DNA from: Candidatus Bathyarchaeum sp.
GTDB taxonomy: Archaea > Thermoproteota > Bathyarchaeia > Bathyarchaeales > Bathyarchaeaceae
NCBI GenBank assembly: GCA_026014565.1
Contig: JAOZIB010000002.1
Span: 19,840-83,839 of the forward strand
DNA length: 64,000 nucleotides
Direction of reading: 5' to 3'
Translations under genes and position numbers: made by a program
Shown here: piece by piece, positions 1-64,000 of the stretch
Numbering within the stretch: position 1 is the first letter of the stretch
Layout of the letters: every line of letters starts with the position of its first letter
Notes under the pieces: model-generated
The model's database searches: none
Seen by the model: only the letters and a program-made list of their open reading frames with translations
Told to the model about the DNA's origin: nothing

Positions 1-22
1 ACGTATTTGTTCATTTGTAGCT

Positions 23-352
23 TCACTTCTTTTTCTCCTTTTTTTGTTTTTTCCATAATTTGTTCACAATTTCTTCAAAAAGAATGTAATTTTCTTCCAA
101 ATCAACAGACAAAAAATACGTGTTACCGTATCCATCGCCCGCAGAAGTGATTAAACGGTTTTTTTCTAAAACCTTCAAATGATGCCGAATCGTGCGATAA
201 TCCATTTCAATTGAAGCCGCCAATTGATTTGCATTTTGAGGTTGCTCATGTAAGATTTCAAGTATTTTTGCTCTAGTCAATCCCCCCCTGCTTCCGGCAA
301 TAAGCCAACCAAGCAAATACTTCAAAGGACGAACACGAGCAGACATCAGCAC
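23..352 (-). CDS. ArsR-like winged-helix transcriptional regulator
   Basis: A 109-residue protein that is almost entirely one winged-helix DNA-binding domain. Residues 25-80 carry the pattern LTRAKILEIL, NANQLA, MDYRTIRHHLKVLEKNRLI, which is the helix-turn-helix and wing arrangement of archaeal ArsR-type regulators. The C-terminus is an acidic helix followed by a lysine-rich tail. No metal-binding cysteine pair is visible, so a metal sensor role is not supported. It starts at the first ATG and has no close operon partner. The 164 bases upstream separate it from a zinc-ribbon membrane protein on the same strand. The target is unknown. Confidence 0.75.
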   Translation of the reverse strand: MLMSARVRPLKYLLGWLIAGSRGGLTRAKILEILHEQPQNANQLAASIEMDYRTIRHHLKVLEKNRLITSAGDGYGNTYFLSVDLEENYILFEEIVNKLWKKQKKEKKK

Positions 353-516
353 ATCTCCAATGAAAAGTGGTTAACTGAAACATATTGAAGGCACAATAAC
401 TGAAAACTTGTTCCTTTATTCTGGATAACCTTGGAAAATAAACTCAAATTTTTACGGATTTTAAATTCCAAGGAAACCAGCGTATTGCACCACATATGAA
501 ACATGAAAAGTTCAAG

Positions 517-1053
517 CTAACTAAATTCGTTGTAAGAGTTGGAGACAAAAAGCCCGCTAATTATTGCACATACAAAAACAGTTACTTCCGTAAACATCAG
601 TATTGCTTTAACATCAAAGGAATACGAAAAGGCAGGAGTAAAAGCGTACGTTACAATGACTGAAATTATGAGACAAATAATTCCGAGCATAGAAAGTTTG
701 AAGTTGTTTCTTTTAAGCATAAACATTCCTCCAGCCAAGGCACCCATTGAGCCAACAATGCAAACTACTCCGAAAATCAAAAACCCTTGAAAATCTGAAG
801 GGATAGTTGTTGACATAAAATAATCAGCCAAAGAGGCGTATTGATACAAACCTATGTAACCAACACTTGCAATCAAAGCTGCTGAAATCAGAGTTAAAAT
901 CGCGGCTGCAAAAATTAAATCTGGTTGTTTTTGTTGTGCGTTAACAGAGGTTAAAGCGTTATCATCGTCTATAGTTGCAACAGGTTTACCACACTCAGGA
1001 CAAACCGCATTTTCGTCATCAACAAGTTCCTTACCACAATTCGGACAAATCAA
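517..1053 (-). CDS. Zinc-ribbon membrane protein, four predicted helices
   Basis: The 178-residue protein begins with a double CxxC zinc ribbon (MICPNCGKEL, then CPECGKP, residues 3-23). An acidic linker follows, then four hydrophobic segments at about residues 45-70, 85-110, 120-140 and 150-170. Small archaeal proteins with an N-terminal zinc ribbon fused to a membrane bundle are common, and their function is generally unknown. The start places the ribbon at the very N-terminus, as is usual in the family. I do not recognise a catalytic motif. It is likely an integral membrane protein with a cytoplasmic ribbon. Confidence 0.7.
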   Translation of the reverse strand: MICPNCGKELVDDENAVCPECGKPVATIDDDNALTSVNAQQKQPDLIFAAAILTLISAALIASVGYIGLYQYASLADYFMSTTIPSDFQGFLIFGVVCIVGSMGALAGGMFMLKRNNFKLSMLGIICLIISVIVTYAFTPAFSYSFDVKAILMFTEVTVFVCAIISGLFVSNSYNEFS

Positions 1054-1293
1054 TAATTACACGACCACTTTCGGGTTTGGATTTCGCAAGTTGTTAAAAA
1101 ATTTCAGGAGTGAATATTTAAGCTTATTTCAGAATTGAAGAAAAACAAAGCAATAAAAATCTCGCGAGTTAAAACAGTGAGCCATACAGTTTCAATTTCA
1201 ACTAATTGGAGATAAATTCTGAAAAAGCATCTAAATTCAACCCCAATCTGCGAACAGAAAAATTGTTAACTGCAGAGAGCTAAAAAAATTCCC

Positions 1294-1352
1294 TAACAGA
1301 ATGTTCTGTTACCAAAAATTAGTTGACAGAGTGACAAAATTTTTTATTTAAT
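1294..1352 (+). promoter_or_regulatory. Palindromic operator-like site plus TATA box upstream of the 1410 gene
   Basis: Positions 1294-1311 form an inverted repeat with 8-base arms, TAACAGAA and TTCTGTTA, separated by TG. An AT-rich TATA-like element (TTTTTTATTTAATT) follows at about 1339-1352, and the next gene begins at about 1410. A palindrome just upstream of a TATA box is the usual place for an archaeal activator or repressor site. The rest of the 356-base gap from 1054 to 1409 shows nothing recognisable. Confidence 0.35.
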
Positions 1353-1409
1353 TGGTTAGTGAAAAATACATAGAAGCAACAGTTTTGAATGATAGATTTT
1401 GGTTGAATT

Positions 1410-1769
1410 TTGAAAAATTCTTTTATACTGTTTTTGATGGTGAATCAATTGCACAGGGAATACTTGGTGAAAAAAATGATTCAAACAGCTGGAATGGGAA
1501 CTCAAAACGTGTTTGAGACAGGTGTCGTGTTACTTAGAAACACCACATGGAAATGTGGAAAAGTAGAACGACTGATAATAGACTACTTGCGAAGCCATAT
1601 TCATCACCGCAAAAAAAGCAATCCATCAATGAAAGAAATATTAGAACATTTCAATTCTAAAGGTAAAAAAGACATTCAAGTACTTGACGCAGTTGACAGA
1701 TTGGAAAACCGTGGAATAATAAAACTAGTATCAAAAACAAATGAGGAAACACCTGAAAAACAAAAGTAG
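1410..1769 (+). CDS. Hypothetical protein with possible winged-helix C-terminus
   Basis: The longest reading gives 119 residues from a TTG at 1410; an ATG at 1437 is an equally reasonable start. The C-terminal half (MKEILEHFNSKG, then VLDAVDRLENRGIIKL) looks like a winged helix. The N-terminal half contains no recognised domain. It lies 17 bases before the HtrA-like protease gene on the same strand, so the two may be co-transcribed and this protein could regulate or accompany it. No further function can be assigned. Confidence 0.5.
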   Translation: MKNSFILFLMVNQLHREYLVKKMIQTAGMGTQNVFETGVVLLRNTTWKCGKVERLIIDYLRSHIHHRKKSNPSMKEILEHFNSKGKKDIQVLDAVDRLENRGIIKLVSKTNEETPEKQK

Positions 1770-1786
1770 AAAGAAGGAAAACAAAA

Positions 1787-3025
1787 TTGGAAACAACATA
1801 CGAGCAACCAAAACCGGCACGCAAATCAACATCGTTGATTGTTGCGGTCGTGATAATCAGTTTAGTTGCTGGAGCAGTTTCAGGATATTTAACCTGTTTT
1901 TCAAGTAACGCTGGCGAAATCGATGAACTACAAAAGCAGGTCAATAACCTTCAAGGAAAACTCACATTGCTTCAATCCACTCAAAGCAGTAACGATCAAC
2001 CCCTCATCGTTACAACAATGAATAATGTTACAGTTTCCCAATTATATGCCCAAGTAGCTGACTCAGTTGTTGTTATCAGAGGCATGGTTCCTTACAGCGA
2101 CTTTTTTGGACAAGTCTATTACTCTCAAGTACAGGGTTCCGGTTTTGTTTACAATTTTGCAGGACAGAACGTTATCATTACAAATTCTCACGTAGTAGCC
2201 GATGCAACAAACACTACAGTAACTTTTTCAAACGGCAACGCCTATTCTGCAACTATTTTAGGCTATGACCCATACGTAGAATTGGCTGTTCTTTCTGTTG
2301 ACGCCCCAGAAGAAGAGTTTTCTCCCCTCGAAATCAGCAGCTCATCAAGTTTGCAAGTTGGAGACCCAGTCATCGTCGTAGGCACTCCCTACGGCCTAAC
2401 AGGCTCAATGAGCACAGGATATGTTAGCGCTTTAGGCAGAACCTTAACAGCTGAAACCACAGGCGGATACGTAATCGCAAACGTAATTCAAACAACTGCG
2501 GCACTTAACCCAGGAAACTCTGGAGGTCCAGTTCTAAACTACAAAGGAGAAGTAGTAGGCATAGCCACAGCAATCGTAAAAGATTCCGAGGGACTTGGAT
2601 TTGCAATACCATCTAACACGATTCTAAGGGAAATTGAATCTCTAATTAACGATGGAGATTACAACTACCACTCCTGGCTTGGCGTATCCGGAACAGATAT
2701 GACATATGAAATTGCCCAAGAAATGGAAGTTGACGTAACATATGGATGGCTTATCAGTGAGGTTACAAGCGGCGGACCAGCAGATCAAGCAGGACTGCAA
2801 GAAGGAACAGAAAAAAAAGTAATCACAGAAAAGTCGATAAAAATCGGTGGAGACATCATAATCAAAATTGATGAAACCCGAGTGACCGGAATTGATGATG
2901 TGTCAGCATATCTAGAAGAATACACCACACCTGGAGACGTCATTGAGTTAACAGTAATCCGCAACAACGAACAAATCAGCCTAGACCTAGAGTTAGGAAC
3001 CCGCCCAGCCACAGCCAACTTGTAA
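1787..3025 (+). CDS. Membrane-anchored trypsin-like serine protease with PDZ domain (HtrA/DegP family)
   Basis: A 412-residue protein from a TTG start preceded by GAAGG. Residues 15-37 form a membrane anchor and 43-63 a short coiled coil. A trypsin-like protease domain spans about 80-290, and a PDZ domain about 295-405. The catalytic histidine is H135 in TNSHVV and the nucleophile is S245 in LNPGNSGGPV. Where the family normally has DLAVL, this protein has E165 (YVELAVL), so the acidic member of the triad appears to be Glu, or D161 nearby. HtrA proteins act outside the cytoplasm on misfolded proteins; the N-terminal anchor fits a surface location. It ends at a hairpin shared with the convergent neighbour. 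Confidence 0.92.
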   Translation: METTYEQPKPARKSTSLIVAVVIISLVAGAVSGYLTCFSSNAGEIDELQKQVNNLQGKLTLLQSTQSSNDQPLIVTTMNNVTVSQLYAQVADSVVVIRGMVPYSDFFGQVYYSQVQGSGFVYNFAGQNVIITNSHVVADATNTTVTFSNGNAYSATILGYDPYVELAVLSVDAPEEEFSPLEISSSSSLQVGDPVIVVGTPYGLTGSMSTGYVSALGRTLTAETTGGYVIANVIQTTAALNPGNSGGPVLNYKGEVVGIATAIVKDSEGLGFAIPSNTILREIESLINDGDYNYHSWLGVSGTDMTYEIAQEMEVDVTYGWLISEVTSGGPADQAGLQEGTEKKVITEKSIKIGGDIIIKIDETRVTGIDDVSAYLEEYTTPGDVIELTVIRNNEQISLDLELGTRPATANL

Positions 3026-3054
3026 CTGCTGTTTGTAGCAGTTACATCATTTTT
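3022..3054. terminator. Bidirectional hairpin terminator between convergent genes
   Basis: GTAACTGCT (3022-3030) and AGCAGTTAC (3037-3045) form a perfect 9-bp stem with a 6-base loop, followed by a run of five T. It overlaps the stop codon of the protease gene and abuts the stop of the convergent methyltransferase gene. Confidence 0.65.
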
Positions 3055-3901
3055 CAAGCATATTTAGTAAAGCCAAAGTGGCATAAATTGCTTCTTCGGT
3101 TCTTACTGTTTTGGTTCCCTGATTAGGAATGGTGTTAATGTTATAATCAACAACATCTTCTAGGCGCATTTTTTCTTTTGCAACTATCTTTTGCAGTCCC
3201 TGAGAAGGCGCACCAAAACCTACCAGAATCTTCTTTGCATTGTTCCATTTTTCTGATAATTCCTCTGCAACTTTGGGGAAATAAATCCCCATTTTTGAGG
3301 TGGCAATAACCAAATCGTAGTTACGAGATTTTGTTAATTGTCCAAAGGAACCCTTTGCAGTTGTTACAGTGTAACCCCAGTATTGGTTTATGTTCACAGG
3401 GTTAGCCAAAGCTAATTTTTTGTTTTTTCCTTCTTGCACTATTTGTACTGTGACCCTTCTGTTGAGACCAAGTTGTTTTTCCGGAAGCAAAAGTGCAGAT
3501 TCCACACCAACATCAATAAAAGAGCCACTGTTTTTAACTGCAACCACGACGCCTTCCCTGTATTCTCCTTTTTTGAGTTTGCTTACTCGACTTTCTAAAG
3601 GATGATGGGGAGTTCGTAAAGGAGGCAAAATTCCGGCATATTTGAGTTCAGGTTTCAGTTCGTATAATCGTTTTCTCAGATACTGGGGAGTTTCCATGTA
3701 AGCCAACAAACTGGCAATTAAGGCGCGGTCCCGTTTTTGGTTAGGACCGCCTTCATCGTCGGAATAAATGATTATTTCGTTTACTTGGAATATGGCAGCA
3801 GCTCTGCCAATTAATCCAATTTCTAAGGTTTTTTCCCTTAGATGGGGAATGTCTGAAATTACTGAAGCAGGTATTGCCATTACAAGTTTTCGTCTGTGCA
3901 T
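3047..3901 (-). CDS. SPOUT-type RNA methyltransferase (DUF171 / Methyltrn_RNA_3 family)
   Basis: About 284 residues. Features of the archaeal and eukaryotic SPOUT RNA methyltransferase family include the N-terminal stretch HRRKLVMAIPASV, SDIPHLREKT and an inserted OB-like segment (GEYREGVVVAVKNSGSFIDV). The C-terminal knot signature reads ILVGFGAPSQGL followed by NTIPNQGTKTVRTEEA. Such enzymes are thought to methylate rRNA using S-adenosylmethionine. I chose the ATG at 3901 because GGAG lies just upstream and family members begin at this point. A longer reading from 3937 would overlap the upstream glycosyltransferase gene. The exact target base is not shown by the sequence. Confidence 0.85.
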   Translation of the reverse strand: MHRRKLVMAIPASVISDIPHLREKTLEIGLIGRAAAIFQVNEIIIYSDDEGGPNQKRDRALIASLLAYMETPQYLRKRLYELKPELKYAGILPPLRTPHHPLESRVSKLKKGEYREGVVVAVKNSGSFIDVGVESALLLPEKQLGLNRRVTVQIVQEGKNKKLALANPVNINQYWGYTVTTAKGSFGQLTKSRNYDLVIATSKMGIYFPKVAEELSEKWNNAKKILVGFGAPSQGLQKIVAKEKMRLEDVVDYNINTIPNQGTKTVRTEEAIYATLALLNMLEK

Positions 3902-3933
3902 GTTGATTTTTTTTCTCCGGTCTTGTTTTAGAA

Positions 3934-5640
3934 TCAAACAAAGTAGATAACATATATTCTGCGAGGTGCAGTTCCAAAAGTTTTTTCCAATTTAAATCTG
4001 TTGGTTTGCTGCATGATTTCTAAAACCTTGTTTGAAGTTAGCTCTGATTCATAGAACGTGTTGTTACCATGCTCAAACAAGAACAAATACTTAGTGTTTA
4101 ATTCGTCACAGGTTTCAACCAACCAAGTAACATTAAAAACTGGTTTGTAAGCGTCAATAGCCTTAATCGGATACTGCAAAGGTTGTTCCCGATTCGGGTC
4201 CGACCGCAACAAGTAGAATTCAACCAAATCTACGCTGAAAAAATTGTCTCCACATAAAACCACTAAATGGTCATCTGTTGTTGTGTGTTCAAGCACATAC
4301 TGGACAGATTCAGCTGCTGGAATTTGAATTCGCTCATTTTCAATCCAATCATAAGCATCCCAACAACTGTAAACAACAGAAACCGCTGTACTTATCACCA
4401 AAGCAGCTGCAGCTATTCGGATGATGTTTTTTTGTTTGAAACTGATTTGTGGCTGTTTGATTCTTTGTTTTGCGTGGTCTAATAAGAACCAAATTAACTC
4501 TGAACCAGAAACCGCCAAAACAGGAAAAATTAGACTAACATAGCGCCAGTCTTTGCTGGTGATTAAAGTGAAAACTATGTAAACAACCGAAAAAGAAAGT
4601 AACAAAAACTTGTCGGATTCTTTTTTTCTTATGAACCATAACCCAAGTCCAAGCAAGCAAATTATGTAAACCGGCAGATAAACCGGGTGAATGAAAGGAT
4701 ATGGTTGGGTCATTTCAATTAGATAAAAAATTGGGGCAAAAAATCGGGTGCTGTAAGCGAGGCGGCTTTCGTTTCCCATTTGGAGTACATAAAACCATAT
4801 TCCAAGCATTTCTGAAGAATATTGTTGAAAAACAATGAGTATCCAAGGTAAAAACACAAGAGCTGCAACAATTACAATTAAAAGGAATTGTTTGCGTCGA
4901 TTTCTAAAGTATTCTTTACCGGGTAAAATCAAGGTAACTAGCATGATTACTGCGGCAACTACCATTTGATATTTTACAAGAAAGCCTAGTCCCAATGTTA
5001 CGCCGGTTAGAATCAGCATTTTATTGTCGTTGGTTTTTTTCCAGCAAAAAAATGAAAGCAACGAAACAGTGAAAAAGAACATGAGCATGGTTTCAATCAT
5101 TGCCATTCTGCTTATCCACAAAACACCGGGCATGGAAGCTAACAAGATACTTGAAAGTAGACCAGCTCTAGGTCCATATAGTTTGTAGCCAAACTCAAAA
5201 ACTGCCCAAACTGAAAGCACACTAAAAACAACTGAAACCAGTCTAGCTGCAAAAATGTTAGCCCCTAGAACTCTGAAAAATATGCTTGTTATCAAATTTA
5301 ACAACGGGGGATAGAAGGCCTCAGATTGGATATACAATTGCAGTTTTCCTTGGGTTAGTATTAAGCCACTGTAAAGGTGGGGGATTTCGTCCCATACCAC
5401 TGCTGAGTAATCTAGTTCATTTAATAGGACAATAAAATATCCCACTAAAAATGCTGCAATAGCTAATCTCCAAAGGTTGAAATGTCGCTTAATTTTTGAC
5501 AGAAACACCTGTTTAGCCATCCAGAATTGTTGGGTACAAAGATTAGTTTTCTTTAGATAAGATATAAAAAACTGACGTAATCCAAAAAATGTGTTGCAAT
5601 TACTTGATTTTAAAAATCCAATAAATGTAACTTTTTTCAT
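3934..5640 (-). CDS. GT39-type membrane glycosyltransferase (ArnT/PMT-like)
   Basis: A 568-residue GT-C fold protein with about a dozen hydrophobic segments. The first luminal loop has the acidic pair expected of the family (VWDEIPHLY, about residue 80), followed by YPPLLNL and a long run of helices. The C-terminal soluble part is about 120 residues. GT39/ArnT-like enzymes transfer a sugar from a polyprenyl-phosphate donor to proteins or lipids on the outer face. A GT2 enzyme and a small EamA protein downstream of the surface-protein gene would fit a donor-making and flipping role. The start is uncertain because M42 is an alternative. Stop and start overlap the longest reading of the methyltransferase gene. 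Confidence 0.85.
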   Translation of the reverse strand: MKKVTFIGFLKSSNCNTFFGLRQFFISYLKKTNLCTQQFWMAKQVFLSKIKRHFNLWRLAIAAFLVGYFIVLLNELDYSAVVWDEIPHLYSGLILTQGKLQLYIQSEAFYPPLLNLITSIFFRVLGANIFAARLVSVVFSVLSVWAVFEFGYKLYGPRAGLLSSILLASMPGVLWISRMAMIETMLMFFFTVSLLSFFCWKKTNDNKMLILTGVTLGLGFLVKYQMVVAAVIMLVTLILPGKEYFRNRRKQFLLIVIVAALVFLPWILIVFQQYSSEMLGIWFYVLQMGNESRLAYSTRFFAPIFYLIEMTQPYPFIHPVYLPVYIICLLGLGLWFIRKKESDKFLLLSFSVVYIVFTLITSKDWRYVSLIFPVLAVSGSELIWFLLDHAKQRIKQPQISFKQKNIIRIAAAALVISTAVSVVYSCWDAYDWIENERIQIPAAESVQYVLEHTTTDDHLVVLCGDNFFSVDLVEFYLLRSDPNREQPLQYPIKAIDAYKPVFNVTWLVETCDELNTKYLFLFEHGNNTFYESELTSNKVLEIMQQTNRFKLEKTFGTAPRRIYVIYFV

Positions 5641-5774
5641 ATTTAATTAGATTTTTATCGTTTTCAGGGAGCCGAACATAAGTTCTTACTCAGGTTCAAT
5701 CCTTGTTTTAATGGATTTCATCCTCTGACTTCACTGGGGTATAAAAACCATTTCAAGCGCAAAAAGAGTCATAT

Positions 5775-6122
5775 ATGAATCATTACAGAACCTTTTTTAG
5801 AAAGAAAAAAACAGTATTACTAAGGGATTTTACATTGAATAGCCAAACAAAAAGATTAATTGAATTTCATATTAAGGAATGTATTGAAGAACAAGTTACA
5901 CCAACAGTTGATTGGGCTTCAACTAAATTGGGAGTTTCTTCTAAAAGGGATTTTGCACTTGGATACATAACTGCAGTAATGAAGGTGGGAGGGGTAAGTA
6001 TTATTGCATCACAACGAGAATCTGAATGCACCCTTCAAGACGCCATGGAGGCAGTGCAAGAAATGATTGAAAAAATACTTCCTGAGATTATCAAAAAAGT
6101 TGAAGATGAAGTTGGCTGTTAA
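5775..6122 (+). CDS. Hypothetical 115-residue protein
   Basis: No family is recognised. The protein is basic at the N-terminus (FFRKKKT), has a helical middle and ends in a charged amphipathic helix (MEAVQEMIEKILPEIIKKVEDE). A good TATA box, TATAAAAA at 5740-5747, places the predicted transcription start only a few bases before the ATG. The gene is therefore probably expressed from a nearly leaderless transcript. A zinc-ribbon gene follows 13 bases later and may be co-transcribed. Confidence 0.55.
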   Translation: MNHYRTFFRKKKTVLLRDFTLNSQTKRLIEFHIKECIEEQVTPTVDWASTKLGVSSKRDFALGYITAVMKVGGVSIIASQRESECTLQDAMEAVQEMIEKILPEIIKKVEDEVGC

Positions 6123-6135
6123 AATGGGGTAATGT

Positions 6136-6303
6136 TTGGCAATTCTGGAGTATGTTGCCGTGAAGTGCCAAGAAATTTATTGTTGTCGAAACTGTGGTTT
6201 TGAGTTGCCCAAAAAGGATGCTGTGGTTTCAGGGTGGGATTCTGAAAATGGTTTTCGGCATGTGCATTGTCCTAAGTGTAGTCGTATTATAGCGCATGTC
6301 TGA
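6136..6303 (+). CDS. Small zinc-ribbon protein
   Basis: This short reading frame encodes 55 residues from a TTG at 6136 (GGGGT lies just upstream) or 47 residues from a GTG at 6160 (GGAG at 6147-6150). Two cysteine pairs stand out, CCRNCGF and CPKCSR, about 30 residues apart and separated by a hydrophilic linker. This is a classic small zinc ribbon. Proteins of this kind often bind nucleic acid or act as subunits of larger complexes, but no partner can be named. It follows the 115-residue hypothetical gene closely. Confidence 0.6.
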   Translation: MAILEYVAVKCQEIYCCRNCGFELPKKDAVVSGWDSENGFRHVHCPKCSRIIAHV

Positions 6304-7039
6304 TAGGCGCAGTTGTTTGTTTGTGGAATCTAGGTTTATTAGGGCTGTGCCTGTTGATGTCAGTTGGTAGTATTTGGAGGTAAGAACCCTTTTCAGTTTC
6401 GGTGTGTACGAGTTTAACTAAGTCCACTTCATGACCTTAGTAAGTTCTTTTACGCGTTTGTTCAACCAAAAAAAACACGCTGCACAGCATGACAAAGAGT
6501 AAACCCACCACGTAACAGGGCCAAAATCGCCTCAACACTGTCAGGTCTTACTTTGACTTCTGACTTTAAGTCCTCACTTTTGTTGTAAATTTTGGTCATG
6601 GAACCTAGAAAGCTTTTCACAGTAATGCAGTTAAGACCCTCAACGGGTGCCAACATAATCTTCGTTAGATTTACAGTTCCTAACCCAGATATCCAAGTTT
6701 GAAATTTCCTCGCCTAGAGTTTCGTTAACTATTACCTTGAACCGTGCGACCGCAAAGTTACAGGATGTAAAATCCATTCCTGCAGAACAACTAACAACTC
6801 CAGTTACGTAGCGATTTGAATAATAACAGTTGCTCTCATTTCCTGATATAACTAGATTAACCAGCTAGTTTAGAGTTTTTCAATCTAAATATTGCTCCAT
6901 AAACCACATGTGAAAAAATCGGTTTTAGATTGTATTACACAGCAAAAAAGGCAGCACAGGTTGTACCAACAATACAGCGTAAAAATGTTGCAAGCCAACA
7001 ATTAAGAAAAAGTGGGTTTCAGCACCTAGAGGTTCAATT
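6304..7039. other. Gene-poor 736-base stretch with possible decayed coding sequence
   Basis: No convincing gene is visible. On the minus strand, two short overlapping frames (about 6775-6637, starting MDFTSCNFAVARFKV, and 6656-6462, starting MLAPVEGLNC) have protein-like composition. They adjoin with a frame change, which could mean a decayed gene. Neither part resembles a family I recognise. The rest has no hairpins or repeats that stood out. Confidence 0.25.
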
Positions 7040-7780
7040 TTAGTTTTTGATGGAGGTTAATTTTTTGCGATTAGTATTTGACGTTAACCTTGCTAGCTTG
7101 ACAATACCGATGACGTTTTGGATTGCAACTTCAGTTACCATCCGTAAGGGTCCAGTTCCGTTTTTTTTCTCTTCCCAGTCTACTGGAAACTCTACAAACT
7201 TGTAGTTGCGGTTTACACTGCGCACAATAATTTCGGTGTCCCAGAACCATCCTGTGCTGTCGCATTCGTCTAGAACGTCTTTGATTAATCGTTTAGAAAA
7301 GGCTTTGAATCCAATCTGATGATCCAAAACATGGTCCCTGAACATGACACGAATAATCAAATTATACAGTCGCGAAGAAGCATCCCGCAAACCATCCCGT
7401 TGAATTTCTGCTCCATTGATGTATCGAGAACCAAAGGCTAAATCGTTTCCTTGACGAATCAAATTGATTAATTGAGAGAAAAATTGCATGCTTGTTGCCA
7501 AGTCGGAGTCTACAAAAGCGTAGATGTCTCCTTCTACAGTTTTGAAGGCTCGTTTGAGTGCCATTCCTTTTCCTAATCTGCAGTCAGAGTGTAAATGGGT
7601 AACTTGTTCATAGTTTTTGTCCAGTTCCTGTGCGATTTGGTCGGTTCCGTCGGTGCTTCCGTCTTCGGAGATTATTATTCGAAAGTCCTCGTCTAGTTCT
7701 TTGGCTTGTTTCAGGATTGATTCAACACATTTTCGAAGGGTTTTGGATTCGTTACATGCAGGAACTGTTATCACAATCAA
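7040..7780 (-). CDS. GT2 family glycosyltransferase, polyprenyl/dolichyl-phosphate sugar transferase type
   Basis: A 246-residue soluble GT-A enzyme. It opens with VITVPACNES, has the nucleotide-binding SEDGSTDGTD at about 39-48 and the DxD-like metal site VDSDLA at about 91. The later GSRY, QIGFKAF and GWFWDTEI motifs are typical of dolichyl-phosphate mannose or glucose synthases. No C-terminal membrane segments are present. The gene starts 4 bases after the end of the EamA gene, so the two form a transcription unit. The likely product is a polyprenyl-phosphate-linked sugar that the GT39 enzyme could use; the sugar itself is unknown. Confidence 0.88.
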   Translation of the reverse strand: MIVITVPACNESKTLRKCVESILKQAKELDEDFRIIISEDGSTDGTDQIAQELDKNYEQVTHLHSDCRLGKGMALKRAFKTVEGDIYAFVDSDLATSMQFFSQLINLIRQGNDLAFGSRYINGAEIQRDGLRDASSRLYNLIIRVMFRDHVLDHQIGFKAFSKRLIKDVLDECDSTGWFWDTEIIVRSVNRNYKFVEFPVDWEEKKNGTGPLRMVTEVAIQNVIGIVKLARLTSNTNRKKLTSIKN

Positions 7781-7783
7781 TCA

Positions 7784-8149
7784 TTATTTCCCAGCTTGTG
7801 TTGCGATTAGGGTCACTCCAAGTAAAATGAAAAACACGCCGGTCCAGCTAGTTAGTCCGACTTGTTCTTTAAGGAAAATTTTTGAGAATATAAGGGTCCA
7901 CACATATGAAGTTGCGATTATTGGGTAGAGTATGGATAGCTGTTCTTTGTTTAGGGCATAAACATAAACAATAGTAGATAATGCATAAATTGCCACTCCA
8001 ATAATCAGGTGATGGTTAGTTAGCAACATTTTAAGGTCAAATTCTAGGTTAGTTGCACCCCGTTTAAACTCCAGTTGACCAATGCTGCCCATGAACGCAG
8101 CAAGCGCAGTTAACAAAATGATTCTCAAGTCCACTGCAGACCTACCCAA
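7784..8149 (-). CDS. Small EamA/EmrE-like four-helix membrane protein
   Basis: About 116-121 residues with four hydrophobic helices. The last two contain LYPIIATSYVWTLIFSKIFLKE, which matches the half-size EamA pattern of SMR transporters and of the ArnE/ArnF flippase subunits. The longest start is a TTG at 8149; a GTG at 8134 with AGGT upstream is also plausible. It is followed immediately by the GT2 gene. In Gram-negative bacteria similar small proteins flip undecaprenyl-phosphate sugars, so a lipid-sugar flippase role is a reasonable inference here. A drug exporter role cannot be excluded. Confidence 0.75.
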   Translation of the reverse strand: MGRSAVDLRIILLTALAAFMGSIGQLEFKRGATNLEFDLKMLLTNHHLIIGVAIYALSTIVYVYALNKEQLSILYPIIATSYVWTLIFSKIFLKEQVGLTSWTGVFFILLGVTLIATQAGK

Positions 8150-8224
8150 ATAATCATTCGTGTTAGAAGTACATAAAAGCCTTATGATAGGTTCCGAAAA
8201 ATTGAGTGTTATTTTGAATTTGGG

Positions 8225-11200
8225 TTATTTTTTGCGTCGTTTATACATGAAAAATGCAACAGCAACAACTATCAATAAAGCAATTACAAAATACAATAGA
8301 GTGTTTACAACATGCAATGATGAAACAGTTTTTGTAGCTTGCTCAAAATCGGCAAATTGGGCTTCAACATTAAAGCTTTGAAGGGGACTCCAATTACTCA
8401 ATTTACAGCCATAAACTCCGCGCTCAAGCTCATCACAGATGATTCCTTCAACTGAAACCACAGCATCAGTAACAGGACTTTGATCAAAGCCATAACCAAC
8501 ATGAACTTTAACACTGGTTTCTCCTAAGGCGTTAGTTTCCAGTTCAGTTTTAGTTATCTGTATTTGGTCCCAAACTATACTTGTGTCCATATTCTGAGTT
8601 TGAATCAAAGAAATCCCAAATTGTTCATCAACAAAGGAAGTAACGTTATACAGCACAGAACCAACTGTGTCCGAAGTTACGTTCATTTCCCACCGTGAGT
8701 TCTGGCTGGACCAAACCATCGGGTCGTCATTAACAAAAATTGTTCCTGTTGTATCATCAAAAACTGTTGAGACATACGCATAGTCTGCGGTCAACCAGAT
8801 TGTCTGCACAGAATTAACTGGAACTGAATCGTCAAAAGCTATTGCACCAGTGATTTCTAGTTGGTCCCAGATGATTTCGGGGTCGTTAACTGCTTTTGCG
8901 TAATCTGTTGAGCCTGCGTATTCAACACCTGTGATTGTGACAGCTGTTTTTGCAACCTCATTTGATACAAAATCTAAGCTTACCCAACCAGTTTGATTTG
9001 TCACATACTTTGTTCCGTTAACAAAAACAGATGCACCAACAGCATCAGAGCCATCAATTACGTGAGAAACATGAAAGCTTACAGTTTGAAGACTGTTAAC
9101 GTCTGCATGGTTGTCGCTTACTACGGCTTGGTCGATTACTATTGGCTTAAAACCAAAAACAAGTTCAACGGTGTGGGAACTGAAAACAAAATTGGTGGAC
9201 CAGATACCTGTTTTCTGGTCATAATTCCATGCTGAAGTTTGTTTGCCATCAACTTTTAGAAAATACGGCGTTTCCTGTCCAGTTTGCACTTGTATGGTGC
9301 CTTGTTGTCCAGAAGTTCCCTTTGCATATACGGTCAGAGTTTCTAAGGCGCAGTTCCATGAAACGTTATTTAATGAAGCAGTTGCGGCAACAACAGAAAC
9401 ATCAGTTGAATTTTCCCAACCAACAACAAAGTTTGAGTCAGATTTGACAAGCAAATCATTGGTTTGTTTAGAGTAATCCTGAGTAAGATTGAAGGGGGCA
9501 CCAAGGACGTATTGGGGTTGTTTATAGTCTGAACAATAAATTCGGGTGAGGTTTTCTGTTTCATCTAAGGCGATTAATTCAACGGTTAATTTTTGGTTAA
9601 CAAAACTTGGTGCATCATCCAAAATTGCATCTGATTTTAGAACTTTAGGGAACCCTTCATCTTCGATTAAAAGGAAAAGTTTGGATTGATTTTGTTCCAA
9701 GGTAACCTCAAGGTAAGCATCCAAGTCGCTACAAATTCCGTATACTTGGCTGTCGCGGTACTCAAAAACTATGTAATCAGTATCAGGCTGTAGGTCTGCT
9801 TCCCAGGGCTTAATGGCATAAGTGAAAGTTTGCGTGGCTGTGGAGTTATCATGCTGCAGATAAACGGTTTTGTTTGCTTGTCCTTGGCTTAACCAATATT
9901 CTGTTTCTGGAAACGGTGCCTCGGTCATGGGACGGGCATAATACGAGCAAAGGTTGTGAACAAAATCAGTTAAAGCAGCAGTTAAAGCATTATTTGGTAA
10001 CGACTTTGTGTTGCGAGTGTTAACAAGATAAGTGTAACCTTTGCCGAGTTTGTTTTCGATGATAAAAGCGTTATTTTCTCCTTCAACTTCGTTAACACAT
10101 GCAATTACTCGCGTGTTTTCACTGTCAGATAACAAGTATTTGTATTTCAAAAACCATGTTTCATCATTACTGTAATCATATGTTGTTCCACTCCACGGAT
10201 ACCAAAAAGTATCTTCAGTAAAGGTAACAGAGTTCAACCAAACATCAGCACTGATATCATATCCGCTGTAGTCTGGAGGTTGCACTTTAACCCCAAACAA
10301 TGACGAATAATCCTCAGTCCATGCATACGGCTCACTAAGGTCGTCCTCAGTTTCGTTACCATGAATAAAAGACATAGTAGACAAGAAAACGCCCCCATCC
10401 TGAACATAATCTTCAAGGTTTGATACAATTGCTTGACTGAGTTGGCTCCAACCTAACCCGATAATCAAATCATACTGTTCTAGAACAGAAGGTGGAGAAT
10501 AAATTGAAATGACATCAACCATTCCAAAAGGCAAACCAGTAAATTCTTTACCAGTTAAAGCTGCCCCAATCTGCCAATTGTCTCCAATTCCAGGAAAGAA
10601 TAAATTCAAAAGCTCATAATCGCAGTCCCCTTGCACACCATCTTGGTTCCATAAGCCCCAGTCTTTGCCTCTGCCGCCCCAGCCACTCTGTCCAAGCATA
10701 ACAGCAATAGAGGACTCATACTCCGGTTGTGTATAATCTAACTCGTTTTGGTTTTTCAAAAAAGTGTAGAAACGCTGAAGGGTTCTGCCATATTCGGTAA
10801 GTTTTCCATTTTCATCCAAAATGATGAATTTCTCAGGCCAATCACGGTCAAGAGTTCCAAAAAAGTTGCCTTGTTCAAAAAAGAAGTACTTTGCGCCATA
10901 AAACCAGCCTTCATAAAGGGCTCGCTCTACATCGTTGCCTGTAAAACCTCCTGGAGGTAATATCCATTCGCGCCAAGTATCTACCCATAGGCCCCAAGCG
11001 GGAATGTCGTAACTGTTTTTCATTCCTCGAGTTAAACCAATCATTAACTCGGTATTTGGTGCATTGAAAACCTTGGTAATTAAAACATCACAACTAGAAA
11101 TGTTTGCAGAAGCATAACTCACAACATTTTCTTGCAAAAACACTTGAGCTCCAACTTCTTTGAATTCTTCCAATTGCATCGATGAGGATATGTTTTCAAT

Positions 11201-11692
11201 TATGGCTTGTTCTGCTTCAAGGCGACTGTCGATTGTTCCTGTTGAATTATCCAGCCAAAGTTGCATGTCAGTTTGTTTTCCGGAAACTTCCTGAACAAGG
11301 ATTCCCAAAAGGTGAGGATACTTAGTTTGCCATGAAGAAAATTGTTCAGGACTAATTCGAACTTCATGGTCTGAAAAATTGTAGGTTTCAAAGATTGTGT
11401 AAAGCCCCAAGCTGTCTGCTTCGCTTATTGCTTCTTCGATTAAGTTTAGGTCCCATGCTTGGTCCATGGGATGCAAAATAACCATGTTGCCTAATTGTAG
11501 TTCGTCTATTTTGTGTATGCTATTCAAGATTACTTGTTGCTCGCTTTCGAGAATTAAAATCCCCATAAAATATTCGGGATATCTTTCAGAGATTGTTTGT
11601 TGAGCTGAAACATTAGAAGGAAACATTGTAAAAACAAGTAAAACACAAACAAAACTAGCAAACAAGAAGTTGAATTTGTTGTGTTCACTCAT
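8225..11692 (-). CDS. Large secreted surface protein with glycosidase-like N-terminal region and C-terminal membrane anchor
   Basis: A 1155-residue protein. Residues 1-31 are a signal peptide ending near VSAQQ. Residues 40-330 read like a TIM-barrel glycoside-hydrolase fold, with strands such as GLYTIFETYNF and an aromatic-rich GLWVDTWREW. Residues about 330-640 resemble the Rossmann-like trimerisation domain of GH42-type beta-galactosidases (YDLIIGLGWSQLS, LEDYVQDGGVFLS). Beta-sandwich repeats follow, and the end is a membrane helix followed by KRRKK. A catalytic pair cannot be assigned with confidence, so it may be a non-enzymatic relative. It precedes the EamA and GT2 genes on the same strand, suggesting a role in surface glycans or as their acceptor. 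Confidence 0.75.
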   Translation of the reverse strand: MSEHNKFNFLFASFVCVLLVFTMFPSNVSAQQTISERYPEYFMGILILESEQQVILNSIHKIDELQLGNMVILHPMDQAWDLNLIEEAISEADSLGLYTIFETYNFSDHEVRISPEQFSSWQTKYPHLLGILVQEVSGKQTDMQLWLDNSTGTIDSRLEAEQAIIENISSSMQLEEFKEVGAQVFLQENVVSYASANISSCDVLITKVFNAPNTELMIGLTRGMKNSYDIPAWGLWVDTWREWILPPGGFTGNDVERALYEGWFYGAKYFFFEQGNFFGTLDRDWPEKFIILDENGKLTEYGRTLQRFYTFLKNQNELDYTQPEYESSIAVMLGQSGWGGRGKDWGLWNQDGVQGDCDYELLNLFFPGIGDNWQIGAALTGKEFTGLPFGMVDVISIYSPPSVLEQYDLIIGLGWSQLSQAIVSNLEDYVQDGGVFLSTMSFIHGNETEDDLSEPYAWTEDYSSLFGVKVQPPDYSGYDISADVWLNSVTFTEDTFWYPWSGTTYDYSNDETWFLKYKYLLSDSENTRVIACVNEVEGENNAFIIENKLGKGYTYLVNTRNTKSLPNNALTAALTDFVHNLCSYYARPMTEAPFPETEYWLSQGQANKTVYLQHDNSTATQTFTYAIKPWEADLQPDTDYIVFEYRDSQVYGICSDLDAYLEVTLEQNQSKLFLLIEDEGFPKVLKSDAILDDAPSFVNQKLTVELIALDETENLTRIYCSDYKQPQYVLGAPFNLTQDYSKQTNDLLVKSDSNFVVGWENSTDVSVVAATASLNNVSWNCALETLTVYAKGTSGQQGTIQVQTGQETPYFLKVDGKQTSAWNYDQKTGIWSTNFVFSSHTVELVFGFKPIVIDQAVVSDNHADVNSLQTVSFHVSHVIDGSDAVGASVFVNGTKYVTNQTGWVSLDFVSNEVAKTAVTITGVEYAGSTDYAKAVNDPEIIWDQLEITGAIAFDDSVPVNSVQTIWLTADYAYVSTVFDDTTGTIFVNDDPMVWSSQNSRWEMNVTSDTVGSVLYNVTSFVDEQFGISLIQTQNMDTSIVWDQIQITKTELETNALGETSVKVHVGYGFDQSPVTDAVVSVEGIICDELERGVYGCKLSNWSPLQSFNVEAQFADFEQATKTVSSLHVVNTLLYFVIALLIVVAVAFFMYKRRKK

Positions 11693-11873
11693 TTTGTTAG
11701 CCTACTAAGAATTTTTGGTATATTCTTGCCTGGTTTGCATAAATGCTTTTTCCACATTCACCCAGAAGGGATGTAAATAAACAAGGGATGAATGTAATAA
11801 AAAAATAATCCGCAGTACCAAATCAATTTGGGTTCATGATTCGGTACAAACAAATAAATTCAAAAAAAGAGGT

Positions 11874-12542
11874 TTAACGAAGATTTGCTTCGTTAGGATA
11901 ACCATAGCTTTCCCAAAAACCCAAATAGTCTTCGTCATTAGACAACTCTATTTGGGTTATCCATTTTATCCATTTATATCCAAGTTTGCTTTCTGCCACT
12001 AACTGGAAAGGGTAACCCCGCTCAGCCGGAAGAGTTACGTTATTCATTTTATAGGCAATCATTATGTCATTTTCAAGTATGTAATCCAAAGGCAACGCCG
12101 TAGAATACCCATCGTAAGCATAAAATATCACAGTGTTAGCTGAAGAATCAACTTGGGCATTTTCAAACAAGTCAGCAAGCTGAATTCCGTCCCAAAGTAT
12201 TGTTACTTTCCAGCCTTCTACACAATACAAAGTTACAACCTTCTTGTGCGTAGAAAAACCATTGACAACCTCGTCATAGGTGTAATTTTTTGGATTATCA
12301 ACTAAACCAGTAAGGGCTAAACGGTAAGTTTGGTTATCCACATACTGGGGACCATCAATAGAATTTTCACGAAAAGCACTGATAGATGAAAGGTCTTGGC
12401 CTTCGTATTCACGAACTTCGACATAATCAACATTATCGGGTTCAGATGGATTAAAAACCACCCAAGCCATTATTCCGACAACCACAATTGAAACTATCAA
12501 AAGCATAGCAACATAAACTGCAACATTTTTTTTATCAGCCAA
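11874..12542 (-). CDS. Membrane-anchored molybdopterin-binding oxidoreductase (sulfite oxidase/YedY fold)
   Basis: About 222 residues: an N-terminal membrane anchor (NVAVYVAMLLIVSIVVVGIM) and an exported oxidoreductase molybdopterin-binding domain. The molybdenum-ligand cysteine lies in TLYCVEGW, and RGYPFQLVAESKLGYKWIKW is the conserved C-terminal cofactor region. I place the start at a TTG at 12542, preceded by AGAGGATC. The longer frame to 12662 would begin upstream of a TATA box at 12577-12584 and overlap the divergent gene. Relatives carry out reductions of sulfoxides and similar substrates outside the cytoplasm. The substrate is unknown. The divergent 57-residue membrane protein may be a partner. 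Confidence 0.8.
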   Translation of the reverse strand: MADKKNVAVYVAMLLIVSIVVVGIMAWVVFNPSEPDNVDYVEVREYEGQDLSSISAFRENSIDGPQYVDNQTYRLALTGLVDNPKNYTYDEVVNGFSTHKKVVTLYCVEGWKVTILWDGIQLADLFENAQVDSSANTVIFYAYDGYSTALPLDYILENDIMIAYKMNNVTLPAERGYPFQLVAESKLGYKWIKWITQIELSNDEDYLGFWESYGYPNEANLR

Positions 12543-12576
12543 AACAGATCCTCTATAAATATGACGTATGTCATAG

Positions 12577-12584
12577 CTTAAATA
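12577..12584 (-). promoter_or_regulatory. TATA box of the molybdopterin oxidoreductase gene
   Basis: TATTTAAG on the minus strand lies 35-42 bases before the TTG start at 12542, leaving a short leader that contains the Shine-Dalgarno-like AGAGGATC. Its position argues against the longer upstream start. Read on the other strand it may also serve the divergent small membrane gene. Confidence 0.4.
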
Positions 12585-12661
12585 CCTTTCAGAATCAAAA
12601 ATCGAGAGGAACAGTAAAATAGCCAAAACACCAAAGCCGTCTAACAAAGAGGAAAACATCA

Positions 12662-12835
12662 ATGGACAGCGACCAACTCCAAGGATTCATCAAAAAATAC
12701 TCCCCCCTACTAATCTGCCTATTAGGCATGGCATACTTAGTAGCCAGAGGACAACACGGAACAGCATCCTTACTTTTAGCAGTAGGCCTAGCAATGCAAT
12801 ACTTCTGGATGAGAAGTAAATACCCCAGATACTAA
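12662..12835 (+). CDS. Small two-helix membrane protein
   Basis: A 57-residue protein from an ATG with GAGG eight bases upstream. Two hydrophobic segments (about 14-28 and 34-50) are separated by ARGQHGTA, and the C-terminus is basic and aromatic (MRSKYPRY). It is transcribed divergently from the molybdopterin oxidoreductase gene. YedY enzymes in bacteria work with a membrane haem protein, but this protein is too short and lacks a clear haem-ligand histidine pair, so partnership is only a guess. No family is recognised. Confidence 0.5.
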   Translation: MDSDQLQGFIKKYSPLLICLLGMAYLVARGQHGTASLLLAVGLAMQYFWMRSKYPRY

Positions 12836-12888
12836 AAAATTAGAAAACTCTGCCGTCGATTTAAACAACAAAACTAACTGCTTTGGCA

Positions 12889-13052
12889 TATTAGTATCCT
12901 GATACTATTTCTATTATGTTGAAAAACACACTATTTTCTGAATTTTTCAGCACCATACACATCTGCCTCCAAAGGTTCACACTTACCTTGGAGCATCACT
13001 TCTTTTTGATATGCACGAGCGCTCCACTTGCTTGGATGATATTTTGTTGTCG
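12889..13052 (-). pseudogene. 3'-terminal relic of a second aconitase-family gene
   Basis: The segment aligns base for base with the end and 3' flank of the intact aconitase gene (20391-20551). Shared runs include ATGTTGAAAAACA, ACTATTTTCTGAATTTTTC, AAAGGTTCACAC and CATCACTT. In the aconitase frame, codons from 13052 to the TGA at 12996 read RQQNIIQASGALVHIKKK. The intact gene reads RQQDIILAGGMLAYIKNK. The stop position is conserved and many changes are synonymous or conservative, so this was probably the end of a diverged functional paralogue rather than a recent copy. Everything upstream of these codons is gone, replaced by a tRNA fragment. Confidence 0.65.
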
Positions 13053-13055
13053 ATG

Positions 13056-13124
13056 GCTCCAGCTTGGTTGAGCGGCAACCTTGTAAGCTGTTGGTCACGG
13101 GATCAAATCCCGCCCGAGGCTCCA
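13056..13124 (+). pseudogene. tRNA-Thr(TGT) fragment lacking a pairing 5' acceptor strand
   Basis: The D arm (GCTC/GAGC), an anticodon loop CTTGTAA with anticodon TGT, the T arm (CGGGATCAAATCCCG) and the 3' acceptor strand CCGAGGC with encoded TCCA are present in order. The bases where the 5' acceptor strand should lie (about 13047-13053) belong to the aconitase relic and do not pair with CCGAGGC. The anticodon stem also contains an A-C mismatch and T54 is replaced by A. This looks like a tRNA 3' remnant left at an attachment site rather than a working tRNA, although an unusual upstream intron cannot be fully excluded. Confidence 0.6.
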
Positions 13125-13222
13125 TTAAAACAATGTTAAGAAGTGCTCATATGTGAAAGCATGGCTCAATTTTGTTCACAACAGTTTTTGAGTCATTACA
13201 TTTTTTTGGTTGTAAACAGTTT

Positions 13223-13734
13223 TCATTTGGTAAAAAAACGCCCGATTACAATGTTTAGATTGTTATCATAATTTTCGCGATTACCAACGTATTCTGTTAA
13301 CTTTCCTCGCGTAATAATTTCCTCTTTTGATAAGTTTGTCTTTGTGATGCACATTTGAATGTCTTGAAGGTCTCTGTCATTTGATCGACCTATCTTTGTG
13401 ACTATGATGTCAACAGGGTTTAATGCTAATAATTCGATGTTTTCATATTCCTTGATCTTTACGCTTTTTTGCAAATAATCTGAATGAAGAATTTGAGAAA
13501 TATCATTCCATCATCCCAAATGTCAATTTTTAGACCATGCGGTATGTTTGATATTGTTTTTTCATATTCATCTCTGTTTTCCGATGGAATTGTAAAATCA
13601 AGGTCTATTGTTGAGGATTTTAGATCTAAAAGAGTCATAGCTGTACCTCCAACTGCTACCAAAGTAATTTTTTTCTCTAATTCTTTATCAAGTATCTCCA
13701 GGAAATCAAATAAACCTGTTTTATCAAGTGGCAT
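13223..13734 (-). pseudogene. DUF6036-like nucleotidyltransferase, interrupted by a -1 frameshift
   Basis: Two abutting frames together make one protein of about 170 residues. The first (13734-13459) has the nucleotidyltransferase fold signature VAVGGTAMTLLDLKSSTIDLDF, with GG and a DxD-type pair. The second (about 13490-13223) continues with DYLQKS, LNPVDIIVTKIGRSNDRDLQDI, the usual conserved end. Adding one T to the TTT run near 13486 (minus-strand ATATTTCTC) would restore DGMIFSQILHSDYLQK. Whether this is decay or a sequencing error cannot be decided from the sequence. The gene overlaps the end of the winged-helix gene upstream by 11 bases, so the two are an operon. Relatives occur in toxin-antitoxin-like and defence modules. 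Confidence 0.7.
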
Positions 13735-14776
13735 TATAAAGCCTCATTTTTTCTATTATTTCCTGTTTGTTTGTTGGGATCTCTTCGATTTGTAAACTAT
13801 CAAGTATTTCGATAGTTTTTATGATTTCATTTTCTGGTTTTATTTCTCTAATTGCTTTAAGTAAACCTAGTAATTTATCGGATGTCTGAAATTTCTGACA
13901 AAGAAATATCAAAAGATTTGGATCAAAGTTGTTTTTAGAAATAATTATGGGTATTGCTTCAAAAAGTCTAGAATTGTTTTGGAGTAACATTGCATTTATA
14001 ATGTATTCAATGCAAATTTTTTTACCGGTTTCAATTTTCCATCCGAATTCTTTATAACCAAATCGATTGAGGTTGTAGAATAAATCAGTGTCAGAAATTT
14101 TGGTAGGTTTTAGTTCGTCCAAAAAAGTTCTAATTTTAGATTTATCTTTAATTGATTTTATTTCTCCCCAGAATGATTGAGGACAAAAAAGATTCAGAAT
14201 GTGTGGTAGAAATTCTCTAATGGGATTTATTTCATCTGATCCTATTAGTTCAGAAAATTTATTTTGAGTAGTAATTAGCCCTGTGATTTGAATGTTATAT
14301 TTTTTTTGTGTGTCTAACATTCTTTTGTGAATCCAGATTGTTTGATTATAGTAATTTGATGATTTCTTTAGAAGAAATAGCAATTCTATTCTGTTGAGTT
14401 TAATGTTTCTCTCAATTTTTATTGAACCAATGGTTCTTATGGAACAAATATTGTTCATGGCTTGTTCAATTTCAATAAGAATCGGTAATAGTTCAGGTTT
14501 ATTTTTGAAAAATTTTCTTTTTTTCTCAATGTCCATTTCAGTCAAAAAATCTAGCAACAAATAGTTTTGAAAGTTCAACTCAATTAATGACGTTCTTCCC
14601 ATTTGATTTAAATTGATTAAGTTTTGTTTCTTGAGTTTTTGTATTTTTTGGTAAATATTCGCATAATATGCATTACCATATTTTTTCTTAATTTTCTTTG
14701 TTAATGTGCTAATGGACAAAGAATCATCCAAGTTAGATGATAAAATATCGAAGATTTGCAATGTAGATTTGTCCAT
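13724..14776 (-). CDS. Winged-helix protein of a nucleotidyltransferase gene pair
   Basis: About 350 residues. The first 60 form a winged helix (QIFDILSSNLDDSLSISTLTKKI, then NIYQKIQKLKKQNLINL). The middle (about 120-160) has TIGSIKIERNIKLNRIELLFLLKK, which might be a divergent nucleotidyltransferase-like strand-helix unit. The C-terminal half is helical with no recognised motif. I chose the ATG at 14776 because GGAG precedes it. Composition is strongly AT-rich and lysine/isoleucine-rich compared with neighbours, which suggests transfer. The gene ends inside the start of the nucleotidyltransferase gene. An operator made of three identical half-sites lies just upstream, so autoregulation is likely. 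Confidence 0.65.
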   Translation of the reverse strand: MDKSTLQIFDILSSNLDDSLSISTLTKKIKKKYGNAYYANIYQKIQKLKKQNLINLNQMGRTSLIELNFQNYLLLDFLTEMDIEKKRKFFKNKPELLPILIEIEQAMNNICSIRTIGSIKIERNIKLNRIELLFLLKKSSNYYNQTIWIHKRMLDTQKKYNIQITGLITTQNKFSELIGSDEINPIREFLPHILNLFCPQSFWGEIKSIKDKSKIRTFLDELKPTKISDTDLFYNLNRFGYKEFGWKIETGKKICIEYIINAMLLQNNSRLFEAIPIIISKNNFDPNLLIFLCQKFQTSDKLLGLLKAIREIKPENEIIKTIEILDSLQIEEIPTNKQEIIEKMRLYNAT

Positions 14777-14826
14777 TGTGTTTTTCTCCGGTCCATCTGG
14801 AATAAAGCAAATCAATCATATAAAAA

Positions 14827-14857
14827 TTACTATAACATTATAGTAAAATTACTATAA
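14827..14857 (-). promoter_or_regulatory. Three-half-site operator upstream of the winged-helix/nucleotidyltransferase pair
   Basis: TTACTATAA at 14827-14835, its inverse TTATAGTAA at 14838-14846, and TTACTATAA again at 14849-14857 are exact 9-base matches. The first two form a palindrome with a 2-base spacer. A TATA-like TTTTTATA follows on the minus strand at about 14818-14825. The site thus sits directly upstream of the TATA box of the operon, where a winged-helix repressor or activator would act. Confidence 0.6.
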
Positions 14858-15028
14858 GAGAAAGGTTTATACCCGACAAACAAATCACGGAAAATCGTTA
14901 TCCCACACCCAAAAATTTCCATATAGCCTTCAAAAAGCAAGGGCATTCAAAAAATTGCACTATGCTACAGTGGAGTTGGTTTTATTTTTTTGGTTAAACT
15001 TTAACCTATTTTTCCTAATGGGAAGGAT

Positions 15029-15047
15029 AATTAGCCTGATGCTAATT
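15029..15047. repeat. Hairpin repeat, copy 1
   Basis: AATTAGC-CTGAT-GCTAATT is a 7-bp stem with a 5-base loop. The identical 19 bases recur at 18614-18632. On the plus strand a run of seven T follows. Both copies lie in the 3' flank of a minus-strand gene. The rest of 14881-15117 shows no gene. Confidence 0.5.
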
Positions 15048-15117
15048 GTTTTTTTGGGATTAAAATTATTACTCCCAAATTGTAAACCCACGCGTTTTAA
15101 TTAGCATTTGATTTGTG

Positions 15118-15543
15118 CTATCTAATTATTAGGATTGGGATTGGGGCATGTAATGTTACTCCGTGGCTTACGCTTCCGAGAAGGATTTCTTTAATTTTGC
15201 TTATTCCTCTAGCGCCCATAACAATTAAATCAAAATTATTTTCTTTGGCCATTTTGATTATTTCTTCAACAATGTGTCCCTCTTTTTGTACTGTTTCAAC
15301 CTGAAGTCCTTCAGCAATTGCTCTCTTTTTGCCTTGTGCTAAAATCACTTCGCTTATTTTCCGAATTTCATTAACATAATCAAAAACCTGCGACGGCGTT
15401 ACTTTAAATGAACTAGCTGAATACACGTTAATCAACGTGATTTTTCCATCAAACTTTTTTGCTATTTGAATCGCCTTTTCTAAAGCGCGTAATGAATGTT
15501 CAGATCCATCTACTGGAACTAAAATTTTATCAAAACCGGACAT
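15118..15543 (-). CDS. Universal stress protein (UspA family)
   Basis: A single-domain Usp of 141 residues. It begins FDKILVPVDGSEHS, and the C-terminal ATP-binding signature is GARGISKIKEILLGSVSHGV (G-x2-G-x9-G-S pattern), so it is probably of the nucleotide-binding type. Such proteins are cytoplasmic and help cells through stress; the exact target is rarely known. It is 69 bases upstream of the stop of the cation antiporter gene on the same strand, and a hairpin repeat lies after its stop codon. Confidence 0.92.
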   Translation of the reverse strand: MSGFDKILVPVDGSEHSLRALEKAIQIAKKFDGKITLINVYSASSFKVTPSQVFDYVNEIRKISEVILAQGKKRAIAEGLQVETVQKEGHIVEEIIKMAKENNFDLIVMGARGISKIKEILLGSVSHGVTLHAPIPILIIR

Positions 15544-15612
15544 AAACTCCCCAACGGTAATGTTTTACGCCGACTAGATATACCTTTCCTAACTTTTTAC
15601 TGTTAGTTTACT

Positions 15613-16590
15613 TTATGATGCGTTAATGCTCGTGAGCAAAAACATGGAGTATATAAAGAGCAAAACTGCGCCTTCTTTCCAACCTATTTTTTCGTTTGAT
15701 AAGAAATACGATAAGAAAACATTAGCAACTAATGAGAATATGATTAAATTTGTAAAAATGGCTATTTCAACGCTGAAAGGTGCGGCTACCAAGGTTACAC
15801 CTAAAATTAGAGTGATGTTCATGAAACAACTCCCAACGATGTTGCCTAGTGCAAGGTCTGCGTGACCTTTTTTGATGGCGTCTATGCTGGTGACTAATTC
15901 GGGTAGGCTTGTTCCAATGGCAACTATGGTTGCACCAATAATGACTTTGGGGACTCCTATGCTTGTGGCTAGATATGAACCGGTCTCAACAATAAAATAA
16001 GAGCTTGCAACAACCCCTGCTGAACCTAAAACTGCCATTAATATGTATTTTTTTATTTTATTCTTTTCACCTTCAAGGGGTGGCCCAGGGATGGTGGTTC
16101 TTGTTTTGGATATCCGATAAATGTTGTAGCTGAAAATTAATAATAGGCTAATGCCAATAAGTTGGCTTGCAGACCCTATATACAGTAACGCCAAGGGAAT
16201 AACTGAAGCAACCAATAATGCAAAATGTAGCTCTCGTGTTTCCTCTTTGACCATTGCTGGGAGAAACTTGGCGTTGTCTGAATATTTTACGGCAATAAGT
16301 ACAAAGATTGTTCCAAGCACTAGACCTATGTTTGCTATGTTTGAACCTAGAACATTTCCGATGGATATGCCTACATTTTCTGGTTCCATTATTGCGAATA
16401 TGGCGACAAACAGTTCAGGTAATGATGTGGAAAAAGCAACAAGAACAAAACCTACAGTTGCTTTTCCTAAACCTGTAGCTCCAGCAATTTTTACGGAGTG
16501 CTTAATCGTCAAGTTGCTAGTTTGGTTTAGGGCAAACAAGGCAACAATAAGAATTAACAAATTGCCGAGTAATCCTAACTCTTCAAAAAT
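15613..16590 (-). CDS. Ca2+/cation antiporter (CaCA family, YrbG-like)
   Basis: About 325 residues with ten hydrophobic helices arranged as two related halves. The alpha-repeat signatures are FSTSLPELFVAIFAI with GSNIANIGLVLG in the first half, and IGTSLPELVTSIDAI with GSCFMNITLILG in the second. These carry the acidic residues that bind the exported cation. The start is unusual. The only canonical in-frame start is a TTG at 16560, which falls at the first helix. An ATT at 16590 lies nine bases after GGGG and adds FEELGLLGN, giving a normal N-terminus. A third reading, ATG at 16597, needs one T fewer in a T5 run. I give the AUU reading tentatively. Confidence 0.88.
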   Translation of the reverse strand: MFEELGLLGNLLILIVALFALNQTSNLTIKHSVKIAGATGLGKATVGFVLVAFSTSLPELFVAIFAIMEPENVGISIGNVLGSNIANIGLVLGTIFVLIAVKYSDNAKFLPAMVKEETRELHFALLVASVIPLALLYIGSASQLIGISLLLIFSYNIYRISKTRTTIPGPPLEGEKNKIKKYILMAVLGSAGVVASSYFIVETGSYLATSIGVPKVIIGATIVAIGTSLPELVTSIDAIKKGHADLALGNIVGSCFMNITLILGVTLVAAPFSVEIAIFTNLIIFSLVANVFLSYFLSNEKIGWKEGAVLLFIYSMFLLTSINAS

Positions 16591-16770
16591 TTTCCATTCC
16601 CCGTTAAGCTCAAACTCAGTTTAGTTGCCATTGCTTAAGGTTAAGGGCTACTAATATTTATTTGAGCAGGTGCTTACTGCATTTTTAGTAATTTTTTCCA
16701 GATGATTTTTTTTAGAGTTTAAATATTTAAACCCATATCCTTATAAACGCGTAAGTGCATAATAGTATAT

Positions 16771-16860
16771 ATGGATAAGCAAAGTAAGGTGAAAAAAATG
16801 ATAACGAAAACAAAACTAGAACTCATCATAAGGCAATTTGCTTATTGGAAAAACATCTAG
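16771..16860 (+). CDS. Possible leaderless 29-residue peptide
   Basis: An ATG at 16771 lies about 26 bases after the centre of a TATA box (TTATAAA, 16741-16747), the spacing expected for a leaderless transcript. The frame encodes MDKQSKVKKM, then TKTKLELIIRQFAYWKNI, and stops 56 bases before the ribbon-helix-helix gene. An internal ATG at 16798 has GGTG upstream. It could be a leader peptide, a tiny protein or chance; no homology can be claimed. Confidence 0.3.
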   Translation: MDKQSKVKKMITKTKLELIIRQFAYWKNI

Positions 16861-16916
16861 CCTTTAGGGGCTTGCAACAAAATAAAATATTAAAATTGGT
16901 GTGGCTGGTAATTGAA

Positions 16917-17060
16917 ATGGGGCGAATAAGCGCAGTAATCTCTGATGAACTGGAAAAGTCGCTCAGGTTCAAGACCCTTGAGCGGTTTGGCGGCAAAAAA
17001 GGTGACCTATCCCGAGCTGTTGAAGAAGCAATAACAAAGTGGGTTGACAAAGAAGAATAG
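16917..17060 (+). CDS. Ribbon-helix-helix-like DNA-binding protein
   Basis: The 47-residue protein starts MGRISAVISDELEKSLRFK and continues GGKKGDLSRAVEEAITKW. This is the strand-helix-helix pattern of small archaeal RHH regulators, which bind operators as dimers. A longer frame to 16845 exists, but its extra N-terminus does not fit the fold, so I use the ATG at 16917. It is the first clear gene of a cluster of tiny regulators on the plus strand. The target operator is unknown. Confidence 0.65.
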   Translation: MGRISAVISDELEKSLRFKTLERFGGKKGDLSRAVEEAITKWVDKEE

Positions 17061-17177
17061 ACGCCTGCTCGATAAAAGACCCGAAAATATTCATTTTTTC
17101 TCAAAAAAAATTCAGGCCACATAAAAACTTTCAGTATGCGCACGGGTGGGGTAAACTGAAAAATAGGGGGTAAAAAA

Positions 17178-17360
17178 ATGAGTTTGAAACCTAAAATTAT
17201 TCAAATAGAGAAAGTTCCAGAAAATAATGACGCTAAAGCATGGACAACATTCGATCAAAAAATAAATGATTTAGCAAACGAAGGATTCAGTGTAGCGTTT
17301 ACAACAGTAGCATATATTGTATTGACCAAAAAGACTGCTTCAACTAGAAGAGAAGAATAA
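17178..17360 (+). CDS. Hypothetical 60-residue protein
   Basis: A strong GGGGG Shine-Dalgarno sequence lies eight bases before the ATG, and a hairpin terminator follows the stop codon, so this is a believable small gene. The protein (MSLKPKIIQIEKVPENND, then DQKINDLANEGFSVAFTT) looks like a small alpha/beta unit ending in a basic tail. No family is recognised. Confidence 0.5.
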   Translation: MSLKPKIIQIEKVPENNDAKAWTTFDQKINDLANEGFSVAFTTVAYIVLTKKTASTRREE

Positions 17361-17391
17361 CTTCAAAGAACGATAAGGAAATCGTGTGAAA

Positions 17392-17437
17392 TGCATTTTT
17401 TGTGGGTGACCGCCCACAAATGCACTCAAAATTTTTT
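17392..17437 (+). terminator. Hairpin terminator after the 60-residue gene
   Basis: TTTGTGGG and CCCACAAA pair around TGACCG, and the flanking TGCA repeats extend the stem with a small bulge. A run of six T follows at about 17432-17437. The position just after the stop at 17360 supports termination of the plus-strand transcript. Confidence 0.6.
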
Positions 17438-17575
17438 CAACAAAGGCATCCGCATATTTTTACCCTGCAGCAATGAAGGCACAATATAGCAAGATTACTA
17501 CAATAATTGTAAAATTAATTAATGAATCAAGTTCGATAAATGAAAAACCTAACAAAATTTGAATGATGATTAGAT

Positions 17576-17803
17576 ATGTCTACAAAAATATGGAAACCTC
17601 ATCCACTATCCACAACAATAGTTGAAATTTTGAAAAGAAAAAGCCCTTTGACAGATGTAGATCTTTACGAACTGATTAAAGCTGTTCATGAAGAATCAGG
17701 ATTTGCAGACTTAAACAAAAGCTTGATGCGCTTGGAAATACAAGGCATAGTCTACGTTTCTACGCGTACAAAAGGAAAGCGAATGATTGAATTATTGAAT
17801 TGA
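17576..17803 (+). CDS. Small winged-helix protein
   Basis: The 75-residue protein has IVEILKRKSPLTDVDLYELI, then ADLNKSLMRLEIQGIVYVS and a short KGKRMIELL strand, which together make a winged helix without other domains. Archaeal proteins of this size are usually transcription regulators or part of the basal machinery. The 215 bases upstream contain the terminator of the previous gene and AT-rich sequence. Its partner genes are unclear. Confidence 0.6.
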   Translation: MSTKIWKPHPLSTTIVEILKRKSPLTDVDLYELIKAVHEESGFADLNKSLMRLEIQGIVYVSTRTKGKRMIELLN

Positions 17804-18011
17804 TGCATACATGAGAACATCAACAAGCGTATTAATTCTCATCATTATTTTGTTCAAAACTTTCTGTTCTGGATTTTAAAAACTATTTTATAATTAATTC
17901 TTAAATTATACTATAATTATGATTTTAAACTATAAAATTTTGAAAAATAATTGTTTGATGCTATTTATACAATCATATTATTTATATTTGACATTACATC
18001 TTAAATTACTT

Positions 18012-18272
18012 GTGAGCGACGGAATGACTAGTACAAAAAGACAGAAGACCAAACGCATGGATACTGACAAAGCTGAACAAAAGATTGAACGCGAAACAGG
18101 AGACATTTATGATGACAAACAGAGAGGAGACATGTTAACCTCAGATGGAATTACTGCTGCTGAAAATGCGTTCATGCAGGGCAGAGGGATGAATCTAAAA
18201 AAGAGGAAAATGTCTTCACATAAAGACACGGTTTCAGTTAATCTCGCAGCCGAAGAATACACTGAAGATTAA
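18012..18272 (+). CDS. Hypothetical small protein with ITAAENAFMQGRG motif
   Basis: I read this as 86 residues from a GTG at 18012. A TATA box (TTTATATT, 17981-17988) is centred about 27 bases upstream, which fits a leaderless transcript. The longer frame to 17919 would lie upstream of the promoter. The protein is very charged (TSTKRQKTKRMDTDKAEQK) and carries SDGITAAENAFMQGRGMN, resembling a short helical motif seen in several small archaeal proteins. No function can be assigned. Confidence 0.5.
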   Translation: MSDGMTSTKRQKTKRMDTDKAEQKIERETGDIYDDKQRGDMLTSDGITAAENAFMQGRGMNLKKRKMSSHKDTVSVNLAAEEYTED

Positions 18273-18285
18273 ATCCGTATAGCGA

Positions 18286-18456
18286 TTAATTGTACATCTG
18301 TGGATGCAGAAATTGAAATTTACCGTTTTCTGATCGATCCCCACATGGTAGCTTCTTGATTTTGTTAAAATTTATAGACTCCACGTTTTCAACCAAAATT
18401 CCTTTCGCACCACATTTTTTACATTCATAAAATATGTTCGACTTTGCTTTACGCAT
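18286..18456 (-). CDS. Small zinc-finger-like protein with perfect Shine-Dalgarno
   Basis: A 56-residue protein. The leader contains GGAGGTGATTATATG, an ideal ribosome-binding site ending in the start codon, so translation is very likely. It begins MRKAKSNIFYECKKCGAKG, has one CxxC pair and a later cysteine in KKLPCGDR, and ends in an aromatic/histidine stretch (FQFLHPQMYN). The incomplete set of cysteines suggests a zinc site completed by histidine or by dimerisation. No family is recognised. It converges on the 18012 gene with 13 bases between stops. Confidence 0.6.
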   Translation of the reverse strand: MRKAKSNIFYECKKCGAKGILVENVESINFNKIKKLPCGDRSENGKFQFLHPQMYN

Positions 18457-18613
18457 ATAATCACCTCCACGGGTTGCTTTTCACGAATATTTTGTATCAT
18501 AAAATATGATAACACTTGCAGCACCATTTCCAAAAAAATGGACATTATTGTCAGAATTTTTTAATGAAATTCCATAATTAATTCTAAAGGATTTTTTGTC
18601 CCCCTGAAAAGGG

Positions 18614-18632
18614 AATTAGCCTGATGCTAATT
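18614..18632. repeat. Hairpin repeat, copy 2
   Basis: Exact copy of the 19-base hairpin AATTAGC-CTGAT-GCTAATT found at 15029-15047. It lies 12 bases beyond the stop codon of the zinc-ribbon gene at 18644, again in the 3' flank of a minus-strand gene. Confidence 0.5.
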
Positions 18633-18643
18633 TCTTTGTCAGT

Positions 18644-18838
18644 TTATGCACCTTTTGGAAGCCAAGAATGGTAGTTGTTTTTGGATTCTTCAGGGAAGTA
18701 TTCTTTGGTTTTTTCTTCTTTTTTCTCTACTGGTTTATTACACCATGGGCAGTCTTTAGGTAGTTCTGCACCCATGTTCCACTGAAACTGAGTGAGGCTG
18801 ACTGTGCGTTTACATTTCGGACATTGTTTATTTGGCAA
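18644..18838 (-). CDS. Small zinc-ribbon protein
   Basis: The 64-residue protein starts at a TTG with GGGGGG nine bases upstream. It has two cysteine pairs, CPKCKR and CPWCNK, separated by SLTQFQWNMGAELPKD, then a charged tail ending NNYHSWLPKGA. This is a typical free-standing archaeal zinc ribbon. Another zinc-finger gene lies downstream on the same strand. The role is unknown. Confidence 0.65.
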   Translation of the reverse strand: MPNKQCPKCKRTVSLTQFQWNMGAELPKDCPWCNKPVEKKEEKTKEYFPEESKNNYHSWLPKGA

Positions 18839-19164
18839 AATTTTTTTCCCCCCTTTAGGTTTTCACTTGTTAGTTTAACTAAACTAACTCATTAAACATA
18901 TTATGGACTATTGACTATTTATTTAGTTGCATGAATTGTGCTGTAAACAACATGACTCAACAATTTTCTTCCAAGCGTGTTGTTAGTGCTTAGGCGCGTG
19001 ATTGATTTTTTGGATTTTGGGCGAACATTTAACCCTTTTCTCCCTTTCTCTTCTTCTTTGCCTTCCTGTCTAATCCTCTTCTAAAAAAACACAAAAATAG
19101 CGCCTTCAATTTTACTTTTTAATGTTTAAATTGCACCAAAAGAATAATAGTATAAGGTTTTTTT
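18839..19164. other. Intergenic region between divergent genes
   Basis: This 326-base stretch separates the zinc-ribbon gene (minus) and the CBS-domain gene (plus). It holds the Shine-Dalgarno of the former and AT-rich promoter-like sequence near 19112-19160 for the latter. A short self-complementary stretch (TTAGTTTAACTAAACTAA, about 18869-18886) is present. I see no gene. Confidence 0.4.
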
Positions 19165-20322
19165 ATGGCAAAATTTGTTGAAGCTGTTTTTTCAAAAGGA
19201 TTTAAAAAAGTAAATGAAAATGATACCCTTTCTTCATGTTTGTCCCTTTTCAAGAAAGAAATGGCACCTGTTTTAGCAGTATTTGATAACGATGACAATT
19301 ACAAAGGGATAATTTCTAGCAAATGGATACTACGATCCAGTTTAGATTCTTCCGAAACTAAAGTTAAAAATTTAATGCGCTCAGCACCTGCTGTTAGTTT
19401 AACTGATTCTCTTGAAAAAGTAGCTAATTTAATGGTTGCAAATGAGTTTAGGCAACTTCCTGTTTATAGTGAAGGTGAACTTTTGGGATTTGTTACAGAT
19501 GATGATGTTATTCATGGTGCCATAATTGAAAGATGGGCAAATAGTCGTGTTGAAGAAATAATGACTAAGAAACCTTTTGTTATACAAGATGATGAATCAA
19601 TAGGTGCTATTCTTAGCCTTTTTAGAGAAGAAGGGATTTCTCACGTTCCGATAGTGCGTGATGGAAAACTAGTTGGAATTGTTAGTATTTACGACATAAT
19701 CAGTAACGTATTTCAACCAAGACAGAGCCAAAAAAGAGGCGAGCTTGTGGGCGAAAAAATATCTGTTTTGAGCATGCCTGCCAAGGCAATAATGAATCGT
19801 GCAATTAGCGTTTTGCCTGAAACAAAGTTGTCAGACGCAGAGAGCCAAATGCACAAATTTAACATTTCCTCATTGGTTGTTGTTCACGATGGAAGACCCG
19901 TTGGAATTATAACTAAAAGGGATTTTCTTGAACCTTTAGCGTTAACTGAAAAACCATCAAAAAAACTATTGGTACAATTTTCAGTTAAAGATGTTGAAAT
20001 AGACGATATTCAACGGGAATATATTATGGATGATTTTGAATCATTCACAAGTAGGTATGGAGAGACGCTGGAATCCGGTACCCTATTTGTGTACATGAAA
20101 ACACACGGAACAAATTTCAAAGGTGACCAGTTGATTCATTGCCGATTACAATTTAGAACAAGAAAAGGTTCCTTTTTTAGTTCAAGTGAAGGATGGGGTG
20201 CCGAACAAACTTTCCGTTTAGCTTTAGATCGTCTTGAAGGTCAAATTATAAAAAGCACTGAAATACAACACGATCATGAATTTTTAAAGGATTACGTTAG
20301 ACGAAGATTTCCGCTAACGTAA
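19165..20322 (+). CDS. Four-CBS protein with ribosome-hibernation-like C-terminal domain
   Basis: A 385-residue cytoplasmic protein. Four CBS motifs occupy about residues 1-275, as two Bateman pairs; clear units include VKNLMRSAPAVSLTDSLEKV, VEEIMTKKPFVIQDDESI and AKAIMNRAISVLPETKLSDA. The last 110 residues lack CBS features. They read VQFSVKDVEIDDIQ, then HCRLQFRTRKGSFF, then SEGWGAEQTFRLALDRLEGQ, a beta-beta-beta-alpha pattern like the HPF/RaiA ribosome-associated fold. CBS pairs usually bind adenine nucleotides, so the inference is a nucleotide-sensing ribosome hibernation factor. This rests on pattern similarity only. Confidence 0.75.
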   Translation: MAKFVEAVFSKGFKKVNENDTLSSCLSLFKKEMAPVLAVFDNDDNYKGIISSKWILRSSLDSSETKVKNLMRSAPAVSLTDSLEKVANLMVANEFRQLPVYSEGELLGFVTDDDVIHGAIIERWANSRVEEIMTKKPFVIQDDESIGAILSLFREEGISHVPIVRDGKLVGIVSIYDIISNVFQPRQSQKRGELVGEKISVLSMPAKAIMNRAISVLPETKLSDAESQMHKFNISSLVVVHDGRPVGIITKRDFLEPLALTEKPSKKLLVQFSVKDVEIDDIQREYIMDDFESFTSRYGETLESGTLFVYMKTHGTNFKGDQLIHCRLQFRTRKGSFFSSSEGWGAEQTFRLALDRLEGQIIKSTEIQHDHEFLKDYVRRRFPLT

Positions 20323-20390
20323 TTGTTTAGCAGAAAAATCAAATGAAAAAACAATATTCTGCCTTTAGTTATCATACTTCTGTGCAGTAT

Positions 20391-20551
20391 ATTAGTAGTC
20401 TAATAGCAGTAGAATGTTGAAAAACAGACTATTTTCTGAATTTTTCTGCACCACACACAAAGACTGCAAAAGGTTCACACGAACCTTGTACATCACTTGT
20501 TTTTGATGTATGCAAGCATTCCACCAGCAAGGATTATGTCCTGTTGTCGCT
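20391..20551 (-). repeat. 3' end and flank of aconitase gene, parent-like copy of the 12.9 kb relic
   Basis: About 160 bases spanning the stop codon of the intact aconitase gene share long exact runs with 12889-13052, in the same orientation. Similarity extends about 100 bases beyond the stop codon, so the flank as well as the coding end is conserved. Conservation of the non-coding flank is notable and could reflect a 3' UTR or terminator function. Confidence 0.6.
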
Positions 20552-22427
20552 GGGAAAGCTGATAGTATACTTTGATTTGAGTGTTTTTGGTTAGATTCTT
20601 CACCGTTAACGGCTGATTTTGGCTGATGGATTTCCGTATGTTCTCAATCTGGATTTGGTCCCCTTGCTCGATTTTGTCGTAATCTGCTTCTGTTTGAAAA
20701 GTCAAGGGAACAATCCCAAAATTAATCAAATTAGCAGAATGAATTCTCTCAAACGATTTAGCAATAACCGCTTTCACGCCCAAAAACATGGGGCACAATG
20801 CTGCATGCTCACGGGAACTGCCCTGACCGTAACTTAACCCACCCACGATAATGTTGCTTTTTCCTGAATCCCGGATTTTACTAGCTCGTTCGGGGAAGGT
20901 TTCATCCACTATTTCAAAGACAAACTCGGAATATTTTGGAACGTTAGAGCGGTACTTCATTCTGCTGCCTGCAGGAATAATATGGTCTGTAGTGATTTTA
21001 TCCTCAACTTTGATGGTAACAACCCCACAAACATCCTTTTCCAAAGGCAAACTATCGGGCAACTCCACAATGTTTGGACCCCGATAAATCTCCACCTCCT
21101 CCGGACACTTAGACGGCGCAATAATCATGCTGTCATCAATGTAGAACTTTTCAGGCATAGCAACTTTAGGATATTCTATTCCTAGTTCTCGTGGATCCGT
21201 AAAACAACCCGTAATCACCGCAGCCGCAGCCGTTTCTGGACTAGTCAAGTAAACATCCGCAGATTTAGTTCCCGAACGACCGAAAAAGTTACGATTAGAC
21301 GTGCGAATCGACACCGCATCTGTCTGGGGCGATTGACTGTTACCAATACAAAAACCACAAACCGGTTCAGTAATCCGAGCGCCCGCAGACAACAAATCAG
21401 TTAACGCGCCGTCCTGGGCAAGGTTTTCTAGGACCTGTTTTGAGCCTGGAGAAATCACAAAACTAACCGAGGGATGAGCCTTCTTGCCTTTGAGAATCTT
21501 GGCAACTGTCATCAAATCTTTATATGAAGAATTGGTGCAGCTTCCAATACAAACCTGATTAACAGCTTTACCCTCTAGTTCTTTTATGGTTTTAATATTC
21601 CCCGGACTGTGGGGAAACGCAGCCAAAGGAACCAACTCGCTTAAATTGATGTCCACAACTTTATCGTAAACCGCGTCGGGGTCGGCTTTGAGTTCTGTCC
21701 AGTCTTGTTCTCGGTCTTGGGCTTTCAAAAACTGCCGGGTAACCTCATCAGAAGGAAAAACAGACGTAGTAACTCCACATTCTGCGCCCATGTTGGTTAT
21801 GGTTGCCCGTTCAGGAACAGATAGGGTCTTAACTCCTTCACCACCGTACTCAAACACGGTGCCCACGTTGCCTTTGGTGCTAAAAATTTCCAAAACCTTC
21901 AAGATAACATCCTTAGCAGAAACCCAGGGCTGCAGTTTGCCTTTCAAATTGATTTTCACAACCGTGGGGCAGGTCAAATAAAAGGGCTCTCCTGCCATAG
22001 CAGCCGCAACGTCTAAGCCTCCTGCACCGATGGCTATCATTCCAATTCCGCCACCTGTGGGGGTGTGGCTGTCGGACCCGAGCAAAGTTTTGGAGGGTTT
22101 ACCAAAACGCTCTAGATGAACCTGATGACAGATACCGTTTCCCACCCTGGAGAGATAAATACCGTATTTTGCGGCAATGGACTGCAGGTATCGGTGGTCG
22201 TCGGCGTTTTCAAACCCGATTTGAATGGTGTTGTGGTCTATGTAACTCACTGAAAGGTCTGTTTCTACTTTGGGTTTGTTCATGGCTTCAAACTGCAAAT
22301 ACGCCATGGTCCCTGTAGCATCTTGGGTTAGGGTCTGGTCGATTTTGATGGCAATTTCTGTTCCAGCCTCAAATTTGCCGTCTACAATATGATTTTCCAG
22401 AATCTTTTGAGTTACACTTTTTCCCAT
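20493..22427 (-). CDS. Aconitate hydratase family protein (Aquifex-type, about 644 residues)
   Basis: It dehydrates and rehydrates a tricarboxylic acid (citrate to isocitrate, or a homologous substrate) with a [4Fe-4S] cluster. Features in order are an N-terminal aconitase region with LLGSDSHTPTGGG, cluster cysteines in CIGSCTNSS and CGFCIGN, and the C-terminal swivel domain with GGLSYGQGSSREHAAL and KSFERIHSANL. Length and single-chain arrangement fit the Aquifex-type aconitase subfamily rather than split LeuC/LeuD. I use the ATG at 22427 because AGGAG lies eight bases upstream. A substrate other than citrate cannot be ruled out. A relic of a paralogue's 3' end lies 7.5 kb away. Confidence 0.9.
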   Translation of the reverse strand: MGKSVTQKILENHIVDGKFEAGTEIAIKIDQTLTQDATGTMAYLQFEAMNKPKVETDLSVSYIDHNTIQIGFENADDHRYLQSIAAKYGIYLSRVGNGICHQVHLERFGKPSKTLLGSDSHTPTGGGIGMIAIGAGGLDVAAAMAGEPFYLTCPTVVKINLKGKLQPWVSAKDVILKVLEIFSTKGNVGTVFEYGGEGVKTLSVPERATITNMGAECGVTTSVFPSDEVTRQFLKAQDREQDWTELKADPDAVYDKVVDINLSELVPLAAFPHSPGNIKTIKELEGKAVNQVCIGSCTNSSYKDLMTVAKILKGKKAHPSVSFVISPGSKQVLENLAQDGALTDLLSAGARITEPVCGFCIGNSQSPQTDAVSIRTSNRNFFGRSGTKSADVYLTSPETAAAAVITGCFTDPRELGIEYPKVAMPEKFYIDDSMIIAPSKCPEEVEIYRGPNIVELPDSLPLEKDVCGVVTIKVEDKITTDHIIPAGSRMKYRSNVPKYSEFVFEIVDETFPERASKIRDSGKSNIIVGGLSYGQGSSREHAALCPMFLGVKAVIAKSFERIHSANLINFGIVPLTFQTEADYDKIEQGDQIQIENIRKSISQNQPLTVKNLTKNTQIKVYYQLSQRQQDIILAGGMLAYIKNK

Positions 22428-22539
22428 ACGCGTTTTCTCCTGCAAGCACAAAAAGGGTGTTTAGTACCTTTTATTTCTTCAAGGCATCAATGACCTAAAA
22501 ATGTTGATTTTTCTGCACAACCCAAATAATCAAACAAGA

Positions 22540-23358
22540 CTACACCGTAAAAGGAATGGCATAACGGTTTTTGTGTTGTTTTTCAATTACGTGGGAAAAA
22601 TAGCTGTCGGGACAAAAAACATCCTCAACTGTAGCCCCTAACTCTTTTAATAACCTCAAAGGATACGCAGTGTTTCCAACAGTATATTTATCGTGAGAAT
22701 CACTCCCGATTGAAACTTTGATTCCTCGTTTGAGGCACTCTTTGACTACGTGCCCGTTGGGAACCCGCCACGAGCCATTAATTTCCAAAGCAACTTGGTG
22801 GTCTGTAGCTGCATCTAGGAGGCTGTCTATCCAGTCTTTGGTTATCAACTGTTTTGCTTGTGAGCGTATGGTTTCTGGAAACCACAAGGGATGAACCAAA
22901 ACGTCAATCAAATCTGATTCTACGGCTTTTATCATGGTCAAACGAACCGTTTCAACAAAAGATTTCACATCAATTTTTTTGGGATAATAACACCCAAAGA
23001 CAACGTCATCCACCTGATGGAGTCCACCTGCAACTACATCAAAAGTGTCTGTTGTTTGCTTAGAGATTGAAGGACCCTGTGGAAACAAATCCACTTCAAC
23101 TCCTTTGAGTACGTTAAACGGTTTGAGCATCTTAAGGTACGCTTCAACAGCACTGCTTTTCATGCGACCGGGCAAAGTTTGTTTGTCGCTATAATGGTCA
23201 GTTATCGCAACAGCTTTTAGGCCTCGAGCTTGAGCACAACTTAGTACCGTATCGATACTGCAGTTTCCATCCGAAAATTTTGTGTGCAAATGCATGTCAA
23301 TTTCATGTAAATTTAATCTGGTTGAGAGCTGTTTTTGTTCAGTGACCGTAGACAGCAT
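22540..23358 (-). CDS. PHP-domain phosphoesterase (histidinol-phosphatase-like)
   Basis: A 272-residue PHP-family metal-dependent hydrolase. The four PHP motifs are visible: DMHLHTKFSDG (residue about 21), AITDHYS (51), LVHPLWF (about 155) and SIGSDSHD (about 217). They supply histidines and aspartates for two or three metal ions. PHP proteins include histidinol-phosphatases and nucleases or phosphodiesterases. The histidine operon in this window has its own HAD phosphatase candidate, so this gene's substrate is open. It stands alone, about 90 bases upstream of aconitase on the same strand. Confidence 0.85.
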   Translation of the reverse strand: MLSTVTEQKQLSTRLNLHEIDMHLHTKFSDGNCSIDTVLSCAQARGLKAVAITDHYSDKQTLPGRMKSSAVEAYLKMLKPFNVLKGVEVDLFPQGPSISKQTTDTFDVVAGGLHQVDDVVFGCYYPKKIDVKSFVETVRLTMIKAVESDLIDVLVHPLWFPETIRSQAKQLITKDWIDSLLDAATDHQVALEINGSWRVPNGHVVKECLKRGIKVSIGSDSHDKYTVGNTAYPLRLLKELGATVEDVFCPDSYFSHVIEKQHKNRYAIPFTV

Positions 23359-23654
23359 GCTTTGTGCACCTGTCTATCTAACAAGATGGGAATCTAATGA
23401 TTCTTCTCAAAATAATACATATAGCCCTATGGAAACTACGTATCCACATCAATATCTAAAGTTTTAAGTTAACCAACCAAAAACAACAGCTACAGCCGAT
23501 GCTCCAACAAAAACATATGTTTTGCCCGACCATTTACCTCAAAATGGAAACCATAGTTAAGGGATAAAATAACGGGGTGGGATGTTAATCATCCGCTGTG
23601 TTTTGTTGTTTGCTTGAGATGGCATGTGAACTTTTTTGATTTTGTGTCGTTTGT

Positions 23655-24245
23655 TTAAAACAGTGTGTTAGTGACTGTTTCGTCCTTTGTTATGGTAGTG
23701 TTGGCTATTTCGTCGGTGTATTTTTGGTTAAGGTTTGGCAAGGTTACAATACCAATGATTACATCCAAAAGCAAGAAAACTTCATGGATTTTGCTGATGT
23801 TTCGGATGAAGGCTTTTTCTAAGCTTATTTTTTGGTCAGATTTGGTGACTACTTTTAGTCCAAGAAGATGCTTTCCAATTGTTGTGCCGTAGCTTGTTTC
23901 TGCTATTACAAAATATGCTACTGCAAATGCGCCCTTAATGAAGGGAAAACTTCCCCAATTGAAATATCTAAAGGGATCAGCAATAAAAACTGGAAATGCA
24001 AGAACTGCCATAATCAGTGCTGCTGCGATGCTGATTGCTAGTATGTCTATTATGTAGGCGACTAGTCGACGTATCCAGTAGTCTTGTAGTTGGGTGTCTT
24101 CTTGGAACCGGTCGATAACTGTTTCTACTTTTGTTGTTTCTTTTTCGGTTTCAGATTTTGCCTCAACAGTTACTATTGGGGCGCCACATTTTGTACAAAA
24201 CTTTGCATCGTCAGAAAGTTGTTCTCCACACTTTGAGCAGTACAT
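23655..24245 (-). CDS. Zinc-ribbon RDD-family membrane protein
   Basis: 196 residues. The N-terminal zinc ribbon has two pairs, CSKCGEQL and CTKCGAP, followed by a charged linker. An RDD domain (about 55-190) follows, beginning DYWIRRLVAYIIDILAI with the family's Arg-Asp-type residues and containing TIGKHLLGLKVV. Three membrane helices are likely. RDD proteins are widespread; some are linked to ion transport, but the role of zinc-ribbon fusions is not established. The 296-base stretch upstream of its stop region, 23359-23654, holds no gene. Confidence 0.85.
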   Translation of the reverse strand: MYCSKCGEQLSDDAKFCTKCGAPIVTVEAKSETEKETTKVETVIDRFQEDTQLQDYWIRRLVAYIIDILAISIAAALIMAVLAFPVFIADPFRYFNWGSFPFIKGAFAVAYFVIAETSYGTTIGKHLLGLKVVTKSDQKISLEKAFIRNISKIHEVFLLLDVIIGIVTLPNLNQKYTDEIANTTITKDETVTNTLF

Positions 24246-24357
24246 CTCAGATTCACCGTTTTAAACTAAGTTTACGTTAATTGTTTATTAATTATTTGTA
24301 TCAACTGTTTTGACTATTTAAGCAAACACGAGTATACCCAAAAACCCGAACTTTTCT

Positions 24358-26466
24358 TTAGATGTTTGAAGCACATTTACGGCAACTACCAGAATACTCA
24401 GAATCTGCGCTAACTTGTTCTGTGCTTAGTTCTTTGGTTAGTTGTGGCCCAACATACAGCACCTGTTCGCTTTTGCTTCCATACCTGTAAACTGTGGTTC
24501 CCTTACATTTGAGCCGGTAAGCCAGTAAATACACCTGTTTCACGTCATCCACAGTCGCATTGTTTGGAAGATTCACTGTCTTGGAAACAGCATTATCCAC
24601 ATGCTTCTGAAACGCCGCCTGCATCCGAACGTGCCACGACGGAGAAATATCCAATGACGTCACAAAGACTCTTCGTAACTTTTCTGGAATTTGTTTTAGG
24701 TTCTGAACGGATCCCGTTTTCGCAACTTCAAGCATCAAAGTTCTGCTGTAAAAACCCTCTTTTTTTGATAACTCCTCAAAAGTTGGTTGCACTTCCAGCA
24801 ACTTTGAACCATCCATAACGTTACGAATAAAAGCAACAGCAAAAACTGGCTCAATCCCCCCTGAGCAACCTGCAATTATGCTTATGCTTCCTGTTGGAGC
24901 AATAGTAGTTACGGTTGCGTTTCGCATTGTTTTGTAGCCCTTTTCTTCCCAGATGGTGCCCTTAAAGTTAGGAAAAGAACCCCGAACCTCACCAATATTT
25001 ACTGACTGGTTTACTGCTTCGTCTCTGACAAACTTCATCACTTTTTCTGCTAACTCTAACGCTTGTTCAGAGTCGTAAGGAATACCTAACTTGATGAGCA
25101 TGTCTGCAAAACCCATGATGCCTAGGCCAATTTTGCGGTTTTCTCGGGTTATTTTTGCAATTTTTGGTATTGGATATTTGTTAACGTCAATGACGTTGTC
25201 CAAAAAATGAACTCCAACTCTGACAACTCTTCGTAGGTTTTCCCAATCTACTTTTTTGCCTTTGACCATCTTTGACAAGTTAACCGAACCCAAATTACAC
25301 GACTCATACGGCAACAAGGGCTGCTCACCACATGGGTTCGTGCTCAAAATACGTCCAGCTTGAGGAGTTGGGTTGTGCCTGTTTATTTCGTCAATAAACA
25401 CCAGTCCGGGGTCTCCGCTCCGCCAAGCGTTTGATGCAATTAAATCAAATACGTGTCGAGCCTGCAACTTTGTTTCAGTTTTTTTGTTCCGAGGATTAAC
25501 CAGAGCATATTCGCTGTCCTTTTCTACTGCTTGCATGAACTTGTCCGTAACTGCAACTGAAATGTTAAAATTGGTCAAGATGCCTTCTTGGGCTTTCGCT
25601 TCAATAAACTGCAAAATATCAGGATGAGTGACCTCCATTATTGCCATGTTGGCTCCTCGCCTTCTTCCTCCTTGCTTAATCACGTTAGTTGCAGCATCAT
25701 AAATGGTCATAAAAGAAACCGGACCCGAAGCAATCCCCTTGGTTGAGCCTACTATGTCCCCTGCGGGACGAAGTTTAGAAAACGAAAAGCCAGTTCCTCC
25801 TCCTGATTGATGAATAATTGCCATGTGCTTAAGACTAGTGAAAATTCCTTCAATAGAATCTTCAACTGGCAAAACAAAACAAGCAGACAACTGACCCAAC
25901 ACGGTGCCTGCATTCATTAAGGTGGGAGAATTAGGCAAAAACTCGCGTTTTGTCATTACCTGATAAAAAGTTTCTTCAGTTTTTTCTGCATCTGATTTTT
26001 CATCATAAATTAAATCGGCTTTGGCAACTGCTTTTGCCACTCTCCTAAACATTTCACGGGGAGTTTCAATGACTGTGCCTTCTTCATTTTTCATTAGGTA
26101 CCTGTTTTTTAGAACCTGAATGGCGTTAACGCCCAACTTTAAATCGTCAACAACACCGTAAAACTTTTTGAACTCCCGAATTTCAGCTCGTTTCTGACGA
26201 TATAAAATATAAGCCTTAGCAACATCAGCAAACCCATTCTGAATAAGAACCTCCTCAACCAAATCCTGAATGTCCTCCACACTAGGAACTTTTGCCTTAA
26301 ACCGCTCGTTAAGCAACTCAACAACATTACCTGTAAATTTATGTGCTAACTGCATGTTGCCGTTGTTGACCGAATCTAATGCCTTAAAAATTGCTCTAGT
26401 TATCTTAGATTCATCAAAACTAACTGTAATACCATTACGTTTGATGATCTTAGAAACCGTTGTCAA
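24358..26466 (-). CDS. nrdJ: Adenosylcobalamin-dependent (class II) ribonucleotide reductase
   Basis: This enzyme makes deoxyribonucleotides from ribonucleotides. Of 702 residues, 1-90 form an ATP-cone regulatory domain (KIIKRNGITVSFDESKI). The catalytic barrel has LSACFVLPVEDS, HQSGGGTGFSFSKLRP, NPCGEQPLLPYESCNLG (N377, C379) and APTGSISIIAGCSGGIEPVF. The C-terminus ends with a CRKC pair used for re-reduction. These fit the class II, B12-using group, which needs no small radical subunit; none is encoded nearby. I see no clear cobalamin riboswitch upstream. It is monocistronic. Confidence 0.93.
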   Translation of the reverse strand: MTTVSKIIKRNGITVSFDESKITRAIFKALDSVNNGNMQLAHKFTGNVVELLNERFKAKVPSVEDIQDLVEEVLIQNGFADVAKAYILYRQKRAEIREFKKFYGVVDDLKLGVNAIQVLKNRYLMKNEEGTVIETPREMFRRVAKAVAKADLIYDEKSDAEKTEETFYQVMTKREFLPNSPTLMNAGTVLGQLSACFVLPVEDSIEGIFTSLKHMAIIHQSGGGTGFSFSKLRPAGDIVGSTKGIASGPVSFMTIYDAATNVIKQGGRRRGANMAIMEVTHPDILQFIEAKAQEGILTNFNISVAVTDKFMQAVEKDSEYALVNPRNKKTETKLQARHVFDLIASNAWRSGDPGLVFIDEINRHNPTPQAGRILSTNPCGEQPLLPYESCNLGSVNLSKMVKGKKVDWENLRRVVRVGVHFLDNVIDVNKYPIPKIAKITRENRKIGLGIMGFADMLIKLGIPYDSEQALELAEKVMKFVRDEAVNQSVNIGEVRGSFPNFKGTIWEEKGYKTMRNATVTTIAPTGSISIIAGCSGGIEPVFAVAFIRNVMDGSKLLEVQPTFEELSKKEGFYSRTLMLEVAKTGSVQNLKQIPEKLRRVFVTSLDISPSWHVRMQAAFQKHVDNAVSKTVNLPNNATVDDVKQVYLLAYRLKCKGTTVYRYGSKSEQVLYVGPQLTKELSTEQVSADSEYSGSCRKCASNI

Positions 26467-26774
26467 AACTGCGCCCTACTACTATTTGTTTTTGCTTTTA
26501 CTTTAAGATAACTGAGAATTATTTTGTATTTTATTCAGCTCCATACAATGTGGCATAAAAAACCGAACCTGTGCGCATTATAAAATGGGTACGAAAAAAT
26601 GCCAATCAAAATATAAATATGTAAATTAATAACGATTTTAATTAAGAAAAGATGCTGTGTTGTAGTTAAAATTATAAAAAAATCATAATGTTGTGCCTAA
26701 ATGTTCTTGTACGTGAAATAAATCTGAATTCACTATCCCAAAGGTTTTAATAATTATAATAAAGAATATGAATA
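26467..26774. promoter_or_regulatory. AT-rich intergenic region with TATA box for the 26775 gene pair
   Basis: The 308 bases are AT-rich. TTTTAATA at about 26745-26752 lies some 26 bases before the GTG at 26775, suggesting a leaderless start for the small gene. The left part is the promoter region of the ribonucleotide reductase gene on the minus strand. No other feature is seen. Confidence 0.4.
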
Positions 26775-26933
26775 GTGGTTGAAATGCGAACTAAAGAAGA
26801 AACTATAGAGTATTTCACCAAGTTTATCGAAGATTACAAAAAAGATCCAAAAACTCCTGAAAAAATTCGCGCTCGTCACAGAAAATATGGTAAATTAACA
26901 AGGGACGATTTAGCAACAACATTCACGATTTAA
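26775..26933 (+). CDS. Small protein (49-52 residues) paired with papain-like protease gene
   Basis: The frame encodes VVEMRTKEETIEYFTKFIED, then a lysine-rich middle, ending KLTRDDLATTFTI. A GTG at 26775 fits a leaderless start behind the TATA box; an ATG at 26784 is the alternative. It is helical and charged with no recognised motif. Its stop codon is separated by a single base from the ATG of the next gene, so the two are translationally coupled. Size and arrangement resemble an inhibitor, antitoxin or substrate peptide placed before an enzyme, but that is only inference. Confidence 0.55.
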   Translation: MVEMRTKEETIEYFTKFIEDYKKDPKTPEKIRARHRKYGKLTRDDLATTFTI

Positions 26934-26934
26934 A

Positions 26935-28284
26935 ATGACAAATATTGTTAATGTTATTCCGTTTGATTATAACAAACTTCTTAAGATCATGGGCTACAGT
27001 CCACAAGCAGGTTACATCATACGCTATCTCTCCGACCCGGAATTAGATGCTAAGACAGTAGTCATCGAAGAAAAATACATCGATAGAGATTACTTGTTGG
27101 ATTACCAATCATTTTATTCTCGATCTTTTAATGATGTTCCGCGGATAACTAAACGACTCCATTTTTTTTCAGAAATTTTTTCTTCACGTAAATTCAATAG
27201 AATATTAAAAAATAAAAAAAAGGATTATTTTTCCAAAACTAAATCATATTTGGGCTTCTTAGTATTAAAACCAGTTCAGAATGAAAAAGGGGAAACAATT
27301 ATTGGTCGTACTTTATTGAAACCATATCCAAAGACAAAAGGTCAGATTATTAGACACTATATTGAAGGAAATTATACAATTTCTCTGTGTGGAATTGAGT
27401 TATCAATAAATGCTGCTCCTTTTCAAGTTCAGGATAGGGGTGTTAGTGCTTGTGCAACAATTTCATTGTGGATTGCATTACGTTTAATTAAATTTTTATT
27501 CGATTTTCCAAATCAACATCCATCAAAAATTACTGAATTATCTAATGAACTAGTTAGTGAAGCTCGTGTTTTTCCCCAAGATGGATTAAATCTAGATCAA
27601 ATGTTGAAGTGCATTAAGCTATTAGGTCTTGATGTTGAAGTAATACGTGCATTGGATAGTGATACCGTAACTTCAGCAGTAAAAGCATACACTAATGCTG
27701 GGATTCCTTTAATTGCTGCGCTAAAACTAACTAAAAAACCAGAAGTCATAGAAGAAGAAAAAACTAAAGATGACCATGAACATCACGCTGCAGTTATTGT
27801 TGGGTATCAAACTGATGGTAATGGAAAACTCACTAAACTGTATGTTCATGATGACCAAGTAGGGCCATATAGTAAAGTGGAAGCAAAAAGTAACGATGAT
27901 TTTAGAGAATGGAAAAATGAATGGGTCATGGAACCAACTGATTATTCAAAGTTAGAACTTGAAAAAATTATTGTACCTATCTGTCCAAAAATTAGACTTC
28001 CTTGGTTAACTATTTATGACGGTTATGAAGAAATCTGTGGAAATTTGGACCAAAATGAAAAAGTAGATTTGTATTTATACACTGTTCAAAAGTATAAAAA
28101 TGAATTGTTACAGCGGGATATTAAAGAAAAAACTAAACAACTAAAACGATTTCTTCCTAGATTTATTTGGGTTGAACGATTCAGTGATAAAATAACCGGT
28201 TCTCCAAGAATGGATTATCTGTTTGATGGAACTGAGGTCTACTCGGTAGTAAATCAAAATTTGACTCCAGTAATTTATGAATAA
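26935..28284 (+). CDS. Papain-like (C39-type fold) cysteine peptidase domain protein
   Basis: 449 residues. A central cysteine-protease core is suggested by Q165/Q167 and C173 in QVQDRGVSACATIS, then H284 in EHHAAVIVGY and D306/D307 in YVHDDQVGPY. This is the Gln-Cys-His-Asp order of papain-like and C39-like peptidases. The N-terminal 150 residues (LKIMGYSPQAGYIIRYL, then FSSRKFNRILKNKKKDYF) and the C-terminal 120 residues are not recognised. No signal peptide or membrane helix is seen, so it is cytoplasmic. Base composition is AT-rich relative to the histidine operon. It may cleave a partner protein or peptide; the coupled small upstream gene is the obvious candidate. Confidence 0.65.
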   Translation: MTNIVNVIPFDYNKLLKIMGYSPQAGYIIRYLSDPELDAKTVVIEEKYIDRDYLLDYQSFYSRSFNDVPRITKRLHFFSEIFSSRKFNRILKNKKKDYFSKTKSYLGFLVLKPVQNEKGETIIGRTLLKPYPKTKGQIIRHYIEGNYTISLCGIELSINAAPFQVQDRGVSACATISLWIALRLIKFLFDFPNQHPSKITELSNELVSEARVFPQDGLNLDQMLKCIKLLGLDVEVIRALDSDTVTSAVKAYTNAGIPLIAALKLTKKPEVIEEEKTKDDHEHHAAVIVGYQTDGNGKLTKLYVHDDQVGPYSKVEAKSNDDFREWKNEWVMEPTDYSKLELEKIIVPICPKIRLPWLTIYDGYEEICGNLDQNEKVDLYLYTVQKYKNELLQRDIKEKTKQLKRFLPRFIWVERFSDKITGSPRMDYLFDGTEVYSVVNQNLTPVIYE

Positions 28285-28409
28285 GTTTTACAATACTCGG
28301 AATCGTAAATGATGATAACAGCAGAAAAAATTAGGTTAATTTAACGAATTGACTGAAATTTGTGAATTCTGAGAAATGAAACATCAAAATTAGAATAAAA
28401 AAAATAACG

Positions 28410-28435
28410 AAAAGGGGGAGAAAATTCCCTTTTTT
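28410..28435. terminator. Bidirectional hairpin terminator
   Basis: AAAAGGG and CCCTTTT pair around a 10-base loop, with TTTTTT on the plus strand. It lies between the convergent protease gene and trpB2. Confidence 0.6.
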
Positions 28436-28444
28436 GTTGGTTGT

Positions 28445-29836
28445 TTATGCGATGTTGCTTAGGTCGTCGTTGAGCCATGGGTATAGGGCTTTGAGTTTTT
28501 TCATGGCTGCGTTGACTTTTTCTTGTGGATACTCGTATGGGAGCATGTTGCCGTGGTTGAAGTCGTCGTAGGCTTTCATGTCAAAGTGTCCGTGACCACA
28601 CAACAAGAACACTAGGGTTTTTTCTTCACCAGTTTCTTTGCATTTAAGCGCTTCATCGATTGTAGCTTTGATTGCATGAGAAGGCTCTGGAGCCGAAATG
28701 ATTCCTTCGGTTTTAGCGAACAGGCTTGCTGCTTCAAAAGCTTGTAGTTGGTTGTATGCGCGGGATGAAACTTCACCTTCTTCTTTCATCAAACTGACGG
28801 TTGGTGCCATTCCGTGATACCTGAGTCCACCAGCGTGAATTGGAGCAGGAATAAACGTGTGACCAACTGTATGCATTTTAACCAAGGGTATGATTTTTGC
28901 AGTGTCGCCGTGGTCGTAGGTGTAGTATCCTCGGGTTACTTTTGGACATGCAGCAGACTCAACTGCGATGAATTCTGTTTGTTTGGGGGCTTTGCCTTTT
29001 ACTTTGTCGTAGTAGAAGGGCCAGTAGATTCCTGAGAAGCTGCTTCCGCCTCCGATGCATCCGATAATTTGGTCGGGGTAGTCTTCTACCATTGCTAACT
29101 GTTTTTGGGTTTCCAGACCAATAACCGTCTGGTGCAACAAAACGTGATTAAGAACACTACCGATAGTGTACTTGACGTTATCAGTTGTCAAAGCTTCTTC
29201 TACGGCTTCGCTGATAGCAATTCCAAGACTGCCTGTGCTTTCGGGGTCTGACTCTAAAACTGCTCTGCCTGCTTTAGTTCGGTTAGTTGGACTGGGGAAA
29301 ACTTCTGCGCCCCATGTTTCTATCATGCTTTTTCGGTAAGGTTTTTGGTGATAGCTTGCGGCGACCATGTAAACTGTAGCTTTTACGCCGAAGTATTGGG
29401 CACTAAAGGACAGTGCAGATCCCCATTGGCCTGCACCGGTTTCTGTGGTTACTCTTTCTAATCCATCTTTTACTGCGTAGTATGTCTGAGCAACAGCTGT
29501 GTTTGTTTTGTGGCTGCCTGAAGGGCTAACTCCTTCGTATTTGTAGTAAATTTTAGCTGGAGTTTTCAAGGCTTTTTCTAGGTTTGTTGCCCTGAATAAT
29601 GGGCTGGGTCTCCAAATGCGAAGAGCGTCCTGAACTGGCTCAGGGATGTCGATCCAGCGTTCTGTGCTGTATTCTTGTTTGAGGCATTCACTTGGGAACA
29701 GGGGAGGTGGCAGTTTAACTGGCTCGCGGGTTCCGGGGTGAATCATGGGAGGCAATTCTTTGGGAAGATCGGGCAAAATGTTATACCATTGTTTTGGCAT
29801 TTCATTTTCGTCTAGCAAGATTTTTTTCATTGTCAT
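28445..29836 (-). CDS. trpB2: Tryptophan synthase beta chain, TrpB2 type
   Basis: PLP enzyme that joins indole and serine to make tryptophan. About 463 residues, longer than TrpB1 because of the N-terminal extension [17 protein letters not shown] that marks TrpB2. The PLP lysine lies in [11 protein letters not shown], the phosphate loop is [14 protein letters not shown], and ETGAGQWG is conserved. TrpB2 often works without TrpA, or uses free indole; no trpA is nearby. Several starts are possible (29830, 29836 or a GTG at 29845). I take 29836 because GTGA precedes it. It is divergent from an HTH-ACT regulator. Confidence 0.93.
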
Positions 29837-29884
29837 GAATTTCACTTTCTAAGTTGAAGAATTAACCTTTTTTACCCTGAAGAG

Positions 29885-29894
29885 TTTATATAAG
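29885..29894. promoter_or_regulatory. Shared TATA box between trpB2 and the HTH-ACT regulator
   Basis: TTTATATAAG has the palindromic core TTATATAA, so it can be read in both directions. On the plus strand it lies about 35 bases before the ATG of the regulator; on the minus strand about 50 bases before trpB2. The same 10 bases occur upstream of hisZ at 31432-31441. Confidence 0.6.
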
Positions 29895-29924
29895 CTTTAC
29901 CGAACAACTATTTACATTGAAGGG

Positions 29925-30434
29925 ATGCGTATGTGGGGCCAAATACAACCATTTTTTGAAGATTTTCCCGCTCAACAACGGGTAGCTTTGCTACTTTTTG
30001 AGCGAGGGTTCCAAGTAAACGAACTTGGCAAAGTAGTCAGCGGCAAAATCGAGATTCCACACACTCAAATCGCCAAAGAAGCAGGCGTAGAACGCCGGGC
30101 AGTAGATAGCACTGTGCAAACAATACTAAATACCCCTGAACTGAAACGAATCTACAAAAACCTTAGGCAAGTTTGCTCCTTACAAGATGTTGCTCGTGAG
30201 TTTAATTATAGTGTGATTGTCTTTGTCCCAGAAAACGCAAACGAAACAGGTATCATATCAAATGTTACCCGGATAGTTTCTGAAAAAGGACTGGGAATAC
30301 GACAAGTTCTCGCAGAAGATCCCAGCACAAGCAAGCTTCCCAAGTTGACATTGATACTTGAAGGAGAAATCCCTTCAGATTTAATTGGTCAAATCCGAAA
30401 AATCCATGGAACTAGAAGCATTACAGTATACTAA
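29925..30434 (+). CDS. HTH and ACT domain amino acid metabolism regulator
   Basis: 169 residues. An N-terminal helix-turn-helix (HTQIAKEAGVERRAVDSTVQ, about 46-65) is followed by an ACT domain (about 95-168: YSVIVFVPENANETGIISNV, then GLGIRQVLAEDP). This matches the archaeal COG2150-type regulators of amino acid metabolism, which are thought to sense an amino acid through the ACT domain. It is divergent from trpB2 and shares a TATA box, so trpB2 is the likely target and an aromatic amino acid the likely ligand; both are inferred. The start codon follows the TATA box closely, giving a short leader. Confidence 0.85.
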   Translation: MRMWGQIQPFFEDFPAQQRVALLLFERGFQVNELGKVVSGKIEIPHTQIAKEAGVERRAVDSTVQTILNTPELKRIYKNLRQVCSLQDVAREFNYSVIVFVPENANETGIISNVTRIVSEKGLGIRQVLAEDPSTSKLPKLTLILEGEIPSDLIGQIRKIHGTRSITVY

Positions 30435-30976
30435 CCTTCTTTGTTCCGCAAAATTTTGATGCCTGACCACATTATCCATAGCAAAACAAGTTTTGACATG
30501 GTTTCAGGAACAGCAATGCCCATGTTAAACACGTTCAACGAATACATCAACCAAGTGAGCATAACTACAAGAAACGTTGCTATTGCAAATTTTGACTTTT
30601 TTTCGTACCCATAAACAATTGATGTCAAGCTTAAGGTCAAAAAGTGAGGAACTGCCGCCACGTAATGAAGGGAACCGTACGCTTCGTTAATTACTGCGAG
30701 CATTTGTACAAAAAAACTTGAAATCAACAAACAGGTGCTGCTGTAGTTTGCGTGTTTTTTGAAAGCAGTTATGGAATATAGCATTAGAAAAAAACCTGCA
30801 AGAAACAGTCCTCCGTTGAATATTGGAGCAGCGTTGCTGGTGACTGCGTGGCCCAAGTCGCTTAGGGCGTTGGTTTCCCAATTAAACCAGGGTGAAATAA
30901 CAAGAGAAACAAGAATGGACACGTATACCATTAATGGTCCTAAAATGCCAAATAGTGCATCCATGCGTTCTTTCAT
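30431..30976 (-). CDS. DUF998-type membrane protein
   Basis: About 181 residues with six hydrophobic helices. The first loop contains SPWFNWETNALSDLGH, and the pattern SDLGH is the conserved start of DUF998 proteins. Function is unknown for the family. I use the ATG at 30976, which has GGGA about nine bases upstream; the longer frame to 31075 would overlap the regulator gene. The stop overlaps the convergent HTH-ACT gene by four bases. Confidence 0.75.
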   Translation of the reverse strand: MKERMDALFGILGPLMVYVSILVSLVISPWFNWETNALSDLGHAVTSNAAPIFNGGLFLAGFFLMLYSITAFKKHANYSSTCLLISSFFVQMLAVINEAYGSLHYVAAVPHFLTLSLTSIVYGYEKKSKFAIATFLVVMLTWLMYSLNVFNMGIAVPETMSKLVLLWIMWSGIKILRNKEG

Positions 30977-30990
30977 TGTGTTTTCCCTTT

Positions 30991-31398
30991 TTAGGTGTAA
31001 CTTTGTAGTTTGATTTCGTTTGTTGTGCCGTCTGCCATTATTTTTTGTTGTAGTTCTTCCAATGAACACTTGCATCTAGAAACGTCTGCGATGGCAACCC
31101 ATTCGGCAGATTTTCCTCTGCGTAGGGTTCGGGATTCGCTGGAGAGTAAGTCTACCTCTTGTTCTGCTAAGATGCTTGCTGCTTTTGCTAGCGCTCCTGG
31201 GCTGTCAGAGAATGTGATGTTTATTTCTACTAGTTTTGCTTCGGGGTCTGCGAAGGGGGTAACTCGGACTTCTTTTTTGTCTAGGTCTGCAATTAGCATT
31301 ACGTACATTCCTTCTGCCAGTTTTACTGTTTCCCGAATGGATGAAGGCATTGTGATTCTTCCTCGTGAGTCTACTCGGACGATTTCGGTCATTCGCAT
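30991..31398 (-). CDS. AbrB-like and ACT domain regulator divergent from the histidine operon
   Basis: About 135 residues. An AbrB/SpoVT-type DNA-binding strand-loop unit opens the protein (IVRVDSRGRITMPSSIRETV, residues about 5-25). An ACT-type domain follows (about 55-130: VEINITFSDSPGALAKAASI and the charged RTLRRGKSAEWVAIADV). I use the ATG at 31398 (or 31392) because the TATA box at 31432-31441 lies just before; the longer frame runs through the promoter. The placement back to back with hisZ suggests that it senses an amino acid, perhaps histidine, and controls the his operon. The ligand is not shown by sequence. Confidence 0.8.
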   Translation of the reverse strand: MRMTEIVRVDSRGRITMPSSIRETVKLAEGMYVMLIADLDKKEVRVTPFADPEAKLVEINITFSDSPGALAKAASILAEQEVDLLSSESRTLRRGKSAEWVAIADVSRCKCSLEELQQKIMADGTTNEIKLQSYT

Positions 31399-31431
31399 TG
31401 TTTTTGTCTCTGTATTTTCAATCTGGAAACC

Positions 31432-31441
31432 TTTATATAAG
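31432..31441. promoter_or_regulatory. Shared TATA box of the histidine operon and its divergent regulator
   Basis: TTTATATAAG, identical to the box between trpB2 and its regulator. On the minus strand it is about 35 bases from the regulator start. On the plus strand it is about 70 bases before the proposed hisZ start, leaving a leader that carries the GGAGG ribosome-binding site. Confidence 0.6.
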
Positions 31442-31510
31442 ATGTGCGGAATATGGGTTTCAACCCACAAATTACCCACAAAAGAAAAGTAACCAAAGGA
31501 GGAACCAAAA

Positions 31511-32782
31511 ATCACCCGACTACACACCCCAAAAGGCACAAAGGACATGCTTCCAAAACAAGTCAGACAATACCGCTACGTTGAAGAACAATTACGCGAA
31601 AACTTTGAATCATGGAACTACAACGAAGTCCGATCCCCCTCGATTGAGTTTATAGAAACTCTCTCCACCGGAGTGGGTTCAGACCTAATCAACGACATGT
31701 TCAAATTCCAAGACTTTAACGGCAAACTTTTGGCTCTACGAGCAGAAATGACTGGGCCTGTTGCCCGAATCGTCACAACCAGAATGCAATCAGCACCCGA
31801 ACCAATTCGTCTATTTTACATAAACAATGTTTTCCGATACACTCAAACCAACTACATGCCCGAACGCGAATTTTGTCAGGCAGGAGTCGAACTAGTTGGA
31901 TGCAACACCTCAGAAGCAGACGGCGAAATCCTTGCATTACTTGTTTCTTCTCTTAAACGGGTTGGATTAAACCAAATCCGAATCGATTTGGGTCACGCTA
32001 GTCTTCTTAAGGACTTGCTAGATGCTGCAGGATTAGATTCTTCCCAGAAGCGCTCAGTACAAAGTTTACTGGCATGCCGTGACTCGGTAGGATTGAAAAA
32101 GTTCATGGAAACAAACAGTTTTCCATCCGATTTGCGAGAAGCTTTTCTTGAGCTTTCTAAATGCAGGCGATTGAAGAGTCTATTATCAGTTTCATTGAAT
32201 GGCTCAAAATATGATAAGGCAAATCAACAACTCGCGAGCCTAACTGAGCTTCAACAAACTTTAGTAGACTACAAGGTGGATGATGTTGTTTTCTTTGATT
32301 TCTCTTTGACAAAAAAGATTGAATACTATACCGGAATGGTGTTTGAAGCTTCGGTGCCCAACTTGGGACTACCCCTAAGCAGTGGAGGCAGATACGACAA
32401 CTTCATTGAAAAGTTTGGAAAACTTAAACTGCCTGCAACTGGGTTTGCTCTAGAAATCGACAAAATACTTCAAGCTCTATTAGCCCAAGGCTTTGAAATC
32501 TCAAATGGACAAAAAGCGCGGTTTGTCGTTACATCAAACTTCAGAAAGCAAGCAATCGAGGCAGTGAGTTCTTTGCGGGATGCAGGTTTTATTGCTTCTT
32601 TGGAAGTAACTAAACGAACCATAAAAAAGACCATAGAATACGGAAAACTCACAGAGGCAGATTACGTGGTTTGTGTAGGCTCTTCATTATCTGCGCCTGT
32701 GACTGTTTATGACTTAAATTCAGACACTAAATCGGAAATGGTTCTCAAGAAGTTTTTAGAAAACTGTGGAGGTCAAGATTAA
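31511..32782 (+). CDS. hisZ: ATP phosphoribosyltransferase regulatory subunit (HisZ), AUC start proposed
   Basis: A class II aminoacyl-tRNA-synthetase-like protein of about 423 residues that activates short-form HisG. Conserved features are TPKGTKDMLP near the N-terminus, FKFQDFNGKLLALRAEMTGP, EREFCQAGVELVG, EYYTGMVFEA and SGGRYDNFIEKFG. It precedes a short-form hisG, which argues for HisZ rather than histidyl-tRNA synthetase. The first in-frame ATG (31547) would cut off TPKGTKD and has no ribosome-binding site. GGAGG at 31498-31502 is placed eight bases before an ATC codon at 31511. The in-frame stop at 31490 leaves no ATG/GTG/TTG between, so an AUC start is proposed. Confidence 0.85.
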   Translation: MTRLHTPKGTKDMLPKQVRQYRYVEEQLRENFESWNYNEVRSPSIEFIETLSTGVGSDLINDMFKFQDFNGKLLALRAEMTGPVARIVTTRMQSAPEPIRLFYINNVFRYTQTNYMPEREFCQAGVELVGCNTSEADGEILALLVSSLKRVGLNQIRIDLGHASLLKDLLDAAGLDSSQKRSVQSLLACRDSVGLKKFMETNSFPSDLREAFLELSKCRRLKSLLSVSLNGSKYDKANQQLASLTELQQTLVDYKVDDVVFFDFSLTKKIEYYTGMVFEASVPNLGLPLSSGGRYDNFIEKFGKLKLPATGFALEIDKILQALLAQGFEISNGQKARFVVTSNFRKQAIEAVSSLRDAGFIASLEVTKRTIKKTIEYGKLTEADYVVCVGSSLSAPVTVYDLNSDTKSEMVLKKFLENCGGQD

Positions 32783-32783
32783 C

Positions 32784-33419
32784 ATGAAAAAGAAAATCCG
32801 TATTGCAATTCCCAACAAGGGACGAATTAAACCCCCGTCACTGGAGGCACTAGCCCTAGCCGGCATAACAGTGCTAGAAGAAGAACGAAGCTACGTTTCA
32901 AAAACTTCTGATCCCCGATATGAAGCAATCTTTGCCCGAGCAAACGATATTCCAGTTTACGTTAACTATGGGGCAGTAGACCTTGGAATTACTGGACACG
33001 ACCTTATTATGGAACGGGAAGCAGACGTTCTCGAGTTACTGGACTTGGGATTTGGCAAGGCAACACTAGTTGTCGCAGTTCCAGAAAAATCTCCGATTAC
33101 TTCAGTAAACGAAATTCGTCCTTTAACTCGGGTGGCAACAGAGTTTCCTAACATCACTCGAAAATACTTTGAAAAAATGGGCAAACAAGTAGAAGTACTG
33201 GAAGTAAGCGGAACAGCAGAGCTTGCCCCCAAACTAGGTTTAGCTCAAATGATCGTTGACCTGACCTCCAGCGGGGAAACTCTAAGGAAAAATAAGCTCA
33301 GAATTATTGGAGAAGTCGTGGGTTCAACCACTCGTCTTGCTTGTAACAAGATAGCATACCGAACCTTTGAAGATGAAATTACTGAATTATTGTCCAAACT
33401 GCAAGGAGACCGTGAGTAA
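32784..33419 (+). CDS. hisG: ATP phosphoribosyltransferase, short form
   Basis: Catalyses the first step of histidine synthesis, joining ATP and PRPP. About 211 residues, the length of the short HisG that depends on HisZ and lacks the C-terminal regulatory domain. It begins KKKIRIAIPNKGRIKPPSLE and has GITGHDLIMERE and the PRPP loop VLEVSGTAELAPKLG. It starts at the ATG at 32784, one base after the hisZ stop, with GGAGGT ten bases upstream. The longer GTG reading overlaps hisZ. Confidence 0.93.
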   Translation: MKKKIRIAIPNKGRIKPPSLEALALAGITVLEEERSYVSKTSDPRYEAIFARANDIPVYVNYGAVDLGITGHDLIMEREADVLELLDLGFGKATLVVAVPEKSPITSVNEIRPLTRVATEFPNITRKYFEKMGKQVEVLEVSGTAELAPKLGLAQMIVDLTSSGETLRKNKLRIIGEVVGSTTRLACNKIAYRTFEDEITELLSKLQGDRE

Positions 33420-33420
33420 A

Positions 33421-34713
33421 ATGAGGATCATTTCGTCACAAGAATTCAAGAAAACTGACCTTGACAAGTTTTTGAACCGTGGAAAATCTGATTTATCTTC
33501 CATTGTTTCATCGGTCCAACAAATAGTTAAAAATGTTAAAGAAAATGGCGACGTCGCCCTTATGGACTATACTAATAAGTTTGACAAAGTAAGTCTCAAA
33601 CCCTCTACGTTGCGGGTTTCAGAAACTGAAATCAAACAAGCCTACACGAAATTAAACCAAAAACAAATAGACGCCTTACAAAATGCTGCAGATAACATTG
33701 CAATTTTTCACAAAAAACAGATCAAAGCCAAATGGACAATGCAAACCAGTGAAGGCGTAACCTTAGGACAAGTTATGCGACCTTTAGCTTCTGTTGGGGT
33801 TTATGCTCCGGGCGGAAAAGCGACGTATCCTTCTTCAGTTTTGATGAGTGCTATTCCTGCTAAAGTTGCAGGAGTAGACCGGGTAATTGTTTGTTCTCCT
33901 CCTAGACAAGGAGAAGACATCAGTTCCGCCCTTTTAGTTGCAGCAGACATCGCAGGGGTGGATGAAGTTTACCGTGTTGGAGGCGCTCAAGCAATAGCAG
34001 CAATGGCATACGGTACCGATTCTATGAAGCCAGTTGCAAAGATTGTGGGTCCAGGAAACGTTTACGTTACTGCAGCAAAAATTGAGGTAAGTCGAGATGT
34101 CGCAATAGACGTTCCTGCGGGTCCAAGTGAGGTCTTAGTAATCGCAGACGAAACCGCAAATCCTGCTTATGTTGCAGCTGATCTTTTGGCTCAGGCTGAA
34201 CATGACCCTCAAGCATGGGCGATTCTGGTTACTTGCTCTAAAAAGATAGCCAACGACGTCCAAAAACAAATTACTATTCAACTAAAAACTCTTTCACGCA
34301 CCCCAATTATCGAGTCTTCCTTGCAAAAAGGTCTGATAATAACAACCAAAGACATCGACGAAGCAATCGCGTTATCAAACCTGATTGCGCCTGAGCACTT
34401 GCAAATTCAAACCAAGGAACCTAACGCGGTCTTTAGTAAAATTCGAAACGCTGGGGCTGTGTTTTTGGGTAGGTATTCACCAGTGTCTTTTGGTGATTAC
34501 TCCTCGGGGTTGAATCATGTGTTGCCCACAGCAGGTTATGCAAAAATCTATTCGGGTCTTTCTAGTTTGGATTTTGTTAAAACCATGAATTTCCTAGAGT
34601 GCACCAAAGAAGGCTTTGACAACCTCAAGGAAACAGCAGTTACTATCGCTGAAATGGAAGGCTTTGACGCTCACGCCAAAGCAGTTTCAATCAGGGAGGA
34701 AAAAGAAGAATGA
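33421..34713 (+). CDS. hisD: Histidinol dehydrogenase
   Basis: Performs the last two oxidations from histidinol to histidine with NAD+ and zinc. About 430 residues. Family signatures include LASVGVYAPGGKATYPSSVL, KIVGPGNVYVTAAK, DVPAGPSEVLVIAD, LAQAEHDPQA and APEHLQI, with the expected zinc ligands in these stretches. It starts one base after hisG and ends with a 4-base overlap (ATGA) with hisC, so it is translationally coupled. Confidence 0.95.
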   Translation: MRIISSQEFKKTDLDKFLNRGKSDLSSIVSSVQQIVKNVKENGDVALMDYTNKFDKVSLKPSTLRVSETEIKQAYTKLNQKQIDALQNAADNIAIFHKKQIKAKWTMQTSEGVTLGQVMRPLASVGVYAPGGKATYPSSVLMSAIPAKVAGVDRVIVCSPPRQGEDISSALLVAADIAGVDEVYRVGGAQAIAAMAYGTDSMKPVAKIVGPGNVYVTAAKIEVSRDVAIDVPAGPSEVLVIADETANPAYVAADLLAQAEHDPQAWAILVTCSKKIANDVQKQITIQLKTLSRTPIIESSLQKGLIITTKDIDEAIALSNLIAPEHLQIQTKEPNAVFSKIRNAGAVFLGRYSPVSFGDYSSGLNHVLPTAGYAKIYSGLSSLDFVKTMNFLECTKEGFDNLKETAVTIAEMEGFDAHAKAVSIREEKEE

Positions 34714-35801
34714 AAATCAAAAAACTGGTTCAAAAAGAAGTTCTCGACATTTCATGTTATGAAGTCAAAACCATAACCGACCAAACATCCGAAGAAAACC
34801 TAGTGAAACTAAATCTGAACGAAAACTACGCTATGCCCAAAGATTTTGTTCAAAAACTTTTACGTGAAGCCTGCAAAACTGTTGATGTTCGCGCATATCC
34901 GCCTCCTAGAGGCAGCCAAGCCGTAGCTGCAATTTCTAAATTTTTGGGTGTTGAATCTTCTGAGGTTGCCGTGGCAAATGGTGCAGATGAAATCATGGAC
35001 CTTTTGATGAAAGTGTTCATTCGCAAAGGTTCAAAAATCATGGTTGCTGAGCCAACTTTTCCGATGTATACTTTTTTTGCTGAATTGTATGGCGGCAAAA
35101 AAGTAACTACTATGCTTAAGCCCGATTTCAGTTTAGATGTTGACGCAATATTGGCGAAAGCAGACAAAGAAACCCGTTTGCTTTTTGTTTGTTCCCCTAA
35201 TAACCCGACGGGAAACCAGTTTAGCGATTCAGATGTTAAACAGCTCTTGGAAGAATTCAATGGCATAGTTGTAGTAGACGAAGCCTATGTTGATTTTGCT
35301 TCAAGAACGACCATAGACTGGATAAAAGATTACGACAACATTGCAGTTTTACGAAGCTTTTCTAAAGCTTTTGGACTGGCAGGGCTTCGTTTGGGTTATG
35401 TTGTTGGTAGCGAACACTTAATTAAATATGTTCAACGAGTTGTTGGACCTTTTAACGTGAACTCAGTTACCCAACAAACTATCGGTCTCGCTTTGCAAAA
35501 CTGGAGCTACTTCCAAGAAAAACTAGATCTAGTCAAAAAAGAACGCCAATGGCTGATGAAAAACCTGCAACAAATTGACGGGGTGGTTCCATATCCTTCT
35601 GATGCGAACTTTATTTTGTTCAAAGTGACAAAAGACAAACTCAGTTCAGCAGAATTAACCAGGCGCATAGAAAACAAAAACGTGCTGGTCAAAGACCGTG
35701 GACACTTAGATCTTCTAGACAACTGTATACGGGTTACAGTGGGAACCCGGGACATGAATCAACAGTTTGTTTCAGCCCTAAAACTGTCTTTGGAGGAATA
35801 A
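34710..35801 (+). CDS. hisC: Histidinol-phosphate aminotransferase
   Basis: PLP-dependent fold type I aminotransferase of 363 residues that converts imidazole-acetol phosphate to histidinol phosphate. Visible motifs are VKLNLNENYAMP, PPPRGSQAVAAIS, CSPNNPTGN, VVDEAYVDF and the PLP lysine in SFSKAFGLAGLRLGY. The start overlaps the end of hisD (ATGA). Seven bases later the HAD phosphatase gene begins. Confidence 0.94.
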   Translation: MKIKKLVQKEVLDISCYEVKTITDQTSEENLVKLNLNENYAMPKDFVQKLLREACKTVDVRAYPPPRGSQAVAAISKFLGVESSEVAVANGADEIMDLLMKVFIRKGSKIMVAEPTFPMYTFFAELYGGKKVTTMLKPDFSLDVDAILAKADKETRLLFVCSPNNPTGNQFSDSDVKQLLEEFNGIVVVDEAYVDFASRTTIDWIKDYDNIAVLRSFSKAFGLAGLRLGYVVGSEHLIKYVQRVVGPFNVNSVTQQTIGLALQNWSYFQEKLDLVKKERQWLMKNLQQIDGVVPYPSDANFILFKVTKDKLSSAELTRRIENKNVLVKDRGHLDLLDNCIRVTVGTRDMNQQFVSALKLSLEE

Positions 35802-35808
35802 CCTCCAA

Positions 35809-37008
35809 ATGTCTTACCGGTTACTGAATAATCAGAGAAAAATCCATGTTCGAAAAGAATCTGAGCAGCTTCTTTGTGCGGCTGAAAACATAATCTTTGA
35901 TTTCGACGGGGTCTTGGCTCAGACTAATCAGTCTTACCGGGAGACAATCAGAAATGTTGTTAACTACTATTTTCTTGAAATTCTGGGACTAAAAGGAGAA
36001 AACGGCAAACTAGCAACGTTGCTGGATATTCAAAAATTCAAAGACACTGGATTGTATAACAACGACTGGAAGTTGTCATATGCTCTAATTACCTATTACA
36101 TGAAATTGATTTTGAGAAAAATTGAACACGAAAACATGCTCCAAACTTTTGTTGAAAAGTTCGGAGAACTTCAGTTTTCTAATCTCCAGACTTTTATTGA
36201 AAGCCTAAAACAAGTTGGTGAATTCATTGTCCAGTATGGCATCAATGCAGCAAAGCTTGCTGAACTCAAAGACGATAAAATTGTAGGTTTGGATTTATTC
36301 TTGGCTCAAGCGAGTCTGGATAAACAAAAACCCATAGAGGCTTCTCTTCTGGGTGTAGATCCCGAACTTGTGGCAGAAAAAGAACAATTAGTTAAGTTGC
36401 TGGTTCCTTATGACCTAGAAAAGCCTGACCTGTTAAAACGCCTGTTTGAAGAATTTTATCTGGGCAAAGACATGTACCCAAAAATCTACGATGAGCCCGC
36501 GTTTTTCAAGTTTGATTCAAGTTTTATTGATTTGGAAGAGTTCATACCTACCAAACAAACCCTAGACAAACTAAAGGAACAGTTTGGAAAATTTGGAATC
36601 TACTCGGGTCGGCCTCGTCCTCAGGGTTTGTATGTTTTAGAAAAATACGGTTACATGAAATACTTCGAAGAATCTGAGTTTGTGTTTTTGGGGGACTTGC
36701 TTAAATCTGAAGAGAAAATGAGTAAGCTAGGCAAACCCAATCCTGATTTGTTTATTGAGTTGCTACAAAAAAGTGGTAAACAAGACGCCAAAGTAGTTTA
36801 TGTAGGGGACGGAATTGCCGACGCAATATTGGTGGAGAAGGCAAAACTGAAGGGCTTTAAGGATTTGTTGTTTTTGGGTGTTGTGTCTTCATCAGAGGAT
36901 TCAAATAAGCTTTTTACTGAATACATTAAGCATGGAGCTGACGCAGTAGTAACTGACGTGAATGATATTCCATACCTGTTTACAACTTTAAGAGGGGAAA
37001 ACAAATGA
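35809..37008 (+). CDS. HAD-superfamily phosphatase in the histidine operon, candidate histidinol-phosphatase
   Basis: 399 residues, longer than a plain HAD phosphatase because of a large helical cap (about 45-240). Motif I is DFDGVLAQ with D31 and D33, motif II is IYSGRPRPQG, the motif III lysine lies in LGKPNPDL and motif IV is YVGDGIADA. The protein is therefore a magnesium-dependent phosphohydrolase. All other histidine enzymes are encoded in this operon except histidinol-phosphatase, and this gene sits between hisC and hisB with a 4-base overlap to hisB. That makes the missing step the likely function. The substrate is inferred from context, not from residues. Confidence 0.82.
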   Translation: MSYRLLNNQRKIHVRKESEQLLCAAENIIFDFDGVLAQTNQSYRETIRNVVNYYFLEILGLKGENGKLATLLDIQKFKDTGLYNNDWKLSYALITYYMKLILRKIEHENMLQTFVEKFGELQFSNLQTFIESLKQVGEFIVQYGINAAKLAELKDDKIVGLDLFLAQASLDKQKPIEASLLGVDPELVAEKEQLVKLLVPYDLEKPDLLKRLFEEFYLGKDMYPKIYDEPAFFKFDSSFIDLEEFIPTKQTLDKLKEQFGKFGIYSGRPRPQGLYVLEKYGYMKYFEESEFVFLGDLLKSEEKMSKLGKPNPDLFIELLQKSGKQDAKVVYVGDGIADAILVEKAKLKGFKDLLFLGVVSSSEDSNKLFTEYIKHGADAVVTDVNDIPYLFTTLRGENK

Positions 37009-37583
37009 GAAAAGTGAACGTTAAACGGAAAACCAAAGAAGTAGACATAACCCTAGAACTAAACGTGGACGGAACCGGAAACGCCAACATCCAAACTGGA
37101 ATTAAGTTCCTTGACCACATGCTGCTCACCCTTGCTAAGCACGGACTTTTAGACTTACACGTAAACGCCACAGGAGACCTAACCCACCATGTGGCAGAAG
37201 ATGTTGCCCTCGTATTAGGGGAAGCCCTAAACAAAGCCACAAACCAAGGCAAAGGCATCAAACGCTTCGGCTCAGCGTATGTTCCAATGGATGAATCCCT
37301 TGCTCGAGTAACAGTTGACTTGGGAGGCAGACCATACTGCATCAGAAACCTGCGCCTTTTACAATCACAAATTGAAGACCTAAAAACCGAAGACATGGAA
37401 CACTTTTTTGAATCCCTTGCACAGGCAGCGAAAGCAAACATTCACGTGACCGTTTTATACGGTAGCAACGAGCACCACAAAGTTGAAGCAGCCATGAAAG
37501 CTTTGGCTCTTGCCTTGCGGGAAGCTTTCACCATAGAATCTAGACTCGGTGACCGTATTCCCAGCGCAAAGGGGGTTTTGTAG
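37005..37583 (+). CDS. hisB: Imidazoleglycerol-phosphate dehydratase
   Basis: Dehydrates imidazoleglycerol phosphate. The 192-residue single-domain form contains KFLDHMLLTLAKHGLLDL and the metal-binding motifs HHVAEDV and EHHKVEA. The usual DLGGRPYC is present too. It lacks a fused phosphatase domain, consistent with the separate HAD protein just before it. The start overlaps the HAD gene by ATGA, and its stop lies two bases before the proposed hisH start. Confidence 0.95.
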   Translation: MRKVNVKRKTKEVDITLELNVDGTGNANIQTGIKFLDHMLLTLAKHGLLDLHVNATGDLTHHVAEDVALVLGEALNKATNQGKGIKRFGSAYVPMDESLARVTVDLGGRPYCIRNLRLLQSQIEDLKTEDMEHFFESLAQAAKANIHVTVLYGSNEHHKVEAAMKALALALREAFTIESRLGDRIPSAKGVL

Positions 37584-37585
37584 CG

Positions 37586-38194
37586 ATTCCACAAATAGCA
37601 GTAGTCAACTATGGCGTAGGAAACCTGCGCAGCATCACCAAAGGCTTAGAAAAATCTGGGGCTCAGGTGCAAATTACTCACAATTCTACTGCTTTACGTA
37701 GTTCTGATGCTATTGTTCTTCCGGGTGTGGGCGCCTTTGCTCCGGCAGTGAAAAATATGGCTCACATAACTGATGTAGTAGCAGAAACCATGAACAACGG
37801 CACCCCAATTTTTGGAATCTGTTTAGGTCTACAGCTTCTGTTCACTCGCAGCAGTGAAGGGGGCTCAGTTAAAGGCTTAGACTTCATTTCAGGAGAAGTC
37901 GTCAAACTCCCGGACACAGTAAAAACGCCTCAGATGGGCTGGAACACCATAAACATTGAAAAACCTCACCCGCTGCTGGAGGGAGTTGAAAATGGTTCTT
38001 ACGTGTATTTTGTTCACTCTTTTTATCCTCAGCCTACGAACTCGAATGCTGTGGTGACTACTACAGATTATGGAATTAAGTTTGCGTCCATGGTTGCCCA
38101 AAAAAACATTTTTGCCACCCAGTTTCATCCAGAGAAAAGCAGCAAAACAGGCTTAACCATGCTCAAGAACTTTGTGAATCTGGTAAAGAGGTAA
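37586..38194 (+). CDS. hisH: Imidazole glycerol phosphate synthase glutaminase subunit, AUU start proposed
   Basis: Releases ammonia from glutamine for HisF. About 202 residues with the class I amidotransferase triad: C79 in FGICLGLQLLF, and His and Glu in TQFHPEKSS near the end. The N-terminal strand VVNYGVGNLRSITKGLEKSG is encoded upstream of the first canonical start, a GTG at 37667, which would delete it. Between the in-frame TGA at 37550 and that GTG there is no ATG, GTG or TTG. An ATT at 37586 follows GGGGG (37571-37575) by ten bases and gives the normal family length, so an AUU start is proposed. Confidence 0.9.
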   Translation: MPQIAVVNYGVGNLRSITKGLEKSGAQVQITHNSTALRSSDAIVLPGVGAFAPAVKNMAHITDVVAETMNNGTPIFGICLGLQLLFTRSSEGGSVKGLDFISGEVVKLPDTVKTPQMGWNTINIEKPHPLLEGVENGSYVYFVHSFYPQPTNSNAVVTTTDYGIKFASMVAQKNIFATQFHPEKSSKTGLTMLKNFVNLVKR

Positions 38195-38199
38195 ACCCG

Positions 38200-38919
38200 T
38201 TGATAGTTATTCCTGCAGTAGACCTTCTGGGCGGAAAATGTGTTCGCCTTTGCCGGGGCGACCCCGCAAAAAACAAAGTATATTATGGCGACCCTTTGGA
38301 GGCGGCTCAGATTCTGGAACGAGACGGCGCAGAACTAATCCATGTGGTGGATTTGGATGCTGCCCTGGGTTCGGGGGACAATGTTTCTGCAATTAAACGG
38401 ATTTTAGAAAATGTTACTGTGAAAATTGAAATTGGGGGTGGGATTCGCAGTTTAGAAAAAGCTGACGAGTTGCTAAAGCTTGGAGCTTACCGGGTGATTT
38501 TTGGCACGTCTGCAGTTAATAATCCGTCCTTGGTGAAGGAGGCTGTTTCTCGTTTTGGTTCGGAACATGTTGCTGTGGCAATCGATGAAAAAGATGGCAA
38601 GGTTGCGGTTCATGGTTGGGTAAACAAGTCTGAGATGGATTGTTTGGAGCTTGCCGCCTTGTTTGATGCGATGGGGGTTGGGGCGTTGATTTTTACTCCT
38701 GTTAGTGTGGATGGAACTTTAGAGGGTCCAAGAATCCAAAAAACAGTGGAATTGATGAATTCTGTTAGTGTTCCTGTTGTTGCTTCAGGTGGTGTTGCTC
38801 AGTTGAGTGATTTGGTTGCTTTAAGTAAAACCGGTGTGTGGGGTGTGATTGTTGGTACTGCCATTTATGAGAAAAAGTTTACAGTTAAAGAGGCATTGGA
38901 GGCATTGAAAAGTTGTTAG
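38200..38919 (+). CDS. hisA: Phosphoribosylformimino-5-aminoimidazole carboxamide ribotide isomerase
   Basis: A (beta-alpha)8 isomerase of 239 residues from a TTG start. It begins IVIPAVDLLGGKCVRL with the catalytic aspartate in AVDL. The two phosphate-binding loops GGGIRSLE and ASGGVAQ are present. The stop overlaps the start of hisF. HisA supplies the HisF substrate. Confidence 0.95.
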   Translation: MIVIPAVDLLGGKCVRLCRGDPAKNKVYYGDPLEAAQILERDGAELIHVVDLDAALGSGDNVSAIKRILENVTVKIEIGGGIRSLEKADELLKLGAYRVIFGTSAVNNPSLVKEAVSRFGSEHVAVAIDEKDGKVAVHGWVNKSEMDCLELAALFDAMGVGALIFTPVSVDGTLEGPRIQKTVELMNSVSVPVVASGGVAQLSDLVALSKTGVWGVIVGTAIYEKKFTVKEALEALKSC

Positions 38920-39722
38920 CGAAACGTATTGTTCCGTGTTTAGATGTGATGAACGGTCAAGTCGTAAAAGGTGTGCAGTTTGTTAACCTCAAAGTAGAAG
39001 GCGACCCTGCTGAGCTTGCCGCAGACTACGAAGACCAAGGCGCCGACGAGGTAGTTTTCTTGGACATCACGGCGTCCCATGAGAACCGGGACACCACATT
39101 GGAAGTAGTAAAAAGGACTGCGGACATGATTTCCATTCCCTTTACTGTAGGCGGAGGAATCCGAAACATAACTGACATCCAAAACGCTCTGTCCAGCGGC
39201 GCTGACAAGGTTTCGGTGAACACTGCGGCAGTTAATAATCCTAGTTTGGTGGAAGAGTCTGCTTCCATTTTTGGTAGTCAATGTATAGTAGTGGCAATTG
39301 ATGCAAAAAGAGTCTACGTTGATTCAGATGTACCTGACAAAACTGTTGTTGAAACAGCTAACGGTAAGTGTTGGTGGGAAATTTATTTGATGGGGGGTCG
39401 TAAACCCACGGGAATTGATGCCATTAAATGGGCAAAACAGGTTAAGGACCTTGGTGCGGGGGAGTTGTTGCCTACTAGTATGGACTGTGATGGTGTGCAA
39501 ACGGGTTATGATCTGGAGTTGACCCGTGCCATGAGCCAAGCGACGAATTTGCCTGTGATTGCCAGTGGGGGTGCAGGCAGTGTGGAGCACATTTATGATG
39601 TTTTGACAGCGGGAGAAGCGGATGCTGCGTTGGCGGCTTCGATTTTTCATCGGGGGCAATACAGTGTGGGAGAAGTTAAGAGGTACCTCGCAGACAAAGG
39701 AGTGCCCATGCGGTTAGTTTAA
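38913..39722 (+). CDS. hisF: Imidazole glycerol phosphate synthase cyclase subunit
   Basis: Closes the imidazole ring with ammonia from HisH. This (beta-alpha)8 protein of 269 residues starts at a TTG that overlaps hisA. It begins LAKRIVPCLDVMNGQVVKG, with catalytic D in CLDV. VVFLDITASHENR, VGGGIRNI and SMDCDGVQTGYD follow. The latter carries the second catalytic aspartate. ASGGAGSVEH is the phosphate site. Confidence 0.96.
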   Translation: MLAKRIVPCLDVMNGQVVKGVQFVNLKVEGDPAELAADYEDQGADEVVFLDITASHENRDTTLEVVKRTADMISIPFTVGGGIRNITDIQNALSSGADKVSVNTAAVNNPSLVEESASIFGSQCIVVAIDAKRVYVDSDVPDKTVVETANGKCWWEIYLMGGRKPTGIDAIKWAKQVKDLGAGELLPTSMDCDGVQTGYDLELTRAMSQATNLPVIASGGAGSVEHIYDVLTAGEADAALAASIFHRGQYSVGEVKRYLADKGVPMRLV

Positions 39723-39728
39723 TTTGAG

Positions 39729-40415
39729 GTGAGTAGAGTGGTGCTTAAACTTACAGAACAAGAAATCAGCGAGTTTATGGAAAAAATTGATTTTGAGAAA
39801 GGAAACGGACTGGTTCCGGCTATTGTTCAGGACGCCAGTAACAACCGTTTGCTCATGCAGGCTTACATGAACAAAGAAGCCCTAAAACTAACACTGACTT
39901 CAGGCAAGATGCACTACTGGAGCCGAACGAAAAACCGCATTTGGATGAAAGGAGAACAATCCAAGCACTACAGTTTAGTTGAGAACGTGTTTTTGGATTG
40001 TGACAACGACGCCATTTTGTTTAAGGTTCAGCAGGTTGGGGTGGTCTGTCACACTGGCGAGGAAACCTGTTTTTACCGGCCAATAAAAGGAGAAATGGAG
40101 TCTGTTGAGATTGATTCGCGTATGCTGGAGAGGCTCTTTGAAGTAATTCAGGAGCGTATCCGTAACCCAAGCGAAGATTCGTATGTTTCTCGTTTGACTT
40201 CTAAGGGGCAAGACAGAGCCCTGCAAAAAGTCGGGGAAGAAGCAACAGAGTTCATTTTGGCAGTAAAGTCTGGAGACGCTAACGAGGTTGTTTTGGAGGC
40301 TTCAGATTTGTTTTTCCATATGCTGGTAGTTTTGGCTCAGAACGGTTACAGTTTGAGCAGTATTTTTGAGGAATTAGATAAAAGGCACAAAAAGAAAACT
40401 AACGTTGAATCATAG
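39729..40415 (+). CDS. hisIE: Bifunctional phosphoribosyl-AMP cyclohydrolase / phosphoribosyl-ATP pyrophosphatase
   Basis: A fusion of the second and third steps of histidine synthesis, 228 residues. The cyclohydrolase part (about 20-125) has MNKEALKLTLTSGKMHYWSR, LDCDNDA with metal-binding residues, and CHTGEETCFY. The pyrophosphatase part (about 135-225) has RNPSEDSYVSRL, KVGEEATEFILAVK and EASDLFFHMLVVL. It starts at a GTG seven bases after hisF. The prenyl synthase gene follows within 20 bases. Confidence 0.95.
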   Translation: MSRVVLKLTEQEISEFMEKIDFEKGNGLVPAIVQDASNNRLLMQAYMNKEALKLTLTSGKMHYWSRTKNRIWMKGEQSKHYSLVENVFLDCDNDAILFKVQQVGVVCHTGEETCFYRPIKGEMESVEIDSRMLERLFEVIQERIRNPSEDSYVSRLTSKGQDRALQKVGEEATEFILAVKSGDANEVVLEASDLFFHMLVVLAQNGYSLSSIFEELDKRHKKKTNVES

Positions 40416-40434
40416 CGTATTTGAGTTGTTTTTG

Positions 40435-41490
40435 ATGAGTTGGGAGCAAACACTGGACCATTACACCAAAGTTATAGAAGAGCAATTGCAAGCCTTTCTT
40501 GATGACGCAGTAAAAGACGCCCAAGAGTATCATCCCTTTGTGGGAAAAGTCTACCGGGACATTGCAGAGTTTGTTTTGCGCAAGGGCAAACGGTTGGCTT
40601 CTTGCAGTACTTTGTTGGTTTACAAAGGCTACACTGGTGAGGTTGACAAAAAAATCTTGCAGGTCTGCGTTGGCATCGAGCTTTATCGTCACGCCATCTT
40701 GATTCATGACGACTTAGTAGACATGGATGAACAACGCCGAGGCAGAGAAACCTTGCATATTGGGTTCACTAACCGTTATAGTCCGTATAATGTGCGGTTT
40801 GGCGAAGGCACCGCAGTTTTTGCGGGAAATATTGCTTACGCTTTGGCTGTTCGGGCGATTATGGGGTCAGGATTTAGTGAAGAATCTATTAACCGTGTTT
40901 TGTGTTTGACTTCTGAAGATTATCGGGCAGTTAACGAGAGTCAAGTTTTGGATTTGCTTTTTGAGCAAAAAGACGTAACTGCAGACGAGTGGGAAGTCAT
41001 GGGGAGCAAGCGGGCGGCTTCTTTGTTTAAAGTAACTTTGCTAACTGGTGCCCTGCTGGCAAACACTCCAGAAAACGATTTAACAACCCTTGCGGAAGCG
41101 GCAAAGCACATGGGCTTTAGTTTCGACATTCAAGACGACATAATAGACACCTTCGCCGAAAAAGAAGAATACGGCAAATCTTCATGCCTGGACATTTCCA
41201 AAAACAAAAAACCCCTGCATATTGTGCTGGCATTAAACTCCAAAAACACCAAACAAGCAGAGGGATTAAAGTGCCTAATGGGCAAACAGTTTCTTAGTTA
41301 CGGAGAAAAAGACCTCGCACGACAAATAATACGAGAAACTGGCGGACTTGACCAAGCGAAACAAATTTCTCGAGACCACGCCGAACAAGCAAAAGCAGGC
41401 ATCAACCAAACTGGTTTATCAGATGAAGTTAAACAGTTTTTTAGCAGTTTCATCAGCTATATCGAACAAAGCCTAGACTGGTACCAGTAG
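40435..41490 (+). CDS. Polyprenyl (geranylgeranyl-type) diphosphate synthase
   Basis: Condenses isopentenyl diphosphate units to make the isoprenoid chains of archaeal lipids. About 351 residues. The first aspartate-rich motif is HDDLVDMDEQRRG and the second is FDIQDDIID; KGKRLAS precedes the first. Chain length cannot be read with certainty. I use the ATG at 40435, although a TTG at 40405 overlapping hisIE is possible. It sits at the end of the histidine operon with no gap, so it is probably co-transcribed despite the unrelated pathway. Two acetyltransferase genes follow. Confidence 0.9.
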   Translation: MSWEQTLDHYTKVIEEQLQAFLDDAVKDAQEYHPFVGKVYRDIAEFVLRKGKRLASCSTLLVYKGYTGEVDKKILQVCVGIELYRHAILIHDDLVDMDEQRRGRETLHIGFTNRYSPYNVRFGEGTAVFAGNIAYALAVRAIMGSGFSEESINRVLCLTSEDYRAVNESQVLDLLFEQKDVTADEWEVMGSKRAASLFKVTLLTGALLANTPENDLTTLAEAAKHMGFSFDIQDDIIDTFAEKEEYGKSSCLDISKNKKPLHIVLALNSKNTKQAEGLKCLMGKQFLSYGEKDLARQIIRETGGLDQAKQISRDHAEQAKAGINQTGLSDEVKQFFSSFISYIEQSLDWYQ

Positions 41491-41492
41491 CG

Positions 41493-42038
41493 GTGTTTGA
41501 TTTGTTTGTTCGCGAAACAACTGATGCCGATTTAGAGGACATCTTGTTAGTTTTGCATGAAGCTTTCACCAACCCTAAAGAAGCAAGCCTAGTAAACGAC
41601 ATCCTAAAAGATCCCACCGCAAAACCGCTTGTATCGCTCTTAGCGTTTGTTGACAATCAGGTTGCAGGTCACATTCTATTTAGTAATGCAAAGGTTTCAA
41701 ACAATCCCGAAAAATTGCGTTTTTCGATTTTGGCTCCTTTGGCGGTTAAGCCCCAGTTTCAAAAACAAGGAGTCGGCGAAGCCCTAATCAAGAAAGGATT
41801 AAAGATTTTGTCTGACTCTGGAGTTGATGTTGTTTTTGTGTTGGGGCATCCAACCTACTATCCGAAGCACGGGTTTACTCCTGCAGGAACCTTTGGGTTT
41901 GTGGCTCCTTATCCTGTTCCAGAAAAGGATGTTGGGGCATGGATGGTTCAAGCTCTTCGTTCCGAAGTAATTGGTTGTGCTTCGGGAACTGTAACTTGTT
42001 GTGATGCCTTAAACAAGCCTGAACACTGGCGAGAATAA
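41493..42038 (+). CDS. GNAT-family N-acetyltransferase (first of a tandem pair)
   Basis: 181 residues starting at a GTG three bases after the prenyl synthase stop. The acetyl-CoA loop is PQFQKQGVGEAL (about 91-102), preceded by the strand LRFSILAPLAVKP. VFVLGHPTYYPKHGF is characteristic of the YhbS-type (COG3153) acetyltransferases. The substrate is unknown. It is clearly related to the next gene along its whole length, indicating a tandem duplication. Confidence 0.88.
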   Translation: MFDLFVRETTDADLEDILLVLHEAFTNPKEASLVNDILKDPTAKPLVSLLAFVDNQVAGHILFSNAKVSNNPEKLRFSILAPLAVKPQFQKQGVGEALIKKGLKILSDSGVDVVFVLGHPTYYPKHGFTPAGTFGFVAPYPVPEKDVGAWMVQALRSEVIGCASGTVTCCDALNKPEHWRE

Positions 42039-42119
42039 ATTAGATATTACATTTTGAAAAAGTTAGTAACGACATATGCCTTATCTGCAATAAGCTATAC
42101 TTACAACTATCAAACAACG

Positions 42120-42683
42120 GTGACAAAATTGATTATTCGAGAAGCTAACGACGCAGAATTAACTGATGTATTGCATATTGTGCGTGAAGCCTTCAAACCA
42201 ACCAGCCCCAACGGCGTAGTAGCAGAAGAAGCTTATGTAAAAGCTCTATTTGCTGACCCTACGGCAAAGCCCCTGTTGTCCCTTCTAGCCTTTGTTGATG
42301 ATAAACCCGTTGCACATTTACTGTTTACCTGCGCCCACCTTACTCCAAATCCTAGCAATTTACAGATTTCGTTTTTGTCGGCACTTGCAGTGCTACCTGA
42401 TTACCAAAACCAAGGAATCGGCACCCAACTACTAAAAAATGGACTGGAACAACTAACCAAAACAGGTAACCATCTAGTCTTTGTACTAGGGCACCCCAAC
42501 TATTACCCTAAACTTGGATTTATTCCTGCAACAAAACAAGGATTCCAAACCCCTTACCCAATCCCCGAACCAAACCAACCCGCATGGATGGTCAAAGAAC
42601 TACAAAACCAAACAATCAACACCAACAAAGGAAAAATAACCTTCTGCAACGAACTAAACAAACCCCAATATTGGCAACAATAA
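42120..42683 (+). CDS. GNAT-family N-acetyltransferase (second of a tandem pair)
   Basis: About 187 residues from a GTG at 42120. The 22 extra residues of the longest frame (from 42054) do not align with its paralogue. It shares REA, ADPTAKPLLSLLAFVDDKPVAH-type order, the CoA loop PDYQNQGIGTQL and VFVLGHPNYYPKLGF with the preceding gene. Both end in a NKPxxW motif. The duplicated pair has diverged considerably, so the two may acetylate different small molecules or proteins. Confidence 0.85.
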   Translation: MTKLIIREANDAELTDVLHIVREAFKPTSPNGVVAEEAYVKALFADPTAKPLLSLLAFVDDKPVAHLLFTCAHLTPNPSNLQISFLSALAVLPDYQNQGIGTQLLKNGLEQLTKTGNHLVFVLGHPNYYPKLGFIPATKQGFQTPYPIPEPNQPAWMVKELQNQTINTNKGKITFCNELNKPQYWQQ

Positions 42684-42754
42684 ACGCAGATTGCAGTCAA
42701 TTAATTGTTTTCCTGTGTTTTGAAATTATGTCCTGTTTGTTTCATTGTTTACGA

Positions 42755-43036
42755 TTATTTTTTTCCATATTTCTCTACGATTTTTTCTATTACGTTAGAT
42801 ACATTTTCGATATTTTTTGAATGAATTTCCTTTTCTTTTATTTTGTAGTTACTCCAAGCCAATTCTATTGCTAATTCTAATTTCGTTTCAACAAAATCCA
42901 AATCATACATTATTTCTTGAGAATATTCGTACTCTTTTAAGGACATCTCAAAATTAATTTTATTTCTTCTAAATTTTTTTAATAATTTGTTCCCATTCTC
43001 TTTATCGATTGTTTCATTTTTTAATTTGTTAATCAC
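42755..43036 (-). CDS. Hypothetical 93-residue charged protein
   Basis: An AT-rich, lysine- and glutamate-rich helical protein (KENGNKLLKKFRRNKINFEM, then VETKLELAIELAWSNYKIKE). It starts at a GTG without a clear ribosome-binding site. The same frame stays open upstream for about 35 codons without a canonical start and reads plausibly as protein (IGQKVKNFLLDWLE), overlapping the end of the small membrane gene. It may therefore be a 5'-truncated gene or use another start. No family is recognised. Confidence 0.45.
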   Translation of the reverse strand: MINKLKNETIDKENGNKLLKKFRRNKINFEMSLKEYEYSQEIMYDLDFVETKLELAIELAWSNYKIKEKEIHSKNIENVSNVIEKIVEKYGKK

Positions 43037-43094
43037 TTCTAACCAATCAAGTAGAAAATTTTTTACTTTTTGACCAATCGGTAGATTGTCGCTA

Positions 43095-43268
43095 TTAATG
43101 ACGATACACCCATTGTCTAAGTTTAATTCCGAGAATCCCTACGCCTAGCATAGTAACAATAGCGCCAATGCTAAACCAAGTAAAATTAGTTAAAACGTTT
43201 GACAACCCATAAACCATCATTAGAATGCCAATTAGTGTTATTATTACTCCTAGCGTGACGGCTCTCAT
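43095..43268 (-). CDS. Small two-helix membrane protein
   Basis: A 57-residue protein from an ATG at 43268. It has two hydrophobic helices (VTLGVIITLIGILMMVYGL and FSIGAIVTMLGVGILGI) separated by SNVLTNFTW, and a basic tail (KLRQWVYRH). The composition is typical of a genuine small membrane protein. No partner is obvious. Confidence 0.5.
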   Translation of the reverse strand: MRAVTLGVIITLIGILMMVYGLSNVLTNFTWFSIGAIVTMLGVGILGIKLRQWVYRH

Positions 43269-43529
43269 TTTTGTATCAAAAAATATCTATGTTAGTTTTG
43301 TTTTTAACTTTTTTCATAGTATTTTTTTTGAAATTTTAAATTGTTTAGATATTTATATTTTCTCTTAATACCTACTTTTCATGTTTTACTTTGTTTTTTG
43401 TTTCATCGTCAGTAGATTGTTTAAAACGTTTTTTATGTTATGCTTTTGGAACTGGGCGTTTCTAGGGATATGCTGAATTATTATTTTTTAGTTGCACAAG
43501 AAATGTTACCGCCAAAATTGTGAGTGTGA

Positions 43530-43623
43530 TGGTGCGGCCGCCGGGATTTGAACCCGGGGTTACAGGCTTGGAAGGCTTACACCACAGATGTGTCTGTGTC
43601 ATACCAGGCTAGACTACAACCGC
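43530..43623 (-). tRNA. tRNA-Gly (anticodon TCC) with a 17-base intron in the anticodon stem
   Basis: The acceptor stem GCGGTTG/CGGCCGC, D arm GTC/GAC, T arm CCGGG-TTCAAAT-CCCGG, discriminator A and an encoded CCA are all present. The anticodon loop is CTTCCAA. A perfect anticodon stem (CAGGC/GCCTG) forms only if 17 bases (ACACATCTGTGGTGTAA) are removed between positions 29 and 30. The ends of the insert pair as ACAC/GTGT, as expected for an archaeal bulge-helix-bulge splice substrate. Without splicing the stem would have an A-C mismatch and an 18-base bulge. Confidence 0.88.
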
Positions 43624-43713
43624 ACATGTTTTACAGCACACTATTGCAGTATAACTCTTTAATGAATTTACCGTTTCAAAAACCCTAAAAACTTGTTTCA
43701 ACACGTTCCCATA

Positions 43714-43733
43714 ACGGAACACAGGCGTTCCGT
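43714..43733 (+). other. Hairpin in the 5' leader region of the 43789 gene
   Basis: ACGGAAC and GTTCCGT form a perfect 7-bp stem around ACAGGC, about 55 bases before the GTG start of the secreted protein gene. It could be a leader RNA structure or an operator. No T-run follows, so it is not a typical terminator. Confidence 0.35.
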
Positions 43734-43788
43734 GGGGAGAGCTAAATCGCTGTTTTGACTGGATTTTATGGTGTAGGAGACGTTATCC

Positions 43789-45492
43789 GTGATTAATCCA
43801 AAGGTTCAATTGTTGATTTCAGGCTTTATCGTAACATGTTTGTTGAGTTGTGGTATAACAGTTGGTGCTTCTTCTTTTAATGATGAAAAACTGTTTGGAA
43901 AAAGCTCCGACGACATCGCAGCCCAAATAATCCAAACAAGCGACAATGGATACGCAATCCTTGCTACCACATACTATGATGCTGAACACGATTATTTTTG
44001 GTTCATAAAACTTGACGAAAACAAAAATCTTCAATGGGAAATGACATGCGGAGGAGCTCAAGCAGACACCGCAAACACCCTATTACAAACAATCGATGGA
44101 GGTTACGTTATTGCTGGAACAACTGCCTCCTATGGGTTGGGCAACTCTAGTTTTTGGTTAAGTAAGGTAGGCCCTTTGGGACAGTGGGAGTGGGACCAAA
44201 CTTACGGAACCACAACTTCAGAACTGGATTGCATGCTGCAAACCAACGACAACGGCTACCTGTTGGTGGGAACCACAACAGAGAACGCAACTCAGTATAT
44301 TTGGCTGGTAAAAACTGACGAAAATGGGAATCAGTTATGGAACCAAACAGTTATTGAAGGGAGTGTCAAGGACGCAGTTGAGACTGATGATGGGGGATAT
44401 TTGCTTGCTGGAACAATACATCTTCCTGAAAAAGAATACGCATCTGATGCATGGTTAATCAAAACTGACCCGTATGGCAATCTGGAGTGGGACCAAACTT
44501 ACGATTTGAGTGAATTATTTGATTATGGTATCGGCCTTGTTCGAAACAGTGATGGAAGTTACACCTTTGCAGGCATGAATGGCGCATTTTACAGTCACGA
44601 CCTTTGGGTGGTTAACGTTGACCAAACAGGAAATGTGATTTGGAACTGCACCTTTAACACAAAAGAAACCGCATACTACACCAGTCTAATCAAAACAGAC
44701 GACCAAGGATATGCAGTAACTGGAGTCACCAACTCTTTAGACCTTCCAGACAGTAGCAGATACCTGATTTTAGTTAAACTAGACCAAAACGGAAACGTAC
44801 AATACAACAAGACCCACAACAGTTACGGATACTACAAAAACGCTTTCGTAACCCAAACAAACAACCAAAACTATGCCATAGCAGCAACCACAAAAACCGA
44901 CGAAAACACAGAATACAACATACTGTTTTTCACAACACAAAACACAACACAAAACAGTGAAGACCCAATTCCAGACTCGCCTGAATCTATGACATTTACT
45001 TCTGGTGTCACTTTGTACTCTCCCCTAAACACTACATATCCTTCAAAATTGTTGACCTTAAACCTCACTGCAGTAGTTGGACGGGGAATCGACTGCACAA
45101 TAAACTACAACATAGACAACCAACACACTGGAACAGTACCTTATACCTTCATGTTCCCCACCGACCTCCATATACAAAACAAAGTGAAAGGAACTGTGAA
45201 TTTACCTGAACTAACTGAAGGCACCCATAACCTAACCATCCAAGTTGAATGTGGAATATATGACTACAATGGTGTAAGTCCACCCGGACCCCCATTCGCA
45301 CCAAAATCTCCTAACAGCACAGACTACATCGCCACATGGACCGACACGATACAGTTTACCATAAACACCAATGACCAACAAATCCCAGAATTTTCTGCAT
45401 TGACACCCGTGGCAATCATGTTGATTGTTGTTTCTGTAGTTGGAACCATCTACAAAACTAAACTAATCAGCCGTGAAACGGGGTTGAAATGA
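43789..45492 (+). CDS. Secreted beta-propeller-like repeat protein with IPEF C-terminal anchor
   Basis: 567 residues from a GTG with GGAG nine bases upstream. A signal peptide occupies about 1-28. Residues 30-390 contain about six to seven repeats of the form QTNDNGYLLVGTT, then YIWLVKTDENGNQLWNQT, giving a propeller of the kind found in archaeal surface proteins. Residues about 400-535 are a separate beta domain shared with the next gene. The end has QIPEF, a hydrophobic helix and a basic tail, resembling a C-terminal sorting or anchor signal. It is probably displayed on the cell surface. Confidence 0.82.
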   Translation: MINPKVQLLISGFIVTCLLSCGITVGASSFNDEKLFGKSSDDIAAQIIQTSDNGYAILATTYYDAEHDYFWFIKLDENKNLQWEMTCGGAQADTANTLLQTIDGGYVIAGTTASYGLGNSSFWLSKVGPLGQWEWDQTYGTTTSELDCMLQTNDNGYLLVGTTTENATQYIWLVKTDENGNQLWNQTVIEGSVKDAVETDDGGYLLAGTIHLPEKEYASDAWLIKTDPYGNLEWDQTYDLSELFDYGIGLVRNSDGSYTFAGMNGAFYSHDLWVVNVDQTGNVIWNCTFNTKETAYYTSLIKTDDQGYAVTGVTNSLDLPDSSRYLILVKLDQNGNVQYNKTHNSYGYYKNAFVTQTNNQNYAIAATTKTDENTEYNILFFTTQNTTQNSEDPIPDSPESMTFTSGVTLYSPLNTTYPSKLLTLNLTAVVGRGIDCTINYNIDNQHTGTVPYTFMFPTDLHIQNKVKGTVNLPELTEGTHNLTIQVECGIYDYNGVSPPGPPFAPKSPNSTDYIATWTDTIQFTINTNDQQIPEFSALTPVAIMLIVVSVVGTIYKTKLISRETGLK

Positions 45493-46064
45493 CAAAAAAC
45501 CTCTTTTCCTTATTTTTTGTGTTCACACTTTTTGGGGCTCTACTTTCACAAACATCTAAGGTGTATGCTGACTCTTCTGAACCTATCACTTTTACTTCTA
45601 GAGTTACTTTGTATTCTCCAGTGAACACAACATATTCTACCAAGTTTTTGACCTTGAATCTCACTGCACAGGTTGGAATTGCAATCAACTGCACAATAAC
45701 TTATTCTATTGACAACAAACACCAAGGAACTGTGCCCTTGAAAGAAGTCTACCCCGACGAGCTTCATGTAATAACCCAAGTAAAAGGAAACGTGGCCCTC
45801 CCCGAACTAACCCAAGGAACCCATAACCTCACCCTCCAAGTTGTATGCACCCTCAACAACGGAGAAGGCAGTGCAACCATGGACAGGTATCCCTTTATAC
45901 CCGAATGCGACAACATCACAAACTACCACGCCACATGGACAGACACCCTACAGTTCACCATCCAAACTGATCAACAAATCCCAGAATTTCCCACGGCAAT
46001 TATTTTTCCACTACTCCTGACCAGTGCCCTCATTATCATGGTAACTTGTAGACGAAAACTTTGA
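45489..46064 (+). CDS. Secreted protein consisting of the shared C-terminal beta domain and anchor
   Basis: 191 residues. The start overlaps the previous gene by ATGA. After a signal peptide, nearly the whole protein aligns with residues 395-560 of its neighbour. Shared elements are TFTSxVTLYSPxNTTY, LTLNLTAxVG, VKGxVxLPELTxGTHNLT, and ATWTDTxQFTI, then QQIPEF, a helix and a basic tail. It lacks the propeller. This is a tandem domain duplication that produced a stand-alone version, probably anchored at the same surface. Confidence 0.78.
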   Translation: MTKNLFSLFFVFTLFGALLSQTSKVYADSSEPITFTSRVTLYSPVNTTYSTKFLTLNLTAQVGIAINCTITYSIDNKHQGTVPLKEVYPDELHVITQVKGNVALPELTQGTHNLTLQVVCTLNNGEGSATMDRYPFIPECDNITNYHATWTDTLQFTIQTDQQIPEFPTAIIFPLLLTSALIIMVTCRRKL

Positions 46065-46224
46065 ACAAAAAACATTTTTTAATATTATAGACCAAAAATT
46101 ATTTTTTTAAATTTTATTGTTAAACTCTTGTTTTAACTCTAACAAAAACTAACTTTGTTTCGGTTGCCTTTTCTTGGTCTTTTGAAATTAATTTTGGTCA
46201 CTTCTTTGAAAATGCTTTCTGCAA

Positions 46225-47256
46225 TCAATCTGAAATTAGTCTTGAAAAGTTTTCGAATGGCCAACTTGGGAAAATTTCTTGGATTCCAAATTCGACAGTA
46301 ATGATGTTTGATGTTCTAGAGATTTCTTGATGTGTGTTTATCAATTGATGTATACTTTTGAAAACAATTATTACTAGTATTTTTGGTGAGCCCACAAATT
46401 TCATAGCCATTATGGCGTCAGGAATTTTTTGTAATTTACATAGAATATCTGGCGCTTGATTATTATTTGCTGTTTCAATTATGAATGTAGCTCTTCCAAT
46501 ATATCCTAATTTGCTTAAGTCTAGTGTTATTGATGAATTGAATATAACTTTTTTTGCTTTCAATTTTTCATATCTGTCAATTGCGGTTTGAGTTGAAATT
46601 CCGGTCTTAGTTCCAATTTTATTAAAAGATGTCCGAGCGTTGTTTGCCATCTCGTTCAAAATTAAAATGTCAGTTTTATCCATAATGTTTGTATTGAGTT
46701 CTCGATCAATTTGTTCTGGTTTAATGTTTTGACATTTAATTATTTGCCGCTCTGCTTCCTTTTTGGGAAAATCCCAGATTTCACAAGGTTCAATGTTAAG
46801 GTTTGTTGGATAGTCAGATCCAACTTCGGTGGTACCAAGCGTCAAAAATGTTTGCTTAACATTGGGATGTTTGTTTATCCGGTATAATATTTCATCAACT
46901 TCATCAACTTTTTTTAACGCAAAAAAGGCTGCGATATTGTATTTTGAGACCAGAATATCATACCCAATGTTATTTGGAATATTTAATAAATCTTCAAAAA
47001 AATCATTTTTTTCATTAAAATCTGTCTGTATTGAAATGATTGCTATGTATTCATAACCAATAGCTCTGAGATCAATTTGAGTGATTGAACCTGTGATGAC
47101 CCCCTTTTCTTTTAAATTGTTGTACCTCATCCGTATTGCATTAGTTGACATTTTACATTTTTTGGCAATTGAGGAGAAACTTGCTCTCCCATCTTTTAAC
47201 AATATTTTCAAAATTTGGACGTCTATGTCGTCAATTTTCAAGTGTGGGTTCAACAC
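46225..47256 (-). CDS. Tandem Lrp/AsnC-type regulator
   Basis: 343 residues made of two Lrp-like halves. The first helix-turn-helix is IDVQILKILLKDGRASFSSI (about 11-30) with a following ligand-binding-type beta-alpha domain. The second is TDILILNEMANNARTSFNKI (about 193-212) with its own domain. Single-half Lrp proteins form dimers, so this fusion could act as a built-in pseudo-dimer. It is divergent from the large secreted PQQ-type propeller gene, 166 bases apart, and may control it. The ligand is unknown. Confidence 0.82.
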   Translation of the reverse strand: MLNPHLKIDDIDVQILKILLKDGRASFSSIAKKCKMSTNAIRMRYNNLKEKGVITGSITQIDLRAIGYEYIAIISIQTDFNEKNDFFEDLLNIPNNIGYDILVSKYNIAAFFALKKVDEVDEILYRINKHPNVKQTFLTLGTTEVGSDYPTNLNIEPCEIWDFPKKEAERQIIKCQNIKPEQIDRELNTNIMDKTDILILNEMANNARTSFNKIGTKTGISTQTAIDRYEKLKAKKVIFNSSITLDLSKLGYIGRATFIIETANNNQAPDILCKLQKIPDAIMAMKFVGSPKILVIIVFKSIHQLINTHQEISRTSNIITVEFGIQEIFPSWPFENFSRLISD

Positions 47257-47422
47257 TTTCCCCCGTTATATCTTTGTTTCGGACTTATTTAGAGGTATTG
47301 TTTGTCGAATTATTTACCATTTTTATCAAAAAAACTTAGTTTTTATCTAATTTTAATGTTGATAATGTGATAAATGTTAAATACGCACATCAATTATCCA
47401 TTAAAATTATGAAGGAATTATA

Positions 47423-49990
47423 ATGAAAAAAATTGAATTTAAACCAAAATTTAAATCAACATTTTTGGTATTAATGCTACTAGTTTCAGCGCTACTAATT
47501 GTTTTACCTGTTGCTGCACAAGATTACGATTATAGCAAAACAACTTACGCATATATTGGTGCAACACCTAACCCCGTAGGAGTTAATCAAGAAGTACTAT
47601 TGCACGTCGGAATAACTGACTATTTGTACGTAGTAAGTGATAGCTGGAAAGGATTAACAGTTACAGTAACTGACCCTAACGGAGAAGAACAAACCCTAGG
47701 GCCATTCAAAACTGACTCAACTGGTGGAACTGGTGCCATCTTTGTACCCTCAATGGTTGGAACATATACTTTTCAAACTCATTTTCCTGCACAGACCTAC
47801 ACATGGAGTTCACCCCCTACATTTGACCCAGAATTTGTTGGTACAATAATGTATGAAGCTGACGACAGCGAAATTCTAGAACTTGTTGTAAATGAAGACC
47901 CTAAGCAATACTACTCTCCATCATCACTCCCAAATGAATATTGGAGCCGTCCAATAGATGGACAAAACAGAGAATGGTTCACCATTGGAGGCAACTGGGT
48001 TGAACGACCAACGAACTCTTATGCTCCATATAACGACTATGCACCGGAAACGCCTCACATATTATGGACTGATTGGCTTGAATTAGGTGGTGTCGCAGGA
48101 GGCGCTACAGGAACTCATGCCTTTGATTGTGGAGACGCATATGAAGGCAAATTTGAAAGTAGTGTAGTTCTTGGCGGCATTCTATTCTATAATAAGTTCC
48201 ACTCTGGATTAGCAGGTGGTCCTGCAACTCAAGAAGTAGTCGCGATAAACATGCACACTGGTGAAACCCTGTGGCAAAAACCCCTTACCGCACCTGATGG
48301 CTCAATTCATCGACTGGCTTTTGGTCAAGTATTCTATTTTGACTCATTCAACTATCACGCAGTCTTTGACTTTCTATGGGCAACCGAATCAATTTTCGAT
48401 ATGACAACGTTTACATCTACAAACATATGGCACGCTTTTGATCCGCTGACAGGTGTTTGGCAGTACTCCATAGAAAATGTACCTTCTGGAAGCATAATGT
48501 TTGGTGCAAGCACTACTAATCGTGGACCTAATGGAGAAATCTTGATTTACAACATCAACACTGCGGCAGGATGGATGGCAAAATGGAACTCAACTCGAGT
48601 CCTTTATGGTGACGGCGAAGGTTTTGACACTGGAAGTTTCCGACCATATAATCAAGTTTTCGATGCAACAGCAGGATATGAATATAATGTTACTATTCCA
48701 ACCGATCTTTCAGGGGCTGTTCGATTTATTACTGAAGACAAAGCTGTTGGAAATGATGTTTCTGGTTGGGGTGGAATTGGAGATGAACCTGTTAATCAAT
48801 GGTGCATCAGCTTAGAAGATGGCGACTTGTTATGGGAAAACACTTGGGTTCCACCTGAAGGTGACCTCGGTATTGCTTACGGATCTTCAAGTGCTGAAGA
48901 TGGAATTTTCACGTTACAATCAAAAGAAACTCGACAAGTTTGGGCCTTTGACATAGAAAATGGTGAAGAAATCTGGGGACCAACCGATCCAATGCCCTAC
49001 TTGGGAATATACGGAATGGGTTGTAACATAGCTGAGGGCAAAGTAATTGTAACTGCAAACATGGCAGGAACGGTAAATGCATACGACAGTCAGACAGGTG
49101 ACTTAATCTGGACTTATGATGCAAAAGATCCCTTCAACGAAATGTTATGGGGTGATTCTTGGCCAATTGAAACAGTTTTCATCACTGATGGAAAAGTCTA
49201 TCTTGGTCATAGCGAACACTCCCCAGTCGATCCTAAACCACGAGGTGCACCATTTATCTGTCTTGATCTGGACGACGGCTCCGTTGTCTGGAGAGCAAAT
49301 GGTCTATTCCGTCAAACTAGTTGGGGAGGTCCAGCAGTAATCGGTGACAGCATAATTGCTACCATGGATTCATATGACCAACGTATATATGCTATCGGAA
49401 AAGGAGCAAGTAAAACCACGCTTTCTGCATCACCTAAGGGCGCTACAGTGGGAAGTAGTGTACTTCTGGAAGGTATGATAACTGATATCTCTCCTGGCAC
49501 TGACGACATTGAAATCACGAAGAGGTTCCCCAACGGTGTTCCTGCAGTAGCAGATGAATCCATGAGCGAATGGATGCTATATGTCTACAAACAGATGAAT
49601 CGACCAACCGACACAAAAGGAGTTACAGTAATTTTCGCTGCAGTTGACCCCAACGGTAACTATATGGACATTGACCGAACCACAACCGACCCTAATGGAT
49701 ACTACAGCTTCTCCTTCAGACCCGAATTAGAAGGAATCTACACCATAATTGCAACCTTTGAAGGCACAGAAGGATACTATGGCTCATTTGCCCAAACTGC
49801 CGTCGTGGTAGACCAAGCTCATGCACCAGCAACATCAATGGAACCAGAAGAACCCGTAGACCAACAACCCGTCGATGCAACTGAACCCACACAAGCACCA
49901 ATGATTACAACAGAGATCGCAATTATACTAGCTGTTGCAGTACTTGCTGCTGTTGCAGTTGTAGCATACTGGACACTACGAAGGAAATAG
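47423..49990 (+). CDS. Secreted PQQ-type beta-propeller surface protein
   Basis: 855 residues with GAAGGA upstream of the ATG. A signal peptide ends near VAAQD (residue 32). An immunoglobulin-like domain spans about 38-145. A large propeller (about 200-660) contains recurring tryptophan-centred blades such as MHTGETLWQKPL, LEDGDLLWENTW, IENGEEIWGPTD, DSQTGDLIWTYD and LDDGSVVWRANG. A second beta domain (about 665-800), a proline/threonine-rich stalk and a C-terminal membrane helix with RRK follow. The blades fit the PQQ-repeat family, but binding of PQQ is not demonstrated by sequence. It is probably a surface binding or enzyme protein. Confidence 0.85.
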   Translation: MKKIEFKPKFKSTFLVLMLLVSALLIVLPVAAQDYDYSKTTYAYIGATPNPVGVNQEVLLHVGITDYLYVVSDSWKGLTVTVTDPNGEEQTLGPFKTDSTGGTGAIFVPSMVGTYTFQTHFPAQTYTWSSPPTFDPEFVGTIMYEADDSEILELVVNEDPKQYYSPSSLPNEYWSRPIDGQNREWFTIGGNWVERPTNSYAPYNDYAPETPHILWTDWLELGGVAGGATGTHAFDCGDAYEGKFESSVVLGGILFYNKFHSGLAGGPATQEVVAINMHTGETLWQKPLTAPDGSIHRLAFGQVFYFDSFNYHAVFDFLWATESIFDMTTFTSTNIWHAFDPLTGVWQYSIENVPSGSIMFGASTTNRGPNGEILIYNINTAAGWMAKWNSTRVLYGDGEGFDTGSFRPYNQVFDATAGYEYNVTIPTDLSGAVRFITEDKAVGNDVSGWGGIGDEPVNQWCISLEDGDLLWENTWVPPEGDLGIAYGSSSAEDGIFTLQSKETRQVWAFDIENGEEIWGPTDPMPYLGIYGMGCNIAEGKVIVTANMAGTVNAYDSQTGDLIWTYDAKDPFNEMLWGDSWPIETVFITDGKVYLGHSEHSPVDPKPRGAPFICLDLDDGSVVWRANGLFRQTSWGGPAVIGDSIIATMDSYDQRIYAIGKGASKTTLSASPKGATVGSSVLLEGMITDISPGTDDIEITKRFPNGVPAVADESMSEWMLYVYKQMNRPTDTKGVTVIFAAVDPNGNYMDIDRTTTDPNGYYSFSFRPELEGIYTIIATFEGTEGYYGSFAQTAVVVDQAHAPATSMEPEEPVDQQPVDATEPTQAPMITTEIAIILAVAVLAAVAVVAYWTLRRK

Positions 49991-50009
49991 CCATTTCCTC
50001 CCTTTTTTT
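49983..50009 (+). terminator. Hairpin terminator after the propeller gene
   Basis: GGAAAT and ATTTCC pair around AGCC, overlapping the stop codon, and a run of seven T follows at 50003-50009. Confidence 0.6.
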
Positions 50010-50066
50010 GGGAAAAACATTGAAGAAATGGGGCTGAAAAGGCTCGGTACACGAATAAAAAAGCAT

Positions 50067-50138
50067 TCAAAGTGGTAGTAGTATGGTTTTTCCATGTTTC
50101 CCTTCAATAGCTGTTTCAAGAGCCTCAGCAAACCCATT
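50067..50138 (-). pseudogene. Possible C-terminal fragment of a dehydrogenase
   Basis: An orphan 23-codon stretch reads NGFAEALETAIEGKHGKTIL and ends LPL at a TGA. The pattern resembles the C-terminus of zinc-dependent medium-chain dehydrogenases. Upstream on the minus strand the sequence turns into T/A-rich DNA with no further coding. It could be a leftover from a deletion; chance is also possible. The remainder of the 49991-50293 gap is AT-rich. Confidence 0.22.
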
Positions 50139-50293
50139 TCTTTTTATTTTTTATTAACTGGTAACTAATCCCGTTAATTTTTATTTTTTTTTTCTGTACA
50201 ATACAACTGAATTGTTTGTCCTTTGTTTTTTGCTTAAAGCTTTATATTGGTGGTTATTCATTCAAGGTTTTAATCTGGTGTAGTGGATGAGCG

Positions 50294-53200
50294 GTGACCG
50301 CGAAATTCAATGCTAATTCTAAACTTGTTTTAAGCCCAAAATATGACCCCCTTGAACTGGAAGCGAAGGTTCGTGCCTTTTGGGAAACAAACCAAATCCC
50401 CCAAAAAATTGAAAAAGCCCGAAAATTAAACAGCAAAAAACAGCTAGGCTACGTAGAAGGTCCGCCCACAATGAACGGAATCCCCCACGTGGGTCACGCT
50501 CGCGGACGGGTGATTAAGGATTTTCATTACCGCCTTAAGACCATGCAAAACTACTACGTTAGCTTCTGGGCAGGATGGGACACCCAAGGACTACCTGTGG
50601 AACTAGAAGTAGAAAAAACTCTGGGCGCAAAAAACAAAAAAGAACTCATCGCCCGGGTTGGCGAAGAAGCCTTTGTGGAAGAATGTAAAAAAAGTATCAT
50701 GAAATACCACAAGGAATGGGTCGCCGCAGACAACATGCTGGGCTTGTTTATTGATCACGACAAAGCGTATTACACCCATGAAGACCGATACATAGAACGT
50801 GAATGGCAATACCTCAAACGAGCATGGGAACAAAACCTCCTAGGAGAAGGCCATTATGTTGTTGCCTATTGTCCTCATTGTCAAACTTCCCTTAGCAACG
50901 CAGAGGTAGGATTAGGCTACAAAGAAGTAGAAGATCCTTCTATGCACTTCAAGTTCCGAGTGAAAGGCACCCAAAACGAATATTTTGTTGTCTGGACCAC
51001 CATGCCCTTCACCATCGTAACGGACCTCATAATTGGTGTAAACCCCAATGAAGACTACGTCAAAGTCAAAGTCAAGGATGAAACATGGATTTTGGCCAAA
51101 CAACGCGTTGAGCCAATCATGGAAATCCTAGAAATCGAAAATTACGAGATTATCGAGACCTTCAAAGGTAAAACTCTAGAAGGAAAAAAATACGAATACC
51201 CTCTCGCTGACTTGATACCTAAACAAGCAGAACTAGACAAGCACCCACTAATACACACCGTCGTAACCGAAGAGTTTGTAGATATGACCACCGCAACTGG
51301 AATTGTTCACCTTGCACCTGCAAACGGTGAAGACGACAACGCTGCAGCACAAAAACGAGACCTGCCTGCTTTTGTTCCTTTTGATGAACAAGCTTTGTTC
51401 ACTGAAGAAGCAGGCAAATTTGCTGGAATCTTTGTTCGCAAAGCCGACAAAATGGTGGTAGAAGAACTCGAAAACCGTGGGTTGCTTCTTAAAATTGGCA
51501 GAGTAAGGCACGAATACCCTACGTGTTGGCGTAGCCATCACAAATTGATATGGATGGCAAGGCGAGAATACTTCATCTGGTCAAACAAAATCAATAGCAA
51601 AGTCATGCAAGCTGCAAAGAAAGTAAAATACTTCTATGACAGCCCAAAAAACAGGTTCGTTGCTTTTCTGAAAGAGGGAAAACCATGGTGCATCTCCCGA
51701 GACCGCGTCTGGGGTTCACCCCTGCCCATATGGGTATGCGAAGAATGTGGAGAAAAAACCTTAGTGGCTTCAAAAGAAGAAATCCGCCAAAAAGCCATTG
51801 ACCTCCCCAGTCAAGACTTTGAACTTCACAAACCCTGGATAGATAGAATTACCCTCAAATGTGAAAAATGTGGCGGAAAAATGTTCCGTGAATCTTTTGT
51901 CTTGGATGTTTGGCACAACAGCGGGGCTTCACCCTACGCGAGATTTACAGACGAAGAATTCAACACTTTGGTCCCAACTAACTTCTTAACCGAGGCAGTA
52001 GACCAAACCCGCGGATGGGCAAACTCTTTGCTGCTAGAAAACGTCATATTAACTGGAAAACCCCAAGCCCCCTACGAAGAGTTCTTGTTCCAAGGATTCG
52101 TGTTAGATGCCAAAGGCCGAAAAATGAGCAAAAGCCTAGGCAACGTTTTGGAAACCAAAAAGCTTCTTGAAGAAAAATCTGCAGACGTTACAAGATTTTA
52201 TTTCCTTTGGAAATGTTCACCTATCGACTCCATGAACTTTGACCTCAACGAACTAAGAAAACGACCCTACCAAGTCCTTAGCACCTTGTATCACTTGCAC
52301 AACTTTTTTATGCAAAATGCAGAATACGACCACTTCGACCCAACCAGCCACACCTTACAATGGGCAACAAAAGAAAAACTACTCACTGAACCAGACATGT
52401 GGCTGTTGTCTAAAGTTCAAAAACTTGTCAGGGACTACACCAAAAAATCAGAAGAATGCCAATTCAATTTCGCCTTGTCCGAATTGGAAGAATTTGTCGT
52501 TAACATCCTAAGCCGAGAATATGTTCCCATGGTCCGAAAAGACCTTTGGAGCGATGAACCCGAAACTCTCAATCGCAGACTGGCTGTTTATGCAACCCTT
52601 TGGTACGCCCTTAAAACATTGGTGTTACTGTTTAACCCCATCTGCCCATACATCAGCGAAACATTACATCAGGCCGTCTACAAAAAACTTGATCCCAGTC
52701 TCGCAGAAACTATCAACCTAGAAAACTGGCCAACTCCTGACACAAACCTTGAAGACGACCTCTTGGAAACCGAATTCGCCATTCTGCAAGAAACCCTTCC
52801 AATTGTGTATTCTGCCCGACAAAATGCTCAACTAAAACGTCGATGGCCTCTTGCAAAAGTAACCATAGTTGCACCCAAAGAAGTCCAAAACGCAATAAGC
52901 AAACTGGAAAGCCTGTTTTTAGAACTTGCCAACGTAAAAGCCGTAGAATGCACTGAAAAGCTTCCTGAAGTGGATCCTGAACAATGGGCAACCGAGTCTG
53001 AAGACAAAATAACTGTAATGGTCTGCAAAGTCCGAGACGACAAACTCGAAGGCGAAGGCCTAATGCGCGATTTAGCTAGACGCGTCCAAGCCCTGCGAAA
53101 AGAACTAGGCTTTTCACCCACAGACATTGTTGATGCTGTTTACCTTGCAGAACTTGAACCCCGAAACGCTGAACTCCTTCAACCATTCATGGCTGAGATG

Positions 53201-53314
53201 GAAGAACTTGTCCGCACCAAAAAAATTACTCTTCACGAAAACCATGAAACCATCGAAGCAGACTGGCACCCAGACAAACTTGACAAAAAGAAACTATACA
53301 TTGCAGTCTTGTAA
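50294..53314 (+). CDS. ileS: Isoleucyl-tRNA synthetase
   Basis: Charges tRNA-Ile with isoleucine. 1006 residues, GTG start. The class I HIGH motif is HVGH at 65-68 within PPTMNGIPHVGHARG. The editing domain (about 190-390) contains VVWTTMPFTIVT. Two zinc-binding pairs (CEECGEK and CEKCGGK, about 482-530) are present. The catalytic lysine loop is KMSKS at 610-614. The C-terminal anticodon-binding region ends with the archaeal and eukaryotic-type extension. Length and motif order match the archaeal form. It is monocistronic and follows a terminator. Confidence 0.96.
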   Translation: MTAKFNANSKLVLSPKYDPLELEAKVRAFWETNQIPQKIEKARKLNSKKQLGYVEGPPTMNGIPHVGHARGRVIKDFHYRLKTMQNYYVSFWAGWDTQGLPVELEVEKTLGAKNKKELIARVGEEAFVEECKKSIMKYHKEWVAADNMLGLFIDHDKAYYTHEDRYIEREWQYLKRAWEQNLLGEGHYVVAYCPHCQTSLSNAEVGLGYKEVEDPSMHFKFRVKGTQNEYFVVWTTMPFTIVTDLIIGVNPNEDYVKVKVKDETWILAKQRVEPIMEILEIENYEIIETFKGKTLEGKKYEYPLADLIPKQAELDKHPLIHTVVTEEFVDMTTATGIVHLAPANGEDDNAAAQKRDLPAFVPFDEQALFTEEAGKFAGIFVRKADKMVVEELENRGLLLKIGRVRHEYPTCWRSHHKLIWMARREYFIWSNKINSKVMQAAKKVKYFYDSPKNRFVAFLKEGKPWCISRDRVWGSPLPIWVCEECGEKTLVASKEEIRQKAIDLPSQDFELHKPWIDRITLKCEKCGGKMFRESFVLDVWHNSGASPYARFTDEEFNTLVPTNFLTEAVDQTRGWANSLLLENVILTGKPQAPYEEFLFQGFVLDAKGRKMSKSLGNVLETKKLLEEKSADVTRFYFLWKCSPIDSMNFDLNELRKRPYQVLSTLYHLHNFFMQNAEYDHFDPTSHTLQWATKEKLLTEPDMWLLSKVQKLVRDYTKKSEECQFNFALSELEEFVVNILSREYVPMVRKDLWSDEPETLNRRLAVYATLWYALKTLVLLFNPICPYISETLHQAVYKKLDPSLAETINLENWPTPDTNLEDDLLETEFAILQETLPIVYSARQNAQLKRRWPLAKVTIVAPKEVQNAISKLESLFLELANVKAVECTEKLPEVDPEQWATESEDKITVMVCKVRDDKLEGEGLMRDLARRVQALRKELGFSPTDIVDAVYLAELEPRNAELLQPFMAEMEELVRTKKITLHENHETIEADWHPDKLDKKKLYIAVL

Positions 53315-53324
53315 CCTCAAGACT

Positions 53325-53834
53325 TCATTTTCCTTTTTTTGAACGCATGAAATACCCTGCACGGGTAGCTAGACTAATCACCGTGGAAACCCCAATCCCC
53401 AGGGTAACTATGCTGTAGACTATTTGTTCAGAAAATAACAAAGTTAACCCGATTCCTCCATACATCAAGCTACCGTAATATTTTCCGATTGGGTCATAAG
53501 TTGTTCTTTTCAGGTAAAGACTGCTTAAAATGAACTGACCAAAAACTAAGCAAATCAACAAAACAATCCAGACAGGATACAATCCCTTATTGACAAAAAC
53601 AAGAAACATCACAAAAACAAACACAAAATCTGCAATCACATCAAAGTATGAACCCAACTGAGAGGCTGTTTCAAACTTTTTTGCAACGTATCCATCCAAA
53701 AAATCTGAAAACACAGCAAACAAAAACAACAGATACGTTAATGCTATGATTTCTTGATTAACCGAGTAAACAAGAAAAGGTAAGGCAACAACCCGAAAAG
53801 ACGTTATTGCCCACGACAGACTGCCTTTATTCAA
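53325..53834 (-). CDS. CDP-alcohol phosphatidyltransferase
   Basis: 169 residues with about five membrane helices. The family signature is complete: DFLDGYVAKKFETASQLGSY followed by FDVIAD (D-x2-D-G-x2-A-x9-G-x3-D-x3-D). These enzymes move a phosphoalcohol from a CDP-lipid or CDP-alcohol to an acceptor to build polar lipid head groups. The alcohol is unknown. The TTG start overlaps the end of the flavodoxin-like gene, so they are coupled. Confidence 0.88.
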   Translation of the reverse strand: MNKGSLSWAITSFRVVALPFLVYSVNQEIIALTYLLFLFAVFSDFLDGYVAKKFETASQLGSYFDVIADFVFVFVMFLVFVNKGLYPVWIVLLICLVFGQFILSSLYLKRTTYDPIGKYYGSLMYGGIGLTLLFSEQIVYSIVTLGIGVSTVISLATRAGYFMRSKKGK

Positions 53835-54402
53835 TTACAAAATCTCTTCCCGCTTCCTTGGCAAGTTCCAAGGGGTCACCATCATCGGGTGCACTAGTAA
53901 ACAAGGACACAACTTCCACAACAGAACCTCCATGTTCTTCAACTATCTGTTGCATTGTTGCTTCTGCACCTCCATCACTGCCTCCTGAAGTAACCAATAG
54001 CACTGTGTCTATGCCGTTTAAGTCTCCTATTCTTTCTACATGGCGCTGAATAGTTACACTTGCATTACCTGCGTAAACAGGTGAACCCAAAACCAACAAA
54101 GAATACTCTGTCAAATCTGTCGGCGCCTGAGCGCTTGCAGTGGTTATTTCCACTCGCCAATCATTTTCTGTTAGACCATTGGCAAACGCATAGGTTGTGT
54201 CCTGCATAAATGACGAAAGACCCGGGTGATAAATAATTAATGCAGTTTGAGGCCCGTTAGCATTCATAACCTCTAAGTCACTGGTGTAATCGCTACTAAT
54301 TTTAAAGAAAATAAACCCTACAAGACCTGTAACAATTACGAAAAAAGATAAAACAGCTACAACCACAATTTGTTTCCATTTCTTTTGTGGCCAAAATCTC
54401 AT
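53827..54402 (-). CDS. Membrane-anchored flavodoxin-like protein
   Basis: 191 residues. After a basic N-terminus, one membrane helix (about 12-34) anchors a domain of flavodoxin fold: TALIIYHPGLSSFMQDTTYA for the FMN phosphate loop and SLLVLGSPVYAGNAS for the isoalloxazine contact region. The orientation would place the domain outside the cytoplasm, which is unusual for a flavodoxin. The acidic C-terminus ends at the stop that overlaps the phosphatidyltransferase start. It may carry electrons or bind another ligand; FMN binding is inferred. Confidence 0.75.
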   Translation of the reverse strand: MRFWPQKKWKQIVVVAVLSFFVIVTGLVGFIFFKISSDYTSDLEVMNANGPQTALIIYHPGLSSFMQDTTYAFANGLTENDWRVEITTASAQAPTDLTEYSLLVLGSPVYAGNASVTIQRHVERIGDLNGIDTVLLVTSGGSDGGAEATMQQIVEEHGGSVVEVVSLFTSAPDDGDPLELAKEAGRDFVIE

Positions 54403-54484
54403 TTTTTATTCCCTTACGTATGATTTGATGCTTAACTATATTAGTTTTCTAGGTGTCATAAGATTACAAACAGGAGATACACAG

Positions 54485-55444
54485 GTGCCTACAAAAATCA
54501 AGTTTGGAGTGTTTCTTCCCTTTTATGCTTTCAGAAACCAAAAACAATCCAATGATTTGTTTAACCAACTGAAAAACACTGTCCAAACCTGTGAACAGCT
54601 TGGTTACGATTCAGTTTGGATAGATGACCATCTGATGCTAGGACAAATTCCAATTCTTGAATGTTGGACAGCCCTGTCAGCCCTTGCATGTACCACAAAA
54701 AAAATCAAACTAGGCACCATGGTGACCTGCAACTCCTTTAGAAACCCTGCCTTACTTGCTAAAATGGCTGCAACCTTTGATGTCTTGTCCAACGGCAGAC
54801 TCGAATTAGGCATTGGAGCAGGAGTACAAAAAAGCGAACACGAAGCATATGGTTATACGTTTTTTTCAACCATAGAAAGAATACAACGCTTGAATGAAGC
54901 AATAGAAATCATAAAAAAAATGTGGACAGAAAACAACTCAAGCCATACAGGAAAACATTATCAAATAACCAACGCCATTTGTGAACCAAAACCTCACCAA
55001 AAGCCCCATCCTCCACTAGTTGTTGGTGGTGGAGGCGAAAAATTAACTCTTCAAGTAACTGCTCGTCATGCTAACCGATACGATTGGGGTTATCTATCTT
55101 CTTTTGAAGAATATGTAAACAAAATGGAGGTTCTAAAAAATCACTGTACAGTTGTAGGCAGAAACTTTGAAGAAATTGAAAAATCATGCTGGCCTGCAGG
55201 ACAAATTTTCCTTGGAAAAACAAAAAAAGATGCTGAAAACATGGTTTCTCAAATGTTACCCGAGGGGGTTTGCTTGGAAGATTTTGTACGCGCAAGTTTT
55301 GTTGGCACCCCTGAATCTATTATAGAATTACTAAAACCATATCAAAAGTTGGGGGTTACACAATTCATGCTATACTTTGCTAACCTGCCACAAACTGATA
55401 GCTTACAGCTTTTTGCTGAAAAAGTCATTCCTAAGATGTGCTAA
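54485..55444 (+). CDS. LLM-class F420-type oxidoreductase
   Basis: About 319 residues of the luciferase-like monooxygenase fold. It begins KIKFGVFLPFYAFR, with GYDSVWIDDHLMLG, KLGTMVTCNSFRNPALLAKM, GRLELGIGAGVQ and HPPLVVGGGGEK. These are the barrel strands and cofactor loops of archaeal F420- or FMN-dependent members. F420 is inferred from lineage and family, not from a unique residue. The GTG at 54485 has AGGAG eight bases upstream, so I reject the longer ATG at 54425. Confidence 0.88.
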   Translation: MPTKIKFGVFLPFYAFRNQKQSNDLFNQLKNTVQTCEQLGYDSVWIDDHLMLGQIPILECWTALSALACTTKKIKLGTMVTCNSFRNPALLAKMAATFDVLSNGRLELGIGAGVQKSEHEAYGYTFFSTIERIQRLNEAIEIIKKMWTENNSSHTGKHYQITNAICEPKPHQKPHPPLVVGGGGEKLTLQVTARHANRYDWGYLSSFEEYVNKMEVLKNHCTVVGRNFEEIEKSCWPAGQIFLGKTKKDAENMVSQMLPEGVCLEDFVRASFVGTPESIIELLKPYQKLGVTQFMLYFANLPQTDSLQLFAEKVIPKMC

Positions 55445-55460
55445 ACTCTTTTTGTTGATT

Positions 55461-56513
55461 TTACATTGGAACAACCGAAAGTATGAACACAACAACTAGT
55501 ATTATTGCACCAATTTTTCGATTGTTTGTAATTTCTGAAACATCATCCAACGGTCCAGGGTGATTAGTTGAAGAGAAAAACAAGGCAAAAACAGCCATAG
55601 TCCACCAACCAATTAATGCTAACAAAACGATTCCTATGTAAGAGACAATTTTGTGTTGTTTGTCATTCATTACACTTCGGGCAACATGACCCCCATCAAA
55701 CATTCCAGAAGGAACCAGATTAAGCATAGTTACCACCATGCCGACCCATCCTGCAAAAGCAACAGGATGAATTATTAATGCTTCTCCCACTCCGCTGGGT
55801 GGCAATCCCATTAGGATTAATTGGAACAACAAGGGAATAGGAAGAGATGTTGCTTCTGGATTCACTGGTCCGTATGTGGACAATTGTATTCCGATAATTG
55901 CTACTATTGTTGCAATTATAAAACCAGTTATCGGTCCAGTGAAACCAATATCGAAAAGGGCGTCCCTGTTTGGTGGAAGGGCTTTTTGTCTGATAATTGC
56001 TCCAAAAGTTCCAATACCCAATGGATAGGGTATTCCTGGAAGAAAATATGGGTAACTGGCGTCGACTTCATGTTTGTCGGCAAGGAGTTTATGTCCCATT
56101 TCATGGGTTCCAAGTATCAGCATGATAGCAACTGTGAATAATGTGGCACCTACAATTTCGCCGTCTGCTAGAAAATATCCTGAAATGAACAATGTAGTAA
56201 GAGTTGCAAAAAACAATACAACATTAATTATGGGTTTACTGGGTTTCACCGGAGGTTTTGCAACAATTCGCAAAATGACTTTTCCGTGGCTTTTTCTTAA
56301 TATTGGAATAAGCTTTATCGAATCCAATCGGTTTACTAGTCTCAAAAAAGCTTGTTTTGTTTCTTGATTGTACCTGATGTAAAATGTTGGAATTCCATGT
56401 TCAACAAAGCCTTCTTCTACGTCAAATTCTGGAACAACTAGGCTTTGGATTTGTTCAAATGTTGGCAAGTTGATTGATTCAGAAAAATCGTTGTCAGAAT
56501 ATGCACAACACAT
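55461..56513 (-). CDS. Site-2-protease-type membrane zinc metalloprotease (M50 family)
   Basis: 350 residues. A soluble N-terminal part (1-95) is followed by a membrane bundle. The zinc site is LILGTHEMGHKLLA (HExxH type, about 135-148). The third ligand lies in NLVPSGMFDGGHVA (about 262-275), and an internal GPITGF motif is present. The overall layout resembles the plant and cyanobacterial EGY-type proteases rather than SpoIVFB. Such enzymes cut membrane-spanning substrates inside the bilayer. The substrate is unknown; it converges on the LLM gene with 16 bases between. Confidence 0.88.
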   Translation of the reverse strand: MCCAYSDNDFSESINLPTFEQIQSLVVPEFDVEEGFVEHGIPTFYIRYNQETKQAFLRLVNRLDSIKLIPILRKSHGKVILRIVAKPPVKPSKPIINVVLFFATLTTLFISGYFLADGEIVGATLFTVAIMLILGTHEMGHKLLADKHEVDASYPYFLPGIPYPLGIGTFGAIIRQKALPPNRDALFDIGFTGPITGFIIATIVAIIGIQLSTYGPVNPEATSLPIPLLFQLILMGLPPSGVGEALIIHPVAFAGWVGMVVTMLNLVPSGMFDGGHVARSVMNDKQHKIVSYIGIVLLALIGWWTMAVFALFFSSTNHPGPLDDVSEITNNRKIGAIILVVVFILSVVPM

Positions 56514-56735
56514 TGTAACCTTGTATTGGAGGATTCTAATAGTATTAGAATCTTATGTAAAACAATGTAACATTTCACATTTTTTGAGGCACCCCCCAAA
56601 AAGTTAACTGGATTAACCTTAAGACGTTATCCTCCGATGTGATGGAATATGTTATTAACTCCCGTGTCTTAGCATTTTATTTGTCCGTAGGGTTTAAGGA
56701 CTAGTTTGATTATTCATGCCCTGACTATTCGATGG

Positions 56736-57899
56736 ATGGTGACTAGGATTAACCAGCAAATTTCTGGAGTAGGATATGTCGAACAAATCAATAACAATCT
56801 TTTAGCGTTAACCGCAGACGAACTGCGCCCCTTATATGAAAGCTTGAGAACAGCTGACTGTATTGTATGTGGTGGTTCGGGAAGGTCTCTTTACTCCTTA
56901 AACATCGCCATGAGCCAAATAGCAATGATGAACGAGAACAAAGTTGTAATCAGTAGAGAAGACGTAGGTTTTCCGGGACGTGGAATGTATGATGCCGCTT
57001 CTGAACTGGAAAGGCGTCATGACAAAATCGTTTTGTTAATCAACTCTGGAAGCGGAAAATCCGATGACCCTATGCATCTCGCTGAAGAACTTGAAAAATA
57101 CTTGAAAGAAACAGGCAGCACCCACTTCAGCATGGGTTTGATAACTTCTAACCGAAAATCTGTTCTTGCAGATATTGTGAACAAACACGGTCACACTATT
57201 GAAGTAAAAGGCCGAATTAAACAACAAGTACCCTCAATAGATGATTACCGCCAAATCGGAATAATGGGAGATATGTTTGAGTTAGGAAGCCTATTTTTGT
57301 TGCAGATGATGGCTGAAGCAATATCTGAAAACAGTCCAGTTGAACGGGTTTTAGAACTTATACGCGAAGAAGCACCAATTTTAACAGAAATCACTGAAAA
57401 CTCAGCTAAATGTGAAGCCACAAAAGTCGCAGTAGAATTTCTGGAAAGAGGCAGTGACGTATTTCTTGGTGGGCGGGGAACCGCTGAAGAAGTAGCCAAA
57501 ATGACTGCTGTGCGACTGTTTCACCTCAAAAAGTTTCTGGGTGACAACGTTTACGTTGCCCGAGGCGTTAACACTCCCCATCCTCGAGCTGGAGACCTAG
57601 AGATTCTAATTTCTTACTCGGGGCGAACTAAACCAGTTGTTGGATGGTGTAAACGCTTCAAAGGTCTAGGAGGAACCGTTTTCTCTATTATCGGTCGCGA
57701 AGGAAGTGCTTTAGACGAAAACTCTGACCTCAAAATCTTTCTGGAAGAAGCTGTTGAAAAGGGAAAACCCCGTAGATTTTACATGCGAGCCGCTTATGTT
57801 CTAAGCTGTTTACCAATTCTACTGACGGCCCGATTAAACGCCAAAGGACTGATTATGCCTGAATACATCCTGCAATGGTATCACAGTGCAATAGAATAA
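56736..57899 (+). CDS. Tandem SIS-domain sugar isomerase-like protein
   Basis: About 387 residues with two sugar isomerase (SIS) domains, approximately 15-190 and 205-380. The first has IVCGGSGRSLYSLNIAMSQ and LLINSGSGKSDDP; the second has VFLGGRGTAEEVAKMTAVRL and ILISYSGRTKPVVGW. Serine/threonine loops of this type bind sugar phosphates. The layout recalls GlmS-type isomerase halves and 6-phospho-3-hexuloisomerases, but the catalytic residues are not distinct enough to name a substrate. The longest frame begins at a TTG at 56706. Confidence 0.78.
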   Translation: MVTRINQQISGVGYVEQINNNLLALTADELRPLYESLRTADCIVCGGSGRSLYSLNIAMSQIAMMNENKVVISREDVGFPGRGMYDAASELERRHDKIVLLINSGSGKSDDPMHLAEELEKYLKETGSTHFSMGLITSNRKSVLADIVNKHGHTIEVKGRIKQQVPSIDDYRQIGIMGDMFELGSLFLLQMMAEAISENSPVERVLELIREEAPILTEITENSAKCEATKVAVEFLERGSDVFLGGRGTAEEVAKMTAVRLFHLKKFLGDNVYVARGVNTPHPRAGDLEILISYSGRTKPVVGWCKRFKGLGGTVFSIIGREGSALDENSDLKIFLEEAVEKGKPRRFYMRAAYVLSCLPILLTARLNAKGLIMPEYILQWYHSAIE

Positions 57900-57913
57900 A
57901 AAAAATTGTGTTT

Positions 57914-57939
57914 ACAGCAGAAAAAAAAATATCTGCTGT
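57914..57939. terminator. Hairpin between convergent SIS and ilvD genes
   Basis: ACAGCAGA and TCTGCTGT pair as an 8-bp stem around an A-rich loop. Read on the minus strand the loop is a T-run. It sits between the two stop codons. Confidence 0.5.
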
Positions 57940-59600
57940 TAAATACCTTTTTTGAGTATGCTTCCTTTGTGGGCAGACTGAACCATCTGAGAATAACGGG
58001 CCAAATAACCTGTTTTAACGCTGGGTTCTTTGGGTGTCCATGCTTTTGCTCTTTTTTCTAATTCTTCCGGGCTCAGTTTTACTCTTAGGCTTCTGTTTGG
58101 GACATCGATTTCTATTATGTCGCCGTCTTTTACTAGACCAATTGCTCCTCCAACAGCGGCTTCAGGTGCTACATGTCCAATGCAGGGTCCTCGGGTCGCG
58201 CCAGAAAATCGGCCATCAGTAATCAAGGCAACAGATTCACTCAAACCCATGCCCGCAATGCTCGCAGTAGGTGTAAGCATCTCACGCATTCCAGGACCAC
58301 CTTTTGGGCCCTCGTAACGAATAACAACCACATCGCCTTTCTGGATTTTTTTGTTCAGTATTGCTTCCATTGCAGCTTCTTCTGAATCAAAAGTTTTGGC
58401 GGGACCACTATGAACCATCATGTTTGCTGAAATCCCTGCAGCTTTTACTACTGCACCATCCTCGGCCAAGTTTCCTGTAAGAATTGCTATTCCCCCTTCT
58501 TTGTGTACTGGGTTGTTTATTGGTCGAATTATTTCGGGATTGTTTACTGTGATGTGTTCTATGTTTTCTTTTACTGTTTTTCCTGTTACTGTTTTTTGAT
58601 CCAGATACAATGAATCTTTAAGGGTTTTCATAACTGCTGGGATTCCGCCTGCCTGATCAAGGTCTTGCATGTCGTAGGGTCCACTTGGAATCATGCTGCA
58701 GATATGGGGAACTTGTTTGCTTAGTTGGTCAAACATGGACAGGGGCAAATCAACTTCGGACTCGTTTGCAATTGCCGTGACATGCAAAACTGTATTTGTT
58801 GAACCACCTAATGCCATGTCCACCATGATGGCGTTCTTGAACGCATTGGCCGTTAGGATGTCTCTTGGTTTAAGGTCTTCTTTTATCAGGCCGACTATTC
58901 GTTCTCCGGTTGCTTTGGCGATTCGTATTCTTTCTGCACTTACTGCTGCAGGAGTAGCACAACCAGTTAGTGACATGCCTAACGCTTCAGTTACACATGC
59001 CATTGTGTTTGCTGTGAACATTCCATTACAAGAACCGCAACTCGGACATGCAACATCTTCGAGGCATTTCAATTCTGTTTCATCCATTTTGCCTGCAGCA
59101 ACTTTTCCGATTGCTTCAAACATGGAATCAGTTCCTACTTTTTTGCCGTTGTAGTTGCCTGAAAGCATTGGGCCACCAGTGACCATTATTGCTGGAATGT
59201 TAAGTCTAGCAGCGGCCATCAACATGCCCGGTGTGATTTTGTCACAGGTGCTAATCATTACTATGCCATCAAATCTGTGGGCTTGAACCATGCTTTCAAC
59301 ACAATCTGCAATCAACTCCCTAGACGGCAAAGAATATCGCATTCCGTTGTGGCCCATGGCGATTCCGTCACAAATTCCTATTGTGTTGAATTCAAAAGGC
59401 ACTCCACCTGCGGCTATTATGCCTGCTTTTACTGATTCAGCTACTTGTTTAAGGTGAATGTGACCTGGAACTACATCAGTGAAGCTGTTTACTACCCCAA
59501 TGAATGGTTTAGCAATGTCTTTGTCTCCAAGCCCAAGAGCCTTCAATAAGGCGCGGTGAGGGGCTCGTTCAAAACCTACTTTTACTGCGTCGCTTCTCAA
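57939..59600 (-). CDS. ilvD: Dihydroxy-acid dehydratase
   Basis: Makes the 2-keto acids of valine and isoleucine from dihydroxy acids with an Fe-S cluster. 553 residues. Signatures are [44 protein letters not shown] and [16 protein letters not shown]. The cluster cysteines lie in CDK and CGSC. The start is a TTG or ATG near 59600 within AACCTACT, and no operon partner is adjacent. Together with the isopropylmalate-type synthase and ilvB at the right end it marks a branched-chain amino acid locus. Confidence 0.95.
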
Positions 59601-59717
59601 CTATTAACCCTCGTAATGGTTAACTAAAGACGGACTTGTTCTGTTAAATGTTTTGACCGTCTGAAAATGTTGCATTTTATTGTTTGAACTTTAAAAAGAA
59701 AGCCAGCATATCATTTG

Positions 59718-60614
59718 ATGTGCACCAATTTGTTTTCAAAAAAAATTGCAGAAATCAAATCAGACCGAACAAGTGGCGCCAGCCAAATTGCCCGAAACGC
59801 TTTAACTGTTCTCAAATGCTTTGCTCAAACAAACAGATCCAAAAGTTCCAAAATTTTTGTAACCGAGTTTACAGAATTGGGTAAACAACTCTTTGAAACA
59901 AGGCCAAACATGGCTCCTGTTCAAAATTTAGTTGCTCAAATCGTCTATGGAGTTAACTCTTTAGAGAAACATGACCTAGGTTTAATTCAAAATGTGACAT
60001 TATCAAAAATCGATGCTTTAATCCAACAGTCTGAATCTGCAGTTAAAGAATCTGCTGAGCATGCAGCTAGTTTAATTGGCGACTTTGATCGTGTGTCAAC
60101 TTGTAGTTACAGTTCAACAACATGTGAAGCCTTTAAAACCGCAAAGAATCAAGGAAAACAATTCAAGGTTTTTGTTGCAGAATCTAAAACCGCTGACAAC
60201 CGGTTTAGTTATGGAAACGATTTAGCAACTTTTCTTGAATCAATAGATGTTCCTGTGCAGGTTTTTCCAGATAACAAAATTTCAGAATATGTTCAAAAGA
60301 CCAACTGTGCTTTAGTTGGAGCAGATAGTATTCTAGCGGATGGCTCTGTTATCAACGGAACCCCAACACGAGATGTTGCTCTTGCCTCAAAGAACTATAG
60401 TATTCCATTTTATTGTGTTTGTGAAACGGCAAAAGTAAACGCGTTAACTTATCTCAGCAAAAAAGGTGAGGTGAAACAAGGTTTTGACGTTATTACATCT
60501 GATTTGTTGACTGGTGTAATAACTGAAAATGGAATTTTGAACAAAAAAACCATACGTGATTTGATGAAAGAAAAAGCCAAGTTTTTGGAATTTTTTTCTG
60601 TAACTAGAGTTTAG
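59718..60614 (+). CDS. eIF2B-like / ribose-1,5-bisphosphate isomerase superfamily protein
   Basis: About 298 residues. The N-terminal helical part has TSGASQIARNALTVLK. The Rossmann-like C-terminal domain has CSYSSTTCEAFKTAKNQ, VFVAESKTADNR and GADSILADGSVINGTPTRDVALAS, which is the conserved loop of archaeal eIF2B-alpha/delta and R15P isomerase relatives. The normal NK at the loop is IN here. The function could be sugar-phosphate isomerisation or nucleotide metabolism rather than translation. It is divergent from ilvD. Confidence 0.83.
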   Translation: MCTNLFSKKIAEIKSDRTSGASQIARNALTVLKCFAQTNRSKSSKIFVTEFTELGKQLFETRPNMAPVQNLVAQIVYGVNSLEKHDLGLIQNVTLSKIDALIQQSESAVKESAEHAASLIGDFDRVSTCSYSSTTCEAFKTAKNQGKQFKVFVAESKTADNRFSYGNDLATFLESIDVPVQVFPDNKISEYVQKTNCALVGADSILADGSVINGTPTRDVALASKNYSIPFYCVCETAKVNALTYLSKKGEVKQGFDVITSDLLTGVITENGILNKKTIRDLMKEKAKFLEFFSVTRV

Positions 60615-60647
60615 TGCCAAAAATACAAAACACCAAAAATTACCGGC

Positions 60648-61399
60648 TCATTTGTTTTGCATTACATAAAACACGTAACCATAATAATCTGAGTATTTTC
60701 GGAAAATCTCCATTTCTGTATCTTCACAATTTATGTATTTTAGACGTTCTTTATCGTCTTTGTATTTTGTTTTCAGGGCAGGAAGTTTTGCTTTAATCAA
60801 GTTGTAGTAGTTGTCCCACCAACTCTTTGCAGGCAAAACAAAAGAATTCACAATAGTATATCCACATCTTTTGGCAATGTCAAGATTCTCTTCTATGGTT
60901 TTGATTGCAGGATAACCCATTTTCATAAATTGTAAAAGTTCATCAGGTAAATCAGGTCGCAACCAAGACATCTCTGAAACAACAACATACCCTTCGGAGT
61001 CAACAAAGGTTTCCATTGTCGCAATCCTTTTTCAAACCCAATTATGTAAATTGCCCCTTCTGACCAGATTAAATCAAAACTATTGTTTTCAAAATTCAGA
61101 TTGAACATGTTTTCCGTTATTGCATCAATCTTATCTTCTAATCCTTCTTGTTTTGCAGTTTCTTTGAGTTGTTCCAGAAATGGTTGATGAAAATCTACTG
61201 CAACGATTTTGTTGCCTGACAATTTAGCTAATTGGATTGTTTGCATTCCGGGACCACATGCAATGTCGATTATTCGGGGAGTTTTTGGCAAGTCTTTGAG
61301 CATTTGATATGCTTTTGTTGTTGAATCATTGTCTCCAGGCCCTTCGCGAGGAAGATTACTATGGATTTTCCAGAAAACATCGGGCAATTCTTCGGTCAT
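60648..61399 (-). pseudogene. SAM-dependent methyltransferase split by a single-base frameshift
   Basis: Two overlapping frames together make a class I methyltransferase of about 250 residues. The first (61399-60923) has IIDIACGPGMQTIQLAK, the SAM-binding loop, VAVDFHQPFLEQL, and FDLIWSEGAIY. The second (61016-60648) continues GYVVVSEMSWLRPDLPDE. Inserting one G so that CCGAAGGG becomes CCGGAAGGG restores PLLTPEGYVVVSEM, the usual strand 5 sequence. Either a recent mutation or an assembly error explains this. The substrate is unknown. Confidence 0.78.
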
Positions 61400-61516
61400 T
61401 ATTGTACACCTAATGTTATTATAGCTGAATAAGCTGAAGCAATTAAATTTATTTAACTACTTTTCAGCATTAATAAAACGTTTGTTGTAGTAAAGAAAAC
61501 TTCAGACATAGAAAAA

Positions 61517-61528
61517 CTTTTATATTTT
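61517..61528 (+). promoter_or_regulatory. TATA box of the isopropylmalate/citramalate synthase gene
   Basis: CTTTTATATTTT at about 61516-61527 predicts transcription start near 61548. That leaves about 15 bases to an ATG at 61564 with GAGG upstream. The ATG therefore looks like the intended start of the operon, although its frame closes after 18 codons. Confidence 0.5.
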
Positions 61529-61603
61529 CGGCGAAGTTGTTGAAAAGGAACGAGGAATACAACATGAGGGATCATTGGGTTCTCGAGGGACACAAAATGG
61601 GGG

Positions 61604-63127
61604 ATCGCTTTATCCACTAAATTCCCCAAATCGATAAGAGTTTTTGACACAACCCTAAGAGACGGCGAACAAACGCCCGGAGTTTCCTTAACTCCTGAAA
61701 AAAAACTTCGAATTGCTGAAAGCCTAGACAAACTAGGTGTAGATGCAATGGAAGCTGGTTTTGCCGCAGTTTCTGAAGGCGAAGCAGAATCAATAAAACT
61801 CATTGCCGAGGCGGGGCTTCATGCAGAAGTCTATAGCATGGCTAGGGGCGTTAAAAAAGACATCGACGCCATCCTAAAAACTGGTGCCGTTGGAGTGCAC
61901 TTGGTCATTCCTTCTTCAGATTTACACATTCAACATAAGTTGAAAAAGAGCCGAGAAGATGTCCTGAAACTCACTGAAGTAACTACTCAATATGCAAAAG
62001 ATCATGGTTTGGCTGTTGAGCTTTCAGCAGAAGATGCTACAAGAACTGATTTTCCATTCCTAGTTAAGATGTTTAAAGCAGGAGTTAATGCAGGTGCAGA
62101 CCGATTATGTCCCTGTGATACAGTTGGTGTTTTGATTCCTGAAGTAACCACGAAAATGTTTTCTGAATTGAAGAAAAAGTTTCCAACGGTTCCTTTAAGT
62201 GTCCACTGCCATAACGATTTTGGATTAGCAGTAGCGAACTCCATACTTGCCTTACAGTGTGGTGCAGAGCAAGCCCATGTTACAATGAACGGTATGGGCG
62301 AACGTGCAGGGAATGCTTCCTTAGAAGAGCTAGTTGTGCTTCTAAAAACATGTTATGAACGAGATTTAGCAATTAAACCTGAATTAATCTACGAAACTTC
62401 TCTTCTGGTTTCCCGAATAACCGATTTTCCTCTACAGCCCAACAAGGCGATCGTAGGCGAAAACGCCTTTGTTCACGAATCAGGAATGCACACTCATGGA
62501 ATTTTGGCTAATCCTTTAACGTACGAGCCTTTCAATCCTGCGTTGATCGGGCGCACGCGTAGAATTGCGTTGGGTAAACATTCGGGTTCAGCTGGAATCC
62601 GAGCGTCTCTAACTGAAATGGGACTCAAACCTACCGATGAACAGTTGAAAGAAATATTCCAAAGAGTCAAAGTTCTCGGGGACAAAGGAAAACGTATCGC
62701 TGATGCTGATTTGCAGGCAATAGCTGAGATTGTTATGGGGTTGCCTAAAGTTAGGCCCATAAAGCTTGAAGAAATCACTGTTCTCACAGGAAACAGGGTC
62801 ACTTCAACTGCTTCTGTAAGATTGGATCTAAATGGTAACATGCTTACTGAAGCAGCTATTGGAGTAGGTCCAGTGGATGCTGCTATTGCTGCTATAAAGA
62901 AGGCTGTTGGTATTGTGGAGCCGATACAGTTGGACAATTATTCCGTAAAAGCCATCACGGGTGGAACCAATGCCATGACTGAAGTAACAGTCAGCTTAAG
63001 CAAAGGGGACAGAAAATCGACTGCTGTAGGCGTTAACGAGGACATCGTCATAGCAAGCGTTGAGGCTATGCTCAGTGGCATGAATGTTTTGATGACTAAC
63101 TATAACATTAATGGTAAGGAGTCTTGA
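61604..63127 (+). CDS. 2-isopropylmalate synthase / citramalate synthase family enzyme, start irregular
   Basis: Condenses acetyl-CoA with a 2-keto acid for leucine (LeuA) or isoleucine (CimA). The catalytic barrel has IRVFDTTLRDGEQTPGVSLT, AVELSAEDATRTD and LSVHCHNDFGLAVANS. GERAGNASLEELV and ALGKHSG come next, then a LeuA-type regulatory domain (about 370-500). LeuA and CimA cannot be separated safely by eye. No in-frame ATG, GTG or TTG precedes the conserved DTTLRDGE; the first is at 61748. The best ATG (61564) is in another frame and would join if the G5 run at 61599-61603 had one G fewer. An AUC at 61604 is the alternative. The ilvB gene follows closely. Confidence 0.85.
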   Translation: MALSTKFPKSIRVFDTTLRDGEQTPGVSLTPEKKLRIAESLDKLGVDAMEAGFAAVSEGEAESIKLIAEAGLHAEVYSMARGVKKDIDAILKTGAVGVHLVIPSSDLHIQHKLKKSREDVLKLTEVTTQYAKDHGLAVELSAEDATRTDFPFLVKMFKAGVNAGADRLCPCDTVGVLIPEVTTKMFSELKKKFPTVPLSVHCHNDFGLAVANSILALQCGAEQAHVTMNGMGERAGNASLEELVVLLKTCYERDLAIKPELIYETSLLVSRITDFPLQPNKAIVGENAFVHESGMHTHGILANPLTYEPFNPALIGRTRRIALGKHSGSAGIRASLTEMGLKPTDEQLKEIFQRVKVLGDKGKRIADADLQAIAEIVMGLPKVRPIKLEEITVLTGNRVTSTASVRLDLNGNMLTEAAIGVGPVDAAIAAIKKAVGIVEPIQLDNYSVKAITGGTNAMTEVTVSLSKGDRKSTAVGVNEDIVIASVEAMLSGMNVLMTNYNINGKES

Positions 63128-63129
63128 AA

Positions 63130-64000
63130 ATGGCAAAAATGACTGGAGCGCAAGCTCTGATTGAATCGTTGAAACAAGAAAAAGTAGATGTAATATTTGG
63201 AATCTCTGGAGGAGCCCTTCTACCGATCCATGATGTCTTATATGACTCAGAAATACGTCACATCCTTGCTCGTCACGAACAAGGGGCAGCACACATGGCG
63301 GACGGCTACGCTCGAGCAATCGGCAAAGCAGGCGTATGCATGGCGACTTCAGGTCCTGGGGCAACAAACATTGTCACTGGATTAGCTAACGCGTACTTGG
63401 ATTCTTCACCAGTTGTTGCCCTCACTGGACAAGTTCCAACATACTCGGCTAATACTTCATACATGATCGGACGGGACGCTTTCCAAGAAGCAGACATTAT
63501 CGGAATAACTACTCCCATCACCAAGTATAACGTTCAAGTCAAACACGCTTCTGAGGTTCCTCATGCCGTTAAAAGTGCCTTTTATATTGCTACAAGTGGA
63601 AGACCCGGACCAACACTGGTTGACCTTCCCAAAGATACTCAGACCGTAAAAGCTGAAATGGATTTTTCAGAAAACTTGCAGATTCGGGGTTATAAACCCA
63701 ATATTGACCCTCATCCCCTTCAGATTAAGAAAGCAGTTAAACTCCTAATGAAGGCAGAACGCCCCATGATCCTTGCGGGAGGAGGAGTGAATCTTTCTGG
63801 TGCTTCTGCTGAGTTGTTGCAGATTGCTGAATTGTTGATGATGCCTGTTGCTACAACTTTTATGGGTAAAAGTTGCTTCCCTGAGACTCATCCTTTGTCC
63901 ATGGGCAACATTGGTATGCATGGGACTATGCTTGCAAACAAGATGATTTTGGAAGCTGATGTTTTGTTGGCTGTTGGAACAAGGCTCCAAGACCGCAGCA
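63130..64000 (+). CDS. ilvB: Acetolactate synthase large subunit, 3' end beyond the window
   Basis: Thiamine-diphosphate enzyme for the first common step of valine, leucine and isoleucine synthesis. The visible 290 residues include VIFGISGGALLPIHDVL, RHEQGAAHMADGYARAIG with the catalytic glutamate, and GVCMATSGPGATN. VDLPKDTQT follows, and the frame is open to position 64000. GGAG lies eight bases before the ATG at 63130, two bases after the preceding stop codon, so the gene is coupled to the isopropylmalate-type synthase. The gene is incomplete only because the window ends. Confidence 0.93.
   Translation, partial: MAKMTGAQALIESLKQEKVDVIFGISGGALLPIHDVLYDSEIRHILARHEQGAAHMADGYARAIGKAGVCMATSGPGATNIVTGLANAYLDSSPVVALTGQVPTYSANTSYMIGRDAFQEADIIGITTPITKYNVQVKHASEVPHAVKSAFYIATSGRPGPTLVDLPKDTQTVKAEMDFSENLQIRGYKPNIDPHPLQIKKAVKLLMKAERPMILAGGGVNLSGASAELLQIAELLMMPVATTFMGKSCFPETHPLSMGNIGMHGTMLANKMILEADVLLAVGTRLQDRS

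Follow-up and report, generated by a model that had tools for sequence, protein, structure and literature searches.

What does a small open reading frame (ORF) do when it stands a single base ahead of the gene for a predicted cysteine peptidase? The question was raised by a gene pair on the plus strand of the window, i.e. the whole 64,000-nucleotide stretch of Candidatus Bathyarchaeum DNA analyzed here, which comes from a genome that the archaeal small-subunit rRNA model matches over its full length (1514.6 bits; as this model also matches bacterial controls, the match supports an archaeal origin without proving it). The small ORF occupies positions 26775..26933 (GTG start, 52 residues; an alternative ATG start at 26784 would give 49 residues), and the large ORF, which opens with ATG and encodes 449 residues, occupies positions 26935..28284. 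The ORF check confirmed the arrangement that the first-pass annotation had described for the two genes, with one base (A, 26934) separating the stop of the small ORF from the start of the large one.

Upstream of the pair, a TATA-like AT stretch, TTTTAATAATTATAATAAA, was located on the plus strand at 26745..26763, with a spacing compatible with leaderless starts at either 26775 or 26784. The TATA box proposed in the first-pass annotation is thus present as an AT stretch at a plausible distance, but it carries little weight as promoter evidence since the local DNA is only ~31% GC. The same annotation had described the pair as an isolated unit with its own terminator. The pair is indeed isolated in the window genome; however, the hairpin at ~28408-28433 lies ~125 nt beyond the peptidase stop, at the 3' end of the convergent trpB gene, and a hairpin like it occupies the corresponding position in a same-genus genome without the pair. 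The hairpin is therefore at least as much a part of trpB and is probably not the pair's own.

The two genes are the content of a variable cargo segment (26507..28415), delimited by blastn of the flanks and by the ORFs, between two conserved sides: that of a ribonucleotide reductase gene (24358-26466) and that of a trpB-type gene (28445-29845). Both of these genes are on the minus strand, and their names were assigned by eye on the basis of the translations. In three genomes of the same genus (L054, L055, and L056), the flanks are collinear with those of the window up to 26506 and again from 28416, with blastn identities of ~82% and 88%, and they enclose another gene, AT-rich and 205 codons long (e.g. 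L055:4511-5128). The product of this gene contains an NYN nuclease domain (E 3.9e-13) and also matches the PADLOC NYN profile. Since an NYN gene takes the place of the pair at the same spot, the site exchanges cargo. The GC content is 0.32 in the module vs 0.396 in the window, and no long flanking repeats marking an insertion were seen.

Fold and active site of the large protein

The AlphaFold2 model of the window peptidase, which was built from seven sequences, reached a mean pLDDT of 80.1 and a pTM of 0.83, with pLDDT values below 50 in the active-site loop (residues 170-174). Structural comparison with Foldseek and VIA-align superposed residues ~136-352 of this model on papain-fold peptidases. 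The best match was staphopain C (VIA Z 14.4, rmsd 2.9 over 165 residues; Foldseek E 3.9e-5 to staphopains), and the other VIA matches included the staphopain-staphostatin complex (Z 14.1), the C39 domain of PCAT with its leader peptide (6mpz, Z 11.4), UfSP2 (Z 11.3), and 9l5u (Z 9.3); a row absent from the VIA-align results was not counted as evidence. The scores of many papain-like families differ by no more than a few Z units, and these matches therefore show the fold, not the family.

Pfam Peptidase_C39_2 (PF13529) matched the catalytic region of the window peptidase with 20.2 bits (E 9.3e-4), below its cut-off of 24 bits, which was exceeded by L005 alone (24.7 bits) among eight relatives and by L035 alone (26.0 bits) among four distant relatives. 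The window peptidase had no above-cut-off match in Pfam, NCBIfam, PADLOC, or PDB sequences. In PADLOC-DB 2.0.0, no profile matched the peptidases of the window, L003, L005, L006, L009, and L014, while the small proteins of the window and of L015 returned just a chance-level Csm2 match (E 0.021). The PHROGs profile search produced weak matches only, and Foldseek against viral models produced generic papain-like matches only. As the model and the active-site conservation show, the large protein has the papain fold of a C39/staphopain-like cysteine peptidase, with predicted peptidase activity. No export signal was seen in the window peptidase by eye, and it is likely to be cytosolic.

The active site is conserved across the family. 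In the 18-row alignment A4, the presumed oxyanion-hole Gln166 (codon 27430..27432), the presumed nucleophile Cys173 (27451..27453), and the presumed catalytic His284 (27784..27786) are each kept in 17 rows, and Asp306 (27850..27852), the presumed third catalytic residue, is invariant, as is the adjacent Asp307 (both codons, 27850-27855, plus strand as the others). The four distant relatives L033-L036 retain D306 while position 307 varies (HDE/HDV), which makes D306 the likelier catalytic Asp. The residue order Gln, Cys, His, Asp is that of papain-like (clan CA) peptidases, and these residues are conserved family features, not chance. The first-pass annotation had read a Gln-Cys-His-Asp core from the window (C173, H284, and D306/D307), and these positions proved correct, with Gln166 as the Gln. 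It had also named in advance two features of the homologs on which its proposal would stand or fall, the Cys/His pair and the linkage of the small gene; the first of these is kept as a rule (17/18).

In the few comparisons made, the parts flanking the papain region have no recognized fold. In the model, residues ~40-130 and 337-431 display the same strand-helix-strand-helix-strand-strand order on either side of the papain region, and the flanks may be the two halves of an internal duplication that the peptidase interrupts. The peptidases of L004, L005, L008, L009, L014, and L015 carry an extra C-terminal region of ~200 residues that has no library name and contains the motifs GHP.LTG..PARI.GE and SGRYS; this region is possibly a sensing or targeting domain.

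The small partner protein and the intergenic hairpin

Linkage, the second feature named in advance, is nearly complete. A co-directional ORF of 51-81 residues stands directly before the peptidase gene in 22 of the 23 core-family loci, the sole exception being L027, where no such ORF occurs in the ~400 nt upstream. The core-family total was counted by hand and excludes fragments (L030, L031, and L032) and distant relatives (L028, L029, and L033-L036); repeats of L009, L008, and L018 (L016, L017, L038, L041, and L042) and of known copies (L002, L007, L010-L012, L019, and L037) were also recognized. In the six plasmid and E. coli loci, the small ORF is already annotated as a gene. With this linkage the small gene is real, although some close pairs give it a dN/dS only weakly below 1. 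An adjacent small gene with conserved linkage is a trait that the family shares with pairs of the staphopain-staphostatin type. The enzyme with a dedicated inhibitor, antitoxin, or substrate that had been proposed from the window alone thus finds partial support in the linkage and in the Cys/His conservation, with all three of these roles for the partner putative.

The small proteins are diverse in sequence except at their free C-terminus, where F/Y/M/V/I/A/C is followed by T/S and then by a terminal I/V/L-COOH in 18 of 22 (14 of 18 without the near-duplicates L013, L015, L026, and L043, which are included in the 22). The same pattern ends 3 of 127 background ORFs, i.e. ORFs of at least 150 residues drawn from the window plus seven loci, and the binomial probability of 13 tails in 17 at this background rate is 1.6e-18. 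Typical ends are LTEEDMRKVFTI, LSPEDLLTRFTI, FLSRSYSL, and, in the window, LATTFTI, with which the C-terminal tail LTRDDLATTFTI of the window partner closes. Many archaeal small proteins also have a common D-P motif upstream of the tail. Exceptions are L014 (SYEA), L004 (RYNR), L003 (RARL), and L006 (FALR), and as L003, L004, and L006 combine these other tails with an intact Gln/Cys/His, the tail rule is not strict.

Beyond the core family, L033-L036 have an upstream ORF of 58-76 residues with different ends, of which three out of four share a consensus about GE.LFEESRLL; the pairing with a small protein may therefore be wider than the core family. No partner was seen for the distant L028 and L029. 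Separately, the small protein of L009 (L009:5742-5915) has weak matches to phrog_20797 and phrog_29652, hinting at free-standing phage relatives.

We propose that the product of the first gene is an inhibitory partner of about 50-80 residues, probably helical, with a free conserved tail of the form hydrophobic-Thr/Ser-Ile/Val/Leu. Made first and in excess, it would dock on the peptidase, and its C-terminal tail would occupy the substrate cleft in the manner of a bound product and keep the enzyme off. A fused partner-peptidase model, in which the L008 chain was read through from one gene into the other, depicted the partner as helices plus a tail, with a pLDDT of 64.7 overall and below 50 in residues 35-70 (tail and linker); given this low tail confidence, it demonstrates no complex, and a placement of the tail in the cleft derived from it was dropped.

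Alternatively, the small protein might be a dedicated substrate or activator, which the peptidase would bind through helix and tail and then cut or trim, by analogy with C39 peptidases and the helical leader peptides that they cleave, with the product or the binding itself acting as a signal or effector. The presence of a C39 peptidase with a leader peptide among the best structural matches (6mpz) speaks for such a relationship, as do the ability of a conserved C-terminus to serve as a recognition tag and the helical partner body in the weak fused model. However, inspection of the DNA beside the pair revealed neither a transporter nor a modifying enzyme nor an export signal, the alignment contains no conserved Gly-Gly-like site, and the sole conserved stretch is the extreme C-terminus, so a cut there would leave little. 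We regard a substrate or activator role as rather unlikely. A narrower reading of the small protein as a RiPP precursor was dropped, as modifying enzyme and transporter are missing and the conserved part is the C-terminal end.

Natural variants offer a further view of the proposed inhibitory partner. In L014 (L014:7763-10052, E. coli W2-5), both the Cys and the His are replaced by Tyr and the partner tail is changed, and yet the ORF of 682 residues is open, as in a natural pseudo-peptidase; DNA of this type occurs in 19 of 5426 E. coli genomes at 99.8-100% identity (L014 itself was translated). Its preservation points either to a noncatalytic mode of action in some members or to decay of the L014 type. 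In L027, residue 166 is Ser and the partner gene is missing, with the Cys and His present; in L013, a further copy from ANME-2, the partner gene is intact next to a peptidase broken by a stop and a foreign segment. The association of a damaged peptidase with an altered, absent, or lone partner in these three loci is consistent with a partner of importance to a functional active site.

The distance between the two genes differs among the loci. Archaeal loci have gaps of 1-24 nt or slightly overlapping genes, and in phage-type contigs the gap is 12 nt (L018), 4 nt (L039/L043), or 3 nt (L040), while eight other bacterial-type loci have gaps of 46-84 nt. Seven of these eight gaps longer than 40 nt (L003, L004, L005, L008, L009, L014, and L015, but not L006) contain a terminator-like hairpin, defined as a perfect stem of at least 6 pairs followed by a T-run, whereas none of 16 control gaps between co-directional genes of the same loci did (usable control gaps came from L003, L004, L014, and L015). 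The folding energy was clearly below that of shuffles in six of the seven hairpin gaps (z -2.6 to -5.3), with a z of -1.3 for L003. No terminator was found between the genes in the archaeal copies. As the hairpin follows the small gene, most transcripts from an upstream promoter should end there, which would leave the partner in excess. In bacteria, this intrinsic terminator would keep protease transcripts scarcer than partner transcripts, and in archaea and some phage-type contigs, the close or slightly overlapping genes would be translated together.

The same hairpin invites another reading, in which the small ORF would be a regulatory leader and ribosome behavior at its conserved end would govern the terminator or the coupled start. 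The conserved residues directly precede the stop, and in the seven gaps the hairpin and T-run begin ~13-30 nt past it, both in favor of such a leader. Nevertheless, the tail is also kept in archaea and in L018, L039, and L040, where there is no terminator and the genes are 1-24 nt apart or overlap; moreover, the stop codons differ (TAA, TAG, and TGA), and 50-80 residues is long for a leader. A purely regulatory ORF thus appears improbable.

Distribution, surroundings and candidate role

In the window's own phylum, the module was found in the window genome only (1 of 61 relatives and 1 of 300 genomes). A relative at 43% identity was identified in an ANME-2 genome record, and in the phylum of that archaeon 18 of 392 genomes had matches at E <= 0.001, several of them distant or fragmentary. 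In a phylogenetic tree, for which long-branch warnings concerned L003 and L006, the window falls within a clade of nine archaeal rows (support 100/99), separate from the bacterial and phage rows. Relatives were also found in four PLSDB plasmid records, in a handful of IMG/VR contigs, and in 20 of 5426 complete E. coli genomes, 19 of the L014 type and one of an intact L015 type. A count of 1445/5426 from a distant search was rejected, as its query contained phage flank and cleaner queries give the 20 genomes. A phage collection held no match for either of two peptidases or for one small protein, and the evidence for phage copies therefore rests on the IMG/VR contigs.

The surroundings of the bacterial and phage copies are rich in mobile and defense genes. 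L009 is flanked by two P2-type genes, gpA (Pfam E 4.7e-127) and portal (2.4e-15), and passages of Rousset et al. (PMC9122126) describe this gpA-portal (gpA-gpQ) site of P2 as a defense hotspot. L039 lies between a terminase gene and a lambda-type portal gene; L003 adjoins caspase and caspase-helicase genes and L004 a TrlF-family ATPase gene; L014 belongs to a tRNA-Pro integrase island with an ABC-three-component system, and L015 to an island with antirestriction and toxin-antitoxin genes. Two of the four plasmid copies (L005:2758-5106 and L006:6551-8723) adjoin multiubiquitin/ThiF gene sets in different orientations. Neighbors were inspected in five archaeal loci: the sole clear defense gene, for a type IIG restriction enzyme, lies in one of them, a mobile-element-type Prim-Pol gene in another, and nothing comparable in the rest. 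A linked two-gene unit with a patchy, mobile distribution is a trait of toxin-antitoxin and abortive-infection systems. The suggestion in the first-pass annotation that the papain-like pair is possibly defense-related is supported by the surroundings of its bacterial and phage copies, from which a role in defense itself would be an extrapolation.

The plasmid neighbors, together with the UfSP2 and ZUFSP deconjugases among the structural matches (Z about 10-11), would also suit a partner that serves as a helical modifier similar to ubiquitin or Pup, is recognized through its C-terminus, and would be removed from targets by the peptidase. Yet the module contains no ligase, the multiubiquitin genes run in the opposite direction in L006 and are more than 500 nt away in L005, other copies have none, and middling Z values are common to many papain-like families; we consider a modifier and its deconjugase highly improbable. 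An intracellular peptidase of an everyday kind, which would have a chaperone-like subunit, serve metabolism or processing, and have spread on islands by chance, would agree with the archaeal copies, often placed among housekeeping genes (the window and L058), and with the fact that no phenotype is known. The patchy presence in both archaeal phyla (1/300 and 18/392), the AT-rich DNA, and the defense or phage-hotspot surroundings in bacteria argue against it, and we consider such a housekeeping function improbable, though less so than the deconjugase.

The reading that we favor, at about even confidence, is a mobile module in which a cytosolic papain-fold peptidase is inhibited by the tail of its upstream partner and has a toxin-antitoxin-like or abortive-infection role. 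Infection would stop partner synthesis or displace the partner, and the freed peptidase would cut host or viral proteins, so that the infection would fail. The fully specified version, an immune module of archaea, bacteria, and phages with a suicide peptidase that is shut by tail insertion, set in dosage by a terminator, and freed by a viral block of expression, is put forward more tentatively and is somewhat likelier to be wrong than right. Counting against the favored reading are L014, L003, L004, L006, L027, the hairpin-less archaeal copies, the poor fused model, the single clear defense gene among the five archaeal loci, and the dN/dS of the small gene.

Comparison with known systems

In ToxIN (type III), a terminator lies between the antitoxin part and the toxin gene. 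Like ToxIN-type modules, the pair described here consists of two genes with the partner first, is mobile, and occurs in defense islands and phage hotspots; unlike in ToxIN, a predicted peptidase, not a nuclease, acts as effector, the partner is a protein, and toxicity would be expected by analogy only. The Tox-PL and Tox-PLC39 polymorphic toxins likewise use a papain-like fold in conflict, with a neutralizing protein (passages of PMC3482391), and their fold is represented among our matches (9l5u, Z 9.3). In contrast to those toxins, neither delivery nor repeat domains were seen here, nor were any secretion genes, and the partner precedes the enzyme. The Peptidase_C39_2 and PCAT/ComA C39 domains are related by sub-threshold-to-marginal profile matches and by fold (Z about 10-11), whereas our module has no ABC transporter and possesses unrecognized N- and C-terminal parts and a partner gene.

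SpeB-Spi, staphopain-staphostatin, and Bfp-Bfi are papain-like proteases with co-transcribed neighboring inhibitor genes, and some Bfp genes are on mobile elements (passages of PMC2873492). The SpeB, staphopain, and Bfp proteases are exported (in part from passages of PMC2873492, in part as general background). Our pair resembles staphopain-staphostatin (C47), SpeB-Spi, and Bfp-Bfi (both C10) in combining a papain fold with a small neighbor gene. It differs from their loci in that the partner gene precedes the enzyme and no export signal was seen by eye, and from staphostatin, Spi, and Bfi, which are larger and lipocalin-like or propeptide-like, in that the partner has 50-80 residues and a conserved free C-terminus.

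In the open-access literature searched, with few preprints and with passages of PMC9122126, PMC7159879, PMC2873492, and PMC3482391, we found no description of the module and no report of activity, toxicity, inhibition, or phage protection for it. In outline, a peptidase with a dedicated neighbor protein in the mobile defense gene pool is of a known kind; the peptidase family, the partner with its conserved tail, the terminator arrangement, and the spread over both domains appear undescribed. If our reading is true, a proteolytic, protein-inhibited effector module found in both domains and in a phage defense hotspot would be added to prokaryotic immunity, with a three-residue tail as a sharp handle on its mechanism and E. 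coli copies in which it is directly testable.
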